A stretch of DNA of 64,000 nt from NCBI RefSeq assembly GCF_947581915.1, contig NZ_CANPWG010000046.1, positions 37,679 to 101,678 of the forward strand, written 5' to 3'. Both the position numbers and the translations under genes were made by a program. This document shows positions 1 through 64,000 of the stretch, one piece after another. Every line of letters starts with the position of its first letter. The first letter of the stretch is position 1. The notes under the pieces are model-generated. The model worked only from the letters and a program-made list of their open reading frames with translations, had not been told where the DNA came from and ran no database searches. The DNA comes from Candidatus Palauibacter scopulicola (GTDB lineage Bacteria; Gemmatimonadota; Gemmatimonadetes; Palauibacterales; Palauibacteraceae).

Positions 1-47
1 GGGGCTCTCGTCCCGATCTCGACGAAGCGGTCGAAACGTGGTCGCGC

Positions 48-443
48 ATGAACGACGCCTCGATCCTGCGCAGCGTCGCCGCCGTCATCCTGGGGTTCGT
101 CGTGCTGACGCTGGGCTCGGTGCTCACCGGCCGGCTGCTGCTGTCGCTGTTCGGGGTCGACCCGGGGGCGGCCCCCGGAGCCGAGTTCATCTTCACCAGC
201 CTCGGCGTGCGCCTCGCCGTCACCGTCCTGGCAGGCTTCCTCGCGGCCCTCACGGCTCCGCGCGCGCCCCGGCTCCATGCCGGCGTCCTGGCGGCGATCC
301 TCGTCTTCTTCAGCCTTGCCTCCCTCGCCGGCCTCTCGGCCTCCGGCGACCCGTACGGCCCCGCAGGGTACCCCATCGCGATGCTCGTCATCGGCCCCGC
401 CGGCGTCCTCATCGGCGGCGCGCTCCGGTCGCGTCGCCGCTAA
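48..443 (+). CDS. Small four-helix membrane protein, unknown function
   Basis: A 131-residue, strongly hydrophobic protein with about four predicted membrane segments: residues ~8-30, 52-70, 77-98 and 106-125. It ends in a short basic tail (RSRRR) expected to stay in the cytoplasm. I recognise no catalytic motif or named family. The ATG at 48 begins just before the first hydrophobic segment. A second reading frame starting ten bases earlier is arginine/proline-rich and is not credible. The gene is followed after 24 bases by a trans-sulfuration enzyme on the same strand, so the two may be co-transcribed, but nothing links their functions. The upstream gene lies outside the window. Confidence 0.6.
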   Translation: MNDASILRSVAAVILGFVVLTLGSVLTGRLLLSLFGVDPGAAPGAEFIFTSLGVRLAVTVLAGFLAALTAPRAPRLHAGVLAAILVFFSLASLAGLSASGDPYGPAGYPIAMLVIGPAGVLIGGALRSRRR

Positions 444-467
444 CCCGGACCCCCTGAAAGGTCGGAA

Positions 468-1595
468 ATGCGAATCGAAACGCTGGCGGTGAAGACGGGC
501 ATGGAGCCGGATGGGGGGAGCCGGGCGATCGCGCCCCCAATCACGCTCTCGACCACCTTCGAGCGCGGGGAGGACGGATCGTACCCCGGGGGATTCGACT
601 ACTCCCGCTCCGGAAACCCCAACCGGCGAGCGCTGGAGGCGGCACTGGCCGCGCTGGAGGGCGGGCCGGAAGCCGTCGCGTTCCCCTCCGGGATGGCGGC
701 CACGTTCGCCGTCATCTTCTCGCTCTCGCCGGGGGATCACGTCGTCGCGGCGGACGACGCGTACTACGGGACCGGCGTCCTCCTGCGGGATTCGTTCGCC
801 GAGCGCGGCATCGAGGCGAGCTTCGTCGACATGACCGACCTGGACGCCGTCCGGGCCGCGATGCGGCCGAACACCCGCCTCGTGTGGATGGAGACGCCGT
901 CGAACCCGCTCATCCGCATCTCCGACATCGAGGCGCTCGCCGGCATCGCGCGAGAGGGCGGGGCGGTCTCGTGCTGCGACAACACGTGGGCGACGCCGCT
1001 CCTGCAGCGGCCGATCGATCTCGGCGTGGATCTCGTCATGCACTCCACCACCAAGTACTTCGGCGGCCACAGCGACGTGACCGGCGGCGCGGTGATCGTG
1101 CGCGAGCCGGGCGGGACCCTCGAAGCGCTGCGGAAGATCCAGAAGGACGGCGGCCTCGTGCCCTCGCCCTTCGACGCCTGGCTCACGCGGCGCGGCCTCG
1201 AATCCCTCGCCGCGCGCATTGCCATGCACTGCGCCAACGCCATGGAGATCGCCCGCTTCCTCGCCGCCCACCCGCGCGTCGAGCGGGTCTACTATCCCGG
1301 CCTGGAGGACGATCCCGGACACGCCCTCGCCGCGCGCCAGATGTCCGGCTTCGGCGGCATGCTGTCCTTCGACGTCGCGGGCGGCCGGGACGAGGCGTTC
1401 GCGGTCGCGGCCCACGTGAAGGTCATCGCCCGCGCCACGAGTCTCGGCGGGACGCACTCCCTCATCGAGCACCGGGCGTCCGTCGAAGGACCGACGACGC
1501 GGGCCCCGGAGAACCTGCTCCGCATGTCCGTCGGCCTCGAACACCCCGACGACCTGAAGGAAGACCTGGACCGGGCCCTCGCCGCCTCCGCCTGA
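468..1595 (+). CDS. Cys/Met metabolism PLP-dependent enzyme (cystathionine gamma-synthase/lyase type)
   Basis: A 375-residue fold-type I PLP enzyme of the trans-sulfuration family (MetB/MetC/MetY). Signatures include the N-terminal 'PPITLSTTF' substrate loop, 'YSRSGNPNR', the phosphate-binding 'FPSGMAA', and the Schiff-base lysine in 'HSTTKYFGGHSD' near residue 198. The C-terminus carries the usual 'LRMSVGLEHPDDLKEDL' block. Family members make or cleave cystathionine or methionine-type thioethers. Sequence alone does not decide between gamma-synthase, beta-lyase and gamma-lyase activity. Length is normal for the family. A purine-rich AAGG precedes the ATG. No SAM or T-box riboswitch fits in the 24-base leader. 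It converges on the soxAG gene; a 22-bp palindrome lies between them. Confidence 0.88.
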   Translation: MRIETLAVKTGMEPDGGSRAIAPPITLSTTFERGEDGSYPGGFDYSRSGNPNRRALEAALAALEGGPEAVAFPSGMAATFAVIFSLSPGDHVVAADDAYYGTGVLLRDSFAERGIEASFVDMTDLDAVRAAMRPNTRLVWMETPSNPLIRISDIEALAGIAREGGAVSCCDNTWATPLLQRPIDLGVDLVMHSTTKYFGGHSDVTGGAVIVREPGGTLEALRKIQKDGGLVPSPFDAWLTRRGLESLAARIAMHCANAMEIARFLAAHPRVERVYYPGLEDDPGHALAARQMSGFGGMLSFDVAGGRDEAFAVAAHVKVIARATSLGGTHSLIEHRASVEGPTTRAPENLLRMSVGLEHPDDLKEDLDRALAASA

Positions 1596-1636
1596 GTTCC
1601 CCGCCCGCGGGCTCGGCTGTGCCTCTCGGCCGCCCA

Positions 1637-1658
1637 AGACGTTCCCGCGGGAACGTCT
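1637..1658. repeat. 22-bp perfect palindrome between convergent genes
   Basis: The half-site AGACGTTCCCG is followed directly by its exact reverse complement, giving 22 bp with no spacer. It sits in the 62-bp gap between the convergent PLP-enzyme and soxAG genes and touches the last base of the soxAG stop codon. The inner 16 bp recur exactly at 9897-9912. It has no T-tract on either side, so it is not a textbook intrinsic terminator, although as RNA it could form a hairpin in both directions. Confidence 0.6.
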
Positions 1659-4600
1659 CAGCTCTTCAGCGCGCGAAACCAGTCGGTGAAGATCCGCTCG
1701 CCCGCCGGGCGGAGTCCCGCGTGGCGACCCGATTCGAGGACGGCCTCGACGAAAGTCTGTGCATAACCGCGGCTGCATGTGAGGAGGACGGCGTCGTCGC
1801 GCCACGTCACGACCTGGCAGGGGACGTGGAGGACGGGCCCCTGGGTCAGGAACGGTCGGGCCCGCGCCGGGTCGAAGAGGTCGAGGCTCGTGACGCTCTC
1901 CAGCACTTCCGGGACGGCGTCGCCCAGCAAGGCGAGCCAGCAGTGGGAGTCGGTGGTGTCCGTGTAGTGCGGGCCGTCCGGCCTGGCGGGCGCCGCGCCG
2001 GGTCCGACGTGCCAGATCGAGGCCTGCGTGCCGTTCATCCGGTTGATCATCAACCCGTTTCGGATCGCGACTTCTCCCGGCGTGCGCGGTACGTCGAGGC
2101 CGAACGGCTGCACGGTCGCGATGTCCCGGTGCTGGACGTCCCAGCGCGCGCGGTGGCTGAGGTCGATGAGGCAGGCCTGGCGCAGGGCCTCGGTGGGGGC
2201 GCGGTCGGATTCGTAGTTGAGCACCACGTTCCAGCCGGCCCGGCGCTCGGTGCGGGCGGGCGCGGCGTCGAAGCGGACCGGAGACCGGCGATGGGCTGCG
2301 GGCGCCGGCTGCGATGGCACCTCGACGGACCGGGGCGGGCGCCCTTCGGGGGCGATTCGCAGGCGCTGCCCCTTCGGATCGTAGAAATGGGGAGGCACCA
2401 CGGTCGCGGCCGAACGCATGGCCCGCCGGCCCGGCGACTCGTACAGGTCGAGCGAACGGCCCCGCTCCGCCAGCCGGTCCTCGACGAGGGCGAGTCCGTA
2501 CTGCCAGCCCAGCGTCTCGCTGTGCCGCGTCGTGCAGACGAAGCCGGCGATCCGCTCCCCGTCCACGACGAGCGCCCCGTCCTCGGGCCGGTGGGCGACG
2601 ACGTCGTCGTCGATCCGCAGTCCGACGAGCTTCAGCCGCCCGGACTGCGCCTCGCAGTGGCGCAGCGCGGCGGCGCCCACCTTGCCGGAGGCCGTGTCCT
2701 CGCGGTCCCAGAGCCAGCCCATGCCGATGTCGAGGAGGGTGACGCGCTGCTCGGACTCCGTCCCGATGATCACGTGTCCCTTCTCGGCCCGCAGGCAGTT
2801 CTGCGCTTCGAGCCCGAACGGGCGAATGCCGAACTCGGCCCCGGCCTCCCATAACAGGTCCCACACGTACCGGGCGTAACTCGCACCCACGTGCAGTTCG
2901 TAGGACAGCTCGCCCACGAACCCGAGGCGCAGGCACCGCGCCGCCACGCCGTCCCCGACCTCGATCTCCCGGCAGCCGAGGTACGGGAACGCCTCGTCCG
3001 ACAGATCCGCGCCCGTGATCTTCCCCAGCACCCGCCGCGCGTTCGGCCCGGCCACGTTGATGGAGGCGAGGGCGTCGGTGAGGTTGACGAGGTTGTAGTC
3101 CCACCCGTCGTACCGCGTGTGGAAACGGAGCCACTCGACCGTGGTTCCCGCCCGGTTCGAACTCGTCGTGAAGTAGAACTCGTCCTCACCCGTCCGCACG
3201 ACGACGCCGTCATCGATGATGTTGCCGGTGTCGTTGCACATCGCCGAATACGTGCAGCGTCCGGGCCGGGCCCGCGTCATGTCGGAGACGTAGACGCGCT
3301 GCAGGGCGCGCAGGGCGTCGGGCCCCCAGATCCGGAACTTCCCCAGCGGCGAGCTGTCGAGGAGGCCGACGTTCTCGCGCACGTTGCGGATCTCCTCCAG
3401 GCACTCCCGGTCCTCGCTGAAGTAGCGCGCTCTCAGCCACGGCCCCGCGCGGCGGAACACGGCGCCCCGCGCGGCCTGGTCGTCGTGGAGCGGGGTCCGC
3501 TTGTGAACGTCGTGGGCCGGGCCCGCGAGCGTCGCGAGGGAAGGGGGGATGACGGGTGGACGCACCGTGGTGGCGGCGAAGCTGCCGACCGGCCGCCCCG
3601 CGATCTCGGCCATCGCCATGGCGAGGTTCTGGCCCGGCACCCGGTACTGTCCCGGCCCGAGGCCGAAGTTGCCGAAGCGCTTCGCGAGTTCCGGCACGTC
3701 GAAGCCTTGGGCGGCGCATTGGGCCGCGTTCTTCCACGTGCCATCCTCGTCGAAGTCCAAGAACGCCTTGCGGCCGGGGGCGAGACGCGGTCCGGCGGCG
3801 GGTCCGCGGACGATCGATGAGCCCCGGGCGGGCCCCGGCAGGTCGGCCAGGCGCGCGCGCTCCCGGGTCAGCACCCCCGCGACGCTCGCGCCGCACGCCG
3901 CGGCGGCCTCGAGCCCCGCGATCCGCCCTGAACAGGTGAGCGCCTCGAGATCGGTGAGCCGAAGGATGCCGCCCGCGGCGAACACGTCGGGCGGGAGGCG
4001 CTCGAGCTCGAAGGTCCGGGTGCGCTCGCCGTGGCGGAACCGCGCCCCGGCGCACGAGAGGACCCCGATGTCCGGCTGCCGCCCCGCGCTCGCCACCAGC
4101 ACGTCGCACGCCACGCGCAGCGAGTCGCCCGCGCCGCTATCCGCCGAGCCGCTCCCCGCCCGGGCCGCCACCTCGACGCCCCGCACCCGGCCCCGCCCGC
4201 GCACGCGCGCCGCGGCCCATCCCGGCCGGAAGTCGATCCCCGCGGCCGACAGGGCGTCCACCAGCTCCGGGTCGTGCCCCCCGCGCCGGGCGTCGGCGAC
4301 GACGCGCACGTCCATGCCGAGCGCGACCAGATCCGCCGCCGCCTCGAGCCCGAGGTCGTCGCCCACGCTAAAGGCGGCGGCCGCGCCCGGCCGGACGCCG
4401 TAAGTCCGCGCGAGCCGGATCGCCGTGTCGACCTGCATCACGCCCGGACGGTCGTTGTGCTCGAACACGAGCGGCCGCTCGATCGAGCCCGTCGCGACCA
4501 CGATCGCTCGCGCGCGGCACTCCCAGTGCGATTCCCCCCGCCCCCCTTCGGACGCGTCCGATCCGGCAAGCTGGAAGCCCGTGAGCAGGTTCTCGCCCCA

Positions 4601-5350
4601 GATGCCCGTGACCGGGGCGTGCCGGAACACGCGGATCGAGCCCATCCCTTCGACCTGCTCGACGAGGGCCGACACGTCATCGGCGAGCGGGCGACCCTGC
4701 CGCACCCGCCAGTCGAGATGTCCGCCCAGCCACGGCCGGCGCTCGAACAGGCACACCCGCAGGCCGCGCCGTCCGGCCTCGAACGCCGCCGACAGCCCCG
4801 CCGGGCCGCCGCCGACCACCGCCACGTCCGCGTGCAGGTAGCGCTCCACACGCTTGATCGCGCCCGCCCGCACTCCCCCGTCCGCCCGCTCCACGGCGTC
4901 AAGCCGCAGCACGCCCAGGCCGGCCAGCGTCCGCATCCGCTCCTGAAAGAACCGGGCCGCCCACGCGGGGCGGTGGAAGACCCGGTAGTAGAAGCCCGCC
5001 GGCATGAACCGGTCGAGCCGGTCGAGAAGGCCGAAGGCGTCGAACCGCGGGTCGCCGCGCACGTTCTGCGCGCCGACCTCCATCCCCGCGCGCAGCGGCG
5101 TCGTCCCCGCCGACTGGTTCGGCACACCGTCGATCGAGACGAGCTGGCTCGACCCTTCCCCCTCCAGGTCGTACAGCCCCCGGGGCCGGTGATACTCGAA
5201 GCTCCGGCCGAAGGTGCGGACCCCCGCGCCCCAGAGCGCCGACGCCACCGTATCTCCCTCGAATCCTTCGAGCGTGCGCCCGCACCAGCGGAAGCCGAGC
5301 GGCCGGGAGCGGTCGATCCGCTCCGTTGGGGACGGCGGCAGCCGGCTCAC
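1658..5350 (-). CDS. soxA: Sarcosine oxidase alpha subunit fused to gamma subunit
   Basis: A 1230-residue protein. Residues ~15-110 form the Fer2-like N-terminal domain ('LGFRWCGRTLEGFEGDTVASA', 'YHRPRG'). Residues ~175-500 are a pyridine-nucleotide/FAD oxidoreductase with GGGPAG at ~180. Residues ~630-1000 are a GcvT-like folate-binding domain. After a proline-rich linker (~1020-1045), the last ~190 residues resemble SoxG ('LIDLSHRARWDVQHRD', 'YTDTTDSHCWLALLG', 'RIFTDWF'). Classical SoxA is about 970-1000 residues with SoxG separate, so this is an alpha-gamma fusion. The enzyme oxidises sarcosine to glycine and H2O2 and transfers the methyl carbon to tetrahydrofolate. The GTG start overlaps the soxD stop (GTGA), which implies translational coupling. 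No separate soxG follows. Confidence 0.9.
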   Translation of the reverse strand: MSRLPPSPTERIDRSRPLGFRWCGRTLEGFEGDTVASALWGAGVRTFGRSFEYHRPRGLYDLEGEGSSQLVSIDGVPNQSAGTTPLRAGMEVGAQNVRGDPRFDAFGLLDRLDRFMPAGFYYRVFHRPAWAARFFQERMRTLAGLGVLRLDAVERADGGVRAGAIKRVERYLHADVAVVGGGPAGLSAAFEAGRRGLRVCLFERRPWLGGHLDWRVRQGRPLADDVSALVEQVEGMGSIRVFRHAPVTGIWGENLLTGFQLAGSDASEGGRGESHWECRARAIVVATGSIERPLVFEHNDRPGVMQVDTAIRLARTYGVRPGAAAAFSVGDDLGLEAAADLVALGMDVRVVADARRGGHDPELVDALSAAGIDFRPGWAAARVRGRGRVRGVEVAARAGSGSADSGAGDSLRVACDVLVASAGRQPDIGVLSCAGARFRHGERTRTFELERLPPDVFAAGGILRLTDLEALTCSGRIAGLEAAAACGASVAGVLTRERARLADLPGPARGSSIVRGPAAGPRLAPGRKAFLDFDEDGTWKNAAQCAAQGFDVPELAKRFGNFGLGPGQYRVPGQNLAMAMAEIAGRPVGSFAATTVRPPVIPPSLATLAGPAHDVHKRTPLHDDQAARGAVFRRAGPWLRARYFSEDRECLEEIRNVRENVGLLDSSPLGKFRIWGPDALRALQRVYVSDMTRARPGRCTYSAMCNDTGNIIDDGVVVRTGEDEFYFTTSSNRAGTTVEWLRFHTRYDGWDYNLVNLTDALASINVAGPNARRVLGKITGADLSDEAFPYLGCREIEVGDGVAARCLRLGFVGELSYELHVGASYARYVWDLLWEAGAEFGIRPFGLEAQNCLRAEKGHVIIGTESEQRVTLLDIGMGWLWDREDTASGKVGAAALRHCEAQSGRLKLVGLRIDDDVVAHRPEDGALVVDGERIAGFVCTTRHSETLGWQYGLALVEDRLAERGRSLDLYESPGRRAMRSAATVVPPHFYDPKGQRLRIAPEGRPPRSVEVPSQPAPAAHRRSPVRFDAAPARTERRAGWNVVLNYESDRAPTEALRQACLIDLSHRARWDVQHRDIATVQPFGLDVPRTPGEVAIRNGLMINRMNGTQASIWHVGPGAAPARPDGPHYTDTTDSHCWLALLGDAVPEVLESVTSLDLFDPARARPFLTQGPVLHVPCQVVTWRDDAVLLTCSRGYAQTFVEAVLESGRHAGLRPAGERIFTDWFRALKS

Positions 5351-5634
5351 GACGAGTCTCCCAGGCTCGCCTCATCCTCGCCCGCCCCGCCGCCGGGCCG
5401 CGTCTCCCGGTTCGTGGCCGGGTCGCGCCACGTCGAGAACCAGACGCCGCAGCCTGCCGCGTGGTGCCACCACTCCTCCTGCGGCTCCGGGCGGTTCATG
5501 CGGAACTGCGCCCAGCGGAAGTGCGCCTCGGCGGCATCTGCCTCGGCTGGCCTCGGTCCCCGCTCCGGCCCTCCGTACGTGAACTCGTACACGTCGCGCT
5601 TCCCGCACACCGGGCACATCAACCGGAACGTCAC
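5347..5634 (-). CDS. soxD: Sarcosine oxidase delta subunit
   Basis: A 95-residue zinc-binding subunit of heterotetrameric sarcosine oxidase. It shows the N-terminal 'CPVCGKRDVYEF' knuckle, the 'FRWAQFRMNRP' segment and the 'EEWWHHAAGCGVWF' block typical of SoxD, where Cys and His side chains hold the structural zinc. It starts at GTG, 7 bases after the soxB stop, and overlaps the soxAG start by 4 bases, placing it in the canonical B-D-A order. The C-terminal 20 residues are acidic, low-complexity and poorly conserved in the family. Confidence is high because motif and context agree. Confidence 0.9.
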   Translation of the reverse strand: MTFRLMCPVCGKRDVYEFTYGGPERGPRPAEADAAEAHFRWAQFRMNRPEPQEEWWHHAAGCGVWFSTWRDPATNRETRPGGGAGEDEASLGDSS

Positions 5635-5641
5635 GGCGTCG

Positions 5642-6913
5642 TCAGTCCCACTGTCCGTACTTCATGGTCGTGGCCGTCTCCCCCATGTGCCGGTTCTCGA
5701 GGAAGCGGCGCAGCGCGAACGGGCGCAGGATCTCAGGCGCCTCCTCGCGCGCCATGAACTCGGCCATGTACTTCCCCGCCACCGGGCCGGACTTGAAGCC
5801 GAAGTATCCCCATCCCACGTCGAGGTAGAGCCCCTCATGGGCGAAGTTGCCGTCGAGGATGGGTGCCATGTCCGGCGTCATGTCCGCCAGCCCCGCCCAC
5901 ACGCGCAGAAAGCGCACCCCCTTCAGACACGGCATGAAGTCCGTCAGCGCCTCGGCCTGGTGCTTGAAGTAGCCCGCCGTGACGTCCGTCGTGTAGTTCA
6001 CCTGCGGGTCCATGTGCGCGCCCGTCGCGATCTCCCCCTTCAGCGTCTGATTCGCGTAGACGTGGTACGCCCCCGAACTCACGACGTGGTGCAGGAAGGG
6101 CTTCAGCGGCTGCGTGACCATCGCCTGGATCGTGAGCGGGTTCACCGGCAGTTCGATGTCGAGCATGGCCGCGACCGCCGGTCCGTACCCGCCGGCCATG
6201 ATCCCCAGCTTCCGGCAGCCGATCGGCCCCGCGCTCGTCCGCACGCCCGTCACGCGCCCGCCCTCCGTGTCGATCCCCTGAACCTCCACGCCCTGGTGGA
6301 TCGAGGCTCCGTGCAGGCTGGCGCCCCGGGCGAGTCCCCACACCACCGCGTCGTGGCGCACGACGCCCCCGGGCGGGTGGTACATGCCGGCCTGGATCGG
6401 GTGCGCGGGCCGGTCCGACACGTCCAGCGCCGGGACCAGTTCCTTGCACTGCGGCGGATCGAGCAGTTCCGAGCGCACGCCGCAGAAGTTCGCCGTGTTG
6501 ATGGAGAGCCGGAACGCGGCCACCGCCGCCTCGCTGTGCGCGAGGTTGAGGTTGCCGCAGTTGTGGAACATGAGGTTGAAGTCGAGTTCGTCCGTGAGGA
6601 TGGGCCACAGCTTCAGCCCCTCGTCATAGAGCGGGACGTTCTCCTGCGTGCGCTGGTTCGCCCGCACGATCGCGGTGTTCCGCCCGGAGCCCCCGAAGCC
6701 GATGTACTGGCTCTCGAGCACGGCGATATCCCGGACGCCGTGGTCTTTCGCGAGGTAGTAGGCCGTGGCGAGCCCGTGGATGCCGCCCCCGATGATCACC
6801 ACGTCGTAACGGCGGCGGAGCGGCCTCTCCTCCCACAGGCGGCCCGGCCGGAACACGCCCTCCCCGAGCGCGGACTTCAGTCTCCCCAGCCTCCCCAGCG
6901 CTCCAGGGCTCAC
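5642..6913 (-). CDS. soxB: Sarcosine oxidase beta subunit
   Basis: A 423-residue DAO-fold flavoprotein. The dinucleotide-binding GGGIHG lies at ~42-47. 'VRHDAVVWG' at ~185-193 contains the histidine that covalently binds FMN in characterised heterotetrameric enzymes. The C-terminus has the conserved 'DVGWGYFGFKSGPVAGKYMAE' region. SoxB carries the sarcosine oxidation site. The GTG at 6913 gives a ~35-residue lead before the FAD fold, normal for SoxB; no good Shine-Dalgarno sequence is visible, so translation may be coupled to the FAD oxidoreductase 25 bases upstream. All four functional modules (B, D, A, G) are present in this cluster. Confidence 0.93.
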   Translation of the reverse strand: MSPGALGRLGRLKSALGEGVFRPGRLWEERPLRRRYDVVIIGGGIHGLATAYYLAKDHGVRDIAVLESQYIGFGGSGRNTAIVRANQRTQENVPLYDEGLKLWPILTDELDFNLMFHNCGNLNLAHSEAAVAAFRLSINTANFCGVRSELLDPPQCKELVPALDVSDRPAHPIQAGMYHPPGGVVRHDAVVWGLARGASLHGASIHQGVEVQGIDTEGGRVTGVRTSAGPIGCRKLGIMAGGYGPAVAAMLDIELPVNPLTIQAMVTQPLKPFLHHVVSSGAYHVYANQTLKGEIATGAHMDPQVNYTTDVTAGYFKHQAEALTDFMPCLKGVRFLRVWAGLADMTPDMAPILDGNFAHEGLYLDVGWGYFGFKSGPVAGKYMAEFMAREEAPEILRPFALRRFLENRHMGETATTMKYGQWD

Positions 6914-6938
6914 GGCACGCGGGTCGACGCGTGGAGGG

Positions 6939-8246
6939 TCAGCCGATGACCGAGTAGGACGAATCCGGGTTCATCGTCCGCAGCCGGCTGAAGAACCCGA
7001 GGTCACAGTCCCGTCTCGTATACTTCATATGAAACCGGACCGGATCGGCGTCGTGGTCGCGCCCGCCCTCGACCTGCTCGATGAGTTCCGCCATGAGCTG
7101 CCCCGCGACCGGCGCGTTCTTGAACTGGTTCCCCGACGTCCCCACCGCCATGTAGAAGCCGGGCAGGTCCGACTTGTCATAAATCGGGATCCAGTCATCG
7201 GAAACATCATAGAGGTCGACGAGCCCCTGCCGCGCCTCCGGCACGGGGAGTCCCTTCACCCGCTGGGCCTCGCGCAGGACCTGCGTCCTCCACTGATAAC
7301 TGAACGTATTGTCATAGTCGTCCGGGTCTTCCACCCACTCCAGATCGTCGCAGGGCGGGTCCTCCGAACCGATCAGGATGTGGTTCCCCACTTCCGGCCG
7401 CGAATAGCACCCGATATCGCTGTCCGAGATCAGCATCCCGACGACGTTATAGTCGACGCCCTCCGGCGCGGGTACGTGACAGACCTCCTGCTTCAGGGCG
7501 CGCGTCTTGATGTTCATCCCCTCCTCGACCCCCGCCATGCGGTTGATGACGAAGGAGTGAGGCCCGCCCACGTTCACCACGACCGGCGCCCGCACCTCGG
7601 ACCCGTCCTTCAGGCGGACGCCCGCGACCCTCCCGTTCTCCCGGAGGATCTCAGTCACCTCCGTGTTGAAGCGGAACTCGCCTCCGTGCGCCTCGCACCC
7701 GAGTTGAACGTTGTGGCAGCAGAGTTGCGGGTCGTTGATGTAGCCGGATTCCGGGATGTAGACGGCCCCGGCCACGTTCCCGCCCGTCGGCCGGCCGAAC
7801 GCCGGGTCCTCCTCCGTCACGGGAGGGCCGAACTGCCGCGTGTCGAGGACAGAGAGCTTCTCGCGCATCCCCTCCGCGTCCAGGTCCTCGTAAGCGACGT
7901 GGAGTTCGCCGAGACTCTCCTTCACCCGCTGCAGGTAGTGGTTCTTCTCCGTCTTCGTGACGAGGCAGCCGGTGTTTACGTAGCGCGCGAGCCCGGAGGG
8001 GTCCGGCACGCCGACGTATTTCCCCCAGTCGAGCCAGTAGAAGTAGGACTCGCGCGCCATGGCGACGCCGTCTGGCGTCGAATAGTGGAGCCGGATGATG
8101 GCGCAGGTGTTCGAGGTCGAGCCGTACCCGGCGGCGGGGAGCTTGTCGACGTTGAGCGTCCGGAACCCGCGCTTGGCCAGCTCGAACCCCGTGCAGACGC
8201 CGATGACGCCGGCGCCGATGATGATCGCGTCGTAGTCCCTGGACAT
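6939..8246 (-). CDS. DAO-family FAD-dependent amine/amino-acid oxidoreductase
   Basis: A 435-residue protein opening with 'YDAIIIGAGVIGVCTGFELAKRG', the FAD Rossmann signature, then the DAO-fold substrate half and a C-terminal 'YMAVGTSGNQFKNAPVAGQLMAELI' flavin-contact region. It resembles soxB but is a distinct paralogue, plausibly oxidising another N-methylated or secondary amine and feeding the sarcosine oxidase downstream. The exact substrate cannot be read from sequence. I chose the ATG at 8246 because the Rossmann motif starts four codons later; the open frame runs 129 codons further upstream into the beta-lactamase-like gene with implausible composition. It lies 17 bases after that gene and 25 bases before soxB. 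Confidence 0.85.
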   Translation of the reverse strand: MSRDYDAIIIGAGVIGVCTGFELAKRGFRTLNVDKLPAAGYGSTSNTCAIIRLHYSTPDGVAMARESYFYWLDWGKYVGVPDPSGLARYVNTGCLVTKTEKNHYLQRVKESLGELHVAYEDLDAEGMREKLSVLDTRQFGPPVTEEDPAFGRPTGGNVAGAVYIPESGYINDPQLCCHNVQLGCEAHGGEFRFNTEVTEILRENGRVAGVRLKDGSEVRAPVVVNVGGPHSFVINRMAGVEEGMNIKTRALKQEVCHVPAPEGVDYNVVGMLISDSDIGCYSRPEVGNHILIGSEDPPCDDLEWVEDPDDYDNTFSYQWRTQVLREAQRVKGLPVPEARQGLVDLYDVSDDWIPIYDKSDLPGFYMAVGTSGNQFKNAPVAGQLMAELIEQVEGGRDHDADPVRFHMKYTRRDCDLGFFSRLRTMNPDSSYSVIG

Positions 8247-8263
8247 TGCCGTTCCCACCCGTC

Positions 8264-9712
8264 TCAGCCGCCGATGCGCTCGTACACCGCGTGCGAGACG
8301 CGCTCGTTCCCGTCCGCGTCCGTGCTCCGGTACTCGTTGTCGATCCGGTTCCCGTCCTCGGACAGGACGTTGATGATGACCTGCGTGACCTGGCCGTCCC
8401 GCCGGCTCGTGATCCGGTTCGTGTAACGGTCGACGACCTCCACCGCCGTCTCGACCCCGTCCCGTCCCGTCACGGGCCGGAATTCGCCATCGAACATGGT
8501 ATCGTAGCTCCACTTCGCTTCGCCGCCGCGGGCGTTCGTCGACTCCACGGTGATCTTCATCCCCCCGTCTCCCCACGGCTCGTACGTCATGACGTTGATC
8601 GCCGGGGCCGGCGCGTTGGAGCGCAGCTTCCACACGCCGTAGCGGGGGTTGGCGCGGTCCGCGGCCGGATCCGCCGGGGTCCCCGGGTTGAACAGGAAGT
8701 AGTCGTAGATCGCGCGCGAGATCTGGGCGATCGTCGCCTCGCGCGCCGGGACCGAACGCTCCGAGTCCTTGACGAACACGACCGTGATGACGTGCCCGGC
8801 CCCGTCCGGAAGGTAGATGTACCCGACGTCGTTGGTGGTCCCGCCGATCGTCCCCGTCTTATGGCCGACCGGCGTGCCGGGCGGCAGCACGCCCTTGATG
8901 CGGCCGGTGCCCGTCTGGACCCGCAGCATGACGTCTTTGAAGACCTCCGTGTTCTTCGAGCCCAGCGCCTTCCCCGCCCAGGTCATGGCCAGCAAGTGTG
9001 CCATCGCGCGGGGCGTGGACGTGTCGCGCGCATCGGTCGAGAAGGCCTCCCGCGCCGCCGCGCGCTCGGCTGCCGACACGTCGGCGGCCCGTCCCCGGAA
9101 CTCCGACATCGAGATGCGGCCGTCCGCGGGCGTGTCGACGCCGGAATAGTCTCCGATCAGCGACGAGGTCGGCCGGTCCACGCTCAGCCCGTCGACCTGC
9201 AGTTCCGCCATGCGCGCGTTCACCGCGTCGGGTCCGCCGGCTGCCGTGAGGGTGAGGTCCGTCGCGCTGTTGTCGGAGATGAGGAGCATCAGTTCCATCA
9301 GGTTCCGGAGCGAGAGCGCCACGCCGGGGTCGTCGAACAGGTTCGAGATCGTGCCGCTGCCCGGATGGATGTCCGCGGGTTCGAGTTCGACCATGTCCGC
9401 CAGCGAGATCTCGCCGCGGTCGACCCGGGACAGGAGTTGCACCGCAATCGGGACCTTGTAGGTCGAGGCCATGGGGAAGCGCTCGTCCTCGTTGAACCAC
9501 ACCGCGCGGCCCGTCTCGATGTGGACGGCGCCCACGCCCACCGTGCCACCGCTGCTCGGCGCCAGGCGTTCGATCTCCGCCAGGAGACGGCCGAGGCCTG
9601 GGTCCCCCTCGGGCGTGACGGACTGCGCCGCGAGCGGGACGGTGGCCAGAATCCCGATGGCCAACGTCGTCGCGGCAAGTCTCGTGAACGAATGTCGTGT
9701 CCGGACGCGCAT
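8264..9712 (-). CDS. Class A beta-lactamase-like serine hydrolase lacking the omega-loop Glu
   Basis: A 482-residue exported protein with a signal peptide (residues 1-~29, ending LAAQ). It has the three serine-hydrolase motifs of class A enzymes: S83-T-Y-K86, S147-D-N149 and K285-T-G287. The region that reads 'DRWEPELN' in TEM-type enzymes is 'DRPTSSLI' here (179-186). It is followed by a ~40-residue insertion before 'DARDTSTPRAM', so the deacylating Glu166 and Asn170 are missing. Residues ~345-482 form an extra C-terminal beta-rich domain. It may therefore be a slow beta-lactamase, a penicillin-binding hydrolase or a peptidase. GGAG lies 8 bases before the ATG. It is the first gene of the sox run. 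Confidence 0.8.
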   Translation of the reverse strand: MRVRTRHSFTRLAATTLAIGILATVPLAAQSVTPEGDPGLGRLLAEIERLAPSSGGTVGVGAVHIETGRAVWFNEDERFPMASTYKVPIAVQLLSRVDRGEISLADMVELEPADIHPGSGTISNLFDDPGVALSLRNLMELMLLISDNSATDLTLTAAGGPDAVNARMAELQVDGLSVDRPTSSLIGDYSGVDTPADGRISMSEFRGRAADVSAAERAAAREAFSTDARDTSTPRAMAHLLAMTWAGKALGSKNTEVFKDVMLRVQTGTGRIKGVLPPGTPVGHKTGTIGGTTNDVGYIYLPDGAGHVITVVFVKDSERSVPAREATIAQISRAIYDYFLFNPGTPADPAADRANPRYGVWKLRSNAPAPAINVMTYEPWGDGGMKITVESTNARGGEAKWSYDTMFDGEFRPVTGRDGVETAVEVVDRYTNRITSRRDGQVTQVIINVLSEDGNRIDNEYRSTDADGNERVSHAVYERIGG

Positions 9713-9863
9713 CGATCATACTCCGTGGTTCGTTTGAGCTGGGTCCCGCTCCAGCCGGTACGGTAGCCGTTGCGGAACGCGGGGACGAGACCACCCGGGC
9801 CGGGTCGCCCGCAGGGCCGGATCGGTGACATACTCCGCGATCCACGCAGGCGAGAGGGAGACG

Positions 9864-11195
9864 ATGCCGGGTGATCGGAAAGGGCAGGCGACAGGACGTT
9901 CCCGCGGGAACGCGGTGCGCGCTGACGGCGGCGTGCTGAAGCGCGAGGAACGCCGCGCCGCGGAGGCGGTGGACGCGGGCCGGCTCTTCGCGCTCCTTGC
10001 CGACCTGATCGCGATCGAGAGCGTCGCGAACTGCGAGACGCCTGCCCAGGAGCGGGTCGCCGCCGAGATGCGTGCCATCGGTCTCGAGACGGACGTGTGG
10101 GAGATCGACTTCGAGCGCCTGCGCCGGCACCCCGCCTATACCGCCGACGTGCAGCGGCACGAAGGCCTTGGCGTGGTCGGGACCATGGGACGCGGCGAGG
10201 GCCGCACGCTGATCCTGAACGGCCACGTCGATGTCGTCCCCGCCGGCGAGCTCGAGCGCTGGACGCACCCGCCCTTCGAACTCACGAAGCGCGACGGGCG
10301 CCTGTTCGGGCGCGGGGTCGTGGACATGAAGGGGCAGCTTTGCGGCGCGCTGGCGGCGGCGCGGGCGCTGCGCGACGCCGACATCGAACTGGACGGCGCC
10401 CTGCAGATCCAGAGCGTGATCGGCGAGGAGGACGGGGGCGCCGGGACGCTGGCGACGATCGAGCGCGGGCACAGCGGCGACGGAGCGATCGTCGTCGAGC
10501 CGACGGAGTTCGTCATCGCGCCCGCGCAGGCCGGCGCGCTCAGCTTCCGGCTCACCGTCCCCGGGCTCGCGGCGCACGGGGCGTTGCGGGAAGAGGGTGT
10601 GGACCCGGTCGAGAAGTTCATCCCGATCTTCCAGCGGCTCCGGGCCCTCGAAGCGGATCGGAACCGCGACGTGGCCGAGCCGCTGTTCCGCGGGGAAGCG
10701 CTGCCGTACGCCCTCACCATGGGACGGCTCCGGGCGGGCATCTGGCCCTCGACCGTGGCCGAGAGCCTCGTCGTGGAGGGGCGCTACGGCGTCGCGCCCG
10801 GGGAGGACCTGGCCAGGGCGCGCCGCGCGCTGGAGGACGCCGTGGCCGAGGCCGCGTCCGGTGACGCCTGGCTGCGCGACCACCCGCCCACTGTCGAGTG
10901 GGTCGGGGCGCAGTTCGCCCCCGCCCGGACGGACGCGCGCGACCCTGTCGTGAGCACGCTGGCCGGCGCCGCGCGGGCGTTCGGCGGCCCGGCGCCTCGC
11001 GTCGGGGGCGTGCGTTACGGCGCGGACATGCGGCTCCTCGTCAACCACGGCCAAGTGCCCACCGTGCTCTTCGGCCCCGGCGATGTCCGCGAGGCCCACC
11101 GCCCCGACGAGAGCATCCGCGCCGCCGACCTCGTCGAACTCGCCCGCATCCTCGCCGTCACCGCCATCCGCTTCTGCCGGACCGGAGCGGGCTGA
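9864..11195 (+). CDS. M20 family metallo-deacylase (ArgE/DapE type)
   Basis: A 443-residue zinc amidohydrolase of peptidase family M20. Metal and catalytic motifs are 'NGHVDVVPAG' (H121), 'GRGVVDMKGQ' (D154), 'IGEEDGGAG' (E188-E189) and the C-terminal 'EAHRPDE' histidine. A dimerisation domain lies between ~200 and 320. Family members hydrolyse N-acyl amino acids, succinyl-diaminopimelate or small peptides; the substrate here is not decided. The ATG at 9864 has a GAGGGAG sequence 3 bases upstream; a GTG at 9825 is less likely. The first ~25 codons are unconserved and contain the palindrome at 9897-9912, so the true start could be a later GTG. It is divergent from the beta-lactamase-like gene. 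Confidence 0.85.
   Translation: MPGDRKGQATGRSRGNAVRADGGVLKREERRAAEAVDAGRLFALLADLIAIESVANCETPAQERVAAEMRAIGLETDVWEIDFERLRRHPAYTADVQRHEGLGVVGTMGRGEGRTLILNGHVDVVPAGELERWTHPPFELTKRDGRLFGRGVVDMKGQLCGALAAARALRDADIELDGALQIQSVIGEEDGGAGTLATIERGHSGDGAIVVEPTEFVIAPAQAGALSFRLTVPGLAAHGALREEGVDPVEKFIPIFQRLRALEADRNRDVAEPLFRGEALPYALTMGRLRAGIWPSTVAESLVVEGRYGVAPGEDLARARRALEDAVAEAASGDAWLRDHPPTVEWVGAQFAPARTDARDPVVSTLAGAARAFGGPAPRVGGVRYGADMRLLVNHGQVPTVLFGPGDVREAHRPDESIRAADLVELARILAVTAIRFCRTGAG
9897..9912. repeat. 16-bp perfect palindrome matching the core of the one at 1637
   Basis: CGTTCCCGCGGGAACG is a perfect palindrome. With the two preceding bases (GA), 18 bases are identical to the copy at 1639-1656. This copy lies ~35 bases inside the annotated M20 gene, in a stretch that does not align with the family. 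It could be 5' untranslated sequence if the gene actually starts later. Confidence 0.55.
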
Positions 11196-11210
11196 CGCGG
11201 CCTCGTACTC

Positions 11211-11606
11211 TCAGGCCACGAGCAACGTGCCGATCCTGGCGATCTGCTCGAAGTGTCCATCGCTGGTCAATACGGTGGACCCCGTGTGGGCCGCGCAGGC
11301 CGCGATCCACGCGTCGTTGGTCGGGATCGGTGTCCCCGCCCGCTTCAGGTCGGCCACGATCTCGGCGTAACAACGGGCTACCGCGTCGTCGACCGCCACC
11401 ACCTCGACCGGTGGCGCCCCGAGAAACTCCGACAACTCGGTCTCGTTGCGCGTCCTGTGAGCGCCACCCAGGAAACCGAACCGGAGTTCCCCGAGCGTTA
11501 CGGTCGGCACGCCCACCCAGATGGCCGCATCCAGGAGATGCGCGATTCGCTCGTTACCCCTCCGCAGGCGGCTGTAGGCCGAGGTGTCCAGGCAGTAGCG
11601 GCTCAT
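11211..11606 (-). CDS. PIN-domain toxin (VapC-like)
   Basis: A 131-residue PIN-fold endoribonuclease. Acidic active-site residues are visible in 'YCLDTSAYSRL' (D7), 'TLGELRFG' (E~40), 'TNDAWIAA' and 'LTSDGHF'. VapC toxins cut tRNA or rRNA and are held by the partner antitoxin. The ATG at 11606 overlaps the antitoxin stop (ATGA), so translation is coupled. The open frame extends 25 codons further but without a toxin-like sequence. Its stop is 15 bases from the end of the M20 gene on the other strand. Confidence 0.87.
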   Translation of the reverse strand: MSRYCLDTSAYSRLRRGNERIAHLLDAAIWVGVPTVTLGELRFGFLGGAHRTRNETELSEFLGAPPVEVVAVDDAVARCYAEIVADLKRAGTPIPTNDAWIAACAAHTGSTVLTSDGHFEQIARIGTLLVA

Positions 11607-11848
11607 TCCCACATTTCCGGGTCGATCTTTCCGAAATCGCGGGTGGCAGTCTCGAACTCGCGGAATTCCGCGTCGGTCCAACCCCCGGAGAAGCGTCGCA
11701 GTCCGTTCGATCGAGGCGTTCCGACACCCAGACTCTGCTTGAGAAGGTCCAGCACGGTCTGGTTGAGGGATGTCCCGCGCCGCCGCTTCTCATCGTTCAG
11801 CGCCTGCCCCAACTCGGCTGGCACGCCTCGCACCGTCAACGTCTTCAC
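11603..11848 (-). CDS. Ribbon-helix-helix antitoxin for the PIN toxin
   Basis: An 81-residue protein whose first ~45 residues fit a ribbon-helix-helix DNA-binding fold ('KTLTVRGVPAELGQALNDEKRRRGTSLNQTVLDLL'). The acidic tail ('WTDAEFREFETATRDFGKIDPEMW') is suited to occupy the PIN active site. It starts at GTG with GGAGAT seven bases upstream. An imperfect inverted repeat, TGACTGC-4-GCTGTCA at 11875-11892, lies in the leader and may be its operator, but the match is weak. The tail resembles that of the unrelated-start antitoxin at 13685, which shares the EFxEFExA pattern. Confidence 0.8.
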   Translation of the reverse strand: MKTLTVRGVPAELGQALNDEKRRRGTSLNQTVLDLLKQSLGVGTPRSNGLRRFSGGWTDAEFREFETATRDFGKIDPEMWE

Positions 11849-12025
11849 CGGTCATCTCCGTTGATGGCATCATATGACTGCATTCGCTGTCAAGATATGC
11901 ATGCACCACGGTTGGGATCAAGAAACCAGATACGCCTTCCGGTCGGATCACGTCTCGCTAAAGTTGAGGCTACGGATCCATATCAACGGCGACTCATCGA
12001 GTTTCCCCCGAGGACAGGTGCTGCC
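11849..12025. other. 177-bp divergent intergenic region of lower GC
   Basis: This gap separates the PIN/RHH module (minus) from the secreted amidase (plus). Its first ~110 bases are clearly less GC-rich than the flanking genes. They contain TCATATGA at 11870-11877 and the weak inverted repeat at 11875-11892. The last 40 bases hold a CGAGGACAGG element that can serve as the ribosome site for the amidase. No RNA gene or convincing sigma-70 promoter is visible. Confidence 0.4.
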
Positions 12026-13618
12026 ATGTCTGCTCGAACGTCGATCGCAATCCGGTTGGCCCTCTCATTCGCCCTCGCGTTCGCCCTCGCGTTCGCGGCG
12101 GCCCCCCTCCCGCTCCACGCGCAGGCATTCGCGGTCGAAGAGACCACGGTCGCGGAGGTCCACGCGGCCTTCCAATCGGGCGATCTCACGTGCGAGGGCC
12201 TGGTTGCGAGCTACCTGGCGCGCATCGAGGCCTACGACAAACAGGGGCCGCGGCTCAACGCGATCGCCGTCGTCAACCCGCGAGCCGTCGAGGAAGCCCG
12301 GACCCTCGACGCCGCCTTCGCCTCCGGCGGCCTCACCGGGCCGCTGCACTGCATCCCCGTCCTCCTCAAGGATCAGGTCGAGACGACCGACATGCCGACG
12401 ACCTACGGGTCGGCGCTCTTCGCGGGCTACATGTCGGAGCGGGACGGCACCATCGTCACGCGGATGAAGGAGGCGGGCGCCCTCATCATCGCGAAGACGA
12501 ACATGGGGGAGTTCGCCTCGCGCTACGTGGGGTCCGGGTTCGGGATCATCCGCAACGCGTACGACACGGGGCGGAACCCGAGCGGTTCCTCCGGCGGCAC
12601 CGGCTCCGGCGTGGCGGCGAATCTCGGCCTCATCGGCATCGGCGAAGACACGGGAGGCTCCATCCGGGGTCCGGCGGCCGTCGCCTCGCTCGTCGGCCTC
12701 CGTCCCACGCTTCCGCTCGTGAGCCGGTTCGGGATGATGCCCGCCAACCCCACGACCGACACGATGGGTCCGATGACCCGCACCGTGATGGACGCGGCCA
12801 TCCTCCTCGACGTCATCGCCGGCTACGACCCCAACGACCCGGTGACCGCGTACTCCGTGGGACAGGTCCCGGACTCCTACGCGGCCGGACTCGACGCGGG
12901 GGCGCTGGCGGACGCCCGGATCGGCGTCATCCGCGAGCCGATGGACCGCTCCGTGGACACATCATCGGAAGGGTTCCGGCAGGTGCGCGCCCGGATGGAG
13001 GTGGCGATCGGCGCTCTCCGCGACCTGGGGGCCGAAGTATTCGACGTCGCCATCCCCGGGATCGAGCGGGTAAGCACCATCTTCGGCGCCAACTCCTACG
13101 AGACCGAGGAGGTGACGGACGCCTACCTCGCCGAACTCCGCGACCCGCCGTACCGCACGCTGGCCTCGATTCTCCTCTCCGGGCGCGTCAACCCGTGGCG
13201 GGCCGCCGGCATGGCCGATCTCCTGGGGAAGACGACCCGCGACCCCGGTTATCTCGAATACCTGCTCGCGCGTGACCAGGTCCGGGAGGATGTCATCGCG
13301 ACGATGGCGGAGCACGATCTCGACGCCTTCGTCTACGCCACCTTCGACCATCCGCCGGCCCCGATCGCCGACGATGTGGAGACGAATCCCGCCCCGAACG
13401 ACCGCTACGCCCTCGGCGACAACCGCTCGCTGAGCCCGCTGACCGGCTTCCCGGCGCTCACGGTGCCCGCCGGATTCACGGACGACGGCCTCCCGGTGGG
13501 TCTCGAGTTTCTCGGCCGCCCCTTCACGGAGGCGATGCTCCTCGGCTTCGGCTACGCCTACGAGCAGGCGACAAACCACCGCCGCCCGCCGCCCCCCGCC
13601 CCGCCCCTCGATCGTTGA
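12026..13618 (+). CDS. Secreted amidase-signature (AS) hydrolase
   Basis: A 530-residue amidase with a signal peptide: hydrophobic residues ~8-30, then LHAQA. The Ser-cisSer-Lys triad is evident: K115 in 'VLLKDQVE', cis-Ser S189 in 'PSGSSGGTGSG', and nucleophile S212 in 'GEDTGGSIRGPA'. The AS family cleaves amides, including peptide amides, N-acyl amides and ureides; the export signal points to an extracytoplasmic substrate. Length is typical. I chose the ATG at 12026 because the signal peptide begins there; the open frame runs 376 codons further upstream through antisense and intergenic sequence and is not credible. The tail is proline-rich. Confidence 0.9.
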   Translation: MSARTSIAIRLALSFALAFALAFAAAPLPLHAQAFAVEETTVAEVHAAFQSGDLTCEGLVASYLARIEAYDKQGPRLNAIAVVNPRAVEEARTLDAAFASGGLTGPLHCIPVLLKDQVETTDMPTTYGSALFAGYMSERDGTIVTRMKEAGALIIAKTNMGEFASRYVGSGFGIIRNAYDTGRNPSGSSGGTGSGVAANLGLIGIGEDTGGSIRGPAAVASLVGLRPTLPLVSRFGMMPANPTTDTMGPMTRTVMDAAILLDVIAGYDPNDPVTAYSVGQVPDSYAAGLDAGALADARIGVIREPMDRSVDTSSEGFRQVRARMEVAIGALRDLGAEVFDVAIPGIERVSTIFGANSYETEEVTDAYLAELRDPPYRTLASILLSGRVNPWRAAGMADLLGKTTRDPGYLEYLLARDQVREDVIATMAEHDLDAFVYATFDHPPAPIADDVETNPAPNDRYALGDNRSLSPLTGFPALTVPAGFTDDGLPVGLEFLGRPFTEAMLLGFGYAYEQATNHRRPPPPAPPLDR

Positions 13619-13635
13619 CATCGATGTGTTGCACC

Positions 13636-13667
13636 TGCACAATGTGATTGTGCAATCGAGTTGTGCA
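13636..13667. promoter_or_regulatory. Putative TA operator: inverted plus direct TTGTGCA half-sites
   Basis: TGCACAA-5-TTGTGCA forms a perfect inverted repeat at 13636-13654. A third TTGTGCA follows in direct orientation at 13661-13667, 13 bases after the second. The array ends three bases before the AGGAAGGAG ribosome site of the antitoxin at 13685, the usual place for autoregulation by an antitoxin or antitoxin-toxin complex. A degenerate TTGCAC at 13629 may be a further half-site. Confidence 0.6.
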
Positions 13668-13684
13668 TGAGGAAGGAGTTTGTC

Positions 13685-13954
13685 ATGTCACGCATTCACT
13701 TCGTCGTTAAGGAGACCGCGAAGATCCGCTACCAGGCCCAAGCGGAGCGCGAGGGCAAGTCCCTCGGGCAGTGGCTGCGCGACGCGGCCGACGAGAGGCT
13801 GCACGCCGCACGCCCACGCCTCTTCACTCTGGAGGAACTGCGTGAGTTCAACGCCGCGTGCGACGTACGCCAAGCCGGTCGGAAGGAACTCGACTGGCCC
13901 GAATACAAGCGCCTCATCGAGGAGTCCAAGGTCGATGGATTGGAAGTGACATGA
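13685..13954 (+). CDS. Antitoxin of a three-ORF PIN toxin module
   Basis: An 89-residue protein. The N-terminal ~45 residues ('SRIHFVVKETAKIRYQAQAE', 'SLGQWLRDAADERL') look like a ribbon-helix-helix DNA-binding unit. The rest ('RLFTLEELREFNAACDVR', 'ELDWPEYKRLIEESK') is an acidic, tryptophan-containing toxin-neutralising tail. The ATG at 13685 has a near-ideal AGGAAGGAG seven bases upstream; the in-frame ATGs at 13661 and 13667 lack this. Its stop overlaps the start of the mini-ORF (ATGA) and an operator-like array precedes it. Antitoxin assignment rests on fold, size and position before a PIN toxin. Confidence 0.78.
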   Translation: MSRIHFVVKETAKIRYQAQAEREGKSLGQWLRDAADERLHAARPRLFTLEELREFNAACDVRQAGRKELDWPEYKRLIEESKVDGLEVT

Positions 13955-14103
13955 TCGGCCGAGGTCGCTTCACCGTCGAGGAACTGCAGGAGTTCGAAGC
14001 GGCGTGCGATGCGCGGCACCCGCCGGGCGCGCGGGAACTGGATTGGCCCGAGATCAAGCAAATGCTCGCGGAGACCCGGTCTTGTCGGCAGGAGATCGAG
14101 TGA
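13951..14103 (+). CDS. 50-residue duplicate of the antitoxin's toxin-binding tail
   Basis: This small ORF overlaps the antitoxin stop by 4 bases (ATGA) and the toxin start by 4 (GTGA). Its sequence mirrors the antitoxin C-terminus: 'RFTVEELQEFEAACDAR' against 'LFTLEELREFNAACDVR', and 'RELDWPEIKQMLAETR' against 'KELDWPEYKRLIEESK'. It has no DNA-binding domain. It may be a free neutralising peptide that binds the PIN toxin without repressing the operon, or the remnant of an internal duplication. Tight coupling on both sides and an intact frame argue that it is translated. Confidence 0.7.
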   Translation: MIGRGRFTVEELQEFEAACDARHPPGARELDWPEIKQMLAETRSCRQEIE

Positions 14104-14498
14104 TCTTCGTAGACACGAACGTCTTCATGTATCACGTCGGAGGCGAGCACCCACTGCGCGACGAGGCGCGGGAGCTCGTCGCTCGATCGTTGCAGCGTTC
14201 CCAGAGGCTCGTGACCTCCGCGGAGGTGCTCCAGGAGTTGATCCACGTCTACATGCGCTCTGGGAAGACAGAGCCCAACCTCGCGGACGCGTTCACCTTG
14301 GCGCAGAGCTGTCTGGCCGACGTGTGGCCGGTCGAGAGAGCAGATGTCGAGCTAGCCCGCAATCTGTTGGTCCAGCACCCGGAACTTGGGGCGCGAGACC
14401 TCGTTCATCTTTCCTCCTGCATCCGGCGGGAGCCCGACGACCTCATGACGTTCGACCGGGCGCTGGCCGCGGCCTGGCGTTCCCGGTCGCCCCGGTAG
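14100..14498 (+). CDS. PIN-domain toxin (VapC-like)
   Basis: A 132-residue PIN protein starting 'VIFVDTNVFMYHVGG', with the first catalytic Asp in DTN. Others lie in 'SAEVLQELIHVY', 'GARDLVHLSSC' and 'MTFDRAL'. It is expected to be an RNase inhibited by the preceding antitoxin(s). The GTG at 14100 overlaps the mini-ORF stop; the open frame extends 32 codons further, but the PIN fold begins exactly at the GTG. It is followed 25 bases later by a BNR-propeller gene on the same strand, so read-through from the TA promoter is possible. Confidence 0.87.
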   Translation: MIFVDTNVFMYHVGGEHPLRDEARELVARSLQRSQRLVTSAEVLQELIHVYMRSGKTEPNLADAFTLAQSCLADVWPVERADVELARNLLVQHPELGARDLVHLSSCIRREPDDLMTFDRALAAAWRSRSPR

Positions 14499-14523
14499 CC
14501 GTGACAACAAGGAGAGCAGCGAG

Positions 14524-17500
14524 ATGACGGATTCGTCGAGGCGGCAGGCGTTGCGCGTGCGGTTGATGGTCGGTTTGGGCGTCCTGATGGGGCTTACCGG
14601 AGCCTCACTCTCCCGGGCGCCGGAAGTTCGGGCGCAGGAGGTCGATCAGGCGCTGGTGGCGGAAGTCGTCGCCGGCCTCCCCCTGCGCGAGATCGGTCCC
14701 GCGCTGATGGGCGGCCGGATCGCGGACATCGCCGTGCACCCGCACCGGAGCAGCACCTGGTACATCGCGGTCGGCTCCGGCGGGGTGTGGAAGACGACGA
14801 ACGCGGGCGTGACGTGGGACGCGATCTTCGAGGACCAGTCCGTGTACTCGATCGGCGACGTCGCGATCGATCCCGACAACCCCGACGTGATGTGGGTGGG
14901 GACCGGGGAGAACGTGAGCGGGCGCCACGTCGGCTGGGGGGACGGCCTCTACCGCAGCCGCAACGGCGGGGAGACGTGGGAGAACGTCGGCCTCCGGGAC
15001 TCGCAGCACATCGGGAAGATCCTCATCGATCCGCGCGACACCGACGTGATCCTGGTGGCGGCCGAGGGCTCCCTCTGGGCCGCGGGCGGCGACCGGGGCG
15101 TGTACAAGTCCACCGACGGCGGCGACTCGTGGCGGCTCGTGCTGGAGATCGACGAGAACACGGGCGTCACCGACATCGAGTTCGCGCCCGGCAACCCGGA
15201 CATGGTCTACGCAGCGGCGTATGAGCGGCGCCGCAAGATCTGGGGACACCTCGCCGGCGGTCCGAACTCGGGCATCTACAAATCCACCGACGGCGGCGAG
15301 AGCTGGCGCCGGATCACGGCCGGGCTCCCGAGCGGCGACGTGGGCAAGATCGGACTCGCCGTCACGCCGGCGAACCCCGAGGTCGTGTACGCGACCATGG
15401 AGGCGAACGACGAGGAGCGCGGCTTCTACCGGTCCCTCGACAAGGGGGAGAGCTGGGAGCGGCGGAACTCCTACATCTCCGGCGGCACCGGCCCCCACTA
15501 CTACCAGGAGATCGAGGCCTCGCCGCACGACGCGGACGTCGTGTACCAGATGGACGTCTTCATCCAGGTCACGCGGGACGGGGGCGCGACCTTCGGCAAC
15601 CTCGAGACGGCGCGCGACAAGCACAGCGACAACCACGCGCTCTGGATCGACCCGGAGGACGCGCAGCACCTGATCGTCGGCACGGACGCCGGGCTGTACG
15701 AGAGCTTCGACGACGGCCGCACCTTCCGGCACTTCCCGAACATGCCCATCTCGCAGTTCTACAAGCTGACGCTCGACAACGCGGAGCCGTTCTACAACGT
15801 GCTCGGCGGCGCGCAGGACCTCGGCACCCTGTGGGGCCCCGCCCGCACCACGAACATCGAGGGCGTGCGGAACCGGGACTGGTACGTGCCCATGGGGGCG
15901 GACGGCTACGCGGTCCAGATCGATCCGAGGGACCCCGACATCCTCTACCTGCAAACGCAGCAGGGGAACCTCTACCGCTACGACCGGGAGAGCGAGGAAG
16001 CGCTCGACATCCAGGCGCAGCCCGCGCCCGGCGACCCGCCCGAACGCTGGAACTGGGACGCGCCGGTCCTCATCAGCCCGCACAACGCCGACCGCATCTA
16101 CCACGGCTCGCAGCGCGTGTGGGCGAGCGACGACCGCGGCAACTCCTGGACGGCGATCAGCGGCGATCTGACGACGGACGTGAACCGCTACGAGCTGGAG
16201 TTCATGGGCCGCGTATGGAGCGTCGACGACCTCATCGACAACGGCGCCATGTCCAAGTACGCGACCCTCACCGGGATCTCCGAGTCGCCGGTGACGGCGG
16301 GCGTCATCTACACGGGCAGCGACGACGGACTCATTCACGCGACGGAGGACGGCGGGGCGAACTGGCGGCTCGCGAACGCCCTCCCCGGGGTGCCCGAACG
16401 GGCGTTCATCAACGACGTGGAAGCGTCGCAGTTCGACGCGGCGACGGTCTTTGCCGTGGCGGACAACCACAAGGAGGGCGACTTCCGGCCGCTCGTGTTC
16501 GAGAGCAACGACGGGGGCCGGACGTGGCGCTCGATCGCGGGAGATCTGCCGAACGGGACCATCCTGTGGGCGATCGAGCAGGACCACCTGAACCCGAACC
16601 TTCTCTTCCTCGGGGCCGAGTTCGGGATGTACGCGAGCGTGAACGGCGGCGAGAACTGGCACATGCTCCCCGGGCCCACGATCCCGCACCGGGATATCGA
16701 GGTCCAGCGCCGCGACAACGACGTGGTCGGGTCGACCTTCGGCCGCGGCTTCCAGGTGCTGGACGACTACACGCCGCTGCGCGAACTGGCGGGCGGGGAG
16801 AACGCCGCCGTGGCCGCCGCGGACGGCGGGGCGCTGTTCCCGGTTCGCGACGCGTGGTGGTACATCCCCTCGGTCCCGATGCAGGCGCGCGGCAAGCCGA
16901 CGCTGGGGTCGGATGACTACACGGCGCCGAACCCGGACTTCGGCGCCGTGATCTCCTACTACCTGCCCGAGACATCGACGACGATGGCGGCGGCGCGCCG
17001 CGCCGCCGAAGCGGAGGTGCGAGCGGCCGGGGGAGACGTGGCGTTCCCCGGCTACGACGTGCTGAACGAGGAGGCGACGGAGAGCGGCCCCCGGGCGCTA
17101 ATCGCGATCGCCGATGGGGACGGTCGAACCGTGCGCTGGGTGACCGGCCCCGCCAGCCAGGGGCTGCACCGCGTGAGCTGGGACCTGCGGGCTCCCGCGC
17201 CCGATCCCATCGACCTCACGGTCCCCGGCTTCACGCCGCCGTGGGTGGGACCGCCCCAGGGACCCCTCGTCGCCCCGGGCGAATACTCCGCGCAACTCGT
17301 CGTCGTCACGACCGAGGGCGCGCGGGAAGTCGGTCAGGCGCAGACGTTTGAGGTGAAGCCGGTGCCCACGGCCGAGCCCGGCACGGACTTCGTCGCCGTC
17401 GTCGCCTTCCAGCACGAAACGTCGGAGTTGAGCCGCCGCATCGCCTCGGCGGGCGAAGAGGTCGGCCGCGCCCGCGACCGGCTCCGCCACATGCGGGCCG

Positions 17501-17853
17501 CGCTCCTCGAGGCGCCCGCCGCACCGCTGGAACTGTTCGGAGACCTCGATGCGCTGGGCGCCGGCCTGCAGGACTTCTCGATCCGTCTCTTCGGCGACCC
17601 CGCCCGGCAGCGCCTCAACGAGCCCACCGTGCCCTCGATCTCGAACCGCGTGGGACGGGTGATCGGCGGCCACTGGGACACGCGCCAGACGCCGACGGCC
17701 ACCCACCGCCGCAACCTGGAGATCGCCGAGACGGACTTCGGCGTGTGGATGTCGGAGTTCCGGAACTTCATGGACGGCGCCTTCGCCAACGCCGAAAGCG
17801 CGCTCGAAGCCGCCGGCGCACCCTGGACCCCCGGCCGCCGCCTCCCCGGCTAG
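14524..17853 (+). CDS. Large exported BNR/sortilin-type beta-propeller protein
   Basis: An 1109-residue protein with an N-terminal signal (hydrophobic ~11-28, then VRAQE). It has many BNR/Asp-box repeats ('VWKTTNAGVTWD', 'LYRSRNGGETWEN', 'VYKSTDGGDSWR', 'IYKSTDGGESWRR'), indicating one or two multibladed propellers over residues ~50-750. A C-terminal part (~880-1100) has a fibronectin-like strand region and a coiled segment ('ELSRRIASAGEEVGRARDRLRH'). Homologues in Gemmatimonadota and Bacteroidota are annotated as VPS10-domain or glycosyl-hydrolase-like proteins. No glycosidase catalytic set was identified, so binding or scaffolding is as likely as catalysis. The ribosome site AAGGAGAGCAGCG precedes the ATG. 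Confidence 0.82.
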   Translation: MTDSSRRQALRVRLMVGLGVLMGLTGASLSRAPEVRAQEVDQALVAEVVAGLPLREIGPALMGGRIADIAVHPHRSSTWYIAVGSGGVWKTTNAGVTWDAIFEDQSVYSIGDVAIDPDNPDVMWVGTGENVSGRHVGWGDGLYRSRNGGETWENVGLRDSQHIGKILIDPRDTDVILVAAEGSLWAAGGDRGVYKSTDGGDSWRLVLEIDENTGVTDIEFAPGNPDMVYAAAYERRRKIWGHLAGGPNSGIYKSTDGGESWRRITAGLPSGDVGKIGLAVTPANPEVVYATMEANDEERGFYRSLDKGESWERRNSYISGGTGPHYYQEIEASPHDADVVYQMDVFIQVTRDGGATFGNLETARDKHSDNHALWIDPEDAQHLIVGTDAGLYESFDDGRTFRHFPNMPISQFYKLTLDNAEPFYNVLGGAQDLGTLWGPARTTNIEGVRNRDWYVPMGADGYAVQIDPRDPDILYLQTQQGNLYRYDRESEEALDIQAQPAPGDPPERWNWDAPVLISPHNADRIYHGSQRVWASDDRGNSWTAISGDLTTDVNRYELEFMGRVWSVDDLIDNGAMSKYATLTGISESPVTAGVIYTGSDDGLIHATEDGGANWRLANALPGVPERAFINDVEASQFDAATVFAVADNHKEGDFRPLVFESNDGGRTWRSIAGDLPNGTILWAIEQDHLNPNLLFLGAEFGMYASVNGGENWHMLPGPTIPHRDIEVQRRDNDVVGSTFGRGFQVLDDYTPLRELAGGENAAVAAADGGALFPVRDAWWYIPSVPMQARGKPTLGSDDYTAPNPDFGAVISYYLPETSTTMAAARRAAEAEVRAAGGDVAFPGYDVLNEEATESGPRALIAIADGDGRTVRWVTGPASQGLHRVSWDLRAPAPDPIDLTVPGFTPPWVGPPQGPLVAPGEYSAQLVVVTTEGAREVGQAQTFEVKPVPTAEPGTDFVAVVAFQHETSELSRRIASAGEEVGRARDRLRHMRAALLEAPAAPLELFGDLDALGAGLQDFSIRLFGDPARQRLNEPTVPSISNRVGRVIGGHWDTRQTPTATHRRNLEIAETDFGVWMSEFRNFMDGAFANAESALEAAGAPWTPGRRLPG

Positions 17854-17859
17854 CTGCCT

Positions 17860-17878
17860 CCCCGGCTGGCCGCCGGGG
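17860..17878. terminator. GC hairpin after the BNR gene
   Basis: CCCCGGC-5-GCCGGGG starts seven bases after the stop codon. No T-run follows. It could terminate or stabilise the transcript, and it sits just before the duplicated ggt 3' end, so it may have served both convergent genes before the higBA insertion. Confidence 0.35.
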
Positions 17879-17889
17879 CCTCGCCGTCG

Positions 17890-17949
17890 GTCGTCAGTGG
17901 CCGATGGCGAGGCCGTCCTTGCGGGGGTCCGACGCGCCGGCCCAGCCGC
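17890..17949. repeat. 60-bp direct repeat, distal copy: duplicated 3' end of ggt
   Basis: These 60 bases are identical to 18614-18673, which encode the last codons and stop of gamma-glutamyltransferase on the minus strand. This copy is a gene fragment (final residues 'DPRKDGLAIGH', then TGA) with no gene attached. The two copies flank higBA like the ends of an inserted cassette, 724 bp apart. Identity stops abruptly on both sides. There is no integrase or transposase between them. Confidence 0.9.
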
Positions 17950-17972
17950 TACCTGGGTCTGCTCGCAACTAA

Positions 17973-18003
17973 TAACGCTGGACGTCAATAACGCGTCGCG
18001 TTA
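17973..18003. promoter_or_regulatory. Putative HigA operator
   Basis: TAACGCGTCGCGTTA (17989-18003) is a perfect 15-bp palindrome around a central T. An extra TAACGC half-site lies at 17973-17978. It ends ten bases before the higB start, where HigA-type helix-turn-helix antitoxins normally bind to repress their own operon. The region is AT-richer than its surroundings and probably also contains the promoter. Confidence 0.6.
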
Positions 18004-18012
18004 CTATTCCAG

Positions 18013-18294
18013 GTGATCAAGAGATTCCGCGACCGTGATGCCGAGCGCCTCTTCCAGCGCCGTACCGTTCCGCGACTGGCGCCGGACGTTCAGCGAAGCG
18101 CGCTCCGAAAGCTCAGGATGCTCGACGCGGCCGTTGATCTTGCGGATCTCCGGGTGCCGCCGGGCAATCGGTTGAAGAAACTGAAGGGCGATCGGGCCGA
18201 TCAGTACAGCATTCGCATCAACAAGCAGTGGCGGATCTGTTTCCTCTGGCGCTCCGGAAACGCGTACGACGTCGAGATCGTCGACTACCATTAG
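18013..18294 (+). CDS. higB: HigB/RelE-family mRNA interferase toxin
   Basis: A 93-residue RelE/ParE-fold toxin with the family pattern 'MIKRFRDRDAERLF' at the start, 'RALRKLRMLDAA', 'GNRLKKLKGDRADQYSIRINKQWRICF' and 'VEIVDYH' at the end. HigB cleaves mRNA at the ribosome. It starts at GTG with no strong ribosome site. The toxin-first order with HigA directly downstream is characteristic of higBA. The pair lies between two 60-bp repeats of the ggt 3' end. Confidence 0.92.
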   Translation: MIKRFRDRDAERLFQRRTVPRLAPDVQRSALRKLRMLDAAVDLADLRVPPGNRLKKLKGDRADQYSIRINKQWRICFLWRSGNAYDVEIVDYH

Positions 18295-18303
18295 GTGAGT
18301 GCA

Positions 18304-18594
18304 ATGCCTGAAAAAACGCTCGCGCCGGTTCATCCCGGCGAGGTGCTGCTGGAAGAGTTTCTGGAGCCGATGGGAATCAGTCAGTACCGTCTGGCAAAGG
18401 ACATCGACGTGGCTCCGGGCCGAATCAACCAGATTGTGCATGGAAGGCGTGCGGTCACCGCCAACACCGCCCTGCGGTTGTCCCACTACTTTGGAACATC
18501 GGCGCGATTCTGGCTCAATCTCCAGACAGGTTACGATCTGGACATGGCGAGGGACCTCCCCCTACCAGCGGAAATGCCCCGCGCGGCCGGATAG
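18304..18594 (+). CDS. higA: HigA antitoxin (XRE-type helix-turn-helix)
   Basis: A 96-residue antitoxin. It has 'HPGEVLLEEFLEPMGISQYRLAKDIDV' followed by the recognition helix region 'GRINQIVHGRRAVTANTALRLSHYFG' and 'FWLNLQTGYDLDMA', all diagnostic of HigA. The ATG at 18304 is preceded by TAGGTGAG at a good distance; a GTG at 18295, directly after the higB stop, is the alternative and would add three residues. It represses higBA and neutralises HigB. The gene ends 19 bases before the proximal 60-bp repeat. Confidence 0.93.
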   Translation: MPEKTLAPVHPGEVLLEEFLEPMGISQYRLAKDIDVAPGRINQIVHGRRAVTANTALRLSHYFGTSARFWLNLQTGYDLDMARDLPLPAEMPRAAG

Positions 18595-18613
18595 CCCAAC
18601 GTCACGATTGCGC

Positions 18614-18673
18614 GTCGTCAGTGGCCGATGGCGAGGCCGTCCTTGCGGGGGTCCGACGCGCCGGCCCAGCCGC
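18614..18673. repeat. 60-bp direct repeat, proximal copy within the ggt 3' end
   Basis: This copy contains the ggt stop codon and last ~18 codons on the minus strand, with four bases beyond the stop. It matches 17890-17949 base for base. As the functional gene terminus, it is the likely original; the distal copy is the duplicate. Confidence 0.9.
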
Positions 18674-20330
18674 GCTCCAGCTTCATGACGAGCTGACCGC
18701 CGCCGAACGAGGCGCCCTCCCAGTCCACGAGTTCGTGGCCGAGTGCGCTCATGCCGGCTTCGAGTCCGTCGGTCAGCCGCTCGACCGCCACCCGGAGCCC
18801 GCCCATGTGGCGGAAGCGGGCCGCGTCGATCGCCTGCTGCGGGTCCATCCCGAACTCGATCATGTTGAGCACGACCTGCGTGTGTCCCTGCGGCTGCATC
18901 GACCCGCCCATGACGCCGAACGCCATCAGCGGCTCGCCGTCCCGCGTCACGAACCCGGGGATGAGCGTGTGGAAGGGCCGCTTGCCGGGCGCGACCTGGT
19001 TCGGGTGTCCGTCCTCCAGCGTGAACCCGGCCCCCCGGTTTTGCAGCACGAACCCCGTCCCCGGGACGACGACGCCGGAGCCGAACGAGCCGTAGATGGA
19101 GTGGATGAAGGAGACCATGTTCCCGTAGCGGTCGGCGACCGACAGGTAGATCGTCTCCGTGGCCGTCGCGAACTCGCCGGGCTCGACGCGCTCGGCGGCC
19201 ACGGCCGGGTTGATGAGCGCCCGCCGCGACGCGAGGTAGTCGGGGTCGAGGAGTTGCTTCGGGTCGATCTCCATGTGGTCGGCATCCCCGACGTGCCTGG
19301 CCAGGTCCGCGAAAGCGACCTTCTTCGCCTCGATCAGGTGGTGGAGGTACTCGGGCGAGTTATGCCCCATGCCCGCCAGGTCGAACGGCTCGAGCATGCC
19401 CATCATCTGCAGGGCGGCGACGCCCTGGCCGGCGGGCGGCAGTTCCCAGATGGTCCACCCCTTGTAGTCCATCGACAGCGGCTCGACCCAGCGCACCTCC
19501 ATCGCCGCCATGTCGGCCGGCGTCAGGTAGCCGCCGAGTTCCGCGAGTCCCTCGGCCACCCGCGTGCCCAGCTCACCTCCGTACATGGCGGCCGGGCCTT
19601 CCGCCGCGATCGTGCGCAGGGAACGCGCGAAGTCGGGGTTCCTGAACCACTCGCCCGCTTCGGGTGCCCGCTCGCCGTCGATCAGGTAGGTCGCCGCGGC
19701 TCCCGGGTCCGCCTGCAGCTTGCCAAGCTGCCCCCGCCACTGGCCCGCGATGATCGGGGTGACGGGAAAGCCCTCCTCGGCCAGCGCGATGGCCGGCGCC
19801 ACGAGTTCGGCGAGCGGGCGGCTCCCGTACTTCTCGTTGAGGGCGCCCCAGCCCGCGATCGCTCCCGGCACGGTCACCGCGCCCGGCCCCGAGCCCGGCA
19901 CGCGGTCGTAGCCGTCCGCCCGGATCCGTTCCGGCGTCATGTGGGTCCCCGCGCGGCCCGTCGCGTCCAGGCCGACGAGTCGCCCCTCCTCCGCGGACCA
20001 GAAGAGCGCGAACAGGTCGCCGCCCAGTCCCGTCATGTGCGGCTCGACGAGCGAGAGCACGGACGAGGCCGCGATCGCCGCGTCGAACGCGTTGCCGCCG
20101 TCGCGCAGCACGCCGAGCGCGACGCTCGACGCCATGGGCTGACTCGTCGCGACCATTCCGTTCGGCGCGTAGACGGTGGATCGCCCCGCCATGGACCCCG
20201 GAGCATTCATCGCGGCCTCCTGACTTGACGAGTTTCTCAGGCTCTCCGCATCCGCGGTGCCGCACGCGGCGGCGGTCACGGGGAGGACGGCGAGGACGAG
20301 AGTGGTGGCAACATCGCGCATGCACATCAT
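18618..20330 (-). CDS. ggt: Gamma-glutamyltransferase-family Ntn-hydrolase lipoprotein
   Basis: A 570-residue precursor with a lipoprotein signal (lipobox 'VTAAAC', C23). It is expected to self-cleave at T393 in 'TETIYLSVADRYGNMVSFIHS' into large and small subunits, with T393 the catalytic nucleophile. The 'GGSMQPQGH' and 'NMVSFIHSIYGSFGSG' motifs resemble the YwrD-like branch, so the natural reaction may be gamma-glutamyl hydrolysis or an acylase activity rather than classical glutathione turnover. The first of three close ATGs (20330) has a GGGGGAT ribosome site nine bases upstream; the open frame continues 32 codons further without signal-like sequence. Its 3' end is duplicated beyond higBA. 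Confidence 0.9.
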   Translation of the reverse strand: MMCMRDVATTLVLAVLPVTAAACGTADAESLRNSSSQEAAMNAPGSMAGRSTVYAPNGMVATSQPMASSVALGVLRDGGNAFDAAIAASSVLSLVEPHMTGLGGDLFALFWSAEEGRLVGLDATGRAGTHMTPERIRADGYDRVPGSGPGAVTVPGAIAGWGALNEKYGSRPLAELVAPAIALAEEGFPVTPIIAGQWRGQLGKLQADPGAAATYLIDGERAPEAGEWFRNPDFARSLRTIAAEGPAAMYGGELGTRVAEGLAELGGYLTPADMAAMEVRWVEPLSMDYKGWTIWELPPAGQGVAALQMMGMLEPFDLAGMGHNSPEYLHHLIEAKKVAFADLARHVGDADHMEIDPKQLLDPDYLASRRALINPAVAAERVEPGEFATATETIYLSVADRYGNMVSFIHSIYGSFGSGVVVPGTGFVLQNRGAGFTLEDGHPNQVAPGKRPFHTLIPGFVTRDGEPLMAFGVMGGSMQPQGHTQVVLNMIEFGMDPQQAIDAARFRHMGGLRVAVERLTDGLEAGMSALGHELVDWEGASFGGGQLVMKLERGWAGASDPRKDGLAIGH

Positions 20331-20400
20331 TCGGCTTATCCCCCTGACTGATCCCCCTGAGGGTTGACGGTGGGGCCCGACCCCGGGCGCCGCACGCACA

Positions 20401-21303
20401 CTACGGCCTCCATGCGGCCATGGCATCCCAGCGCGGGTGACGCGTGACGTTCACCGGCTCCGATCCGTCCGCGCCCATCACGTAAATCTCGGAGTTCCCG
20501 TCCCGCTTGGTCGAGAACAGCACGTACTCGCCGTCCGGCGACCAGCGCGGCAGTTCGTCCACTCCGGCGCGTCCCGAGAGGTTGGTCTGGCCGCTGCCAT
20601 CCGCCCGCATCACGTAGATCTCCGCGTCGCCGATGTCCCGGTAGGACGTGAACACGATCCGCGATCCATCCGGCGACCAGGACGGGGAACGCGCGCCGCC
20701 CTCGGCGGGAAGCCGCGTGAGCCCCGTCCCGTCGGCCCCCATCGTCCACAGCGAGAACTGCCGGCCCCCGCCGCGGTCCGAGGCAAAGACGATCCGGGCG
20801 CCGTCGGGCGACCAGTCCGGATCCACGTCGAACGACGACGGGCTCCTGGTGAGGTTGACCGGATTCGATCCGTCCACGTCGATCACCCAGATGTCCGGAT
20901 CCCCGCTGCGCTCGGAGACGAACACTACGCGCTTCCCGTCCGGGGACAGGCGTCCGGACCGGTCATACGCGGTGTCCCGCGTCACCGGCCTCCAGTCCGA
21001 GCCGTCCGCATCCATGACGAAGATGTCGGGGTTACCGTCGAGCCAGCTCGTGAACACGATGCGTGAACCGTCCGGCGTCCAGCTGGGCTCGAGGTTCGTC
21101 TCCCCTTCCGGCGTGAGGGGCCGCTGCCCCGTCCCGTCCGCGTTCGCCACCCAGATGCGCATGAACCTCTCGCGGATCGAGGTGAAGACGATCTCGCCCG
21201 CCGCGGGCGATTCGGGACCCGTGGCGTCTCCGCACCCGAGCGCCACCAGCAGCGCTGCCAGTGACGCGTAGAGGAGCCGGCAGGGCGTCTTCCAGGCGTA
21301 CAT
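20401..21303 (-). CDS. TolB-like beta-propeller lipoprotein
   Basis: A 300-residue lipoprotein (signal ~8-23, lipobox 'VALGC'). It consists of about six WD40-like/PD40 repeats with the recurring pattern 'PxWSPDGxRIVFxSxRDGxxxIYVMxADGS', as in the propeller of TolB. No other domain is visible. Such proteins bind periplasmic partners or surface structures; a specific role is not readable. The ATG at 21303 starts the signal peptide; a 211-codon upstream extension of the frame has no such features. It is divergent from the fusion lipoprotein gene and 70 bases upstream of ggt on the same strand. Confidence 0.83.
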   Translation of the reverse strand: MYAWKTPCRLLYASLAALLVALGCGDATGPESPAAGEIVFTSIRERFMRIWVANADGTGQRPLTPEGETNLEPSWTPDGSRIVFTSWLDGNPDIFVMDADGSDWRPVTRDTAYDRSGRLSPDGKRVVFVSERSGDPDIWVIDVDGSNPVNLTRSPSSFDVDPDWSPDGARIVFASDRGGGRQFSLWTMGADGTGLTRLPAEGGARSPSWSPDGSRIVFTSYRDIGDAEIYVMRADGSGQTNLSGRAGVDELPRWSPDGEYVLFSTKRDGNSEIYVMGADGSEPVNVTRHPRWDAMAAWRP

Positions 21304-21421
21304 GCCGTTCGTCCGTCCTCCAGGGTTCGGGAGATCTCGCGCTGCCTGGTCGCTCGTTGCGTCCCATCGGGTCGCGGACGAGCTTGCGCGACCGCGGTTC
21401 CGACCGGCCAGGGAGTCAAAG

Positions 21422-24289
21422 ATGAGACAATTCGTGTGCTCGCACCAAGCCCTCCCGGGCGCGGCCATCGCGGCGGCGCTCGCGGCGGCCGCCTGCGCCG
21501 AGTCGCCGCGGCAGCCGGTCGACACCGAGGAGCCCTTCCGGGTCGTCACGACGATCGACGTGGGCGCCGCCCCGCACGGCATCCGGTTCAGCGCGGACGG
21601 AGACACGGCCTGGGTCGCCTTGAGCGGCGAAGGCGGGATCGCGGTCGTGGATCTCTCCGCGTCCGCCGTCGTGGCGCGCTGGGAAGCGGGGGACGCGCCG
21701 CTCGACCTCGTCCGCGTCGACGGCGGCTGGCTCGTGAGCCAGTTCCGGGATTCGACGCTCATCCGGCTCGACGAGGAGGGCCGGATCGTTCCCGGCGCCG
21801 TGTGGGACGTCGGGGCGGGTCCGTCGCTGTTCACGCCCGGGACCGTGCGCGGAGAGACCTGGATCACGACCGAGTTCTCCGACCGGCTGTGGACGGTGGA
21901 CACCCGCGAGGGCACGCCGCGCGCGTTCCACGCCACCGGCGATCGCCCCTATCCCGCGGACGTCATGTGGGACGGGTCCCACGCCTTCGTCCCCAACCTC
22001 GACGCGGGATCCGTCTCCGTCATCGACCTCCTGAACGGTGAGCTGGACGCCACGGTCGAGGCGTGTCCCGGCCCACCGGGCGGGGCACTCACGCCCGACC
22101 AGGTCACGTACGTCGTCGCCTGTGGCGGGTCGGACGAGGTGGCCTTTATCAACACCGCGTCCTTCGCGGTCACGGGCCGGGTGTCGGAGGGCCTCGGCCC
22201 CCGGCCGTTCTCCGTCGCGGTGCCCGCGGACGGCCGCCATGCGCTGGTCAACAACGCGGGCGGGAGCACCGTCTCCGTCATCGACCTCGAGTCCCGCGCC
22301 GTCGTGCAGCGGCTGGAGGTCGGCGAGCAGCCCATCGTCCTCCGGGTGCACCCGGACGGCGAGCGCGTGTTCGTGGCGAACGAGATCTCGGGCACGCTGG
22401 TCGAACTGGCGCCGACTGCGCGGTCGCCCGCGGCGGAATCATCGGCTGCCTCAGGAGAGGAGGCGGTGCTCAACGAGGTCGTCGTGCTGGGGATGATCCA
22501 CTCGGGCCACGAGACCAGCGAGCTGTTCAGTCTGGAAGTCGTGAGCGATCTGGTGCGGGAGATCGATCCTGACTACTGGCTGACGGAGATCCCGCCCAAC
22601 CGCTGGGACCGGGCATGGGCCGAGTTCGAAGCCACCGGGACGGTCGAGGAGCCGCGGGTCCGCCGCTTCCCCGAGTACATGGAGGGACTCTTCCCCCTCT
22701 CCCGCGAACTGGACTTCGAGGTCATCCCCACCGCCGGGTGGACCGAGCCGATGTCGGACTTCCGGGCCGCGTATCTCGATGCCTATTCGCGGGACCCGGA
22801 TCGGGCCGCCGGCTGGGCGGAATACCGGGCCGCCGCGGACGCTTCAGCCGAGGCGCTCGCCGCGGGCGCGGCGGACGACCCGCGCTGGATCCACACGGAT
22901 GCCTACGACGAGGCCTACGACATCCGCATGCGGACGTACGCCCGCCTGTTCGACGCGGATCTGGGCCCCGGAGGCTGGGACGCGATCAACGCCTCGCACT
23001 GGGCGTACATCGAGGCTGGGCTGGACCGGCATCGCGGCGAGGGCGTCCGCTTCCTCCTCACCTACGGCGCGGGACACAAGGGCCCGTTCCTCCGCGAACT
23101 CCGCCAGCGCGACGACATCGTCCTCCTGGACGTGGCGCCGTTCCTCGACCGGATCGAAGCGGCTGCCCCAGCGCGGCAGCGCGCCCCGCGTCGTCCCTCG
23201 ACCGACCCGGTCTTCGATTCGTCGGAGCACAGGGATCTTTCCGAGCGGCTGCTATCCGTCGGAAGTGGCTTCTTCATGCCGGACGGCGGTCTCGTTGTGG
23301 TGGACCGCACCGAGATCCACATGATCGACATGGCGTCCGGGGAGCACCGAGTGGTGGGGCGCGAGGGAGGGGGGCCGGAGGAATTCGGCTTCATAGGGCG
23401 GGCGGTTCGCGCGTCGGAGAGTGTCATCCTTAGCGACTTCCACAGGGGTCGTATCGTGTCGATTGGCCACGATGGCGATTTTGGCCACTCACAAAGCTAC
23501 CTGGATGTTCCGCTCAACAGCCTTCAACCGCGGCTGGTAGCCCGTCATCCAGACGGCAGCACGGTCTTCCGCGACAGAGTCGACAACACGATGGTGCGGA
23601 AATCCGAAGGTCGATACTGGCAGCAAGCTCGGTATGTGGCGGTGGATGCCGCCGGCGGACTTCGAGTGGTCGCGGAGACACAAGGCAACGAACGGTACTC
23701 CGACACGAGACGTGACAGTCCCGTGGTGTTTGGGCACCGGACATTGGAGGCGGCGACCGCAGACCGTCTCGTCGTCGCCGAAACTGACCAGGGATCCATC
23801 TCGGTACTCGACTGGAGCGGCGTGCCGGTCGCCAGTATTCCCATGCCGGCCGGCGTCAGGCTGTCCGCAGACCAGGTGCGAAGGGGGCGAGACTCCGAGG
23901 CGTCGGAGTGGGAGGAGAGTAGGGGGCGGCTCATGGAGGCCGCGGTGGACGGCAGGTTCCCGTTCCCGCCGTCGGCCATAGAGGAGGGACTCCCCACTTG
24001 GCCTGACTGGCCGGCAAACGAAGTGGCGCCCCCGATCGATGCGATGCTGACGGACTTCGATTCGAGACTCTGGGTGAGAGATTATCGGCTTCCCGGCCAG
24101 GATGGCGTAACGTGGCGAGTGTGGGACATCGACCGGGAGCGGCTGCTGTTCACGGTGAGCATGGATGGTGAGGACCGGTTGCTCGACGCGCGAGGCGACG
24201 CAGTGTTGCTGCGCCGATTGGATCCATTCGACGCTCACCAGGTTGTGGTGACTCCGCTTCGCCCCGAGCAGGCCAATGGAGGGACTTAG
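21422..24289 (+). CDS. Three-domain lipoprotein: YVTN propeller, unknown domain, second propeller
   Basis: A 955-residue protein with lipobox 'AAAAC' (C25). Residues ~35-345 are YVTN/NHL-type propeller repeats ('GSVSVIDLLNGELDATV', 'STVSVIDLESRAVVQRLEVG'). Residues ~360-590 ('LGMIHSGHETSELFSLEVV', 'YLDAYSRDPDRAAGWAEYR', 'TYGAGHKGPFLRELRQ') resemble uncharacterised lipoproteins, possibly TraB/DUF5694-like. From ~600 the protein is a second, 6-bladed-type propeller. The DNA coding for the last part (~23,220 onward) is visibly less GC-rich with different codon choice, suggesting an acquired fusion. The ATG at 21422 is chosen for its signal peptide; the 40 codons before it lack one. Confidence 0.75.
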   Translation: MRQFVCSHQALPGAAIAAALAAAACAESPRQPVDTEEPFRVVTTIDVGAAPHGIRFSADGDTAWVALSGEGGIAVVDLSASAVVARWEAGDAPLDLVRVDGGWLVSQFRDSTLIRLDEEGRIVPGAVWDVGAGPSLFTPGTVRGETWITTEFSDRLWTVDTREGTPRAFHATGDRPYPADVMWDGSHAFVPNLDAGSVSVIDLLNGELDATVEACPGPPGGALTPDQVTYVVACGGSDEVAFINTASFAVTGRVSEGLGPRPFSVAVPADGRHALVNNAGGSTVSVIDLESRAVVQRLEVGEQPIVLRVHPDGERVFVANEISGTLVELAPTARSPAAESSAASGEEAVLNEVVVLGMIHSGHETSELFSLEVVSDLVREIDPDYWLTEIPPNRWDRAWAEFEATGTVEEPRVRRFPEYMEGLFPLSRELDFEVIPTAGWTEPMSDFRAAYLDAYSRDPDRAAGWAEYRAAADASAEALAAGAADDPRWIHTDAYDEAYDIRMRTYARLFDADLGPGGWDAINASHWAYIEAGLDRHRGEGVRFLLTYGAGHKGPFLRELRQRDDIVLLDVAPFLDRIEAAAPARQRAPRRPSTDPVFDSSEHRDLSERLLSVGSGFFMPDGGLVVVDRTEIHMIDMASGEHRVVGREGGGPEEFGFIGRAVRASESVILSDFHRGRIVSIGHDGDFGHSQSYLDVPLNSLQPRLVARHPDGSTVFRDRVDNTMVRKSEGRYWQQARYVAVDAAGGLRVVAETQGNERYSDTRRDSPVVFGHRTLEAATADRLVVAETDQGSISVLDWSGVPVASIPMPAGVRLSADQVRRGRDSEASEWEESRGRLMEAAVDGRFPFPPSAIEEGLPTWPDWPANEVAPPIDAMLTDFDSRLWVRDYRLPGQDGVTWRVWDIDRERLLFTVSMDGEDRLLDARGDAVLLRRLDPFDAHQVVVTPLRPEQANGGT

Positions 24290-24296
24290 CGGGCTG

Positions 24297-26189
24297 CTAG
24301 TCTCCGAGCAGGTCGAGGATCGCGGACTTCGAGATCAGTTCCGAGAAGACGTGCGGCTCCTGGTCCGGCCGGTAGAGCACGTAGAAGGGGATGCCGTAGC
24401 GGCCGAAGTCGGCCAGGTAGCGGCTGATCGAATCGTCGCGCCGCGTCCAGTCGGCCCGCATGGCGATGACGTCGTATTGCTCGAACGCCCCGGCCACTTC
24501 CTCCGTCTCCAGGAAGAGCGTCTCGTTGATCTTGCAGGTGAAACACCAGTCCGCCGTCACGTCGACGAACACGTAGGTGCCCTCGGCCGCGAGCCCCTCG
24601 GCCCGCTCGCGGTCGAAAGGCTGCCAGGCGATCAGCCGGTCCTCCGGCGCGACGCCGATCGTCGAGGGCCCCGCTTCGGACCGCCCCGCGGCCACGGTGG
24701 AGACGGCCACGACCGTCAGCGCCGCCGCGGCGACCCCGGCGAGGCGGCGCGGCGCCCGCCCCCGCTGCGCCCGGCTGGCGAGCCAGATCGCGAGGGCCAC
24801 GGCCAGCAGCCCAATCTCGAAGAAGGCCACGCGCGGCGCCGACACCAGGCCCGACATGACGAAAAGGAGCCACACGAGCGTCGCCGCGAGCAGGAACCCC
24901 ATCACCACGCGGAAGGTCGCCATCCACGCGCCCGGCCGCGGCAGCACGCGCCCCGCCGCCGGGAACGCCGCCAGGAGCAGGTACGGAGAGGCCATCCCGG
25001 TGCCGATCGCGCCGAACATGGCGGCCGTCGTAACCGAGTCCTGCGTGAGCGCGAAGCCGAGCGCGGTCCCCAGGAAGGGGGCGGAGCAGGGCGTCGCCAT
25101 CAGCGTGGCGAAGAAGCCGGTCGCCAGGTGCCCCGCGAGCCCCTCGGACGGACCCGACGAGCCCACCTTCGCCAGTGTCCCCGGGAGATGGATCTCGAAC
25201 AGTCCCCACATGTTGAGCGTGAAGAGCAGGATCACGACCGCGAGCGCCCCAACGAACACCGGCTCCTGGAACTGGATCCCCCAGCCCACCGCGACCCCGG
25301 CCGCGCGCGCCCCGATCGCGGCCCCCGCCAGCAGCAGGAAGGAGAGGACGATCCCCGCCGCCGTGGCGAGGCTTCCCGTCGTGAGCGCGCGCCTGCCCCC
25401 CTCCGCGCTCTTCATCAGCCCGAACACCTTGAGCGACAGCACGGGCAGCACGCACGGCATCGCGTTCAGGATCAGCCCGCCCAGGAAGCCCAGGAGCACG
25501 AACCACAGGAAGCCTCGTCCCGCGCCCCCGATCTGCGAGGCGCCGCCGCCCGTCCCGGCTTCCGCCGCAGCGAAGAACTCGGGGTTCGCGACTTCTCCTC
25601 CCGCGTCGATCGTCAGTCCCACCGTGGCCGGCGTAGTCACCGGCGCGAGGCACATTTTGTCGTCGCACGCCTGGTAGGTGACGTTCGTTCGGATGGGGTA
25701 CGTGCCGGTCGCCGCTCCCGCCGGCGTCGGCAGCACGGCCCGGATGAAGATCTCGCCCTCGTACACGGAGATGGCGGTGGGCGCAAACTCGAAGCGCTTC
25801 ATCTCGCCCGGGGGATAGCGAGGCGTCTCCGCCGCTGGCCAGTCCGGCGGCGCCTCGATCTCGATCTCCGTCGCGATCAGGTAGTCGTAGGTCGGCTCGT
25901 AGCTGTTCGTGTGCCAGCCGTCCTCGATGGTGAGGCGCACCGCGAGGTCGGCGGCCTCGCCGGCGAGGTAGGCCGTGCGGTCGAGGGCGACGGCGATGTC
26001 TCCCTTCTCGAGATCGAACGCCCCCTGCCGGGGAAGCTGCGCCGCGCCCGGGTCCGGGAGGAGTGATCCCGCGAAGGCGGCGATCAGCGCCGCGCGCGCC
26101 GGCCACGAGCGCCGCGCTTCGCCGTGTCCGTCTCCGGCAGTCCGTGGCAAAAGCCCTGCCGTTGTCCTGCCTCTCGAACCGACCGTCAT
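24297..26189 (-). CDS. dsbD: Thiol:disulfide interchange protein DsbD
   Basis: A 630-residue reductant conduit across the inner membrane. The N-terminal periplasmic domain has 'CDDKMC' (~residues 177-182). The eight-helix membrane domain has the cysteine pair in 'MPCVLP' and 'TPCSAP'. The C-terminal thioredoxin domain has 'DWCFTCK'. All three redox pairs are present, so the enzyme should pass electrons from cytoplasmic thioredoxin to periplasmic thiol proteins or cytochrome c maturation. Family length is normal. The ATG at 26189 gives a basic, somewhat long N-terminus before the signal helix, so a later start is possible. Its stop is 7 bases from that of the convergent fusion lipoprotein gene. 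Confidence 0.92.
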   Translation of the reverse strand: MTVGSRGRTTAGLLPRTAGDGHGEARRSWPARAALIAAFAGSLLPDPGAAQLPRQGAFDLEKGDIAVALDRTAYLAGEAADLAVRLTIEDGWHTNSYEPTYDYLIATEIEIEAPPDWPAAETPRYPPGEMKRFEFAPTAISVYEGEIFIRAVLPTPAGAATGTYPIRTNVTYQACDDKMCLAPVTTPATVGLTIDAGGEVANPEFFAAAEAGTGGGASQIGGAGRGFLWFVLLGFLGGLILNAMPCVLPVLSLKVFGLMKSAEGGRRALTTGSLATAAGIVLSFLLLAGAAIGARAAGVAVGWGIQFQEPVFVGALAVVILLFTLNMWGLFEIHLPGTLAKVGSSGPSEGLAGHLATGFFATLMATPCSAPFLGTALGFALTQDSVTTAAMFGAIGTGMASPYLLLAAFPAAGRVLPRPGAWMATFRVVMGFLLAATLVWLLFVMSGLVSAPRVAFFEIGLLAVALAIWLASRAQRGRAPRRLAGVAAAALTVVAVSTVAAGRSEAGPSTIGVAPEDRLIAWQPFDRERAEGLAAEGTYVFVDVTADWCFTCKINETLFLETEEVAGAFEQYDVIAMRADWTRRDDSISRYLADFGRYGIPFYVLYRPDQEPHVFSELISKSAILDLLGD

Positions 26190-26227
26190 TCGTCCCGATC
26201 CCCCGAAACTTGAGCTTCCGACCCACC

Positions 26228-26306
26228 GGCCGGAAAATTAGCCGTCCGGCCCCCGCGTCAAAACACCCGCCACGCCTGTGGCGATGGACGTCCGCGATGG
26301 ACGTCC
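26228..26306. promoter_or_regulatory. Hairpin and tandem GGACGTCC sites between dsbD and doxX
   Basis: The 208-bp divergent gap holds an inverted repeat GGCCGGA-10-TCCGGCC (26228-26251). It also holds a perfect 13-bp tandem duplication of GCGATGGACGTCC (26281-26306), each unit containing the 8-bp palindrome GGACGTCC. Two palindromes 13 bp apart in a divergent promoter region suggest a regulator-binding site. No clear -10/-35 pair was seen. Confidence 0.4.
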
Positions 26307-26397
26307 GCGCTGGCCCCCCCGATTGACGCCCCCGTTTACGGCGAACCACTCTTGAAGGAACGAGGAACGTCCCGCGACACCGGAACCGGAGGCCGAC

Positions 26398-26805
26398 ATG
26401 AAACGCTGGGGTCTGTTGCTGCTGAGAGTGAGCACGGGGTGGCTGCTGGTGATGTGGGGGCTCGACAAGTTTGCCGACGTGGAGCACGGCCAGCGCGTGG
26501 CCGAGAGCTTCTATCTCGGGATCGGTACGCAGGCGGTCGTCCAGAACGTGTTCGGCGGCCTGGAGATCGCCCTCGGACTGCTGGTGGTGGCGGGCCTGCT
26601 GAGGAAGTGGGCGTACCCCGCGGCGTTCGTCGTCCTCCTCATCACGGCGCTCGCCGTGTGGCGGTCGATCCTCGATCCGTGGGGCTGGGTCCTCGAGGGG
26701 TCGCAGGTCCTCTTCTATCCCTCGATCATCATTCTCGCGGGCTCCATGGTTCTGTGGGGCACGATGGACCAGGACGAGTTGACGGTCGACGCCCGCATGG
26801 GCTGA
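26398..26805 (+). CDS. DoxX-family membrane protein
   Basis: A 135-residue, four-helix membrane protein of the DoxX/DoxD superfamily. The signature is 'LLLRVSTGWLLVMWGLDKFADVE' in helix one and 'GGLEIALGLLVVAGLLRKWA' in helix two. Family members take part in respiratory or thiol/sulfur redox processes in some bacteria; the exact role here is unknown. Placement opposite dsbD, across a shared regulatory gap, fits an envelope redox theme, which is inference. Purine-rich sequence (GGAGGCCGAC) precedes the ATG. Confidence 0.8.
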   Translation: MKRWGLLLLRVSTGWLLVMWGLDKFADVEHGQRVAESFYLGIGTQAVVQNVFGGLEIALGLLVVAGLLRKWAYPAAFVVLLITALAVWRSILDPWGWVLEGSQVLFYPSIIILAGSMVLWGTMDQDELTVDARMG

Positions 26806-26859
26806 CCCGCTTGGCCCGGCCCGGCGCGTTTCGAGGCGACGCGCCGGGCGGGCCGGGAA

Positions 26860-28452
26860 TCAGCCGTGCTCCGGCTCGGGCCGGTGGACCCTTCCGAGCC
26901 GCCACATGCCGACGGCGACCAGCACGGCGACGATCGGCAGGCCGGCCGCCCCGGTCAGCACGATCAGCGAGGCCATCATGAAGGCGACCGAAGCGGCGAT
27001 GAGGCCCGTGAGGAGCCAGCCGCCGAGCACCACCATGATGCCCGTCACGCGCTGGCCGCCGTCGATGGTCGTCCACGTTCGGTCCCCGAAGGAGGCGCCC
27101 ATCGCGGCCATGAACGTGATGTAGGTGGTCGACAGGGGCAGCCTGTTCGCGGTGCCGATGGAGATGAGCAGCGCCGCGACGGTCAGATTCACGCTGGCGC
27201 GCAGCAGGTCGTACGGAGGATCCTGGGGATCCGGCGGGGGCGGTGCGGTCTGCACCTCGATATGCTCCCGGATCCTGCGCGGCGTGAGGCGCTTGGCGAA
27301 GAGGAAGCCCGAGTACCCCCACGTCGCGATCGACGTACCCAGCTTGCTGTCACGGAAGCGCTGCGGCGTGTGGCTCTGGGCGGCCAGCCGGATCTCGGTG
27401 TCCGTCACCCGACGCGCCTTCCGGGACCGGATGAGCGCCACGGCCATGATGATGCCTGCCGCCAGCAGCGCCCACGGCGGCGTCGGCACCCGGCCGGAAA
27501 GGTCGACCCCTTCCACGAGCACCGCCTGGAAGGCCGCGACCGATGGACCGATGAAATTGACGAGGTCGTTTCCGGCGAATGCCATGGACAGCGCGCCCGT
27601 ACCGGTGAGGACGATGACGCCGACCACCGTCCTGGGTCGCCGCCGCAACACCAGCGCGAACACGCTGGACAGGACGAACACGCCGACGAGGATCAGGAAG
27701 ATCTGCTCGCGCAGCATCGTCATCGTCTCCTCGCCGAGAAGCGCGGCGCCCTGCAGACCCTTGAACAGCACGAAATAGGACATCGCGGAGAACGAGACGC
27801 CGGTCCAGAGCCAGCCCCAGCGCGGAAAGCTCTCCTTCAGGTCGAATCCGTACAGGATCCGGACCAGCCACATGATCGCGGCCGCGCTCACGAAGGCGGT
27901 GATCACGGAGAGGAAGATGGCGGTGTAGATGCCGAGCACCGGCCCGGTGTTGATGACTGCCAGCGCTTCGCGGAATCCGCCCGCCGTGGTCCAGAGGGCG
28001 ACCGCGATCGAGGCGCCCACGAGTTCCGACACGATCGATACGGTCGTGCTCGTCGGCAGCCCGAAGGTGTTGAACAGGTCCAGGAGAAGGACGTCCGCCG
28101 CCATGACCCCGAGATAGAGCGCGAGGATCGAGGTCAGGATGATCGTCCCGTCCACGTTGGTGAAGAAGCTGGGGTCGAACACGCCGCGCCGCGCCACTTC
28201 CATGAGGCCGCTCGATGTGAACGCGCCGAGGAGGATCCCGATCGTAGCGATGATCATGATGAGGCGCCGCCGCGCCACCCGGGACCCGAACGCCGAGTTC
28301 AGGAAGTTCACCGCATCGTTTGCGACCCCGACCCAGAGGTCGAAGGTGGCGAGCCCGAGAATCAGAAGCAGAGCAATCGTTTCGAACAATGGATCAACGC
28401 CTGGCTGGGGGCCGTGACGACCGGAAAGCCGTCGCGCCCGGGTGTCGCACAC
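26860..28452 (-). CDS. Inorganic phosphate transporter, PiT family
   Basis: A ~530-residue permease with about ten membrane helices. It has the two PiT signature repeats: 'GVANDAVNFLNSAFGS' near the N-terminus and 'AFAGNDLVNFIGPS' in the second half. A long cytoplasmic loop (~330-420) separates the halves. PiT proteins import phosphate with H+ or Na+. The GTG at 28452 has GGGAAG just upstream; a TTG at 28389, immediately before the first helix, would give a ~509-residue protein and cannot be excluded. No PhoU-like partner lies next to it. It is convergent with doxX. Confidence 0.88.
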   Translation of the reverse strand: MCDTRARRLSGRHGPQPGVDPLFETIALLLILGLATFDLWVGVANDAVNFLNSAFGSRVARRRLIMIIATIGILLGAFTSSGLMEVARRGVFDPSFFTNVDGTIILTSILALYLGVMAADVLLLDLFNTFGLPTSTTVSIVSELVGASIAVALWTTAGGFREALAVINTGPVLGIYTAIFLSVITAFVSAAAIMWLVRILYGFDLKESFPRWGWLWTGVSFSAMSYFVLFKGLQGAALLGEETMTMLREQIFLILVGVFVLSSVFALVLRRRPRTVVGVIVLTGTGALSMAFAGNDLVNFIGPSVAAFQAVLVEGVDLSGRVPTPPWALLAAGIIMAVALIRSRKARRVTDTEIRLAAQSHTPQRFRDSKLGTSIATWGYSGFLFAKRLTPRRIREHIEVQTAPPPPDPQDPPYDLLRASVNLTVAALLISIGTANRLPLSTTYITFMAAMGASFGDRTWTTIDGGQRVTGIMVVLGGWLLTGLIAASVAFMMASLIVLTGAAGLPIVAVLVAVGMWRLGRVHRPEPEHG

Positions 28453-28518
28453 CGTGCTTCCCGCGCCAACTCTAGGCCGGTTTCACAGGCAGGCAAGCGT
28501 CGTGACGAGACTGTTACG

Positions 28519-28776
28519 TCAGCGGCGATCCTCAGGGTGAGGTGGCTTGCCGCCGCTTCGCCTCAGGAGCCTTCGTGCCGCCTCGATGTCGGCCCCATCA
28601 GAGCGCTCGGCAAAGAACTCGGCCGTCCTCAAGGCCGCGATTTTTTCCGCAACGGCCGTGGCCACGAACTGATTGATGCTGGTCCCGTCCTCTCTACTGA
28701 TTTCGCGGACCGCCATCTTGAGGGATGCGGGCAGGCGCAAGGGGTAGATGCTGGTCTGTCTCTGTTTTCTCGTCAT
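28519..28776 (-). CDS. Ribbon-helix-helix antitoxin
   Basis: An 85-residue protein with 'QTSIYPLRLPASLKMAVREISREDGTSINQFVATAVAEKIAAL', a clear ribbon-helix-helix unit. An acidic/basic tail follows. The ATG at 28776 overlaps the toxin stop (ATGA); a GTG at 28788 would add four residues. It is the second gene of a toxin-first PIN module. It probably binds the inverted repeat at 29205-29228 and neutralises the PIN toxin. Confidence 0.8.
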   Translation of the reverse strand: MTRKQRQTSIYPLRLPASLKMAVREISREDGTSINQFVATAVAEKIAALRTAEFFAERSDGADIEAARRLLRRSGGKPPHPEDRR

Positions 28777-29195
28777 CCGGATATCCACTGAAGAGCCCGC
28801 TTCGGCAACAACACGGGAATGCCAAATCTGTCTGCAGCGTCCTCAAAATCCCGCCGGTTGAAGGTGACCAATGCGTCGGCGTTTCCGTTGATGGCGGCTT
28901 CCAGGACCATCTCGTCAGCCGGGTCCCGGAGTTGTGGGCGCCAGAGAAACCGTGATCGTATCGGCTCCGCCACCGCGCACATCGCCGAGATGAAGGTTCC
29001 CACTTCGTCCTCCTCCAGGCCTGCCTCGATTCGCTGCGCCGGGACCTTGCATGTACTCTCGTATTCCAGCACCAGCGCCACCGAGAAAAGCAGGGTGAAG
29101 TCCCGCGCCAGCGCGTGATCGAGCAATTTGGCCGAGGCGCCCCCGGGGCTTAGTAAGCCGGCAACGATGATGTTCGTGTCGAGAACAAGACGCAT
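28773..29195 (-). CDS. PIN-domain toxin (COG1569-type)
   Basis: A 140-residue PIN protein starting 'MRLVLDTNIIVAGLLSPGGASAKLL', the opening typical of the COG1569 'putative toxin, PIN family'. Further acidic residues lie in 'LVLEYEST', 'RDPADEMVLEAA' and 'LVTFNRRDF'. A ribonuclease role is expected. The ATG at 29195 is chosen because the PIN fold starts there; the upstream frame (25 codons) crosses the operator. Toxin precedes antitoxin, the reverse of most VapBC operons. Confidence 0.85.
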   Translation of the reverse strand: MRLVLDTNIIVAGLLSPGGASAKLLDHALARDFTLLFSVALVLEYESTCKVPAQRIEAGLEEDEVGTFISAMCAVAEPIRSRFLWRPQLRDPADEMVLEAAINGNADALVTFNRRDFEDAADRFGIPVLLPKRALQWISG

Positions 29196-29204
29196 CGCCG
29201 ATGA

Positions 29205-29228
29205 TGTCACATCGCATGAGATGTGACA
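29205..29228. promoter_or_regulatory. Operator-like inverted repeat of the PIN/RHH module
   Basis: TGTCACATC-6-GATGTGACA has perfect 9-bp arms and begins nine bases upstream of the toxin start codon. It lies in the 59-bp gap shared with the divergent aminotransferase gene (start 29255), so binding could also affect that gene. A ribbon-helix-helix dimer pair is the expected ligand. Confidence 0.62.
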
Positions 29229-29254
29229 AACGCACAAGTCAAGCGGAGGAGAGG

Positions 29255-30376
29255 ATGCGGGTTCCCCCATTCCTGATGGAGCGGTGGCAGTCGACGTTCG
29301 AGCACCGCGTGGACTACAACCTTTCCGAGAGCGGCGTGCACCCGCTGACGCTGTCGGAACTCCTGGAACTCATCGACCTGGACCTGGGCGGCGTCCGCCT
29401 GGAATACGGACAGAGCGACGGTTCCGACCCGCTCAAGGCCGTGATTGCGGACCTGTACGAGGGCGCCGTTCCCGAGAACATCATCGTCACGACCGGCGGG
29501 GCCGAAGCCAACTATGTCGTGCTCTGGAGCCTGGTGTCGGCCGGGGACCGGGTCGTGGCGCTGGAACCGACCTACGGCCAGACGCCCGGATTGGCGCGAG
29601 GACTGGGCGCGGACGTCGTCTCGTGGAAGCTCGATGAAGCGCGTGGCTGGCAGCCTGCGCCGGGAAGCGCCGCGGAAGTCATCACGCCGGGGACGCGCCT
29701 CGTCATCGTCACGAATCCCAACAACCCGACGGGAGCCGTCCTCACGGGCGCGGCCATGGACGAGATCGTCGAGGCGGCGGAGGCGGTCGGGGCCTGGATT
29801 CTGGCGGACGAGGTCTATGTCGGAGCGGAGGTCGAGGGCCCGGAGACGCCCAGCTTCTGGGGCCGTTACGACCGGGTGATCGTGACCGGCTCCCTCTCGA
29901 AGGCCTATGCGCTTCCGGGTCTCCGGCTCGGCTGGATCACGGCGCCGGCGCACATGCACGAGGAGTTCTGGAGCCGGAAGGACTACACGACGATCACGCC
30001 GGCCACCCTCTCGGACGTCGCGGCGCGCCGCGTGCTGAGCGCCGAGGTACGCCCCCGCGTGCTCGAAAGGACCCGGGGCATCATCCGCGCCAATGTCGCT
30101 CGCGTCACCCGCTGGCTGGACGACCGCGCGGACCTGTTTTCGTACCGGGCGCCGGATGCCGGCGCGATCTGCTACGTGCGCTACGGTCTCGACATCAACT
30201 CGACGGAGCTGGCGGAACGGCTGCGGGCCGAGAGGGGTGTCCTCGTCGTCCCCGGAGACCACTTCGGGATGGACCACTACCTGCGGATCGGCTTCGGCAA
30301 CCCGGCCGCGGAACTCGACGAGGCGCTCGACCGCGTGGCGGCCCTTCTCGAGGAGGCCTGCGCCGCGGTGGCCTAG
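29255..30376 (+). CDS. PLP-dependent aminotransferase, class I/II
   Basis: A 373-residue fold-type I enzyme. It has 'TTGGAEANYVVLWSLVSAGDRVVALEPTYGQ', 'VTNPNNPTGAVL', the aspartate of 'LADEVYVG' and the Schiff-base lysine in 'SLSKAYALPGLRLGW'. Substrate specificity is open; similar proteins are annotated as aspartate/tyrosine aminotransferases or capreomycidine-synthase-like. The ATG at 29255 has GGAGGAGAGG immediately upstream, which decides against the ATGs at 29201/29204. It is followed 21 bases later by the CYTH-CHAD gene, likely in the same transcript. Confidence 0.88.
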   Translation: MRVPPFLMERWQSTFEHRVDYNLSESGVHPLTLSELLELIDLDLGGVRLEYGQSDGSDPLKAVIADLYEGAVPENIIVTTGGAEANYVVLWSLVSAGDRVVALEPTYGQTPGLARGLGADVVSWKLDEARGWQPAPGSAAEVITPGTRLVIVTNPNNPTGAVLTGAAMDEIVEAAEAVGAWILADEVYVGAEVEGPETPSFWGRYDRVIVTGSLSKAYALPGLRLGWITAPAHMHEEFWSRKDYTTITPATLSDVAARRVLSAEVRPRVLERTRGIIRANVARVTRWLDDRADLFSYRAPDAGAICYVRYGLDINSTELAERLRAERGVLVVPGDHFGMDHYLRIGFGNPAAELDEALDRVAALLEEACAAVA

Positions 30377-30397
30377 AGAAACGACACGGGGTTCCAG

Positions 30398-31894
30398 GTG
30401 TCCGCGACGGTCGAAGTCGAGGTCAAGCTGACGGGAAGGGCGCGGGAGTTGTCCGCGGCGTTCGACGACCTGGGCGATACACGCCCCGTTCGCGAACAGC
30501 TTCTGACGGTCTACTACGACACCCCGGAGGGCCATCTCCGACATCGCGGCTTCGCTCTCAGAATCCGGAGCGGGCGCGGCGTCCGGGAACTGACCCTGAA
30601 GCGGGACGAGGGGGACGGACTGACCCGCGGCGAGTGGACTTCGTCCTTGCCGCCCACCACGGGGGCTGAGGGGCCGCCGCGGCTCGATCGACTCCCGCCG
30701 GAGGCTCCCGTCGGCGATCTCGGGATCGCGGAGGCCGACGCGCTGAACCCCACCTTCCTCACGGACATCGAGCGCACGAAGAAAGAGGTCCGGACCGGCG
30801 ACGCTCGGGTCGAGGCGTCTCTGGACACGGGGCGGATTTCGGCCGGCGAACGCGAGGCGCGGGTAGCCGAACTGGAGTTGGAACTGCTGGGCGGGCCGGT
30901 CGGGGACATGCTGTCGGGTGCGCGGGCGCTCCTCGAGAAGCGCCGCCTCAGGATCGGCACGCGCTCCAAGGCGGCGAGAGGCACGGATCTGCTTCTCGGC
31001 ACGTCGCCGCCCGCCGTCCGGGCGACCCGATCGAAGCTCGGTCCGGCGGATTCGATCGACGGGGCGCTCGCCAAGGTCGTCCGGGCCGCGTCCATCCACG
31101 TGACGGGGAATCTCGCTCCGGTGCTGGAGGCCGGCGATCCCGAAGGCATCCACCAACTGCGCGTCTCTCTGCGGCGGCTGCGCTCGGCGCTGCTATTCCT
31201 CAAGCCCCATCTCGGATCCCGTGCCGCAGCCCTGAACCGCGAGGCCCGGCGGGCGCTCAAGCGGCTGGGCCCGGCGCGCGACCTCGACGTCTTCCTGCTC
31301 GAGACGCTGCCTCCGGTGATCGACGCGCACCCCGCAGTGTCCTCGCTGCCGCGGCTTCGTGACGCCGCACGGGAACGGCGGGACGCGGCCCACGAATCGG
31401 CCCGGAAACTGATCCTGGGACGGCGGTTCAACCGGTTCGTCCTCGACCTGCTGCGCGTGGCCCACGGCGGCGGACTCGTCGTGCGGGACGCAGACGAGCC
31501 CCTCCTGAAGACCGCGAGGCGCAGGCTGATCGGGAGATATCGGAGCCTGATGAAGGCGGGGAGCGGTTTCGATCGCCTCACGGAGCCGGAGCGCCACCGG
31601 GTCAGGATCGCGCTCAAGAAGCTCCGCTATGCGTGCGACTACTCGCGGACCCTGTTTCCGGGGCCGGCGGTGGACACCTGCCTCCGACGTCTGTCGGCGC
31701 TGCAGGACGCCCTCGGCCACCTGAACGACGCGTCCGTCGCCCGGCGGATCTCGCAGGAGTTGGCCGCGGCCGACCCACTCGTGACGGAGGGAGCGGTGCG
31801 AGTCGGCGACTGGTGCGACCGGTGGGCGCGCGAGGCGGAGCCCGGCCTCATCGAGTCCTGGCGGACGTTCGCCGCGACGGACCCGTTCTGGTAG
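30398..31894 (+). CDS. CYTH-CHAD domain protein
   Basis: A 498-residue two-domain protein. The N-terminal CYTH (triphosphate tunnel) domain begins 'VEVEVKL' (ExExK motif) and continues with alternating charged strands ('FALRIRSGRG', 'LTLKRDEGDG') to ~190. The C-terminal CHAD domain (~220-495) is helical and rich in conserved basic residues ('IHQLRVSLRRLRSALLFL', 'HRVRIALKKLRYACDYS'). CYTH members hydrolyse tripolyphosphate or nucleoside triphosphates, and CHAD domains bind polyphosphate, so a role in polyphosphate metabolism is likely. The PiT phosphate transporter nearby is compatible with that. It starts at GTG. Confidence 0.9.
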   Translation: MSATVEVEVKLTGRARELSAAFDDLGDTRPVREQLLTVYYDTPEGHLRHRGFALRIRSGRGVRELTLKRDEGDGLTRGEWTSSLPPTTGAEGPPRLDRLPPEAPVGDLGIAEADALNPTFLTDIERTKKEVRTGDARVEASLDTGRISAGEREARVAELELELLGGPVGDMLSGARALLEKRRLRIGTRSKAARGTDLLLGTSPPAVRATRSKLGPADSIDGALAKVVRAASIHVTGNLAPVLEAGDPEGIHQLRVSLRRLRSALLFLKPHLGSRAAALNREARRALKRLGPARDLDVFLLETLPPVIDAHPAVSSLPRLRDAARERRDAAHESARKLILGRRFNRFVLDLLRVAHGGGLVVRDADEPLLKTARRRLIGRYRSLMKAGSGFDRLTEPERHRVRIALKKLRYACDYSRTLFPGPAVDTCLRRLSALQDALGHLNDASVARRISQELAAADPLVTEGAVRVGDWCDRWAREAEPGLIESWRTFAATDPFW

Positions 31895-31911
31895 CCCGCC
31901 CGGCTGTTCTT

Positions 31912-31944
31912 CCGGCGGTCCTCCCGGCGGTCCTCCCGGTCCTC
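31912..31944. repeat. 12-bp tandem repeat between convergent genes
   Basis: Two exact copies of CCGGCGGTCCTC followed by a partial third (CCGGTCCTC) fill half of the 69-bp gap between the CYTH-CHAD gene and the amidohydrolase-like gene. It encodes nothing obvious and probably reflects slippage. Confidence 0.6.
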
Positions 31945-31963
31945 CAGGCGGCTCCGGTACTCG

Positions 31964-33220
31964 TCAGGGGACGATGCGCGGCCCCAGCGAACGGCGGTGG
32001 CGCCGGACGCCGCGCGCGAAGAGGAGCAGCGTGAGCAGGAGCGCGGCCCCGCCGATGAGGAGCCGCACGGGATTGTCCGAAACCCGGTTGCCGGGGTTGT
32101 CGAGCAGGGCGTCGAAGAGCGTGGGCGGATCGTAGAGGACCCCGCCCTTGCCCACGCGGGACACCGTCTGCGTGAGCGAAATGTCCAGGCGCGGATCGCT
32201 CTCGAGAATCAGAAAGTCCCCCAGCTTGCCCGGCTCCAGGGTGCCCCGCGAATCGTCGAGCCCCAGGTGGCGGGCCGCCTCGCGCGTGGCGGCGTAAAGC
32301 GCGTCCTCCGCCGTCAATCCGGCCGCGACGAGCGCGTCCATCTCCTCGTGCAGCGCCAGCCCCGGCGCGAGCGCGCCGTTCGTCGCCGTGGAGACGGATC
32401 CTCCGGCGGCGTGGAACTCCCGCACGAACTCGCGGAGCACCTCCAGCGCCGCACCCAGCCGTTCGGCCTCGGCGGGCGTGCGGTCGGGAAGGAGCCGGTC
32501 CTGAATGCGCTCCGTGACCATCGCGAACTCGACCAGGCGGTTCATCCCGTGAGGAAGCCGATAGGGCGCAGCCCAGCGTTCCTGCTCCAGCAGGCGCGGC
32601 GCGAACGCGGCGCCCCGAGCCCCCATCGCGCGGGCGGAGTCCATCAATGCTTCGCGGTCGGCCAGCGTCGCCCGCGACCGCGCGAAAAGCTGGAGATCTC
32701 GCGGCTCGCGGCCGGGCGGCCCGCTTGCGTCGAGCGGGATCGTGGCGGCGAGCGCCAGACCGAAGAGGCCGAGCGGGTACGGCGGCTCCTCGACGGGCGT
32801 CGCCGGCCGCGGGGCGGGAATGCGCGCGTCATCGCTGCCGGTGGGGGGCAGCGGCTCCCCCTCGGGCCCCTCCGGAATCTCCGGGACGGCCGCCGTCGTA
32901 ACACCGAGCAGAAAGGCCAGGTAGGCGGCCTGCTCGTTGCTCGGTACCTCCGCGGCCTCCTTCACGTCGATCAGCCCCGGCACGATCCAGAAGCCATCGG
33001 CGTCGAGCACCTCCACGCCCCCCGGCCCGGCGCAGTCGGCCGGTGCGCCCACGCACGTCACCAGGCCGTCGACCACGACGAGCCGCCCGGTCGGCCACAC
33101 GGCTCCCGTGCCGTCGATGATGTTCGCGTTGTCGACCACGATCGACCCCGGCCCACCGCACGCCGCGAGGCCGGCCATAAGCGCGGCTGCTAGCCCCGGG
33201 TGGCGTCTGATTCCCGTCAT
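31964..33220 (-). CDS. Membrane-anchored amidohydrolase-like lipoprotein without metal ligands
   Basis: A 418-residue protein with lipobox 'LAACG'. Its N-terminal beta-sandwich half fits the amidohydrolase superfamily ('NIIDGTGAVWPTGRLVVVDGLVTCVG', 'WIVPGLIDVKEAA'), and its C-terminal 'TREAARHLGLDDSRGTLEPGKLGDFLIL' is the standard imidazolonepropionase-like ending. Where active relatives have the HxH metal site after 'PGLID', this protein has VKEAAEV. The later conserved His and Asp ligands are also not seen, so it is probably non-catalytic. A C-terminal membrane helix ('VRLLIGGAALLLTLLLFARG') adds a second anchor. Its start overlaps the stop of the HisN-like gene (ATGA). Confidence 0.75.
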   Translation of the reverse strand: MTGIRRHPGLAAALMAGLAACGGPGSIVVDNANIIDGTGAVWPTGRLVVVDGLVTCVGAPADCAGPGGVEVLDADGFWIVPGLIDVKEAAEVPSNEQAAYLAFLLGVTTAAVPEIPEGPEGEPLPPTGSDDARIPAPRPATPVEEPPYPLGLFGLALAATIPLDASGPPGREPRDLQLFARSRATLADREALMDSARAMGARGAAFAPRLLEQERWAAPYRLPHGMNRLVEFAMVTERIQDRLLPDRTPAEAERLGAALEVLREFVREFHAAGGSVSTATNGALAPGLALHEEMDALVAAGLTAEDALYAATREAARHLGLDDSRGTLEPGKLGDFLILESDPRLDISLTQTVSRVGKGGVLYDPPTLFDALLDNPGNRVSDNPVRLLIGGAALLLTLLLFARGVRRHRRSLGPRIVP

Positions 33221-33993
33221 GACGTTCCAGTTCCGTTCAGGATCTCCATCACCTCTCCGTGGAGCGCCGGCGCGGCCGCCACCGTCGACGCGCCGCCGAT
33301 CGGATCGTCCCCCTCCCAGGTCGTGATCACGCCGCCCGCGCCCCGGATCACCGGGACCAGCGCCGCAATGTCCCACGGATGCATGACGGGATCGAGCATG
33401 ATGTCGGCCCGCCCCGTCGCGACCATGAGATACCCGTAACAGTCGCCCCAGCCCCGGTACAGCGCCGTTTTCGCCCACAGCGCCTCGAACCCCGCCAGGT
33501 CCCGGTGCCGGCCGACCGCCCCCGGATCCGTCGTCAGGAGCATCGCCTCTGACAGCGAGCGGTCTTCCCGGACCCTCACCGCCTCCCCGTTGAAGGTCGT
33601 CCCGGACGGGGTGCCGATGGCCAGCTCGCCCGTGATCGGCTGGTGGATCACGCCCAGAATCGGCTCCCCGCCGCGCAGCAGTCCGATGAGCGTCCCGAAC
33701 AGGGGGACGCCCGCGACGAAGGAGATCGTCCCGTCGATCGGGTCCAGCACCCAGACGTATTCCGCATCGTCGTTCTGCGGGCCGAACTCCTCCCCGACGA
33801 TGCCGTGGTCGGGGAAGCGCTCCAGGATCCGGTCGCGCAGGAGCGTCTCGGCGTAGCGATCCGCCACCGTGACGGGCGACGCGTCCGGCTTGGATTCCAC
33901 GGCCAGGTCGGGATGGCGGAACATGCCCGCGATCGCCCGGCCCGACTCCTCGGCCAGCTCCGCCGCGAATGCTCTCAGCGAATCGGGATCCAA
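33217..33993 (-). CDS. Inositol-monophosphatase-family phosphatase (HisN-like)
   Basis: A 258-residue Mg-dependent phosphatase. It has 'GEEFG' and 'VWVLDPIDGTISFVAG' (metal-binding DPIDGT) and the C-terminal 'HPWDIAALVPVIRGAGGVIT'. Sequence style is closest to HisN-type histidinol-phosphate phosphatase, but inositol-1-phosphatase or another phosphomonoesterase remains possible; no other his genes are in the window. The start is TTG at 33993, supported by GGAGAAG five bases upstream. The gene overlaps the amidohydrolase-like gene by four bases and is likely co-translated with it. Confidence 0.85.
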   Translation of the reverse strand: MDPDSLRAFAAELAEESGRAIAGMFRHPDLAVESKPDASPVTVADRYAETLLRDRILERFPDHGIVGEEFGPQNDDAEYVWVLDPIDGTISFVAGVPLFGTLIGLLRGGEPILGVIHQPITGELAIGTPSGTTFNGEAVRVREDRSLSEAMLLTTDPGAVGRHRDLAGFEALWAKTALYRGWGDCYGYLMVATGRADIMLDPVMHPWDIAALVPVIRGAGGVITTWEGDDPIGGASTVAAAPALHGEVMEILNGTGTS

Positions 33994-34045
33994 CGTCTTC
34001 TCCGGTTTCGGGGTTCGGGTTTGAGCGCGATCCGGCCCACAGGTT

Positions 34046-34070
34046 AGTGTCGCGTCCGGGACACGACACT
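34046..34070. promoter_or_regulatory. 25-bp near-palindrome upstream of the HcrB-like gene
   Basis: AGTGTCGCGTCC, a central G, then GGACACGACACT: 12-bp arms with a single mismatch. AGGTT occurs on both outer flanks. It ends 12 bases before the start codon at 34083 and lies in the divergent gap with the HisN-like gene (TTG at 33993). Position and symmetry suggest a repressor operator. Confidence 0.55.
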
Positions 34071-34082
34071 AGGTTGCCGGAC

Positions 34083-35069
34083 ATGCTCAGGCTTCATCCG
34101 TACGAATACCACATGCCGCGCGCCCTCGACGAGGCGCTATCGCTGCTCGCCGCCCACGGCGACGACGCGATGCCCATCGCCGGCGGAACCGACCTCGTGC
34201 CCAACATGAAGCACGGGCTGTTCACGCCCGGCCACCTCGTCGCGCTCAGCCGGGTTCGGGAGATGCGGGGGATCGCCGCCACCGAGGCCGAGATCCGCAT
34301 CGGGGCCGCCGAGACGCTGACCTCGGTCGCGACCCACCCGGAAGTCCTCGCGCGGATCCCCAGCCTCGCGCGCGCCGCCGAGCTCGTGTCCGGTCCGCAG
34401 TTGCGGCGGGTCGGCACCATCGGCGGCAACGTCTGCCTCGACACGCGCTGCGCCTACTACAACCAGACGAGGTTCTGGCGGAAGGCGCTCGGCTACTGTC
34501 TGAAGAAGGACGGCGACCTCTGCCACGTCGTGAAGGGCGGCACCCGCTGCGTCGCGGCGCACTCGGCCGACACGCCGCCCGTGCTCGCCGTGCTCGACGC
34601 GGTCCTCGAGGTCGCGGACGCGGACGGGACGCGCGACGTGCCGATACGACAATTCTTCACATCCGACGGAATCTGGAACCGGTCCATGGGGAGAAGCGAA
34701 CTCGTCGTCGCGATCCGGGTTCCGCGGCCGCCCCCGGGTACGCAGGTCGCGTTTCAGAAACTCCGGCCGCGCGCGGCCATCGATTTCCCGCTGGCCAACC
34801 TGGCGGTGCGCGTCGGCCGCGACGACGACGGCCGCGTGTCCGATTTCCGCCTCGTCGTCTCCGCGATGGGTTCGTACCCCCGCCATGTGGGCAAGGTCGA
34901 CGACGCCGCCATGGGGAACCGCCTCGGTCCCGGCGTGATCGAGGCCGTGGCCGAGCAGGCGTTCCGCCAGTGCCACCCGCTCTCCAACATCACCGTCGAT
35001 CCGGAATGGCGCCGCGCCATGATCCCCGTCCTCGTCCGCCGCGCCCTCAACGAGATCGCCGCTGCCTGA
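34083..35069 (+). CDS. 4-hydroxybenzoyl-CoA reductase beta-type FAD/[4Fe-4S] subunit, orphan
   Basis: A 328-residue FAD-binding subunit of the molybdenum hydroxylase family. It has 'PIAGGTDLVPNMK' and 'RRVGTIGGNVCLD' for FAD contact. Inserted between the FAD subdomains is a loop with C123, C139, C147 and C156, whose 16-8-9 spacing matches the extra [4Fe-4S] cluster loop known in the beta subunit of 4-hydroxybenzoyl-CoA reductase. That enzyme dehydroxylates 4-hydroxybenzoyl-CoA in anaerobic aromatic degradation. No molybdopterin (alpha) or [2Fe-2S] (gamma) subunit is adjacent, so partner and substrate are unknown. The ATG at 34083 begins the conserved 'LRLHPYEYHMP'. Confidence 0.85.
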   Translation: MLRLHPYEYHMPRALDEALSLLAAHGDDAMPIAGGTDLVPNMKHGLFTPGHLVALSRVREMRGIAATEAEIRIGAAETLTSVATHPEVLARIPSLARAAELVSGPQLRRVGTIGGNVCLDTRCAYYNQTRFWRKALGYCLKKDGDLCHVVKGGTRCVAAHSADTPPVLAVLDAVLEVADADGTRDVPIRQFFTSDGIWNRSMGRSELVVAIRVPRPPPGTQVAFQKLRPRAAIDFPLANLAVRVGRDDDGRVSDFRLVVSAMGSYPRHVGKVDDAAMGNRLGPGVIEAVAEQAFRQCHPLSNITVDPEWRRAMIPVLVRRALNEIAAA

Positions 35070-35103
35070 GGCGCCGCACACAGCCGGGGTTTGCCACGGA
35101 CGG

Positions 35104-36249
35104 CTAGTAGCCGAAGAGGTCTGCGAGGGGGACGTAGGCCTCGCCGGCGAAGGCGAGCACGTCGTCGATGCCGAACAGGATCTCGTTGAGCGCCGCCAGC
35201 TCCGAGCTGGTGAATCCCCGTCCGGCGGCATCGATGAAGACAGGCGCCTCCACCGTGCCCTCCACGAGCGCCTCCACCCGCCCCGCCTGACGGATCTCTC
35301 CCGCCTGCGCCCCGTCCACGACGGCGAGGTCGACGAGCGTCCGTCCGGCCGAGCCGTCGATGTCCATGCGAAAGAGGAGTTCCGCGTGCGACCCATCCAC
35401 CGGCAGATCGCCGCCGACCCGCAGCCGTACCTCCGTCCCCTCCGCCGAGAGCACGCGGTGCGTGGACGTGACATACGTCATGCCGGCCGCGTCATCGAAC
35501 TCCAGCAACTCGTCGAGTTCGAAGTCGAAGCGCCCGTTGTGGTCTTCCGCGAACCCCTCGGCGAGCAGGCTCACGGACACCCCGTTCGCGTCGGACGCGA
35601 AGGCGCCGTCCACGAGGTAGTCCGCGATGCGACGGGTTCCGCCGCCGCTCGTATCGAAGGCCCGCATCCGCAGCCGCGCGGACACCGCGTCGCTCTCGTC
35701 CGTGAGATCCACGAACCCGAACGGCCGCAGCGGCAGCGCGGGGAGGCCGGACGAAAGGTCCACCACGTACAGTTCGAACCGGACCCCGTTTTCCGGGCCT
35801 CCGTCGCCGTACTCGACATACGCGTCGATGGACGCGTCGAAGATGAACTCCTTGCCGAGGAAGTTGATCGGGAAGAGCGGGGTCTTCGCGCCCCGTCCGC
35901 GCCGCACTGCGACGTTCGCCACCGCCCGTTCGAGCGAACGCGGTTCGAGGGCACGGAGAAGATCGACCCGGTCGGAGGAGCCGCGGAGCCGGGCGTGGGC
36001 CGCCCGATTCGCCGGGGGCGCGGCCAGCCCGAGCACCTCGGCGATCGTCCGCACCTGCGCCACGATCGCGTTGTCCGCGGCGAACCGGAGCGAGTAGATC
36101 GAGTTCGCCGCCAACTCGGGATCGAAGGGGGGATCGGGCAGCGGCGGTCCGATGATGCCTCGTTCTTCCGCACAACCCGCGACCGCCAGTACGAGCAGCC
36201 CCACCGCCAGGGCACGACATCTTCCCGCCACCGCGATCCCTCCCCTCAT
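35104..36249 (-). CDS. Lipoprotein of unknown function
   Basis: A 381-residue exported protein with a clean lipoprotein signal ('LAVGLLVLAVAGC'). The mature part is acidic and beta-rich with no recognised domain. It includes 'FLGKEFIFDASIDAYVEYGDGG' and 'LYVVDLSSGLPALPLRPFGFVDL'. Three in-frame ATGs at 36288, 36267 and 36249 sit in a short tandem repeat, each followed by GGGGAGGG/GGGAGGGG that can act as ribosome site for the next. I chose 36249 as nearest to the signal helix. It is convergent with the HcrB-like gene (34-base gap). Confidence 0.7.
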   Translation of the reverse strand: MRGGIAVAGRCRALAVGLLVLAVAGCAEERGIIGPPLPDPPFDPELAANSIYSLRFAADNAIVAQVRTIAEVLGLAAPPANRAAHARLRGSSDRVDLLRALEPRSLERAVANVAVRRGRGAKTPLFPINFLGKEFIFDASIDAYVEYGDGGPENGVRFELYVVDLSSGLPALPLRPFGFVDLTDESDAVSARLRMRAFDTSGGGTRRIADYLVDGAFASDANGVSVSLLAEGFAEDHNGRFDFELDELLEFDDAAGMTYVTSTHRVLSAEGTEVRLRVGGDLPVDGSHAELLFRMDIDGSAGRTLVDLAVVDGAQAGEIRQAGRVEALVEGTVEAPVFIDAAGRGFTSSELAALNEILFGIDDVLAFAGEAYVPLADLFGY

Positions 36250-36294
36250 GCTTGAAGCCCCTCCCATGGTTGAAGTCCCTCCCCTCATGGTTGG
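36243..36294. repeat. 18/21-bp tandem repeat carrying three in-frame ATG codons
   Basis: On the minus strand the sequence reads as three copies of a unit beginning ATGAGGGGAGGG or ATGGGAGGGG and ending TTCAA. The copies start at 36288, 36267 and 36249 (spacing 21 and 18). All keep the lipoprotein reading frame, so copy-number change would alter start-site choice without frameshift. Confidence 0.65.
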
Positions 36295-36485
36295 AGCCAT
36301 TGGACAGGAGAAAGACGAAGCAGGAGGGAAGCGGGTCACGGCCCGTGGCAGCGCGCGGGAGCACGCGGGAGGCGGAAGTGGCTGGTCACGGTCCCCACCG
36401 CGCGCATACCTTGGCGGAGCATTCAAGAATCCGGCATTCGTCACTATGGCCCCCGGCCGGGGGCTCTTGATTCCGAGGAGGTAGG

Positions 36486-37097
36486 ATGCACGCCTTGCCC
36501 GACCTGCCGTACGCCCACGACGCGCTCGAACCGACGATCGACGCGCGCACGATGGAGATCCACCACGGCAAGCATCACCAGGTGTACGTGAACATGCTGA
36601 ACGGCGCGCTCGACGGTCACGAAGACCTCGCGAGCCTCTCCCTGGAGGCCCTCCTGCGCGGCATCTCCGACGTCCCCGAGTCGATCCGCGGCGCGGTGCG
36701 GAACCACGGCGGCGGACACTCGAACCACTCGCTGTTCTGGACTTCGATGTCCGCGGACGGGGGCGGGAGTCCGTCCGGCGACCTCGCGGCCGCCATCGAC
36801 AACGCCTGCGGTTCCTTCGACGATTTCAAGGCGGCGTTCCAGCAGGCGGGCCTCACCCGCTTCGGCAGCGGCTGGGCGTGGCTCGTGGCCGGGGGCGGCG
36901 GCGAACTCTCCGTGTACTCCACCGCGAACCAGGACAGCCCGCTGATGCAGGGCGACACGCCGCTCCTGGGCGTGGACGTGTGGGAGCACGCGTACTACCT
37001 GAACTACCAGAACCGCCGGGCGGACTACCTCGCCGCGTTCTGGGACGTGGTGGACTGGGCCGCCGTGGCCGCCCGCTACGCCGCCGCCACCGGCTGA
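36486..37097 (+). CDS. sodA: Superoxide dismutase, Mn type
   Basis: A 203-residue Fe/Mn superoxide dismutase. Metal ligands are H26 (in '[11 protein letters not shown]'), H81 ('NHSLFW'), D164 and H168 ('DVWEHAYY'). '[11 protein letters not shown]' and 'TANQDSPLM' follow the manganese-type pattern rather than the Fe-type. It converts superoxide to H2O2 and O2 in the cytoplasm. The gene starts seven bases after a GGAGG ribosome site. It fits an aerobic lifestyle that also makes H2O2 through sarcosine oxidase. Confidence 0.95.
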
Positions 37098-37128
37098 CCT
37101 TCCCGAAACAGCAGCTCCGTGGTCGGGG

Positions 37129-38253
37129 TCAGTCGCCGAGGCTGACCCCGATCGCCTGCGCCGTCATCACGATGTCGCCGTCCACCGGCACCAGCTTGGG
37201 GTTGGCGAGCGCTTCGGCGAGCGGGATCGCCCGCACGAGCGGCGGATCGAGCGCGACCATCGTCCCGAATCGGCCGCGGGCCACGCAGCGCACGGCGGCC
37301 GCGCCGAAGCGCAGCGACATGACGCGGTCGTAGGCGGTCGGCGTGCCGCCCCGCTGCAGGTGGCCCAGCGTCAGCGACCGCGTTTCCTTCCCCGTGCGCC
37401 GGGCGATCTCGCGCGCCACCATGTCGCCCAGCCCGCCCAGCCGCTCCTGGTCGTCCCCGCCGCCGTGGACGGTCTTCGTCACCATCTCGCCCCCGGCCGG
37501 CGATGCGCCCTCCGCCACGCAGACGATGCTGAAGTCGCGCCCCGCGGCCTCACGCTCCCGGATCTTGTCGCACACCCTCTCGATGTCGAAGGGAATCTCG
37601 GGGATGAGGATGACGTCGGCCGAGCCCGCCAGCCCGCTGTAGAGCGCGATCCAGCCGGCGTCCCGTCCCATGACTTCCACCACCATGACGCGACGGTGGC
37701 TCTCCGCCGTGGAGTGAAGTTTCCCGATCGCGTCGGTGGCCGTCTCCACTGCCGTAAGAAACCCGAACGTGAGACTGGTTCCGCACAGGTCGTTGTCGAT
37801 CGTCTTCGGCACGCCGACCACGGGAAGCCCCCGCTTTGACAGCCGGTGCGCGAGGTGGAGACTGCCGTCCCCGCCGATCGCGATCAGCGCGTCGATGCCA
37901 TGCTGCCGCAGGCTCTCGATGACCTCGCCGGACCGGTCGCGCTCTTCGATCGAACCGTCCGGCAGGCGCACCGGCCACGCGAACGGGTCCGAGCGGTTGG
38001 TCGTTCCCAGAATCGTCCCGCCGCGGTGCGTGATCCCCCGCACTTCGTCGCTCCCCAGCGGGATCACCTGCCCGGGATCGTCCGGCAACAGCCCCCCGTA
38101 GCCGTTCTCGATGCCGACCACGCTCCAGCCGCGGCGGCGGGCGCTCAACACGATGGCCCGAATCACCGCGTTCAGCCCCGGCGCATCGCCGCCACCGGTG
38201 TTGATCGCGATCTTCTTGATCGTTCCCGCTCCACCTGCCTTCTTCTCATTCAT
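37129..38253 (-). CDS. 6-phosphofructokinase
   Basis: A 374-residue group A phosphofructokinase. It has 'NTGGGDAPGLNAVIRA' (nucleotide/diphosphate loop), 'GGDGS' at 127-131, 'PKTIDND' with catalytic D153, and 'EVMGRDAGWIAL'. Position 104 (E. coli numbering) is Gly, as in ATP enzymes, but position 124 is Lys (K150), as in PPi enzymes and some ATP-using protist/plant types. The phosphoryl donor is therefore probably ATP but not certain. A promoter TTGCCC-17-GATAAT ends six bases before the ATG, which would give a leaderless mRNA; no Shine-Dalgarno sequence is present. Confidence 0.92.
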   Translation of the reverse strand: MNEKKAGGAGTIKKIAINTGGGDAPGLNAVIRAIVLSARRRGWSVVGIENGYGGLLPDDPGQVIPLGSDEVRGITHRGGTILGTTNRSDPFAWPVRLPDGSIEERDRSGEVIESLRQHGIDALIAIGGDGSLHLAHRLSKRGLPVVGVPKTIDNDLCGTSLTFGFLTAVETATDAIGKLHSTAESHRRVMVVEVMGRDAGWIALYSGLAGSADVILIPEIPFDIERVCDKIREREAAGRDFSIVCVAEGASPAGGEMVTKTVHGGGDDQERLGGLGDMVAREIARRTGKETRSLTLGHLQRGGTPTAYDRVMSLRFGAAAVRCVARGRFGTMVALDPPLVRAIPLAEALANPKLVPVDGDIVMTAQAIGVSLGD

Positions 38254-38259
38254 GGCCCG

Positions 38260-38288
38260 ATTATCGGGGCTGCGGCAGCGCGGGGCAA
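38260..38288 (-). promoter_or_regulatory. Sigma-70-like promoter giving a leaderless pfk transcript
   Basis: On the minus strand TTGCCC (38288-38283) and GATAAT (38265-38260) are separated by exactly 17 bases. The -10 box ends six bases before the ATG of phosphofructokinase, so transcription would start at or next to the A of the start codon. Prediction by eye only. Confidence 0.55.
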
Positions 38289-38390
38289 AACCCCGCGTAC
38301 ACGTCGAGAGCGCGTCTCGAGCGCAGCGGGGCGTGTGCGACGCGCCGCAGGGGTTGACGCTAAGTCGCCGGGGCGGCACCCTCGCTCCCC

Positions 38391-39065
38391 ATGTCACCGC
38401 GCCGCCCGCTGGAAACGATTCTGTTCGATCTCGACGGGACCCTCGTGGACTCGACCGACCTCATCGCCGCCTCCTGGCGCCATACGATGAGGACCCACTT
38501 CGACGACCCCCCGCCGGACGAGGTGTGGCTGAGGACGCTGGGCCAGCCGCTACGCACCCAGCTCGGCTACCTCGTGGACTCGGCCGAAGAGGTACAGGCC
38601 ATGGTCGAGACCTACATCGACCACAACTTCCGGGAACACGAACGGCTCATCCGCTCGTTCCCGGGCGTCCGCGAGACGGTCGGGCGTTTACGCGAGAAGG
38701 GCGTGCGGCTCGGCGTGGTCACGAGCAAGGCGAGCGCCGGCACGGCCCGCAGCCTGGCGGCGTGTGCGCTGGAAGAAGCGCTCTTCGACGTGATCGTGAC
38801 GTCGGATGAACCCGTGCCGCACAAGCCCGACCCCGCCCCCATCCGCCTGGCGCTCGAACGTCTCGGAGCCGCCGCCGAAACCGCCGCCTACGTGGGCGAC
38901 TCCGTATGGGACATGCGGGCCGGACACGCGGCCGGCGTGACGACGATCGCCGCGCTCTGGGGCCCGTTCTCGGAGCGGGAACTGGTGATCGAACGCCCCC
39001 ACATCATGCTCGACGCGATCGAGGACATCGTCGACCACGTCGCCGCACCGGGAGCGGCCGGCTAG
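38391..39065 (+). CDS. HAD-superfamily phosphatase (phosphoglycolate phosphatase-like)
   Basis: A 224-residue HAD hydrolase. Motif I is 'LFDLDGTLVDS', motif II is the threonine in 'LGVVTSKA', motif III is 'KPDP' and motif IV is 'AYVGDSVWDM'. The cap is the C1 helical type of Gph/PpaX enzymes. Possible substrates are 2-phosphoglycolate or pyrophosphate. The gene is divergent from pfk across 137 bases with no strong ribosome site. Its TAG stop overlaps the lon stop on the other strand within CTAG. Confidence 0.87.
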   Translation: MSPRRPLETILFDLDGTLVDSTDLIAASWRHTMRTHFDDPPPDEVWLRTLGQPLRTQLGYLVDSAEEVQAMVETYIDHNFREHERLIRSFPGVRETVGRLREKGVRLGVVTSKASAGTARSLAACALEEALFDVIVTSDEPVPHKPDPAPIRLALERLGAAAETAAYVGDSVWDMRAGHAAGVTTIAALWGPFSERELVIERPHIMLDAIEDIVDHVAAPGAAG

Positions 39066-41773
39066 CCTGAGGCCTTCCGCCCGCCGTCCGAGAAGGCGAG
39101 CGCCCCTTCCTCGATCGAGCCGTTGGCGAGCGCAGCGGCGAGCGCTTCGTCGAGCGTCTCCACGAGGTGGAAGTCGAGCTGCTCGCACACGTGATCCGGG
39201 AGGTCCTCGAGGTCGCCCTCGTTGACCGCCGGGAGGATGATCGCGCCGATCCCGGCGCGGGCGGCGCCGAGCACCTTCTCCTTCACGCCGCCGATCGGGA
39301 GCACCCGTCCGGAGAGCGTGATCTCGCCCGTCATGGCGACGTCGTGCCGCACCGGGTGGTCGCCGAGGGCGCTCACGAGCGCCACCGCCATGGCGATGCC
39401 CGCCGACGGTCCCTCCTTGGGGATGGCGCCGGCCGGGACATGGATGTGAATCTCGTGATCCCGTAGCCGTTCCTCCGTGAGATCGAGCCCGTTCGCGTGG
39501 CTGCGCGCGAAGGTGAGCGCGGCCTGCGCGCTCTCCTTCATGACGTCGCCGAGCTGCCCGGTCAGGACGAGCCCTTCCTTGCCCTTCAGGACCCTCGTCT
39601 CGACGAGCATGATGTCGCCGCCCACGGGCGTGTAGAACATGCCCGTCGCCACGCCGACCGCATCCTCCTCCATCTTTTCGGCGGCATGCACCTTCGGCCG
39701 GCCCAGCAGATCACGCAGGTCGTCCGCGTCCACCGCCGCCTCCGAGGATCCCGTCGCGATCTTCCGCGCGGACTTCCGGCAGACCGAGCCGAGTTCGCGC
39801 TCGAGTTGCCGCACGCCGGCCTCGCGCGTGTAGCGGGTGATGATCGCGCGAATCGCGCCCTCGTCGACCTCGACCTGCTCCGGGAGCAGGCCGTTCCGCC
39901 GCTTTTGCCGCGGCAGGAGGAAACGGCGCGCGATCTCGAGCTTCTCGGCTTCCGTGTAGCCACGGAACTCGATCGCCTCCATCCGGTCGCGCAGGGGTCC
40001 GGGGATCTGCTCGAACACGTTTGCCGTGGCGATAAACAGCACCTGCGAGAGATCGAAGGGCACCCCGAGGTAGTGATCGACGAACGACTCGTTCTGCGCC
40101 GGATCGAGCACCTCCATCAGCGCGGCCGAGGGGTCGCCCTGGAAGGACACCCCCAGCTTGTCGATCTCATCGAGGAGGAACACGGGGTTCTTCGTCCCCG
40201 CCCGCTTCAGCCCCTCGATGATGCGGCCCGCCATCGCGCCCACGTACGTGCGCCGGTGTCCCCGGATGTCCGCCTCGTCGCGCGCCCCGCCCAGCGACAC
40301 GCGGACGTACTTCCGCCCCATGGCGTCGGCGATCGAACGGGCGATCGAAGTCTTGCCCACGCCCGGCGGCCCGACGAAGAGCAGCGTCTCCCCCGCGCGG
40401 TCGTCTTCATACCCCCGGACCGGGTCGGCCTCGGCCTCGTCGGATGCTTCCCCATCGGAGGCCTCGGACCCCTCGGGGGCCGTCGCGTCCGCCTCGCTCT
40501 TCGCGCCGCTATTCCCCGACGCCTCGGTCCCCTCCTCCTCGTCGGTCTCCGGGCCCCCCCCGGCGTCCGCCTCCGATTCGGCGGCTTCGCGAGCCCTCGT
40601 CTCTTCCTGCAGCTTGCGGACCGCGAGGAAGTCGAGCACCCGATCCTTCACGTCCTGAAGTCCGTAGTGGTCCCGTTCCAGGATCTCTTCGGCGCGGGGG
40701 ATGTCCAGTTGTTCCTCGGTCGTCTCCGACCACGGGAGATCCGCCACGATCTCCAGGTACGTTCGCACGACCTGGGCCTCCGCCGACTCGCGCGGGATGC
40801 GCTCGAGACGCCGAAGCTCGCGGTCGACTTCCTGGCGCGCCTCCTCCGGCAGCTCGAGCGCCTCGATGCGCTCGCGCAGGTCGTTCGCCTCCTGGGAGTC
40901 GATGTCCTCGCCCAGCTCCTTCTGGATCGCCTTCATCTGCTCGCGCAGGAAGATCTCGCGCTGCCTCTCCCCCAACTCCTCCTGGACCTGCTCGCGGATC
41001 TCCTCCTGCGCCTCGAGCAGCCCGATCTGCTTCTGCAGGTCCACGAGAAGCGAGCGCAGCCGCGCCTCGACGGAGAGGGTCTCGAGAAGCTCCTGCTTCT
41101 GCTCGACCTCGAGTTCGGTGTAGAAGGCGACGAGATCGGCGAGTTCGCCGGGCGTCGACACGCCGCCCAGGAGGTGGTCGACGATCTCCTTCGGCACGCC
41201 GCGCAGGCGGCTGACTTCCGCGGCTCGCTCATGGACCTCCTTGTAGAGCGCCGCGAAGGCCCGCTCTTCGGCGTCGAGCGGGTCCATGTCGTCCATCTCT
41301 CTCGCGACGACCTGGAGGTATCCGTCGCGCTCGGCGTATTCGAGGGCGGCGGCACGGGCATCGCCCTGGATGACCATCTGGATGCCGCCGGGCACCTTCT
41401 GCATCTGCGCGATCCGGCACACGGTCCCGATGCGGTACAGGTGCTCGGGGTCCGGCCGTTCGATCTCGGCATCGATCTGGGCGACCGCAAAGAGCAGCTT
41501 GTCCCCCGCGATCGCCCGGTCGATGGCCTTCATGGTCTTTTCCCGACCCGCCGCGATCGGCGCCGCCACGGCGGGGAACACGACCGTGCCCCGGAGGGGG
41601 AGCACGGGCAGCCGCAAGCGCTTCGACTCGGTCCGGCTCGCGGGTTCGGCTCCCTCGGCGGGGTCCGGCGCTTCGGCGCCCTCGACCTCGGCGACCTTCA
41701 TCTCAAGCGGGACGCCGCCGTCTTCGGTGGGCGGCGCGCCAGCCTTATCCTTGCGTCCGTTTTCTTCGCTCAT
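39062..41773 (-). CDS. lon: ATP-dependent protease Lon with acidic insert
   Basis: A 903-residue Lon. The N-terminal substrate domain (~52-250, 'LPVLPLRGTVVFPAV') is followed by coiled-coil (~255-340), AAA+ with Walker A 'GPPGVGKT' at 468-475 and Walker B 'VFLLDEIDKLG', and a C-terminal protease domain with the S790 ('GPSAG') / K833 ('GGVKEK') dyad. Just before the Walker A, where other Lons have about ten residues, there is a ~65-residue Glu/Asp/Ala/Ser/Gly linker (392-458). The first ~50 residues are also acidic and low-complexity. Lon degrades misfolded and regulatory proteins. The ATG at 41773 is chosen; the frame continues upstream without homology. Confidence 0.95.
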   Translation of the reverse strand: MSEENGRKDKAGAPPTEDGGVPLEMKVAEVEGAEAPDPAEGAEPASRTESKRLRLPVLPLRGTVVFPAVAAPIAAGREKTMKAIDRAIAGDKLLFAVAQIDAEIERPDPEHLYRIGTVCRIAQMQKVPGGIQMVIQGDARAAALEYAERDGYLQVVAREMDDMDPLDAEERAFAALYKEVHERAAEVSRLRGVPKEIVDHLLGGVSTPGELADLVAFYTELEVEQKQELLETLSVEARLRSLLVDLQKQIGLLEAQEEIREQVQEELGERQREIFLREQMKAIQKELGEDIDSQEANDLRERIEALELPEEARQEVDRELRRLERIPRESAEAQVVRTYLEIVADLPWSETTEEQLDIPRAEEILERDHYGLQDVKDRVLDFLAVRKLQEETRAREAAESEADAGGGPETDEEEGTEASGNSGAKSEADATAPEGSEASDGEASDEAEADPVRGYEDDRAGETLLFVGPPGVGKTSIARSIADAMGRKYVRVSLGGARDEADIRGHRRTYVGAMAGRIIEGLKRAGTKNPVFLLDEIDKLGVSFQGDPSAALMEVLDPAQNESFVDHYLGVPFDLSQVLFIATANVFEQIPGPLRDRMEAIEFRGYTEAEKLEIARRFLLPRQKRRNGLLPEQVEVDEGAIRAIITRYTREAGVRQLERELGSVCRKSARKIATGSSEAAVDADDLRDLLGRPKVHAAEKMEEDAVGVATGMFYTPVGGDIMLVETRVLKGKEGLVLTGQLGDVMKESAQAALTFARSHANGLDLTEERLRDHEIHIHVPAGAIPKEGPSAGIAMAVALVSALGDHPVRHDVAMTGEITLSGRVLPIGGVKEKVLGAARAGIGAIILPAVNEGDLEDLPDHVCEQLDFHLVETLDEALAAALANGSIEEGALAFSDGGRKASG

Positions 41774-41940
41774 GCTCGCGTAGCTTCTATGTCCTCGCGC
41801 GACGTGCGCGGCCGTCGGATTCGCGTCTTCTGGTGCAGGTTTCGGGCCCGCCGGTTTCTCTCCCTGTACCCCACTGTCCGCCGATTTGACACAACGACGC
41901 TCGTAAGAGGTCTGCCGATGAGGGCGGTGTGCGTCAAGAC

Positions 41941-42011
41941 GGCAGCCGTCCGCCCTGGCCTGGCAGCCCGTACGCCCGGGTCGGGCAGCCAGCCGTGCTA
42001 GCTTGGCAGCC
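41941..42011. promoter_or_regulatory. Four helically phased GGCAGCC boxes upstream of ispH
   Basis: GGCAGCC occurs at 41941, 41962, 41984 and 42005, with spacings of 21, 22 and 21 bases, about two DNA turns. The array ends 26 bases before the ispH start, in the 264-bp gap divergent from lon. It may be a multi-site operator or a decayed 21-bp tandem repeat; the bases between boxes are only loosely similar. Confidence 0.45.
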
Positions 42012-42037
42012 GCGCGGGATCTTGCCATCTTGAGGGC

Positions 42038-43291
42038 ATGGCAAAACAGACACTGAGTGCGGGCCGTCGCAAGGCGCCGGCCGCGGAGGAACGCTACTAC
42101 CGGCGCGGGCTGGGTCTGAAGAAGGAGATCCAGCCGGTGATCGATTTCGAGTATGGGAGCGCCATCGTCTCCCTCATCCGGGAGCGGGACTTCGAGCTTC
42201 AGGCCGGGCGGATCCTTCTGCGCCTCGCGAAGAGTTCCGGGTTCTGCTACGGCGTGGACCGCGCGGTGGACTACGCGTACGAGTCGCGCCGCAAGTTCCC
42301 GGATCGGCGGATCCTCCTCGTCGGCGAGATCATCCACAACCCGCATGTGAACCGCCGGCTCCAGGAGATGGAGATCGAGTTCCTCTATCCTTCCGAAGCC
42401 GGGGAGTTCGACTTCAGCGGCGTCACCGTCGACGACGTCGTGATCATCCCGGCCTTCGGCGTGACGCTGCACGACTTCGAAGCGTTGCGGGCCCTCGACT
42501 GCATTCTGGTCGACACGACGTGCGGCTCGGTGCTCAACGTATGGAAGCGGGTGGACGGCTACGCGCGCGACGGGTTCACCTCCGTCATCCACGGCAAGTA
42601 CTGGCACGAGGAGACGCGGGCGACCAGTTCGCAGGTCCTCAAGCACGAAGACGGGAAGTTCCTCGTCGTTCGCGACATGGAGCAGGCCCAAATGGTCTGT
42701 TCCTATATCCGCGGAGAAGGGGAGCGGGCGTCCTTCATGCAGACGTTTGCGGAATCCGTGTCCGAAGGGTTCGACCCCGACCTCCACCTGGAGAAGGTCG
42801 GCGTCGCCAACCAGACGACGATGCTGGCTTCCGAGTCGCTGGCCATCGCGGCGAAGCTCGGCGAGGCGGTCGCGGACCGCTGGGGGCCGGAGGAGATGCC
42901 GGACCGCTTCCGCAGCTTCGACACCATCTGCTCGGCGACGCAGAAGCGGCAGGACGCCGTCAAGGACATGATGGAGGACCCGCCGGACCTCATGGTCGTG
43001 ATCGGAGGCTACAACTCCTCGAACACGAACCAGCTCGCGTACCTCTGCAGCCTGTATACGACGACGTATCACATAGAGGACGCCGCCTGCATCGATACCG
43101 TGCGCGGTCGCATCACCCACAAGCCGCTGGGAACCGATGACACGGTGACGGAGGGCGCCTGGTTGCCGGACGGGAACATCAGCATCGGCATCACGGCGGG
43201 CGCCTCCACGCCGAACTCGAAGCTCGGCGAGGCGGTGGAGCGCATCCTGCGGGGCGCCGGCTACGACCCCTCCGGCATCCTGAGGGCCTGA
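42038..43291 (+). CDS. ispH: 4-hydroxy-3-methylbut-2-enyl diphosphate reductase (IspH)
   Basis: A 417-residue iron-sulfur enzyme of the MEP isoprenoid pathway, making IPP and DMAPP. The three cluster cysteines lie in 'GFCYGVDRAV' (C70), 'VDTTCGSV' and 'DTICSATQKRQ'. 'GEIIHNPHV' and the serine/asparagine pair in 'GGYNSSNTNQL' are the substrate-binding motifs. It is the long form of IspH seen in cyanobacteria and plants, ~100 residues longer than E. coli IspH, with extra N-terminal and middle segments. A GAGGG sequence precedes the ATG. It converges with the decarboxylase beta gene, 15 bases apart. Confidence 0.94.
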   Translation: MAKQTLSAGRRKAPAAEERYYRRGLGLKKEIQPVIDFEYGSAIVSLIRERDFELQAGRILLRLAKSSGFCYGVDRAVDYAYESRRKFPDRRILLVGEIIHNPHVNRRLQEMEIEFLYPSEAGEFDFSGVTVDDVVIIPAFGVTLHDFEALRALDCILVDTTCGSVLNVWKRVDGYARDGFTSVIHGKYWHEETRATSSQVLKHEDGKFLVVRDMEQAQMVCSYIRGEGERASFMQTFAESVSEGFDPDLHLEKVGVANQTTMLASESLAIAAKLGEAVADRWGPEEMPDRFRSFDTICSATQKRQDAVKDMMEDPPDLMVVIGGYNSSNTNQLAYLCSLYTTTYHIEDAACIDTVRGRITHKPLGTDDTVTEGAWLPDGNISIGITAGASTPNSKLGEAVERILRGAGYDPSGILRA

Positions 43292-43306
43292 CCGGCGCGT
43301 CGGCGC

Positions 43307-43918
43307 TCAGTCGCCCGCGAGCGCGGCCCGGAAACGGGCCCGGAGCAGGACGCCGTCCCTCGGCGGATATGAATCCGGCTCGGCGCTGAGCGCGACTTTC
43401 GCGACGCACAGCACCGGGCCGTCCTCCTCGAACAGGGTCGCCGCCAGGGTCGTCGCCAGGGCTTCGACGTCCGTCCCCGAAACCCCCTCCCCTCCCTCGT
43501 CCCCGACCGTGAAGGCCGTCTCAATGCCGGCCCCGCGCGCGATCGCGGCGATGTCCGTGTTCTTCCCCGTGAGCCCCGCCTGGCGTCCCGTCTCGCCGAA
43601 CGCCTCGTTGTCGAGCACGAGGAGCGCGAGGTTGGAAGGGGCCTGCGCGGCGATCGTGGCGAGGCTCCCCATCCCCATCAGCATCTCCGCGTCCCCGGTG
43701 ACCACGAGCACCCGCCGGTCCGACCGCGCGAGGGCGACTCCGAGCCCCAGCATCGCCGCCCCGCCCATCGCGCCCCAGAAGTAGAAGTTGAGCGGCGAGT
43801 CGCCCGCCGCGTGACAGTCCCACGCGGCGGAACCGAGTCCCGCGACCACGGCCGCGTCGCCGCGCCGGTCCAGGATCCCCGCGACGAGCGCCCGCCGGTC
43901 CAGCGTCGCGCCCGCCAT
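43307..43918 (-). CDS. ThDP-dependent 2-oxo-acid decarboxylase, beta (ThDP-binding) subunit
   Basis: A 203-residue protein matching the C-terminal, ThDP pyrophosphate-binding half of sulfopyruvate/phosphonopyruvate decarboxylases (ComE/Ppd-like). The motif 'GDAEMLMGMGSLATIAA' to 'LVLDNEAFGETG' provides the Mg/ThDP site. It overlaps the alpha subunit stop by one base (TGATG). The substrate is not identified: sulfopyruvate, phosphonopyruvate or another 3-substituted pyruvate are options. No sulfonate or phosphonate genes are nearby; instead an acyl-CoA dehydrogenase and a MaoC hydratase are divergently transcribed next door. Confidence 0.82.
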   Translation of the reverse strand: MAGATLDRRALVAGILDRRGDAAVVAGLGSAAWDCHAAGDSPLNFYFWGAMGGAAMLGLGVALARSDRRVLVVTGDAEMLMGMGSLATIAAQAPSNLALLVLDNEAFGETGRQAGLTGKNTDIAAIARGAGIETAFTVGDEGGEGVSGTDVEALATTLAATLFEEDGPVLCVAKVALSAEPDSYPPRDGVLLRARFRAALAGD

Positions 43919-44535
43919 CAGTCGGCGCCCGCGAACGACTTGGCGCCGATGATGCGCTGGCTGACGAGCACCGCGGCGGGCCGTCCGGCCTCCCGCGCCC
44001 GCGCGGCGGCTTCCACAAACGCCGGCGCCACCCCGGAGGCGGCCTCCGGACGGAACACGTCCACTCCGAGGGCCGCGAGGAGGTCGGGCACGGCGCACCC
44101 CACCGGGACCTGCCACGGGTTCCGCTCCTCCGCTTCCCCGCGCATGGACACGAGGAGGAGACAGGGAATCCGGCACACGTTCGGGAGTGCGAGCATGTTC
44201 ACGATGTTGCCGACGCCGCTCGACTGGATGGCGACGGCCGCGAGTTCGCCGCCGAGCCACGTGCCGCAGGCGAGGGCGATCCCCTCCTCCTCCGTCGTGA
44301 GCGTGATGAGCCGGATTCCGGCGTCCGCTTCGCACAGTTCGAGGAACCTCCCGAGACCGGCGTCCGGCACCGTGGCGACATGACGGATCCCGAGGCCCGG
44401 GAGCGATCGGTATACCTCCTCCCCCCAATCCGAGCCGTCGGAGCCGTCGGCGCCGCGGGAGCCTTCGGAGCCGTGAGAGCCGTGAGAGCCGTGGGCGTCG
44501 GGCTGCGGCGAGATGTCCGGGTCGTCCCCTGTCAC
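43918..44535 (-). CDS. ThDP-dependent 2-oxo-acid decarboxylase, alpha (PYR) subunit
   Basis: A 205-residue protein matching the N-terminal PYR half of sulfopyruvate/phosphonopyruvate decarboxylase. 'TLTTEEEGIALACGTWLGG' contains the glutamate that activates ThDP, and 'IQSSGVGNIVNMLALPNV' follows. The GTG at 44535 is chosen for GGTGGAG upstream. Residues ~15-36 are seven repeats of x-Gly-Ser/Ala, encoded by seven 9-bp units, forming a flexible tail absent from the family. The subunit pairs with the beta protein to make the active site at their interface. Confidence 0.8.
   Translation of the reverse strand: MTGDDPDISPQPDAHGSHGSHGSEGSRGADGSDGSDWGEEVYRSLPGLGIRHVATVPDAGLGRFLELCEADAGIRLITLTTEEEGIALACGTWLGGELAAVAIQSSGVGNIVNMLALPNVCRIPCLLLVSMRGEAEERNPWQVPVGCAVPDLLAALGVDVFRPEAASGVAPAFVEAAARAREAGRPAAVLVSQRIIGAKSFAGAD
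44432..44494. repeat. Seven tandem 9-bp repeats in the decarboxylase alpha 5' end
   Basis: Units are GAGCCGTCG, GAGCCGTCG, GCGCCGCGG, GAGCCTTCG, GAGCCGTGA, GAGCCGTGA and GAGCCGTGG on the plus strand. On the minus strand each encodes x-Gly-Ser (or Ala). The unit length preserves frame. Array homogeneity suggests recent slippage. Confidence 0.75.
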
Positions 44536-44695
44536 TTTGCTCCACCTCGATCCGGGTCGGGATTCGCGTCCGGTGGTCTGTCCCGCGGAGAATATGCCGC
44601 CCCGCTCCGCCCGGAGCCATCGCGGCGACCGCCGACAACCCGTACCCTCCGTCCCATCCCCTCGATCGACGAAACCCGGAGGGAAACCGGCCCGC

Positions 44696-45859
44696 GTGTT
44701 CACGAGTTCCGAAGACGGCTACGAGGCGATCCGCGAGGGCGTTCGCGGCCTGTGCGAGCGCTTTCCGGGCGAGTACTGGCGGGACCGGGACCGCGAGAGC
44801 GCCTACCCGACCGCGTTCATCGAGGCGCTGACCGAGGCGGGATACCTCGCGGCGCTCATCCCCGAGGAATACGGAGGCGCCGGACTCGACCTCAAGGCGG
44901 CGTGCGTCATCCTCGAGATGATCCAGCGCACCGGGTGCAACGGGGCCGCCTGCCACGCCCAGATGTACATCATGGGCACCCTGCTCCGGCACGGGAGCGA
45001 GGCGCAGAAGCGGCGCTACCTGCCCCGGATCGCGGCGGGAGAGTTGCGCCTGCAGGCCTTCGGGGTGAGCGAGCCGACCTGCGGCACGGACACGACCCGG
45101 ATCGCGACGACCGCCGAGCGTGACGGCGACGCCTACGTCATCCACGGGCAGAAGACGTGGATCTCCCGCTCCGAACACTCCGACCTCATGCTCCTGCTCG
45201 CGCGCACGACGCCCCGCGAGGAGAGCGCGAAGCCCACGGCGGGGATGTCCGTCTTCCTGGTCGACCTGCGGGACGAAGTCGGGGAGTCCGTCACGATCCG
45301 GCCCATCGAGACGATGATCAACCACTCCACCACCGAGGTGTTCTTCGACGGACTGCGTGTGCCGGCGGCGAACCTCATCGGCGAGGAGGGGAAGGGGTTC
45401 CGCTACATCCTCGATGGCCTGAACGCCGAGCGCGTGCTCATCGCGGCCGAGTGCGTCGGGGACGCGCGGTTCTTCGTGGAGCGTGCCGCGGAATACGCGA
45501 AGGAGCGCGAGGTGTTCGGGCGCCCCATCGGGCAGAACCAGGGCATCCAGTTCCCGATCGCCGAAGCCCACATGAAGACGGAGGCGGCGGCGCTCATGGT
45601 CGAGCGGGCGGCGTCGCTGTTCGACGACGGCGCGCCCTGCGGCGCCGAGGCGAACATGGCCAAGTACCTCGCGGCGGACGCCTCGTGGGCCGCGGCCGAC
45701 ATGTGCATGCAGACGTACGGGGGCTTCGCCTTCTCCACCGAGTACGACATCGAGCGCAAGTTCCGCGAGACCCGCCTGTACCAGATCGCGCCGATCTCCA
45801 CGAACCTGATCCTGTCGCATGTGGCGACCCATGTCCTGGGTCTCCCGAAGTCGTTCTAG
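44696..45859 (+). CDS. Acyl-CoA dehydrogenase
   Basis: A 387-residue FAD-dependent acyl-CoA dehydrogenase. 'LQAFGVSEPTCGTDTTRI' and 'KTWISRSEHSDLML' are the flavin and substrate strands. The C-terminal helical domain has 'YGGFAFSTEYDIERKFRETRLYQIAPIS', with the glutamate position of the family base. It introduces a 2,3-double bond into an acyl-CoA and passes electrons to ETF. Chain-length specificity is unknown. The GTG at 44696 fits the conserved N-terminus but its GGAGG is 13 bases away. The MaoC gene follows after 16 bases, so dehydrogenation then hydration is likely. Confidence 0.9.
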   Translation: MFTSSEDGYEAIREGVRGLCERFPGEYWRDRDRESAYPTAFIEALTEAGYLAALIPEEYGGAGLDLKAACVILEMIQRTGCNGAACHAQMYIMGTLLRHGSEAQKRRYLPRIAAGELRLQAFGVSEPTCGTDTTRIATTAERDGDAYVIHGQKTWISRSEHSDLMLLLARTTPREESAKPTAGMSVFLVDLRDEVGESVTIRPIETMINHSTTEVFFDGLRVPAANLIGEEGKGFRYILDGLNAERVLIAAECVGDARFFVERAAEYAKEREVFGRPIGQNQGIQFPIAEAHMKTEAAALMVERAASLFDDGAPCGAEANMAKYLAADASWAAADMCMQTYGGFAFSTEYDIERKFRETRLYQIAPISTNLILSHVATHVLGLPKSF

Positions 45860-45875
45860 GACGGGAGGGTCGGCG

Positions 45876-45929
45876 ATGGAGGGCGGACCGTCGATGGAGA
45901 GTGGACCGGCGACGGAGGGCGGACCGTCG
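45876..45929 (+). repeat. Three 18-bp tandem repeats at the MaoC gene start
   Basis: ATGGAGGGCGGACCGTCG, ATGGAGAGTGGACCGGCG and ACGGAGGGCGGACCGTCG lie head to tail, followed by a diverged fourth unit (ATGGCGGGC). The units are in frame and supply alternative ATG codons. Confidence 0.8.
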
Positions 45930-46760
45930 ATGGCGGGCGAGGCGCACGGCGTCGGACGCACCGAGGAGGTCCTGGACCGGGCGTCCCCGGCGCTCGCGAG
46001 CGCCATGCTCGCCACGCTGGACCGGGACCCGTCGGCACTGAGCCGGGGAGATCCCCTCCCGCCCCTGTTCCACTGGATGTACTGCCGGGAACTGGCGCCG
46101 GGCAGCCAGCTCGACGTCGACGGCCATCAGAAACGCGGCGACTTCCTGCCGGCGCTGCCCCTCTCCCGCCGCATGTGGGCCGGCGGCCGCCTGAAGTTCG
46201 AGGGGACCGTCCGGGTGGGAGACGGGCTCCGCCGTCGATCGACGGTCCTATCGGTCACGCCCAAGGCCGGCCGCAGCGGCCCGCTCGTGCTGGTCACGGT
46301 CGAGCACCGGATCTTGGGCCACGACGGGGAGATCGTCGAGGAACAGGACCTGGTCTTCCTCGAGCGGCCCGCCGAGCCGCTGGTGCTGCCCGACGTTCCC
46401 GCCGCGAACGAAGAGATGGAGTGGTCGGAGTCCGTGACGCCGAACGCCGCCATGCTGTTCCGGTTCTCGGCGCTCACCTTCAACGCGCACCGCATCCACT
46501 ACGACCGGACCTACGCGCGCGATGTCGAGATGTATCCCGATCTCGTCGTGCACGGCCCGCTCACGGCGCTGCTCCTCGCCGATCTCGCGGTCCGGCGCTC
46601 CGGGCGGCCGCTGCGGACGCTGAGCTTCCGGGCCCGCCGGCCGATGTTCGTCGACCGGACGATCGCCCTTCAGGGAAGACGGGAAGGGGACCGGGCGGAT
46701 CTCAGGGCGCTCGACGAGACGGGCGCCCTCGCGATGTCCGCCCAGGCCACCTTGGCCTGA
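45876..46760 (+). CDS. MaoC/FAS1-like acyl-CoA dehydratase (mesaconyl-CoA hydratase type)
   Basis: A ~294-residue double hot-dog protein. The C-terminal half has the hydratase signature 'FSALTFNAHRIHYDRTYARDVEMYPDLVVHGPLTALLL'. The N-terminal half has 'PPLFHWMYCRELAP', as in mesaconyl-C4-CoA hydratase and beta-methylmalyl-CoA dehydratase relatives. It would add water to (or remove it from) an enoyl-CoA. The first 18 residues are three six-residue repeats (MEGGPS, MESGPA, TEGGPS) from an 18-bp tandem repeat, so the true start may be 45876, 45894 or 45930. It follows the acyl-CoA dehydrogenase. Confidence 0.82.
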   Translation: MEGGPSMESGPATEGGPSMAGEAHGVGRTEEVLDRASPALASAMLATLDRDPSALSRGDPLPPLFHWMYCRELAPGSQLDVDGHQKRGDFLPALPLSRRMWAGGRLKFEGTVRVGDGLRRRSTVLSVTPKAGRSGPLVLVTVEHRILGHDGEIVEEQDLVFLERPAEPLVLPDVPAANEEMEWSESVTPNAAMLFRFSALTFNAHRIHYDRTYARDVEMYPDLVVHGPLTALLLADLAVRRSGRPLRTLSFRARRPMFVDRTIALQGRREGDRADLRALDETGALAMSAQATLA

Positions 46761-46781
46761 CCGCCCGAGCTCATCCCTGCA

Positions 46782-46850
46782 GAGCGTTCCGTGCCTTGTG
46801 GGGCGTTTCGTGCCCTGCGGGGCGTTTCCTACGCCTGCAGGGCGTGTTGC
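46782..46850. repeat. 19-bp tandem repeat in the convergent gap
   Basis: Units beginning GAGCGTTCCG, GGGCGTTTCG, GGGCGTTTCC and GGGCGTG start at 46782, 46801, 46820 and 46840. They span the gap after the MaoC gene and the last codons of the small membrane protein gene. Confidence 0.6.
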
Positions 46851-47221
46851 AGGACGACGACCCCGATCGCCGCGACCAGCACGCCGCCAGCCCGCCAGAG
46901 ACCGGCGCCCATCCGGAGTCCCGTCTCCATCCCCTTCAGAGCGACCCCGGGCAGCAGGGCGTAGCACGCGCCCTTCGCCAGCGCCAGCCAGCCATAGACG
47001 GTGAGGATCGTCGGCACGCCGCCCCACACGTTGTGGAAGGCGACGATGAAGGATCCGATCCCCATGGCGAGGAACGCGACCGTCAGGCTGCCGGCCGTGC
47101 CCTTCGACTGCAGGTGTTCGAGGAACGCCTTCCAGGCATCCGGCCGGAGGAGGTACGAGACCCCCAGGACGATGAGGTTGATCGACACGAACACTTCCAC
47201 TGCCCGCGTGAGGTCTTCCAT
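46829..47221 (-). CDS. Small integral membrane protein, unknown function
   Basis: A 130-residue protein with four likely membrane helices (~8-25, 45-64, 70-92, 107-125). It resembles generic DoxX/SPW-like four-helix proteins in layout but carries no diagnostic motif. GGAGGAAACC precedes the ATG, giving good translation evidence. It lies upstream of the MaoC gene on the opposite strand and downstream of the class V aminotransferase on the same strand. Function unknown. Confidence 0.65.
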   Translation of the reverse strand: MEDLTRAVEVFVSINLIVLGVSYLLRPDAWKAFLEHLQSKGTAGSLTVAFLAMGIGSFIVAFHNVWGGVPTILTVYGWLALAKGACYALLPGVALKGMETGLRMGAGLWRAGGVLVAAIGVVVLQHALQA

Positions 47222-47316
47222 CGGTTTCCTCCTTCTCAGCTACGGGCCCATGCTTGACCGTCGCGGCCCATGCGTGACCGCTCGCGGTCGCACTCCTTTA
47301 CCGTCTCGCTTTACCT

Positions 47317-48558
47317 TCAAGTCTCGGCCAGCGCCGCGACGGCGCGTTCGTTGTCCTCGAGCGTGTTGTAGAAATGGGGGGAGAATCGAACCAGGGGACC
47401 GCGATGGTCGACAACCACGTCGCGCGCGGCCAGGTGACGCACAGCGGCGGCCGCGTCTCCGTCGTAATCAACGAGGACGAGGGCGGATCGCGCCGCCGGA
47501 TCCGACGCCTGGTGGAGCCTGTAGCCGAGATCCGACAACCTCTCCCGCAAGTCGTTCGCCAGGAGCCGGTTACGCTTCTGAATGGTCGGAATCCCGTACT
47601 CGAGAACGATCGACAGGCCTCCCGCGGCCGTGTACGCGACGCCGGCGGCGGGAGTCCCCAGCTCGAAGCGCCTGGCGTCCGCCCGGGGCGTCGCATCGCG
47701 GATGTCGAAAAGGAACTGGTTTTGAACACCGAACCAGGAAAGCGTCACCGGATCGATAGAAACCCCTGGGTTCACATGGAGATATGCCATCCCCGGACCG
47801 CCGCACAGCCACTTGAGCGCACCGCCGACGAGGAAGTCCACTCCCAGCGCTCCCGCGTCGATCGCGAGCTGTCCATTTGATTGATACGCGTCCAGCAGCA
47901 TGAACGCCCCGGCGTCGTGGGCGATCCGCGTGAGTTCGGCCGCGTCCTGCGTGTTGCCGCTCGTGAAGAAGACGTGGGACGTCGCGAGCAGCGCGGTGCG
48001 CTCGTCCACGGCGGCGCGGATCGATTCGAGCGGGACGTGAATCCCGTCGGGGCTCGGCACGATCTCCACTTCGAGACCGTTCGCCCGCTGCGACAGGAAG
48101 TGGTGGCCGACCGTCGGGAAGTCGAGTTCCGTGAGTACGACCTTGTTGCGGCCCGTGCTCCGCACGCTGGCCGCGATGGCGCCCCACACGACGGAGACCG
48201 CGGCCGAGACGCTCGACATCAGCGCGATGGTGTCGGCCTCGGCTTCGATCGTCCGCCCGAATTGAGCCCGGACCTCCTCGAGCTTGGCGACCCAGATCTC
48301 ATACCAGGCGGCCGCGCCCATCTCGTGCCACAGATCCTCGAAGCGCCGGCGCTCCTGCACGGAGCGGAGGGAGAGCGCGCCGAGGGAGTTGGAGTTCAGG
48401 TAGGTCTTGCGGGAGAGGATTGGAAACTGGCCGCGCAACTCGTCGATGCGGTCGTCGAGCGGCAGCGCCGACTCCGCTACCGTCGCGGTCGAGCTGGCCG
48501 ATCCCGCCGCAGCCGGGCTGGCCGATCCGGGCTCGGCCAAAATATCCTGTTTCGCCAT
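47317..48558 (-). CDS. Class V aminotransferase-fold PLP enzyme (kynureninase/cysteine desulfurase-like)
   Basis: A 413-residue fold-type I PLP protein. It starts with a ~30-residue Ala/Ser-rich tail, then 'FPILSRKTYLNSNSLGALSL', 'LLATSHVFFTSGNTQDAAEL' and 'MLLDAYQSNGQLAID' (PLP-ring Asp). The Schiff-base lysine is in 'LVGGALKWLCGGPG'. The 'LNSNSLGAL' start and overall layout are closest to kynureninase-like members, but kynureninase identity is not established. GGAGGG lies ten bases before the ATG. Its start codon shares the CATG at 48556-48559 with the divergent zinc-ribbon gene. Confidence 0.83.
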   Translation of the reverse strand: MAKQDILAEPGSASPAAAGSASSTATVAESALPLDDRIDELRGQFPILSRKTYLNSNSLGALSLRSVQERRRFEDLWHEMGAAAWYEIWVAKLEEVRAQFGRTIEAEADTIALMSSVSAAVSVVWGAIAASVRSTGRNKVVLTELDFPTVGHHFLSQRANGLEVEIVPSPDGIHVPLESIRAAVDERTALLATSHVFFTSGNTQDAAELTRIAHDAGAFMLLDAYQSNGQLAIDAGALGVDFLVGGALKWLCGGPGMAYLHVNPGVSIDPVTLSWFGVQNQFLFDIRDATPRADARRFELGTPAAGVAYTAAGGLSIVLEYGIPTIQKRNRLLANDLRERLSDLGYRLHQASDPAARSALVLVDYDGDAAAAVRHLAARDVVVDHRGPLVRFSPHFYNTLEDNERAVAALAET

Positions 48559-48805
48559 GGATGATCCGTCGCCCTCCGCCCCGCAGCAGGGGCCGCTTCT
48601 CGACTTCGAGGCAGGCCAGGCGCTCGAACGGCGCGACCGCAAGCACGCCGGTCCCGGCGGCGAACCGGACTGCCCCCGGTGCGAGGCCCGCATGGTGCGC
48701 TGCGTCGAGCAGCACCGGGCCCCCCGCTCCGACGACTCGCCGTTCCGGGTCCGACTCGCCTGCCCGGCCACCGACTGCGGCGCATGGACAGCCTACAATT
48801 GGTAG
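48557..48805 (+). CDS. Small zinc-ribbon protein
   Basis: An 82-residue protein with paired cysteines 'CPRC' and 'ACPATDC' flanking 'MVRCVEQHRAP', a likely zinc ribbon. The N-terminus is proline-rich. There is no other clue to function. The ATG at 48557 is the only in-frame start near the fold and lacks a ribosome site. It overlaps the start codon of the divergent aminotransferase, so its promoter must lie inside that gene. The ABC transporter begins 60 bases downstream. Confidence 0.6.
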   Translation: MDDPSPSAPQQGPLLDFEAGQALERRDRKHAGPGGEPDCPRCEARMVRCVEQHRAPRSDDSPFRVRLACPATDCGAWTAYNW

Positions 48806-48865
48806 AACACGTCCACCCCCGACAACCCGGCGCCCTGGCTGCGGCGCATCGAGGGAGATGCTTCG

Positions 48866-49621
48866 ATGATCGAAGCACGTAGAGCGGAAACCGGGGACGA
48901 CCGTTGCGTCGTCGACCTCCGGGGGGTCGAGTTTCGCTATCCGAAGTTCCGGCTCGGGCCACTCAGTCTGCAGATCCGCCCCGGCGCCGCTGTGGCGCTT
49001 GTCGGACCGAACGGCGCGGGGAAGACGACGCTCCTTGGCATCCTGTCCGGCCACCGCGTCATCTCGGCGGGCAGGGTCCGGATATTGGGACGGGAACGGG
49101 CCGGGGTGGACCCGACGATCCGAGAGCAGGTGGCGATCGTTCCCACCGAGCTCCTGGGGCTCCGATGGATGAGAGTGGGCGAGCACTTCGATTTCCTCTC
49201 CCACTTCTACTCCGGCTGGGACATGGCAAAGGCCCGGGAAATGGCCGACGCGCTGGACCTGCACTTGGCCGATCGCCTCCGGGAGCTCTCTCGCGGACAG
49301 AGCTTGAAGGTCTCCTTATGCACGGCCCTGGCCCAGGGAGCCAAACTCCTCCTGTTTGACGAGCCCACGGCCGGCCTCGACCCGGTGGCCCGGCACGACG
49401 CGCTCCAGCTCATTCGGTCCTACACAAGGCAATTCCCTGATGTCGCGATCGTTCTGGCAACGCACATACTCGAGGACCTGGACGAGATCCCGTTCACCCG
49501 CCTTCTCGTCTTGCGGGAGGGGAAGGCCCTGAGTCCCTCGGGGGAAGGCCCGCTGGTGTCGAGCGACGCCGGCATTCGCGAGACGGCGAAGCGGATGCTG
49601 CTGGGAGCGGCGGGGCGATGA
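48866..49621 (+). CDS. ABC transporter ATP-binding protein
   Basis: A 251-residue ATPase. Walker A is 'GPNGAGKTT' (~48-56), the degenerate ABC signature is 'LSRGQSLKV', and Walker B is 'LLLFDEPTAGLDP'. The H-loop histidine is in 'LATHILEDL'. It resembles the YtrB/CcmA-type exporter ATPases of the ABC-2 class. GAGGGAGATG precedes the ATG region. The gene overlaps its permease by four bases (ATGA). No GntR regulator, common with YtrB-type pairs, is adjacent. Confidence 0.9.
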   Translation: MIEARRAETGDDRCVVDLRGVEFRYPKFRLGPLSLQIRPGAAVALVGPNGAGKTTLLGILSGHRVISAGRVRILGRERAGVDPTIREQVAIVPTELLGLRWMRVGEHFDFLSHFYSGWDMAKAREMADALDLHLADRLRELSRGQSLKVSLCTALAQGAKLLLFDEPTAGLDPVARHDALQLIRSYTRQFPDVAIVLATHILEDLDEIPFTRLLVLREGKALSPSGEGPLVSSDAGIRETAKRMLLGAAGR

Positions 49622-50316
49622 GGCGTAGTGTCGTCCTTAGACTCTCTCGCCTTCACATGTACCGGACCGTGAAGCCGATGTGGAAGGTGGGATTGGCGAC
49701 GGGTGTGGTCGTGGTGCTTCCGCTGGTGTTTTCGGGTGCTCTGAATCCGGATCTCACGGTCGGAGTGCTCGCCGGGTTGCTGGTGTTGCTGCCCGTCACG
49801 GCGGCTCTGAACGTGACCGGCGAAAAGATCGATGGTTCCCTGCGCTTCCTCGCCTCCCTGCCTGTCACGGGCCGGGAACACGCCGCGAGCCGCTTGGTGG
49901 CCGCCGCCACTCTGGCGATGCCACTGGTCATCCACCTGGCGACCCTGCTCCCACTCTTCGGAGTGATGGCTTTTGCCGGAGCGTTCATCGTCGCGGTGAG
50001 CGCGGGTATAGCCGCGGTGCTGGTGTCCCTGCTGGGAGTAGCGCTCCAGTACCGGTTCTCGGGTCAGAAAGCCCGATCCATGTTCTCTATCCTCTTGGCT
50101 GCCTCAGTAGGCGTGGTATGGTTGTCGATGTTGTTCGAGGGCTGGCTGCCGGTAATCCTCACCCCGGCGGGAATCGTCACTCTCTCGCTGGTCCCATTGG
50201 CAGGGGCGTTGGCCGGCAGTTGGTACGCCTTGCGCGCTATCGTCCGATTGGCCCCCGTCTACGAACATGACCGGGATGAATTGACTGGTCGTAAGGTCAG
50301 ATCAGAGGGGGCATAA
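49618..50316 (+). CDS. ABC-2-type membrane permease
   Basis: A 232-residue protein with about six membrane helices and a cytoplasmic loop 'NVTGEKIDGSLRFLASLPVTGREHAASRLVAA', a pattern typical of ABC-2 exporter permeases where a reduced-size 'E..GSL..L.SLPV' element contacts the ATPase. Substrate unknown. Overlap with the ATPase implies a two-gene transporter. It converges with the GH4 gene, 55 bases apart. Confidence 0.78.
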   Translation: MRRSVVLRLSRLHMYRTVKPMWKVGLATGVVVVLPLVFSGALNPDLTVGVLAGLLVLLPVTAALNVTGEKIDGSLRFLASLPVTGREHAASRLVAAATLAMPLVIHLATLLPLFGVMAFAGAFIVAVSAGIAAVLVSLLGVALQYRFSGQKARSMFSILLAASVGVVWLSMLFEGWLPVILTPAGIVTLSLVPLAGALAGSWYALRAIVRLAPVYEHDRDELTGRKVRSEGA

Positions 50317-50371
50317 GAAGTGCGGTGGACGCGCGTCCGAACTGCTACAACAGATACGGCCAACCCGGGCG

Positions 50372-51751
50372 TCACCACTCCATCTCGGGCAGCACCTCTC
50401 CCTGGAGGCGGAACATCTCGTTGATGGTGTGGACCGCGGCGCGGTAGGAATCCGTCGTGGGGTCGAGCAGGAGCGCCTGCAGCAGCGTCCCGCGAGAACC
50501 CTCGGCGAAGGCGTCGACGAGGAGGCGGTTGATCGACGTCTGAATACGGAGCAGTGCGAGGATGCCCTCGGGTAGCGGCTCCATGGCGGCGGGATGGAGG
50601 CCGTTCCCATCGGCGCGGGCGGGGACTTCCACGACGGCGCCATCCGGCAGGCCCGGCACGTAACCCTCGTTCCGGACGTTCACCGCATCGAGATACGCGT
50701 CCACACCGCACAGCACGCCTTCGAGCAGGGGGACCGCAAGTTCGCCGGACGGAGCGAGATCTTCGTCCTCCCCTCCGAGGTCTGGCCCGTCGTCCCGCAC
50801 CCGGGGGAGAGGGGCCTCGGGGAACGCCGGCACGTCGGTCGGGTTCTCGCCGAGGTTGTAGAGCCAGGTGGGGGTCTCTCCCGTCTCCCACGGAGCGCCG
50901 TGCACGGGGTCGTAGAAGAACTGGAGGAGGCTGCTGCCGAGGAATTCCCGCGCCCAGCCCAGGTACTCGCCGATGTGGTTCGCCCCGGGGCTGGGGTACC
51001 GGCCGAAGACCCGGAACAGGATCCGGCTGAGCGCGATCTCGTCCCAGTCGTGGAGCCAGTGCGCCTCCCGCTCGCGGCACCGCAGTCTCGGGTAGAGGTC
51101 CTCGCCCGTCTCGCGGTCCCGCACGGACTCGAACCAGCTGAAGTGGTTGAGCCCGCTCGCCCGGGCGTCGAGGCGTTCCACCGGCAGTTCCAGGAGGCGC
51201 GCCATCTGCTCGATCCCGTGGAAGACGCCGTGGCAGAGGCCGACGACGCGCACGGACGAGAGCCGGCTTTGGGCTTCGCACAGCTTCGTGAGCGGGTTCG
51301 TGTAGTTGACGAGCCACGCCTCGGGGCAGTGGACCTCCATCGCCCGCGCCAGGTCGACGGCCGGACCCATGTTTCGCAGGGCGTGGAAGAGGCCGCCCGG
51401 CCCGCCGTTCTCTCCGTAGATCTGGGAGGAGCCGAACGCGCGCGGGACGTGGAAGTCCTGCGCCCAGTAGAAGTAGCGGTTGATTTCAATGGCGAGGACC
51501 ACCGCGCTGGCGCCGGGGAGGGCGGCTTCGAGATCGGTCGTCGCGGACACGGCGACGCGCCGGCCCAGCCGCTCCGCCACGGCCTCCGCGTACGCGCGCG
51601 TGCGGGGCAGTTCCGATGGGTCGATGTCGACGAGCACCAGGCTCAATTCCCGGTCGCACAGGGGATCGCTGAGGAGGACGTCACGGATCGAGGCCGGGCC
51701 GAACTCGCGGCTGCCGGCCCCAACGAGGACGATCCTGAGCGGGTCGTTCAT
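50372..51751 (-). CDS. Glycoside hydrolase family 4 enzyme (alpha-galactosidase/glucosidase-like)
   Basis: A 459-residue NAD- and Mn-dependent glycosidase. It has the N-terminal Rossmann 'IVLVGAGSREFG', 'VVLAIEINRYF', 'NYTNPLTKLCEA' and the metal-binding Cys-His in 'GLCHGVFHG', with 'GLNHFSWF' after. GH4 enzymes act by a redox-elimination route on alpha- or beta-linked sugars, often on phosphorylated or otherwise modified substrates. It is last in an operon with a sodium symporter (overlap ATGA) and a PIG-L deacetylase, so it probably hydrolyses a glycoside imported by the symporter. Confidence 0.87.
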   Translation of the reverse strand: MNDPLRIVLVGAGSREFGPASIRDVLLSDPLCDRELSLVLVDIDPSELPRTRAYAEAVAERLGRRVAVSATTDLEAALPGASAVVLAIEINRYFYWAQDFHVPRAFGSSQIYGENGGPGGLFHALRNMGPAVDLARAMEVHCPEAWLVNYTNPLTKLCEAQSRLSSVRVVGLCHGVFHGIEQMARLLELPVERLDARASGLNHFSWFESVRDRETGEDLYPRLRCREREAHWLHDWDEIALSRILFRVFGRYPSPGANHIGEYLGWAREFLGSSLLQFFYDPVHGAPWETGETPTWLYNLGENPTDVPAFPEAPLPRVRDDGPDLGGEDEDLAPSGELAVPLLEGVLCGVDAYLDAVNVRNEGYVPGLPDGAVVEVPARADGNGLHPAAMEPLPEGILALLRIQTSINRLLVDAFAEGSRGTLLQALLLDPTTDSYRAAVHTINEMFRLQGEVLPEMEW

Positions 51752-53553
51752 GGCGAGGTGCGCGACGGCGGGCCGGGGGAGGTGTCCGCGTGCGCGATGC
51801 GCACCGTGACGGCCCCCGCCGCGAGCGACACGACGATCAGCAGCGCGCCCACGCCGGCCCGGCCCGTGAGCACGTATCCGATGCCGAGCAGGCTCGCGTA
51901 GACGAACAGCGCGCCGAGGAGAAAGCCCGGCCACATGCGGCTCGCGGGCGGGTCGGACGAGCGGACGCCGGTGCGTTCCGCCACGCGGCGCCACCAGCCG
52001 CCGGGGTGTACCCGCCGGTAGAAGCGGTCCAGCACTTCGTCCGGCTCGGGCCGCGTGACGAGCACGACGGCGAGCCAGAGCGCGGTGCAGGCGACGAGGA
52101 TGACGACCGCCCGGATGAGGTCCATCTCCGGCGCGTAGAAGCCGTCCGCGGCCCGGACCGCCGCGGCGGGCAGCACGGGTTCGAGCGCGCCCACCAGTAC
52201 GCGCCCGTTGGCGAGGAGCACCGAGCCGGCCATGGCCGCGATCTCAGCCCACGCATTCACCCGCCACCAGTACCAGCGCAGGAGCCAGACGAGCGCGACC
52301 CCTGCCGTGAGTTCGATGATGTAGATCCACCCCCGCTGGATCGAATCCATCTGCCAGGCCACGCCCGCGGCGACCACCGCGAGCAGCACGACCATGATCC
52401 GCGACGCCGCGACGTAGTGCCGCTCGGAGCGATCCTTCCTCAGAAATCGGCGATAGACGTCGTTCACCATGTACGACGCCCCCCAGCACAGGTGCGTGTC
52501 CATCGTGCTCATGAACGCGGCCAGGAAGGTGGCGACCATCAGCCCCCTGAGCCCGGCCGGCATGAGTTCCCGGATCATCATCGGATAGGCGAGTTCGGGG
52601 TCGGCGGCGAGCGCCGGGTCCATGGCCGCCGGCGGGAAGACGAGGAGCGACCCGAGTCCCACCACGATCCAGGGCCAGGTGAGGAGCACGGTTCCCGCGA
52701 AGGCGAACCACAGCGACGCCTTCACGGCCTGCCGCTCGTCGCGCGTCGCGAACAGGCGCTGGGCCACGTAGCCGTCGCCCTGTCCGCTCCTCAGCCACAG
52801 GATGCCGATGAGGCACAGGAAGGAGACGATCTCGAGCGAAGAGGCGGTCCCGGCGGACGGCACGAGATCGAGGGCGCCGGGCGGGGCCTCCGGCACGGCT
52901 CGCACCGCGTCGGCCATCGCCGCCGGACCGCCGAAGCGCGTGAGCACGATCCCCGCCAGCGTGATCGCCCCCAGCATGCCGGCGACGAACTGGAGGAGGT
53001 CCGTCACGACGACGCCCCAGAGGCCCGACGCGACCGTGTAGCCGAGCGCGAGTCCGACGCACACGGTCAGCGTCACGGCGGGGTCCCAGCCGAGGAGCAC
53101 GCGGCTGAACTTCACCATCGCCAGCATCACCCAGCCCATGACGACGGCGTTCTTGAGCAGGCCCTGGTAGACGGCGGAGAAGCCCCGCAGCGCCCGGGCC
53201 GGCGCGCCGCCGTAGCGGATCTCGATGACCTCGGCGTCCGTGAGCACGCCCGCCCGCCGCCACAGACGCGCGTAGAAGAAGGTCAGCATGAGGATCCCCG
53301 CCGCCTCGTACCACCACAGCCAGTTGCCGTACACCCCCTGCCGGCGCACGAGGGCGGCCGTCGCGAGCGGGGCGTCCGTCGCGAACCACGTGGCCGCGAT
53401 GGACGTGCCCGCGAGCCACCAGGGGAGCGAGCGGCCCGCGATGAAGTAATCCTCGACGCTGCCGCCCGCCCGCCGCGCGAACCCGAACCCGATGGCGAGA
53501 ACGATCGCGCCGTAGACGCAGACGACGACCCAGTCGAGCGTGGTCAGCGCCAT
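51748..53553 (-). CDS. Sodium:solute symporter (SSS family)
   Basis: A 601-residue permease with about 13-14 helices. It has 'EDYFIAGRSLPWWLAGTSIAATWFATDAPL' and 'AAFMSTMDTHLCWGASYMVNDVYRRFL', the SSS sodium-site helices. The C-terminal ~150 residues add two helices, as in SGLT-type sugar transporters. Sugar, sialic acid or glycoside import is likely given its neighbours. The ATG at 53553 lies within the end of the PIG-L gene (10-base overlap) and its stop overlaps the GH4 start, so the three genes form one translationally coupled operon. Confidence 0.88.
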   Translation of the reverse strand: MALTTLDWVVVCVYGAIVLAIGFGFARRAGGSVEDYFIAGRSLPWWLAGTSIAATWFATDAPLATAALVRRQGVYGNWLWWYEAAGILMLTFFYARLWRRAGVLTDAEVIEIRYGGAPARALRGFSAVYQGLLKNAVVMGWVMLAMVKFSRVLLGWDPAVTLTVCVGLALGYTVASGLWGVVVTDLLQFVAGMLGAITLAGIVLTRFGGPAAMADAVRAVPEAPPGALDLVPSAGTASSLEIVSFLCLIGILWLRSGQGDGYVAQRLFATRDERQAVKASLWFAFAGTVLLTWPWIVVGLGSLLVFPPAAMDPALAADPELAYPMMIRELMPAGLRGLMVATFLAAFMSTMDTHLCWGASYMVNDVYRRFLRKDRSERHYVAASRIMVVLLAVVAAGVAWQMDSIQRGWIYIIELTAGVALVWLLRWYWWRVNAWAEIAAMAGSVLLANGRVLVGALEPVLPAAAVRAADGFYAPEMDLIRAVVILVACTALWLAVVLVTRPEPDEVLDRFYRRVHPGGWWRRVAERTGVRSSDPPASRMWPGFLLGALFVYASLLGIGYVLTGRAGVGALLIVVSLAAGAVTVRIAHADTSPGPPSRTSP

Positions 53554-56321
53554 GAAATGACGTTGGAGAGGATACGGTAGGCGCCCGGCACGCCGTACGG
53601 CAGTTGCCGGTGGAGGGCGAGCGCGAGGTAGGTGTAGCGCCCCTCGCCCACCGGAGCGGTGAGCCAGACGCCCTCCTGCGGCGCCTGGCCCGTGTCGTGC
53701 GTCTCCACGAGCGGCGTGTACGCCGCATCCCACTCGGTGAAGAACTTGGAGCCGCGCTGCTCGATCCACCCGTCGAAATCGGCTTCGGAGAGGCGGTTGG
53801 GCGCGGCCATGAACGGGTGGTCGGGCCGCAACAGGCGGACGGGCGCATCCTCCTCCGACACTTCCTCCGCTCCGCGCGGCAGGGAAGCCGGATACGGCGC
53901 CATCTCCGAGGGCACGTACTCCTGCGTCTGGTAGAGGACGACGAGGTGCCCGCCCCGGCGGGCGTACTCCAGGAGACGCCGGTTGTGTTCGACGAGGTCT
54001 TCGCGCACGGCGTAGGCGCGGGTGCCCACGACGATCGCGTGGAAGGCCGCCTCGTCGCCGGGGTCCGCGCCGCCGGCCGCATCCAGTTGCGCGAGGGCGG
54101 CTTCGTCCAGTAGTTCGACCGTGGCGCCGAGCGCCTCGATCCCGGCCGGCACTTCGTCGCCGACCCCCATCACGTAGCCGACCCGCACGCCGTCCAGATC
54201 GGCGACGGGAACGGACCGGACCGGCATGCGGGCGGGGCGCCACAGCCGTGCGAGCGGCAGGTCCCGGTGCTCGATGGTCCGGTATCCCCGGCGATGGTCC
54301 ACGCCCCTCGCGCGGGCCACGGCCGCGACCTCCGCTTCGCCGCGCCATCCGGCCGGAGGCGCGATGACGAACGCCGCGTCGAGGATCTCGCCCGGAGTCC
54401 GGAAGTCGTGCTCCACGATGCCCGGAGTGCCCGGGACCGTCGCCCACCCCTGCGGCAGTTCGAGCCGAACGGCGGCGGAGAGGGGCGCCGCGTTCGCCAC
54501 CACCCGCGCGCGCACCTCCATCGGTGCCAAGGCCGGCTCCCCCGGCGACCCGCCGTCGCCGCCCGCGTCATCGTCGTCGCCGCCGACGGGCACGATCCCC
54601 ACGCCCGGCGCCAGGGAGACGGAAAGGGCCGGCAGCACCTCCACCCTCCGCGTCACGGAGCCGTACGGCAGGCGCGCGACGGAGGCCGTCACCGGAACCG
54701 TGCGCACGATGGCGTGCCCCCCGATGGCGAGTTCGACCCCCGCCGCCAGCGCCGGCCGCCGCCACGGGAGGTGCAGGTCCGCCGAGTTCGAGACCTGGTA
54801 GTGGTTCTCCGACACGTTCCCGCGTCCGAAGTACGGTGCGGCGGGGGTGGCCGGAACCTCGACCTCGGTCGCCTCGGTCGAGCCGTCCGGTCGAGGTGCG
54901 ATCCGGCTCGGCGGCACCACGATCTCGCCGCCGCGGCTCGCGATCCACGCCGTGGCCCCGTCGCCCTCCGCGGACTCCGGCGCCTCGACCCTGACGTGGA
55001 CCGCGGCCGTTTGACCCGGCGCCAGCACGGCCTCGCCGCCGCCCGCCGCTCCGCCCGCAAGCTCCGCGGACACCGTGGTCCCGCTCGCCGCCAGCACGGC
55101 TTCCTCGAACTGTCGTTCCTTCAGCGAGAGGTGAAACCGCGTCTCCGGAGCGTCCGGCAGCGCCGCGACCGCCGCCCGCACCCATCCCAGCCCGCGGGCC
55201 AGGTCGGCGACGGCGCGCCGCGGGTCGCGGAAGTCGAACGCCTCTCCCACGGCGCCGACAAGGCGGTCCAGATCGGCGAGCAGCGAGTCCGCCTCGGGAG
55301 AGGACGCCTCGCCCAGGAGGGTGGGGAGCCCCCTCAGCGTCGTGTCGAGTCCCGCGAAGAACGAACCGGCGATTCCCGTCGCCGCCCTCGCCCCGGCCCC
55401 CGTCCCGTCACCGATTCCGTCGAGGCGTTCGTAGAAATAGCGGCCGCCGCCCGTTCGCACGCGCCCCGCCGTCTGGGAACGCTGCAGGCCGAGCCCCCGG
55501 CTGGCCCAGCGCTGGTACGTGTCGCCGAGCCACGGGCTCATCCCGGTCGCGTTCACCGCCACATCGTACGGTTCGTCGACGCGAACCCCTCCGCGGAACG
55601 TGCGGAGGACCCGCCACGGCCGGAGTCCCTCTTCGGAGATCTGGCGCGGGAAGCGCGCAGGGTCCGCGGCCGCGGCCACGGCTTCCGGCGTCAGCAGCCC
55701 CGCCGCGTGGTGGTGGCCGTGCCCGTCGCGCGCCGACCCGTGGAACCGGCTCACGACGACAAGCGGCCGGTTGAGGCGGATGATACGGACCATGTCCTCG
55801 AGCACCGCCTCGCGGTCCCAACTGCGGAAGGCCTCCTCCACGGACTTCGAGTACCCGTAGTCGACCGCCGTCGTGAAGTAGAGGTCGTCCAGACCGTAGT
55901 AGCGGCCGGAGAGGACGAGTTCGCGCGTCCGGATCAGCCCGAGGGCGTCGAAGAGTTCCGGGCCGATCGCGTTCGCCCCGGCTTCGCCGCGGTTGAGGCT
56001 GAGGAGGGCCGTCCGGGCACCCCACCCCCGGCTGGCCAGCGTGAGCATGCCGGCATGTTCGTCATCCGGATGGGCGGTGACGTGGAGCAGGCTGGCGGTC
56101 GTAGCGAGCTTCTGGATGCGGTGCCAGGCCCCCATGGCCCCCCGGTCCACGTCCAACCGTTCCTCTCCCACCGGAGCCGGGTAGGCGAGGACGCGGTCCG
56201 GCGCCCGGCCCGCGGGGTCCGCTTGCCCCGCCGCAGCCGCAGCCCCCGCGAGGGTCGCCAGGGCCGCAAGGGCCGCCACCGAAAGGACGGCGCCGAGTCC
56301 GGGTTGCCTGCGATCGATCAT
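53544..56321 (-). CDS. Exported PIG-L-family deacetylase with large C-terminal extension
   Basis: A 925-residue protein with signal peptide (~10-32). The PIG-L/LmbE zinc domain (~75-290) contains 'TAHPDDEHAG' (H84, D87) and the distal 'GHGHHHAAG'. Family members remove acetyl groups from GlcNAc-type or mycothiol-type substrates. Residues ~290-700 hold beta-rich regions of unknown type. The C-terminus (~720-925) looks like a glutamine-amidotransferase-fold domain ('GVRVGYVMGVGDEVPAGIEALG', 'YARRGGHLVVLYQTQEY'). Similar architectures occur in Gemmatimonadota and Bacteroidota. First gene of the operon with the symporter and GH4 enzyme. Confidence 0.83.
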   Translation of the reverse strand: MIDRRQPGLGAVLSVAALAALATLAGAAAAAGQADPAGRAPDRVLAYPAPVGEERLDVDRGAMGAWHRIQKLATTASLLHVTAHPDDEHAGMLTLASRGWGARTALLSLNRGEAGANAIGPELFDALGLIRTRELVLSGRYYGLDDLYFTTAVDYGYSKSVEEAFRSWDREAVLEDMVRIIRLNRPLVVVSRFHGSARDGHGHHHAAGLLTPEAVAAAADPARFPRQISEEGLRPWRVLRTFRGGVRVDEPYDVAVNATGMSPWLGDTYQRWASRGLGLQRSQTAGRVRTGGGRYFYERLDGIGDGTGAGARAATGIAGSFFAGLDTTLRGLPTLLGEASSPEADSLLADLDRLVGAVGEAFDFRDPRRAVADLARGLGWVRAAVAALPDAPETRFHLSLKERQFEEAVLAASGTTVSAELAGGAAGGGEAVLAPGQTAAVHVRVEAPESAEGDGATAWIASRGGEIVVPPSRIAPRPDGSTEATEVEVPATPAAPYFGRGNVSENHYQVSNSADLHLPWRRPALAAGVELAIGGHAIVRTVPVTASVARLPYGSVTRRVEVLPALSVSLAPGVGIVPVGGDDDDAGGDGGSPGEPALAPMEVRARVVANAAPLSAAVRLELPQGWATVPGTPGIVEHDFRTPGEILDAAFVIAPPAGWRGEAEVAAVARARGVDHRRGYRTIEHRDLPLARLWRPARMPVRSVPVADLDGVRVGYVMGVGDEVPAGIEALGATVELLDEAALAQLDAAGGADPGDEAAFHAIVVGTRAYAVREDLVEHNRRLLEYARRGGHLVVLYQTQEYVPSEMAPYPASLPRGAEEVSEEDAPVRLLRPDHPFMAAPNRLSEADFDGWIEQRGSKFFTEWDAAYTPLVETHDTGQAPQEGVWLTAPVGEGRYTYLALALHRQLPYGVPGAYRILSNVISWR

Positions 56322-56453
56322 GGATCATCCAGGTCGGAGGGTCCGCGCTCGCATCGTGCCCGCGGGCGGAGGTCCCGGCAAGGAGGCCTTGCGAGCAACC
56401 CCAGACCGCCGATACTCAAACGGATCGTTCCACGGCCTCCGACTCCGAACCCG

Positions 56454-56741
56454 ATGACAGACTCCGACATCCAGATCACGGTTGAGGGAACCCCGAACCC
56501 GCACGCGGCGAAGTTCGTGCTCGATCGCGATCTTCCCGGTGAGGGGAGCCGCAGCTATTTCGATCCCGAGTCCGCCGCCGAGGACCCGCTGGCGGCGCGC
56601 CTGTTCGAGGTGGATGGCGTCCGCGCCCTGCTCATCGTCGAGAATTTCATCACCGTGACGAAGACCGCCACGCTCGGCTGGCCCGACCTGCTGGACGAGA
56701 TCGAGGAAGCCATCCTGAAAGCGCTCGGCACACTCCGGTAA
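56454..56741 (+). CDS. NifU/Nfu N-terminal domain protein
   Basis: A 95-residue protein with the Nfu_N pattern 'ITVEGTPNPHAAKFVLDRDL' and 'ARLFEVDGVRALLIVENFITVTKTATLGWPDL'. It lacks the CxxC Fe-S scaffold domain that follows in full-length Nfu, so it is the stand-alone N-terminal type, thought to assist Fe-S cluster delivery. The ATG at 56454 starts the domain. There are no Fe-S assembly genes around it. Confidence 0.85.
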   Translation: MTDSDIQITVEGTPNPHAAKFVLDRDLPGEGSRSYFDPESAAEDPLAARLFEVDGVRALLIVENFITVTKTATLGWPDLLDEIEEAILKALGTLR

Positions 56742-56817
56742 CGGTTGCCCATTCCCCTCATTTGGGGGGGGACGAAGGTACCTCGAAGAGCCCGCCCGCC
56801 CGTCTTTATCTTCTTTT

Positions 56818-56836
56818 GGTACAACGTGTTGATACC
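56818..56836. promoter_or_regulatory. Imperfect inverted repeat upstream of the SARP-like gene
   Basis: GGTACAACGTGTTGATACC folds as GGTA(-)CAAC / GTTGATACC with one bulged base, in an AT-richer patch of the 174-bp leader. It is a candidate binding site for the downstream regulator or another factor. No firm -35/-10 pair could be assigned. Confidence 0.3.
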
Positions 56837-56915
56837 GACTACATACCTCCCCGTAGGATCGTTTTCGGGCGACGGAACCACCGGCGCCAGGTCCATCACC
56901 ACGGGAAGGAGGAAC

Positions 56916-59900
56916 ATGCTTACGCTGCGCTGCTTCGGCGAGGTCACGGCCTCGGATGCACGAGGGGCGAGGATTACGCTGCGGTCACGGAAACACATGG
57001 GGCTCCTGCTCTATCTCGTGGCGCACCCCGGCATCGTTCACATGCGGGAGAAGCTCGCTGACCTGCTCTGGGACAGTCGCGACCGGAAGGCGCGACACTC
57101 GCTCAGCCAGGCGCTCTACGACATCCGGTCGTCGATCGGCCCGGTGATCGCCGTGGACATCAGCACGGTCCGTCTCGTGCCGCAGCGGGTCAGCTACGAA
57201 CTCGATGCCTTCGAACGAGCGTTCCAGGCCAGGGACCATGAGACCGTCATCGATCTGTACCGGGGCGATTTCGCCCCCGGCCTGCTCAACATGGGAGCCG
57301 ACGAGTTCGAGCGCTGGCTGGACGCCGAACGGGAGCGCTGTCGCGTCCTCGTCGCGATGGCGCTCAAGAACGTGCAACAAGCGGCCGAAGAGAGAGGCGA
57401 TTGGGACCAGGCGTGTCTGGCCGCGCTCCGGCTCGTGAGACAGAACGAGTTTGACGAACACGCGCACAGCACCCTCATGCGTGCGCTATGCATGAAAGGC
57501 GACTACGCCTCCGCGCTCGCCTACTACCGGGCACTCGAGAAATGCGGCTGGGTCGCCAGCGCCGACACGCTCACGGAAACGGCGGCGTGGGCCAGGAGTC
57601 AGCTCGATGCCGCCCCGCCCGTAGTCCGCGAGCGCCAGGAGCCGCACATGTCGGATCGAGGGGGCGAGTTCCGCCAGCTTAGCCTCGCTCTCCGTTCGTC
57701 CCGCGCCGCGCCCGTACGGTTGGTCCTGGCCGGCGAGCGCGGTCTTGGGCGGGAAGATGTGGTGCGGCACTTCGCCCGATTCGTCCGCGGAGGGGGAGGG
57801 TTGGTGCAGTGGCTTCCGCCGGATCTTGCGGAGACGCGAGAGAATCTGGCCTCGGAGCTGGGCCGACACTCCGGAAAGAACCGGCTCATCGTCATCAGAG
57901 CCGACGTTCAGGATTGGGCCGCCGTCGATGAGGTGACGCGGAGCGCGGACTTCGCGGGCGCCATGGTGGTTGGCTTCTCAAATCCGGCGGTGGCTCGACA
58001 GGCGGAAGCCGCGCGTCTGGTCGACTTTACGATCCCCTTCGATCCCCTCACCACCGAGGCGTGTGCGGCGTCGATTCAAGCCAGCGAGAGGGGCTGGAGT
58101 CGTCCCCAGGCGGTCGAGAGCGCGAGGCTCTCCGGAGGGAACCCGGCTCTCGCCCGGGCCATCCTCAGGGCGTGGATGCGTCACGGCTTCAGCCCCGCGA
58201 CCGCCGGCGACCGGGAATCGGGCGGGCGATTGGCCTACGAGCGGTCTGCCGAAGTTCGGTCGCTCGTCGGCGGTCAACTGGAGTCCCTCTCGCTCCCGGA
58301 GGAGCGGCTGGCGACGACGCTCGCGTTGCTCACGCACCCTGCGCGCGCGCACGCCGAATCGATCGTGACTGGACATTCGAGTCAGGATGCCCTTGAAGGG
58401 CTCCGGGAAAAGGGCTGGTTACACTCCGAGACCGGCCAGTGGACCGTGAGCCGCCCCCTGGCCGGCGCCGTGCTCGCGTGGAATCTGCCGTCGGACGAGA
58501 GAACGGAGGTTCACCTGGATGCGGCTCTAACCCTTGAGGCCGCAGGTCTCGCCGCGCGTGCGGCGGCCGCCTCCGAGTTCGCCGCGGCCGGAGAGTCCTC
58601 TCGCGCTTTCGGCCTGGCCTGCGAGGTGGCTAAGAAGGCCTTGAGGGAAGGGCGATCGCCGGTCGCGGGTCAGGCCGCCGCGTTGGCGTTCGAGCATGCC
58701 GCAGCCGGAACCGATCGCCTGCGCTCCGGGTTCCTCCTCTCGGAGGCCGAGTTTCAGCGGGGACGGTTTCGGCGGGCCACTAGCGTGCTGCACCAGATCG
58801 CCGCGGTCGCCGACACCGGGAACGATCTGAGCCGTGTCCAGCTTGCGTTGGCGCGGGCGGACGTGGCGACGGGCGATCGCCTCACGGTGGAGTTGCACCG
58901 ACAGAATCTGGTGGAAGCTCGCAGCCAGGCGACGGACCCGGCGCTCCTTCGCGCGCTGACCGTGCAGATGGCCGTGCTCGAGGCGACGGAGTCCGAGTCC
59001 CTGCTCGACGGGCACCCCGGTTTCGAGAGGATCCGCGCGCATCTTCGCGGGATCGTCCGCGAGGACGCCGCCTACGGGGGTGTGTGGTGCGACGCATTTC
59101 GGCTCCTCTTCCAGAGGGTTGGAGGTCGAGGCGGTCTCGCGGAGGCTCGCGGGGTGCTCGAGACCTACCGTCACGGGCTCGGTCGGCTCGGCTACGAGGG
59201 CCTCAGGGCCGCCACCGCCGCGGAGTTCTGGGTGGCCATGCGAGGGGCACGGCTTCACGACGCCCTCCAGTTGCTCGAAGACACCTCCGAGACCTTGAAT
59301 GAGAACCGGCACGAGTCCGCGAACCTCAACAACCTGGGCGCCGTCCTGCTCGAACTCGGCAACTTCGAGCGGGCGCTCGATGAACTCGGCCGCAGCCGCG
59401 AAATGGACGAGGCGCTTGAGACTCCACCCGAAGCCCGGGCCTACGCCCTGCTGAATCAGGCGCAGTGCTTCTTCTTCAAGGGGGACTACGCTCGGTGCCG
59501 GGACTACATGGAGCCGTTACTCCGGCGTCCCGGGCACGCGGGTCGGCATCCGTTCGGGGCGCAGGCATGGGCACTCTCCGGCCTTCTGGCCATGACCGAT
59601 GACGATCAGCGGGAGGTGGAGGCCTGCCTCGAGCTCTTGGGGGATGGTTCCAACGGCGTCGGGGAGAACGACCTCTACCTGGTGACCTGGTTTCGTGCCG
59701 CGGCGATGGGGACTCGCGACCGCCGGGAAACCGTCGCGAATCTCATCGATGCTGCAGACCATACCGCCGAAATCGACCGGCTGAGCGCCGAGAAGCTGAG
59801 AGTGTTGGCCGGCACCTATTCCCCGGCGAACGGACCCGGCGATCAACGCGAGGCCTGCAGCTTCCTGCGGTCGGCCGGCGCCTCCTGGTTCGTGCGCTTC

Positions 59901-59924
59901 GCACACAACTGGCTGCGCGCGTAA
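56916..59924 (+). CDS. SARP/BTAD-type large regulator with degenerate P-loop and TPR tail
   Basis: A 1002-residue protein. Residues ~1-92 form an OmpR-like winged helix ('LTLRCFGEVTASD', 'HMREKLADLLWDS'). Residues ~95-240 are the bacterial transcriptional activation domain (BTAD: 'YELDAFERAFQARDHETVIDLYRGDFAPGL'). Around 273-280 the expected GxxGxGK[ST] reads GERGLGRE, with Lys replaced by Arg and Ser/Thr by Glu, so ATP binding is doubtful. The C-terminal ~400 residues are TPR-like helices. Actinobacterial relatives activate secondary metabolism; the target here is unknown. The ATG at 56916 has GGAAGGAGG four bases upstream, ruling out the frame's earlier start at 56745. Confidence 0.85.
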   Translation: MLTLRCFGEVTASDARGARITLRSRKHMGLLLYLVAHPGIVHMREKLADLLWDSRDRKARHSLSQALYDIRSSIGPVIAVDISTVRLVPQRVSYELDAFERAFQARDHETVIDLYRGDFAPGLLNMGADEFERWLDAERERCRVLVAMALKNVQQAAEERGDWDQACLAALRLVRQNEFDEHAHSTLMRALCMKGDYASALAYYRALEKCGWVASADTLTETAAWARSQLDAAPPVVRERQEPHMSDRGGEFRQLSLALRSSRAAPVRLVLAGERGLGREDVVRHFARFVRGGGGLVQWLPPDLAETRENLASELGRHSGKNRLIVIRADVQDWAAVDEVTRSADFAGAMVVGFSNPAVARQAEAARLVDFTIPFDPLTTEACAASIQASERGWSRPQAVESARLSGGNPALARAILRAWMRHGFSPATAGDRESGGRLAYERSAEVRSLVGGQLESLSLPEERLATTLALLTHPARAHAESIVTGHSSQDALEGLREKGWLHSETGQWTVSRPLAGAVLAWNLPSDERTEVHLDAALTLEAAGLAARAAAASEFAAAGESSRAFGLACEVAKKALREGRSPVAGQAAALAFEHAAAGTDRLRSGFLLSEAEFQRGRFRRATSVLHQIAAVADTGNDLSRVQLALARADVATGDRLTVELHRQNLVEARSQATDPALLRALTVQMAVLEATESESLLDGHPGFERIRAHLRGIVREDAAYGGVWCDAFRLLFQRVGGRGGLAEARGVLETYRHGLGRLGYEGLRAATAAEFWVAMRGARLHDALQLLEDTSETLNENRHESANLNNLGAVLLELGNFERALDELGRSREMDEALETPPEARAYALLNQAQCFFFKGDYARCRDYMEPLLRRPGHAGRHPFGAQAWALSGLLAMTDDDQREVEACLELLGDGSNGVGENDLYLVTWFRAAAMGTRDRRETVANLIDAADHTAEIDRLSAEKLRVLAGTYSPANGPGDQREACSFLRSAGASWFVRFAHNWLRA

Positions 59925-60018
59925 CGACGGCTTGCCGCACGGCGTACTCGCCGGCCTCCCGCCGCCCGTCCCCGGACCTTCCCGCCCGCGTCCGAATCGG
60001 CGTCCCTCGCGCGTTGCT

Positions 60019-60032
60019 ACTACGTACCTAGT
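60019..60032. promoter_or_regulatory. Putative BlaI operator
   Basis: ACTACGTACCTAGT is symmetric as ACTA-N-GTAC-N-TAGT, resembling the TAC/GTA-type dyads bound by BlaI/MecI repressors. It lies 127 bases upstream of the BlaI-family gene and next to TTGACA (60032-60037), a consensus -35 hexamer, so bound repressor would cover the promoter. Confidence 0.5.
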
Positions 60033-60158
60033 TGACAGCGGCGTCCCGGCGCGTTTACGCTGAATCGGGAACGACGCCCCGCCCGGTCCGCCGGCGTCTC
60101 GATGGCGGCCGGCCGGGGCAGGTGACGCTGATGGTTCGGGAGGGAAAGGACGAGACTC

Positions 60159-60530
60159 GTGGAGATCAAGTTCACCACGCGGGAACTCGACCTCATGGCG
60201 GTGCTGTGGGAGAGAGGGGCCTCGACCGTCGCGGAGGTGCAGGAAGGCCTCGGCGACGAGTTGGCCTACACCACCGTGCTCACGATCCTCCGGACGCTGG
60301 AGGAGAAGGGGTACGTGGGGCACACCCAGGAGGGGAAAGCCTACCGCTATCACACGCTCGTGGGGCGCGACTGCGCCGGCGCGAGCGCGGTGCGCCGGCT
60401 GGTTCAGAAGATGTTCCAGGGGTCGCCCGAACTGCTGCTCACGCACCTCGTCTCGGACCGGGCGCTCTCGAAGGAGGACCTCGAGAACCTGCGCGGTCTC
60501 GTCGACGAACGCCTCAGCTCGAAGGAGTAG
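60159..60530 (+). CDS. BlaI/MecI-family transcriptional repressor
   Basis: A 123-residue winged-helix repressor. It has 'FTTRELDLMAVLWERGASTVAEVQEGL', 'AYTTVLTILRTLEEKGYVGHTQEGKAYRYHTLV' and a C-terminal dimerisation helix region. In the classical system the repressor is inactivated by proteolysis triggered by a BlaR1/MecR1 membrane peptidase; the next two genes encode such peptidases. It starts at GTG. Its last codons and stop (GAAGGAGTAG) form the ribosome site of the next gene, giving tight coupling. Confidence 0.9.
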   Translation: MEIKFTTRELDLMAVLWERGASTVAEVQEGLGDELAYTTVLTILRTLEEKGYVGHTQEGKAYRYHTLVGRDCAGASAVRRLVQKMFQGSPELLLTHLVSDRALSKEDLENLRGLVDERLSSKE

Positions 60531-60534
60531 GGAC

Positions 60535-62487
60535 ATGGTCATCGCCTGGATCGGATACTGCCTGTTGATTTCGGGACTCCTCGCCCTGGCGGCCCTCGCC
60601 TCGGAGCGGGCGCTCGGGCACTTCCGGAAGCCCGTGCGCTGGGCGTGGTTCGGTGCGATCGCCGGGTCCGTGACGGTGCCCGTGGTTGCCTTCTTCGCGC
60701 CCGGACTCCTTCCCGGTTTCGGGGTGTCATCCGCCGCCCCGGCGGTCGGGTTGAGCGGCCTGACGGTCGCAACCGCGACGCCGGAAGTGCCCGCAACGGC
60801 CGCGTCGGCCGGTGGAGCTTTCGACGCGGCGGCGGTCGGCACGGTGCTGGGGTGGGGCTGGCTGCTCCTGGCCGCCGCCATGATCGGCTATCTCGGGCGC
60901 ATCTACGGCCGGCTGCGGGCGGAGATGCGGACGTGGAAGCCGGGCCGCGTGGCGGGATCCGCGGTCATGATTTCCGACGAACGGGGGCCGGCCGTCGTCG
61001 GGATCCGGCGCTCGGTCGTCGTCATGCCGAAGTGGATCCCCGAACTCGACGACCGGCTGCTCCGCCTCGTCTTCCTCCATGAGCGCGAGCACCAGCGCGC
61101 CGGCGACCATCGGCTCTTCGCGGCGGCGGTCACCGCGCTCGTCCTGATGCCCTGGAACCCGGTCGTGTGGTGGCAGCTGTCCCGGCTGCGGCTCGCGATC
61201 GAGTTCGACTGCGACCGCCGCGTGCTCGGTCGGGGGGAATCGCGGCGTGACTACGCGGACGCCCTCATCACTGTCGGGAGCCGCGTCTCCGGGCCGCTGC
61301 TCGCCGCGGCCGCCTTCGCCGAACGGAAGCCGGCCGTGGAACGGCGCCTGCGCCGCATGACCGAGCCGCCCGCCAACATGCGTCTGCTCCGAACGCTGGG
61401 CGCCTCGGGGCTGGCCATGGTCGCGGTCCTCTTCGTCCTCGGCTGCCCCGGGCCCGAGAGCGGCGTGAACGCGCCGGAAGCGCCCACCGCGACGGTGACT
61501 CCGCCCTCAGAAGCCAGTGATTGGGTGCCCCCGGTGGTGCCCGGCGAGGACGCCATCGGGCGCGGCGACCGGCCGTCCTTCATCGCGTTCGACAGGCCTC
61601 CGGTGCTTCAGAACGCGACGGAAGTGGGGGACGCGCTGGTGCAAGCCTACCCGCAGAACCTCAAGGAAGCGGGAATCGGCGGGCGGGTCGAGATGTGGCT
61701 CTACGTCGACACGTCCGGCATGGTCCGGAACTCGGAACTCAAGACGAGCAGCGGCAGCGACATCCTGGACGACGCCGCCGCGCGCGTCGTCGCGACGATG
61801 CGCTTCGAGCCCGCGATGAACCGCGACCAGCCGACCGACGTCTGGGTCTCCCAGTGGGTCACCTTCCAGATTGCGGCCGACGCGGACACTCCCCCCGCTC
61901 GTAGCATTTCCGTAGGCGATGAGGGCGCTCCCCTCGTCATCGTCGACGGCGTCATCCAATCCGAGGGCACGAGTCTGGGAGACCTCCAGGCCCTCGATAT
62001 CGACCATGTCGAGATCATCAAGGGTCCGAAGGCCATCGAGTTGTACGGCGAGCGGGCCAGCAACGGCGTGATCGAAATCACGACCAAGGACGGCGCCGCC
62101 GGCAGCGATGCTCCGGTGGATGACCGCCCATCCTTCATATGGAGCCGCATGAGGGAAGGGGCCCCCTCCAGAACGCCACCCCCGACCGACCGGGGCCTCG
62201 AGATCGAAGACATCGTTCGCACGGGGGTCCTCGACGATGCCGACGGGGATCGCCTGCTGGAGGTCCGGATCGTACCCCGCCCGGAGAACATGCCCGATCC
62301 GCTGATCGTCATCGATGGCGTGATTTCCGATGCCACGGGGCTCTCGGAACTCGGTACGCTCGACATCGATCATGTCACGATCGTGAGAGGTGCGCGCGCC
62401 CATGAGACGTACGGAGAGAAGGCCGGACATGGCGTGATCGAAATCACGACAAAAGCGGGTGCGAGGGACAGCGGTTCGAAGGAGTAG
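60535..62487 (+). CDS. BlaR1-like M56 metallopeptidase with TonB-C and two plug-like domains
   Basis: A 650-residue membrane sensor. Membrane helices lie at ~5-22, 36-55 and 105-122. The zinc motif HEREH is at 182-186 ('FLHEREHQRAGDHR') and a last helix is near 280-300. The extracytoplasmic part has a TonB C-terminal-type domain ('GIGGRVEMWLYVDTSGMVRNSELKTSSG'). Two copies of a short TonB-receptor-plug-like unit follow ('PLVIVDGVIQ...LDIDHVEIIKGPKAIELYG' and 'PLIVIDGVIS...LDIDHVTIVRGARAHETYG'). There is no penicillin-binding sensor domain, so the signal is unlikely to be a beta-lactam bound in BlaR1 fashion. It follows blaI by four bases. Confidence 0.85.
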   Translation: MVIAWIGYCLLISGLLALAALASERALGHFRKPVRWAWFGAIAGSVTVPVVAFFAPGLLPGFGVSSAAPAVGLSGLTVATATPEVPATAASAGGAFDAAAVGTVLGWGWLLLAAAMIGYLGRIYGRLRAEMRTWKPGRVAGSAVMISDERGPAVVGIRRSVVVMPKWIPELDDRLLRLVFLHEREHQRAGDHRLFAAAVTALVLMPWNPVVWWQLSRLRLAIEFDCDRRVLGRGESRRDYADALITVGSRVSGPLLAAAAFAERKPAVERRLRRMTEPPANMRLLRTLGASGLAMVAVLFVLGCPGPESGVNAPEAPTATVTPPSEASDWVPPVVPGEDAIGRGDRPSFIAFDRPPVLQNATEVGDALVQAYPQNLKEAGIGGRVEMWLYVDTSGMVRNSELKTSSGSDILDDAAARVVATMRFEPAMNRDQPTDVWVSQWVTFQIAADADTPPARSISVGDEGAPLVIVDGVIQSEGTSLGDLQALDIDHVEIIKGPKAIELYGERASNGVIEITTKDGAAGSDAPVDDRPSFIWSRMREGAPSRTPPPTDRGLEIEDIVRTGVLDDADGDRLLEVRIVPRPENMPDPLIVIDGVISDATGLSELGTLDIDHVTIVRGARAHETYGEKAGHGVIEITTKAGARDSGSKE

Positions 62488-62491
62488 CGAC

Positions 62492-63823
62492 ATGGTCATC
62501 GTTTGGATCGGATACTGCCTGCTGATTTCGGGACTCCTCGCCCTGGCCGCCTTCGCGACCGAGCGGGCGCTGGGTCACTTCCGGAAGCCGGTGCGCTGGG
62601 GCTGGTTCGCGGCGGTCGTCGGCTCGGTGGCGCTCCCGTTTGCGGCGTTACTCGCTCCCGGCCTCCTCCCGGGCCTCGGCGCGTCGCCGTGGGCTCCTCT
62701 CGTGGAGTTGAGTGAAGCGGTCGTCGTGGCCTCCGCGCCGGCCGCGCCCGGGGCGGCGGAATCCACGGCGTGGTTCGGCACCGGCGCGCTTAGCGTGTTC
62801 GCGGGCGGGGTCTGGGCCTTGCTCGTGGCGGGGATGCTCTTCCACCTCGGGCGGGCGTACCGGCGCCTGCGGCTGGAGATGCGCACGTGGACGCCGGGTC
62901 GCGTCCTCGGATCGCCGGTCTTGATCGCGGACGGCCGGGGCCCCGCCGTGGTCGGAATCCGACGCCCCGTCGTCGTGATGCCGAGGTGGATCCCCGAACT
63001 CGACGACCGGCTGTTGCGCCTGGTCTTCCTGCACGAGCGCGAACACCAGCGCGCTGGCGACCACCGTCTGTTCGCCGTGGCCGTCGCGGCCCTCGTGCTG
63101 ATGCCGTGGAACCTCTTCCTGTGGTGGCAGGTGTCCCGGCTGCGGTTGGCAATCGAGTTCGACTGCGACCGCCGCGTCCTGGAGCGGGGCGAGTCCCCGC
63201 GCGACTACGCGGACGCACTCATCACGGTGGGTGGCCGTGTCTCCGCGCCCCTGCTGGCCGCGGCCGCCTTCGCCGAGCGCAAGCCGGCCGTGGAACAGCG
63301 GCTGCGCCGCATGACCGAACCGCTGGCCCGGCTCCGCATTCCGAGAACGCTGGGAGCTACGGGCGTGGCGGCGCTCGCCATCATCCTCGTCCTGGGCACC
63401 CCCCAGCCCGAGGCGCCAATGGATGCGCCCGCGCCCGCGGCCGATGCCGCCCCGGGTCACGAGGTCGAAGGGAACCAGCTGGTCCGCCCGGACGAGGGAG
63501 CCGCGCCGGCCGAGCGGCCGACCTTCGTCGCGTACGACACGCCCCCGGTTATGCAGAATGTTGGCGAGATCCAGCAGATACTCGAGAGAGCCTATCCGCT
63601 GAATCTGAAGAATGCGGGCATCGGCGGCCGGGTCGAGATGTGGCTGTACGTCGACCTGTCCGGCGCCGTGGTCAACCAGGAGATCAAGACGAGCAGCGGC
63701 AACGACACGCTGGACCAGGCCGCCATGGAAGTCGCCGCGCAAATGCGGTTCCGCCCCGCGAGCAACCGGGGTGAACCCACCGCCGTCTGGGTCTCCCAGT
63801 GGGTGACCTTCCGGGTGATCTAA
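62492..63823 (+). CDS. Second BlaR1-like M56 metallopeptidase with TonB-C domain
   Basis: A 443-residue paralogue of the preceding protein, with the same helix layout, 'FLHEREHQRAGDHR' zinc motif, 'RLAIEFDCDRRVLERGES' and TonB-C-type end ('GIGGRVEMWLYVDLSGAVVNQEIKTSSGND'). It stops right after that domain and lacks the plug-like units. Sequence is near-identical around the start and catalytic region, showing a tandem duplication. The ATG at 62492 has GAAGGAG upstream, again made from the end and stop of the preceding gene. Confidence 0.88.
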   Translation: MVIVWIGYCLLISGLLALAAFATERALGHFRKPVRWGWFAAVVGSVALPFAALLAPGLLPGLGASPWAPLVELSEAVVVASAPAAPGAAESTAWFGTGALSVFAGGVWALLVAGMLFHLGRAYRRLRLEMRTWTPGRVLGSPVLIADGRGPAVVGIRRPVVVMPRWIPELDDRLLRLVFLHEREHQRAGDHRLFAVAVAALVLMPWNLFLWWQVSRLRLAIEFDCDRRVLERGESPRDYADALITVGGRVSAPLLAAAAFAERKPAVEQRLRRMTEPLARLRIPRTLGATGVAALAIILVLGTPQPEAPMDAPAPAADAAPGHEVEGNQLVRPDEGAAPAERPTFVAYDTPPVMQNVGEIQQILERAYPLNLKNAGIGGRVEMWLYVDLSGAVVNQEIKTSSGNDTLDQAAMEVAAQMRFRPASNRGEPTAVWVSQWVTFRVI

Positions 63824-64000
63824 GCCGGCAGGCAGCGGGGCCCGCGGACCCCGCTGCGCAACCATCCCCGGGGCGAGAGCTTCCCTCGACGAAACAGGGC
63901 CACTGAGCCCTAAAGCGACCAACCACCGGCTGAAGACCGGAAGCTAGCTAGTTCTCGTCCGCAAACTCGCAAGTTGTTGATGTATTGTTAGATGTATCAC
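63824..64000. other. Terminal non-coding stretch with composition shift
   Basis: After the last gene, ~100 bases of usual GC content contain the hairpin at 63832-63857. The final ~70 bases are markedly AT-richer (GCTAGCTAG at 63944-63952, then a run of TTGTTGATGTATTGTTAG type). No ORF or RNA gene can be called; it may be the promoter region of a gene outside the window. Confidence 0.4.
63832..63857 (+). terminator. Strong GC hairpin after the M56 operon
   Basis: GCAGCGGGG-8-CCCCGCTGC gives a perfect nine-pair stem nine bases after the stop codon. There is no U-tract, so it may work as a Rho-assisted or stability hairpin rather than a classical intrinsic terminator. Confidence 0.5.

Follow-up and report, generated by a model that had tools for sequence, protein, structure and literature searches.

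Sequence comparison across one bacterial genus supports the insertion, at the 3' end of the gamma-glutamyltransferase gene ggt, of a small unit that encodes a predicted HigBA toxin–antitoxin pair and now lies between 60-bp direct repeats of that gene end. We consider it rather probable that higBA entered by recombination of incoming ggt sequence with the resident ggt and with no recombinase of its own, an entry route that we infer from the arrangement of the flanks. The locus lies within the 64,000-nucleotide stretch of DNA that was analysed (hereafter, the window), which belongs to contig C46 of G000, a draft genome in 79 contigs; the other genomes compared are designated G001, G002 and so forth. 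G000 is likely a member of the phylum Gemmatimonadota, since contigs of G029 and G031, two relatives placed in its family, include stretches of the Gemmatimonadota records JAUVPT010000114 and JAMJQV010000148, respectively, without a single difference. Its features, in coordinates of the window, are as follows.

14524..17853, plus strand: gene for a BNR/Sortilin-Vps10 repeat protein, the left neighbour, convergent with ggt (Pfam PF15902, PF02012)
17890..17949, minus strand: left repeat, an orphan duplicate of the final 60 bp of ggt, 100% identical to 18614–18673 and set in the left context of the empty sites described below
17970..18009, plus strand: higBA promoter/operator-like block (TAATAACGC...GCGTTACTATTC); by eye, a similar block stands upstream of higB in most of 27 related units
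18013..18294, plus strand: higB, predicted RelE/HigB-like toxin, 93 aa (PF05015, E 8.5e-20, 71.5 bits, cut-off 27; PDB 6f8s_B, E 7.6e-27)
18295..18594, plus strand: higA, predicted antitoxin, 99 aa (TIGR02607, E 8e-34, 115.3 bits, cut-off 47.7; PF01381)
18595..18613, plus strand: right spacer of 19 bp from the higA stop to the right repeat; compared with the left copy's flank, the 16 bases preceding the right copy are different at 13/16 positions
18614..18673, minus strand: right repeat, the true ggt 3' end plus 4 bp past the stop
18618..20426, minus strand: ggt, gamma-glutamyltransferase (PF01019, E 3.4e-148; TIGR00066, 379.7 bits, cut-off 357.85)

The two repeats are direct, match at 60/60 positions and lie 724 bp apart, and outside both copies similarity is lost at once, the adjoining 100 bp showing an ungapped identity of 0.30 on the left and 0.29 on the right. 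Because ggt terminates within the right copy, the left copy is the orphan. The pair is the sole exact direct repeat of at least 30 bp (spacing 300–8000 bp) within the window, where the remaining repeats listed are only 72–78% alike; tandem paralogous segments at 60519–63812, for example, are 74–78% alike at a spacing of ~1.95 kb. A scan of 1.48 Mb of G000 in overlapping stretches, at most 41% of its 3.62 Mb, returned 29 exact repeats (at least 30 bp, spacing 250–8000 bp), among which only the ggt-end pair and an 85-bp pair at a tRNA-Ile gene combine a length of at least 40 bp with unlike flanks on both sides. The copies of this 85-bp exact direct repeat (L206:535–957, contig C7 of G000) are 338 bp apart; the right one overlaps the tRNA-Ile gene (898–973), and ARAGORN found no tRNA gene in the left one. 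Segment 17880–17960, searched against the whole G000 genome (E 0.001), has a single 21-bp match beyond the two ggt-end copies.

The interval between the repeats measures 664 bp (17950–18613); within it, 20 bases precede the operator-like block and 19 follow higA. The order of its two genes, a HigB-like toxin upstream of the HTH antitoxin HigA (PF05015, TIGR02607, PF01381), is the layout of HigBA type II toxin–antitoxin systems, and HigB and HigA have relatives of solved structure (6f8s and others). The higA start is GTG, with an ATG at 18304 as a possible alternative, and the block at 17970–18009 is a putative operator. Two other overlapping frames in the insert have no Pfam match; HigB and HigA alone were recognised, and the insert has no integrase gene of its own. 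The initial annotation had described this locus as an insert of ~0.66 kb carrying a toxin–antitoxin pair and its operator with no recombinase, bounded by identical 60-bp repeats that diverge directly on both sides, with the inner copy as the true ggt terminus and the outer one as an orphan, and this observation is confirmed, the operator being a putative one. Just before the BNR gene, window positions 13858–14498 hold a gene for a PIN-domain protein (PF01850, 14004–14498) and a small overlapping upstream frame for which no Pfam match was found; together these are a possible VapBC-like pair.

The BNR–ggt junction was searched for in 100 genomes including G000, of which 16 others belong to the same genus, and it was readable in 11 of these 17 genus members (G000 included). 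The six unread cases comprise G008 and G016, in which the BNR match runs to a contig end, and G003, G005, G012 and G013, which gave no joined match. At six of the 11 readable junctions (G002, G006, G007, G009, G010 and G014), the site is empty: a single 60-mer lies between the BNR gene and ggt, with both genes on one contig. The gap is filled in the other five (G000, G001, G004, G011 and G015). When the 724 bp are removed from G000, the remaining sequence aligns with all six empty sites without a gap over the 60-mer and the next 100 bp of ggt, and the 60-mer itself shows 0–4 mismatches. The orphan copy is preceded by 16 bases that show 0–1 difference from all six empty sites and none from the left copy of G011, whereas the 16 bases leading up to the right copy in G000, G011, G004 and G015 show 10–13 differences (G000: 13/16). 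By this comparison of flanks, the orphan occupies the old position and the ggt-joined copy has acquired a new left neighbour. Insertion is thus supported by the six exact empty sites together with an orphan that retains the left neighbour of the empty site and a ggt-joined copy that does not. The search of relatives for an empty site, which the initial annotation had put forward as the proof of insertion, thereby returned six congeners with a single 60-mer. Among the other occupied congeners, none has a flank that clearly matches the right flank of G000. The bases TAGCCCAACGTC (window 18592–18603, from the higA stop) are also those that run from the BNR stop onward in the empty site of G006, a match that may be a mark of the right junction or may be chance.

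A second filled site is found in G011, in which the order is BNR gene, 60-mer, higBA, a further gene of 776 codons and ggt. The higBA units of G011 and G000 share 95% identity, and the left junction common to the two genomes aligns through, with 0/16 flank differences. The repeats of G011 differ at 6/60 positions, against 0/60 in G000. Since a second species thus has the junction with drifted repeats, the insert is real and not brand new, and the identity of the repeats in G000 likely reflects later homogenisation. The initial annotation had regarded diverging repeats without any empty site among relatives as evidence against an insertion; the repeats have indeed diverged in G011, but empty sites exist. 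Synonymous divergence between G000 and G011 is 0.113 for higBA, lower than the 0.219 of ggt and the 0.246 of the BNR gene (Fisher p 0.02 and 0.009, respectively, from 15 changes and two tests), as if higBA had been exchanged after the two lineages split, although the low value could instead be due to constraint. The number of insertion events is uncertain, because trees do not join G000 and G011 as sisters with support.

The other filled gaps have varied contents. That of G001 holds ~5 kb with genes for an Eco57I-type methylase, a BsuBI/PstI-type endonuclease, an HTH regulator and an IrrE-like peptidase (L036, G001:C25:3500–13500, minus strand); this insert has an entry point different from that of G000, and the ggt end of G001 retains an empty-type flank. 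In G004 the gap contains the further gene together with higA and, by eye, the final codons of higB, and in G015 the further gene with remnants of higB (by tblastn) and of the higA end (by eye). The 776-aa product of the further gene (G011 L038:1350–3677, minus strand; also L037 and L039) looks HEAT-like by eye and has no Pfam match. Among 35 genomes of the family it is present at length in three (G004, G011 and G015), and there only at the BNR–ggt gap; in G004, the matches to it are split over two overlapping frames. Additionally, a 341-bp segment beside the insert (17420–17760) is identical in G000 and G010; the 613 bp on its left contain 51 substitutions and the 90 bp on its right contain 4. 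This segment is likely a recent recombination tract, and would indicate homologous exchange at this spot.

Beyond the genus, a stretch related to higBA was found in 132 of 394 genomes of the class (G000 included). In 27 units viewed by eye, higB and higA recur, mostly with the operator-like block, and the flanks look unrelated. A survey for bracketing repeats covered 93 of 104 higBA loci, the others having no HigA match or less than 400 bp on a side, and an exact bracketing repeat of more than 40 bp was found in 0/93. Exact bracketing repeats of at least 20 bp occur at 8/93 units compared with 68/1860 control placements, a slight excess, and those of at least 30 bp at 3/93 compared with 32/1860. 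The longest measures 40 bp (L152), and the repeats at L180, L159, L151 and L199 look attC-like (L159) or resemble intergenic repeats. A flanking duplication in the manner of the ggt locus is therefore not habitual for higBA. Matches to HigB occur at four places in the G000 genome. The higBA units on C17 and C10 have no long flanking repeat, and that on C71 (L035:1–1250), considered as a parallel, was set aside as uninformative: on its flanks stand diverged pieces of a coiled-coil-like gene end, many copies of which are dispersed over the genus. The initial annotation had proposed a search of the genome for further higBA units flanked by repeats of a neighbouring gene end, and none was found apart from this uninformative unit on C71. 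By eye, higBA units of the same family lie between attC-like repeats in G020, G375 and G096 (L069, L094, L100), as in integron cassettes; the higBA family may have integrons among its carriers, though not visibly so at the ggt locus.

For recombination between incoming and resident ggt, which we favour, the incoming molecule would have carried higBA beside a ggt 3' end. Either a single crossover in the ggt end would have integrated a whole circle, or a linear piece would have crossed over in ggt while its other side was joined illegitimately ~60 bp inside the gene; by either route, the resident ggt end would keep its original surroundings on the left, and the incoming end would come to lie on the right. 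Subsequent recombination between the copies would keep them identical in G000 and could restore the empty site exactly, and the predicted toxin would put cells that lose the insert at a disadvantage. The flank pattern observed, old on the left and new on the right, is as expected if a circle integrated at ggt or if a single side crossed over there. In Escherichia coli, single-crossover integration of a circle is described as duplicating the homologous end, over 109–950 bp in 14 sequenced clones, and as the unexpected majority class (56/60 clones by PCR) (PMC3240628). According to the same source, homology-facilitated illegitimate recombination generally leaves deletions rather than duplications, which counts against our preferred reading. 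Outside the genus, no donor was identified in which higBA already adjoins a matching ggt end. In another genus, a ggt-family gene (28% identical) and a related higBA are arranged tail to tail, with 16 bp between higBA and the gene end (L070:2899–5044, G029:C174); considered as a donor, this unit was rejected on its flanks, which are unlike by eye.

The flanks alone do not separate the models, because transposition with duplication of a long target leaves nearly the same flanks. Such a transposition-like insertion, as proposed for restriction–modification genes of Helicobacter, would need no incoming ggt homology; the published cases as described show the same outcome, with addiction genes alone between ~100-bp repeats and no carrier element (PMC1643837, PMC3874152), and a restriction–modification system occupies the same gap in G001. 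The G001 insert nevertheless lies at a different point, its 10-kb stretch contains no exact repeat of at least 25 bp, and the absence of exact flanking repeats of more than 40 bp from all 93 other higBA units suggests that higBA does not usually insert in this way; we hold such an event at ggt to be unlikely. It is also quite unlikely that a tandem duplication produced a second ggt with linked higBA, followed by deletion of all but the last 60 bp of one ggt. This history, too, would account for an orphan gene end in its original surroundings, and the rearranged, truncated higBA with another gene in the gaps of G004, G011 and G015 fits it; yet it requires more steps, two ggt copies around higBA are found at 0/11 readable loci, and the copies in G000 are identical while their flanks differ. 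An artefact of assembly, conceivable in a draft of 79 contigs and a concern raised by the initial annotation, is extremely unlikely given that the left junction recurs, with repeats that have diverged, in the separate assembly G011.

A further explanation is that a recombinase working in trans, whether a tyrosine integrase, the XerCD enzymes acting on a dif module or an integron integrase, integrated the unit site-specifically at the 3' end of ggt. It has in its favour the classic picture of integration, in which a gene 3' end serves as the target and is regenerated between direct repeats, and five tyrosine recombinases are encoded elsewhere in the G000 genome. Toxin–antitoxin dif modules of 696 bp are, furthermore, described in Acinetobacter plasmids (PMC9455709). 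Several observations at the ggt locus stand against this explanation, which we regard as very unlikely. Scanned with the 28-base dif consensus, the ends of the insert give a best match of 14/28 against shuffle deciles of 13–16, that is, at shuffle level, and terminal inverted repeats likewise reach shuffle level only. No attC pair of the form RYYYAAC...GTTRRRY was found at the insert, in a weak scan that also missed the sites seen by eye near higBA in L069. Searches for PF00589 and PF00239, the two families covered, found no tyrosine recombinase on contig C46 and no serine resolvase in the G000 genome, and the G001 insert has another edge. The mobile unit moved in trans that the initial annotation suggested is accordingly unsupported as the work of a site-specific recombinase; its alternative, a scar of homologous recombination, is the reading we favour.

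A more far-reaching proposal, which we consider quite doubtful, is that a duplicated host gene end serves the toxin–antitoxin operon as attachment site, so that the operon moves between species without an enzyme of its own. Host homologous recombination would free a 724-bp circle that would re-insert into any ggt, and the toxin would punish loss. Identical repeats in G000, drifted repeats in G011 and a higBA divergence below that of its flanks would be expected of such recurrent exchange.

These observations bear on the open question of how small toxin–antitoxin operons spread without carriers; a review describes the fixation of acquired toxin–antitoxin systems in a population as not yet understood (PMC2654758). 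The locus offers a clean case, with empty, filled and drifted filled sites in one genus and a restriction–modification system in the same gap of another species, and this series makes models of mechanism testable by sequence. Among the matches listed in the open-access literature, there was no toxin–antitoxin system with a long target duplication or flanking repeats.

Several known systems resemble the ggt locus in part. As in the circle integration described in E. coli (PMC3240628), a homologous gene end is duplicated beside the insert, although the E. coli events involved an experimental plasmid and 109–950 bp, while the present case is natural and involves 60 bp. The dif modules of Acinetobacter (PMC9455709) are likewise units of ~0.7 kb with toxin–antitoxin genes and are described as moved by host enzymes, as would also hold for the ggt insert; they are, however, bounded by XerC/XerD sites, which are unrecognisable at the ggt locus. 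The higBA integron cassettes contain the same operon family, whereas the weak scan found no attC pair here. A PabI-type restriction–modification insertion is described as having replaced 4 bp, without a long repeat (PMC4615327). Another close parallel is the insertion of restriction–modification genes with long target duplication in Helicobacter (Nobusato et al. 2000, as cited in PMC1643837 and PMC3874152), although in these sources the label names a pattern and not a settled mechanism. As in the Helicobacter case as described there, addiction genes alone are inserted relative to a related genome, between long direct repeats of the target; no carrier element is described there, and none was seen at the ggt locus in the families searched. 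The duplication here measures 60 bp, compared with the order of 100 bp in the known pattern, and is present as a single copy in the empty sites. Unlike the Helicobacter case, the repeat is the 3' end of a gene, a second species keeps a drifted version, and the cargo is a type II toxin–antitoxin operon rather than a restriction–modification system.
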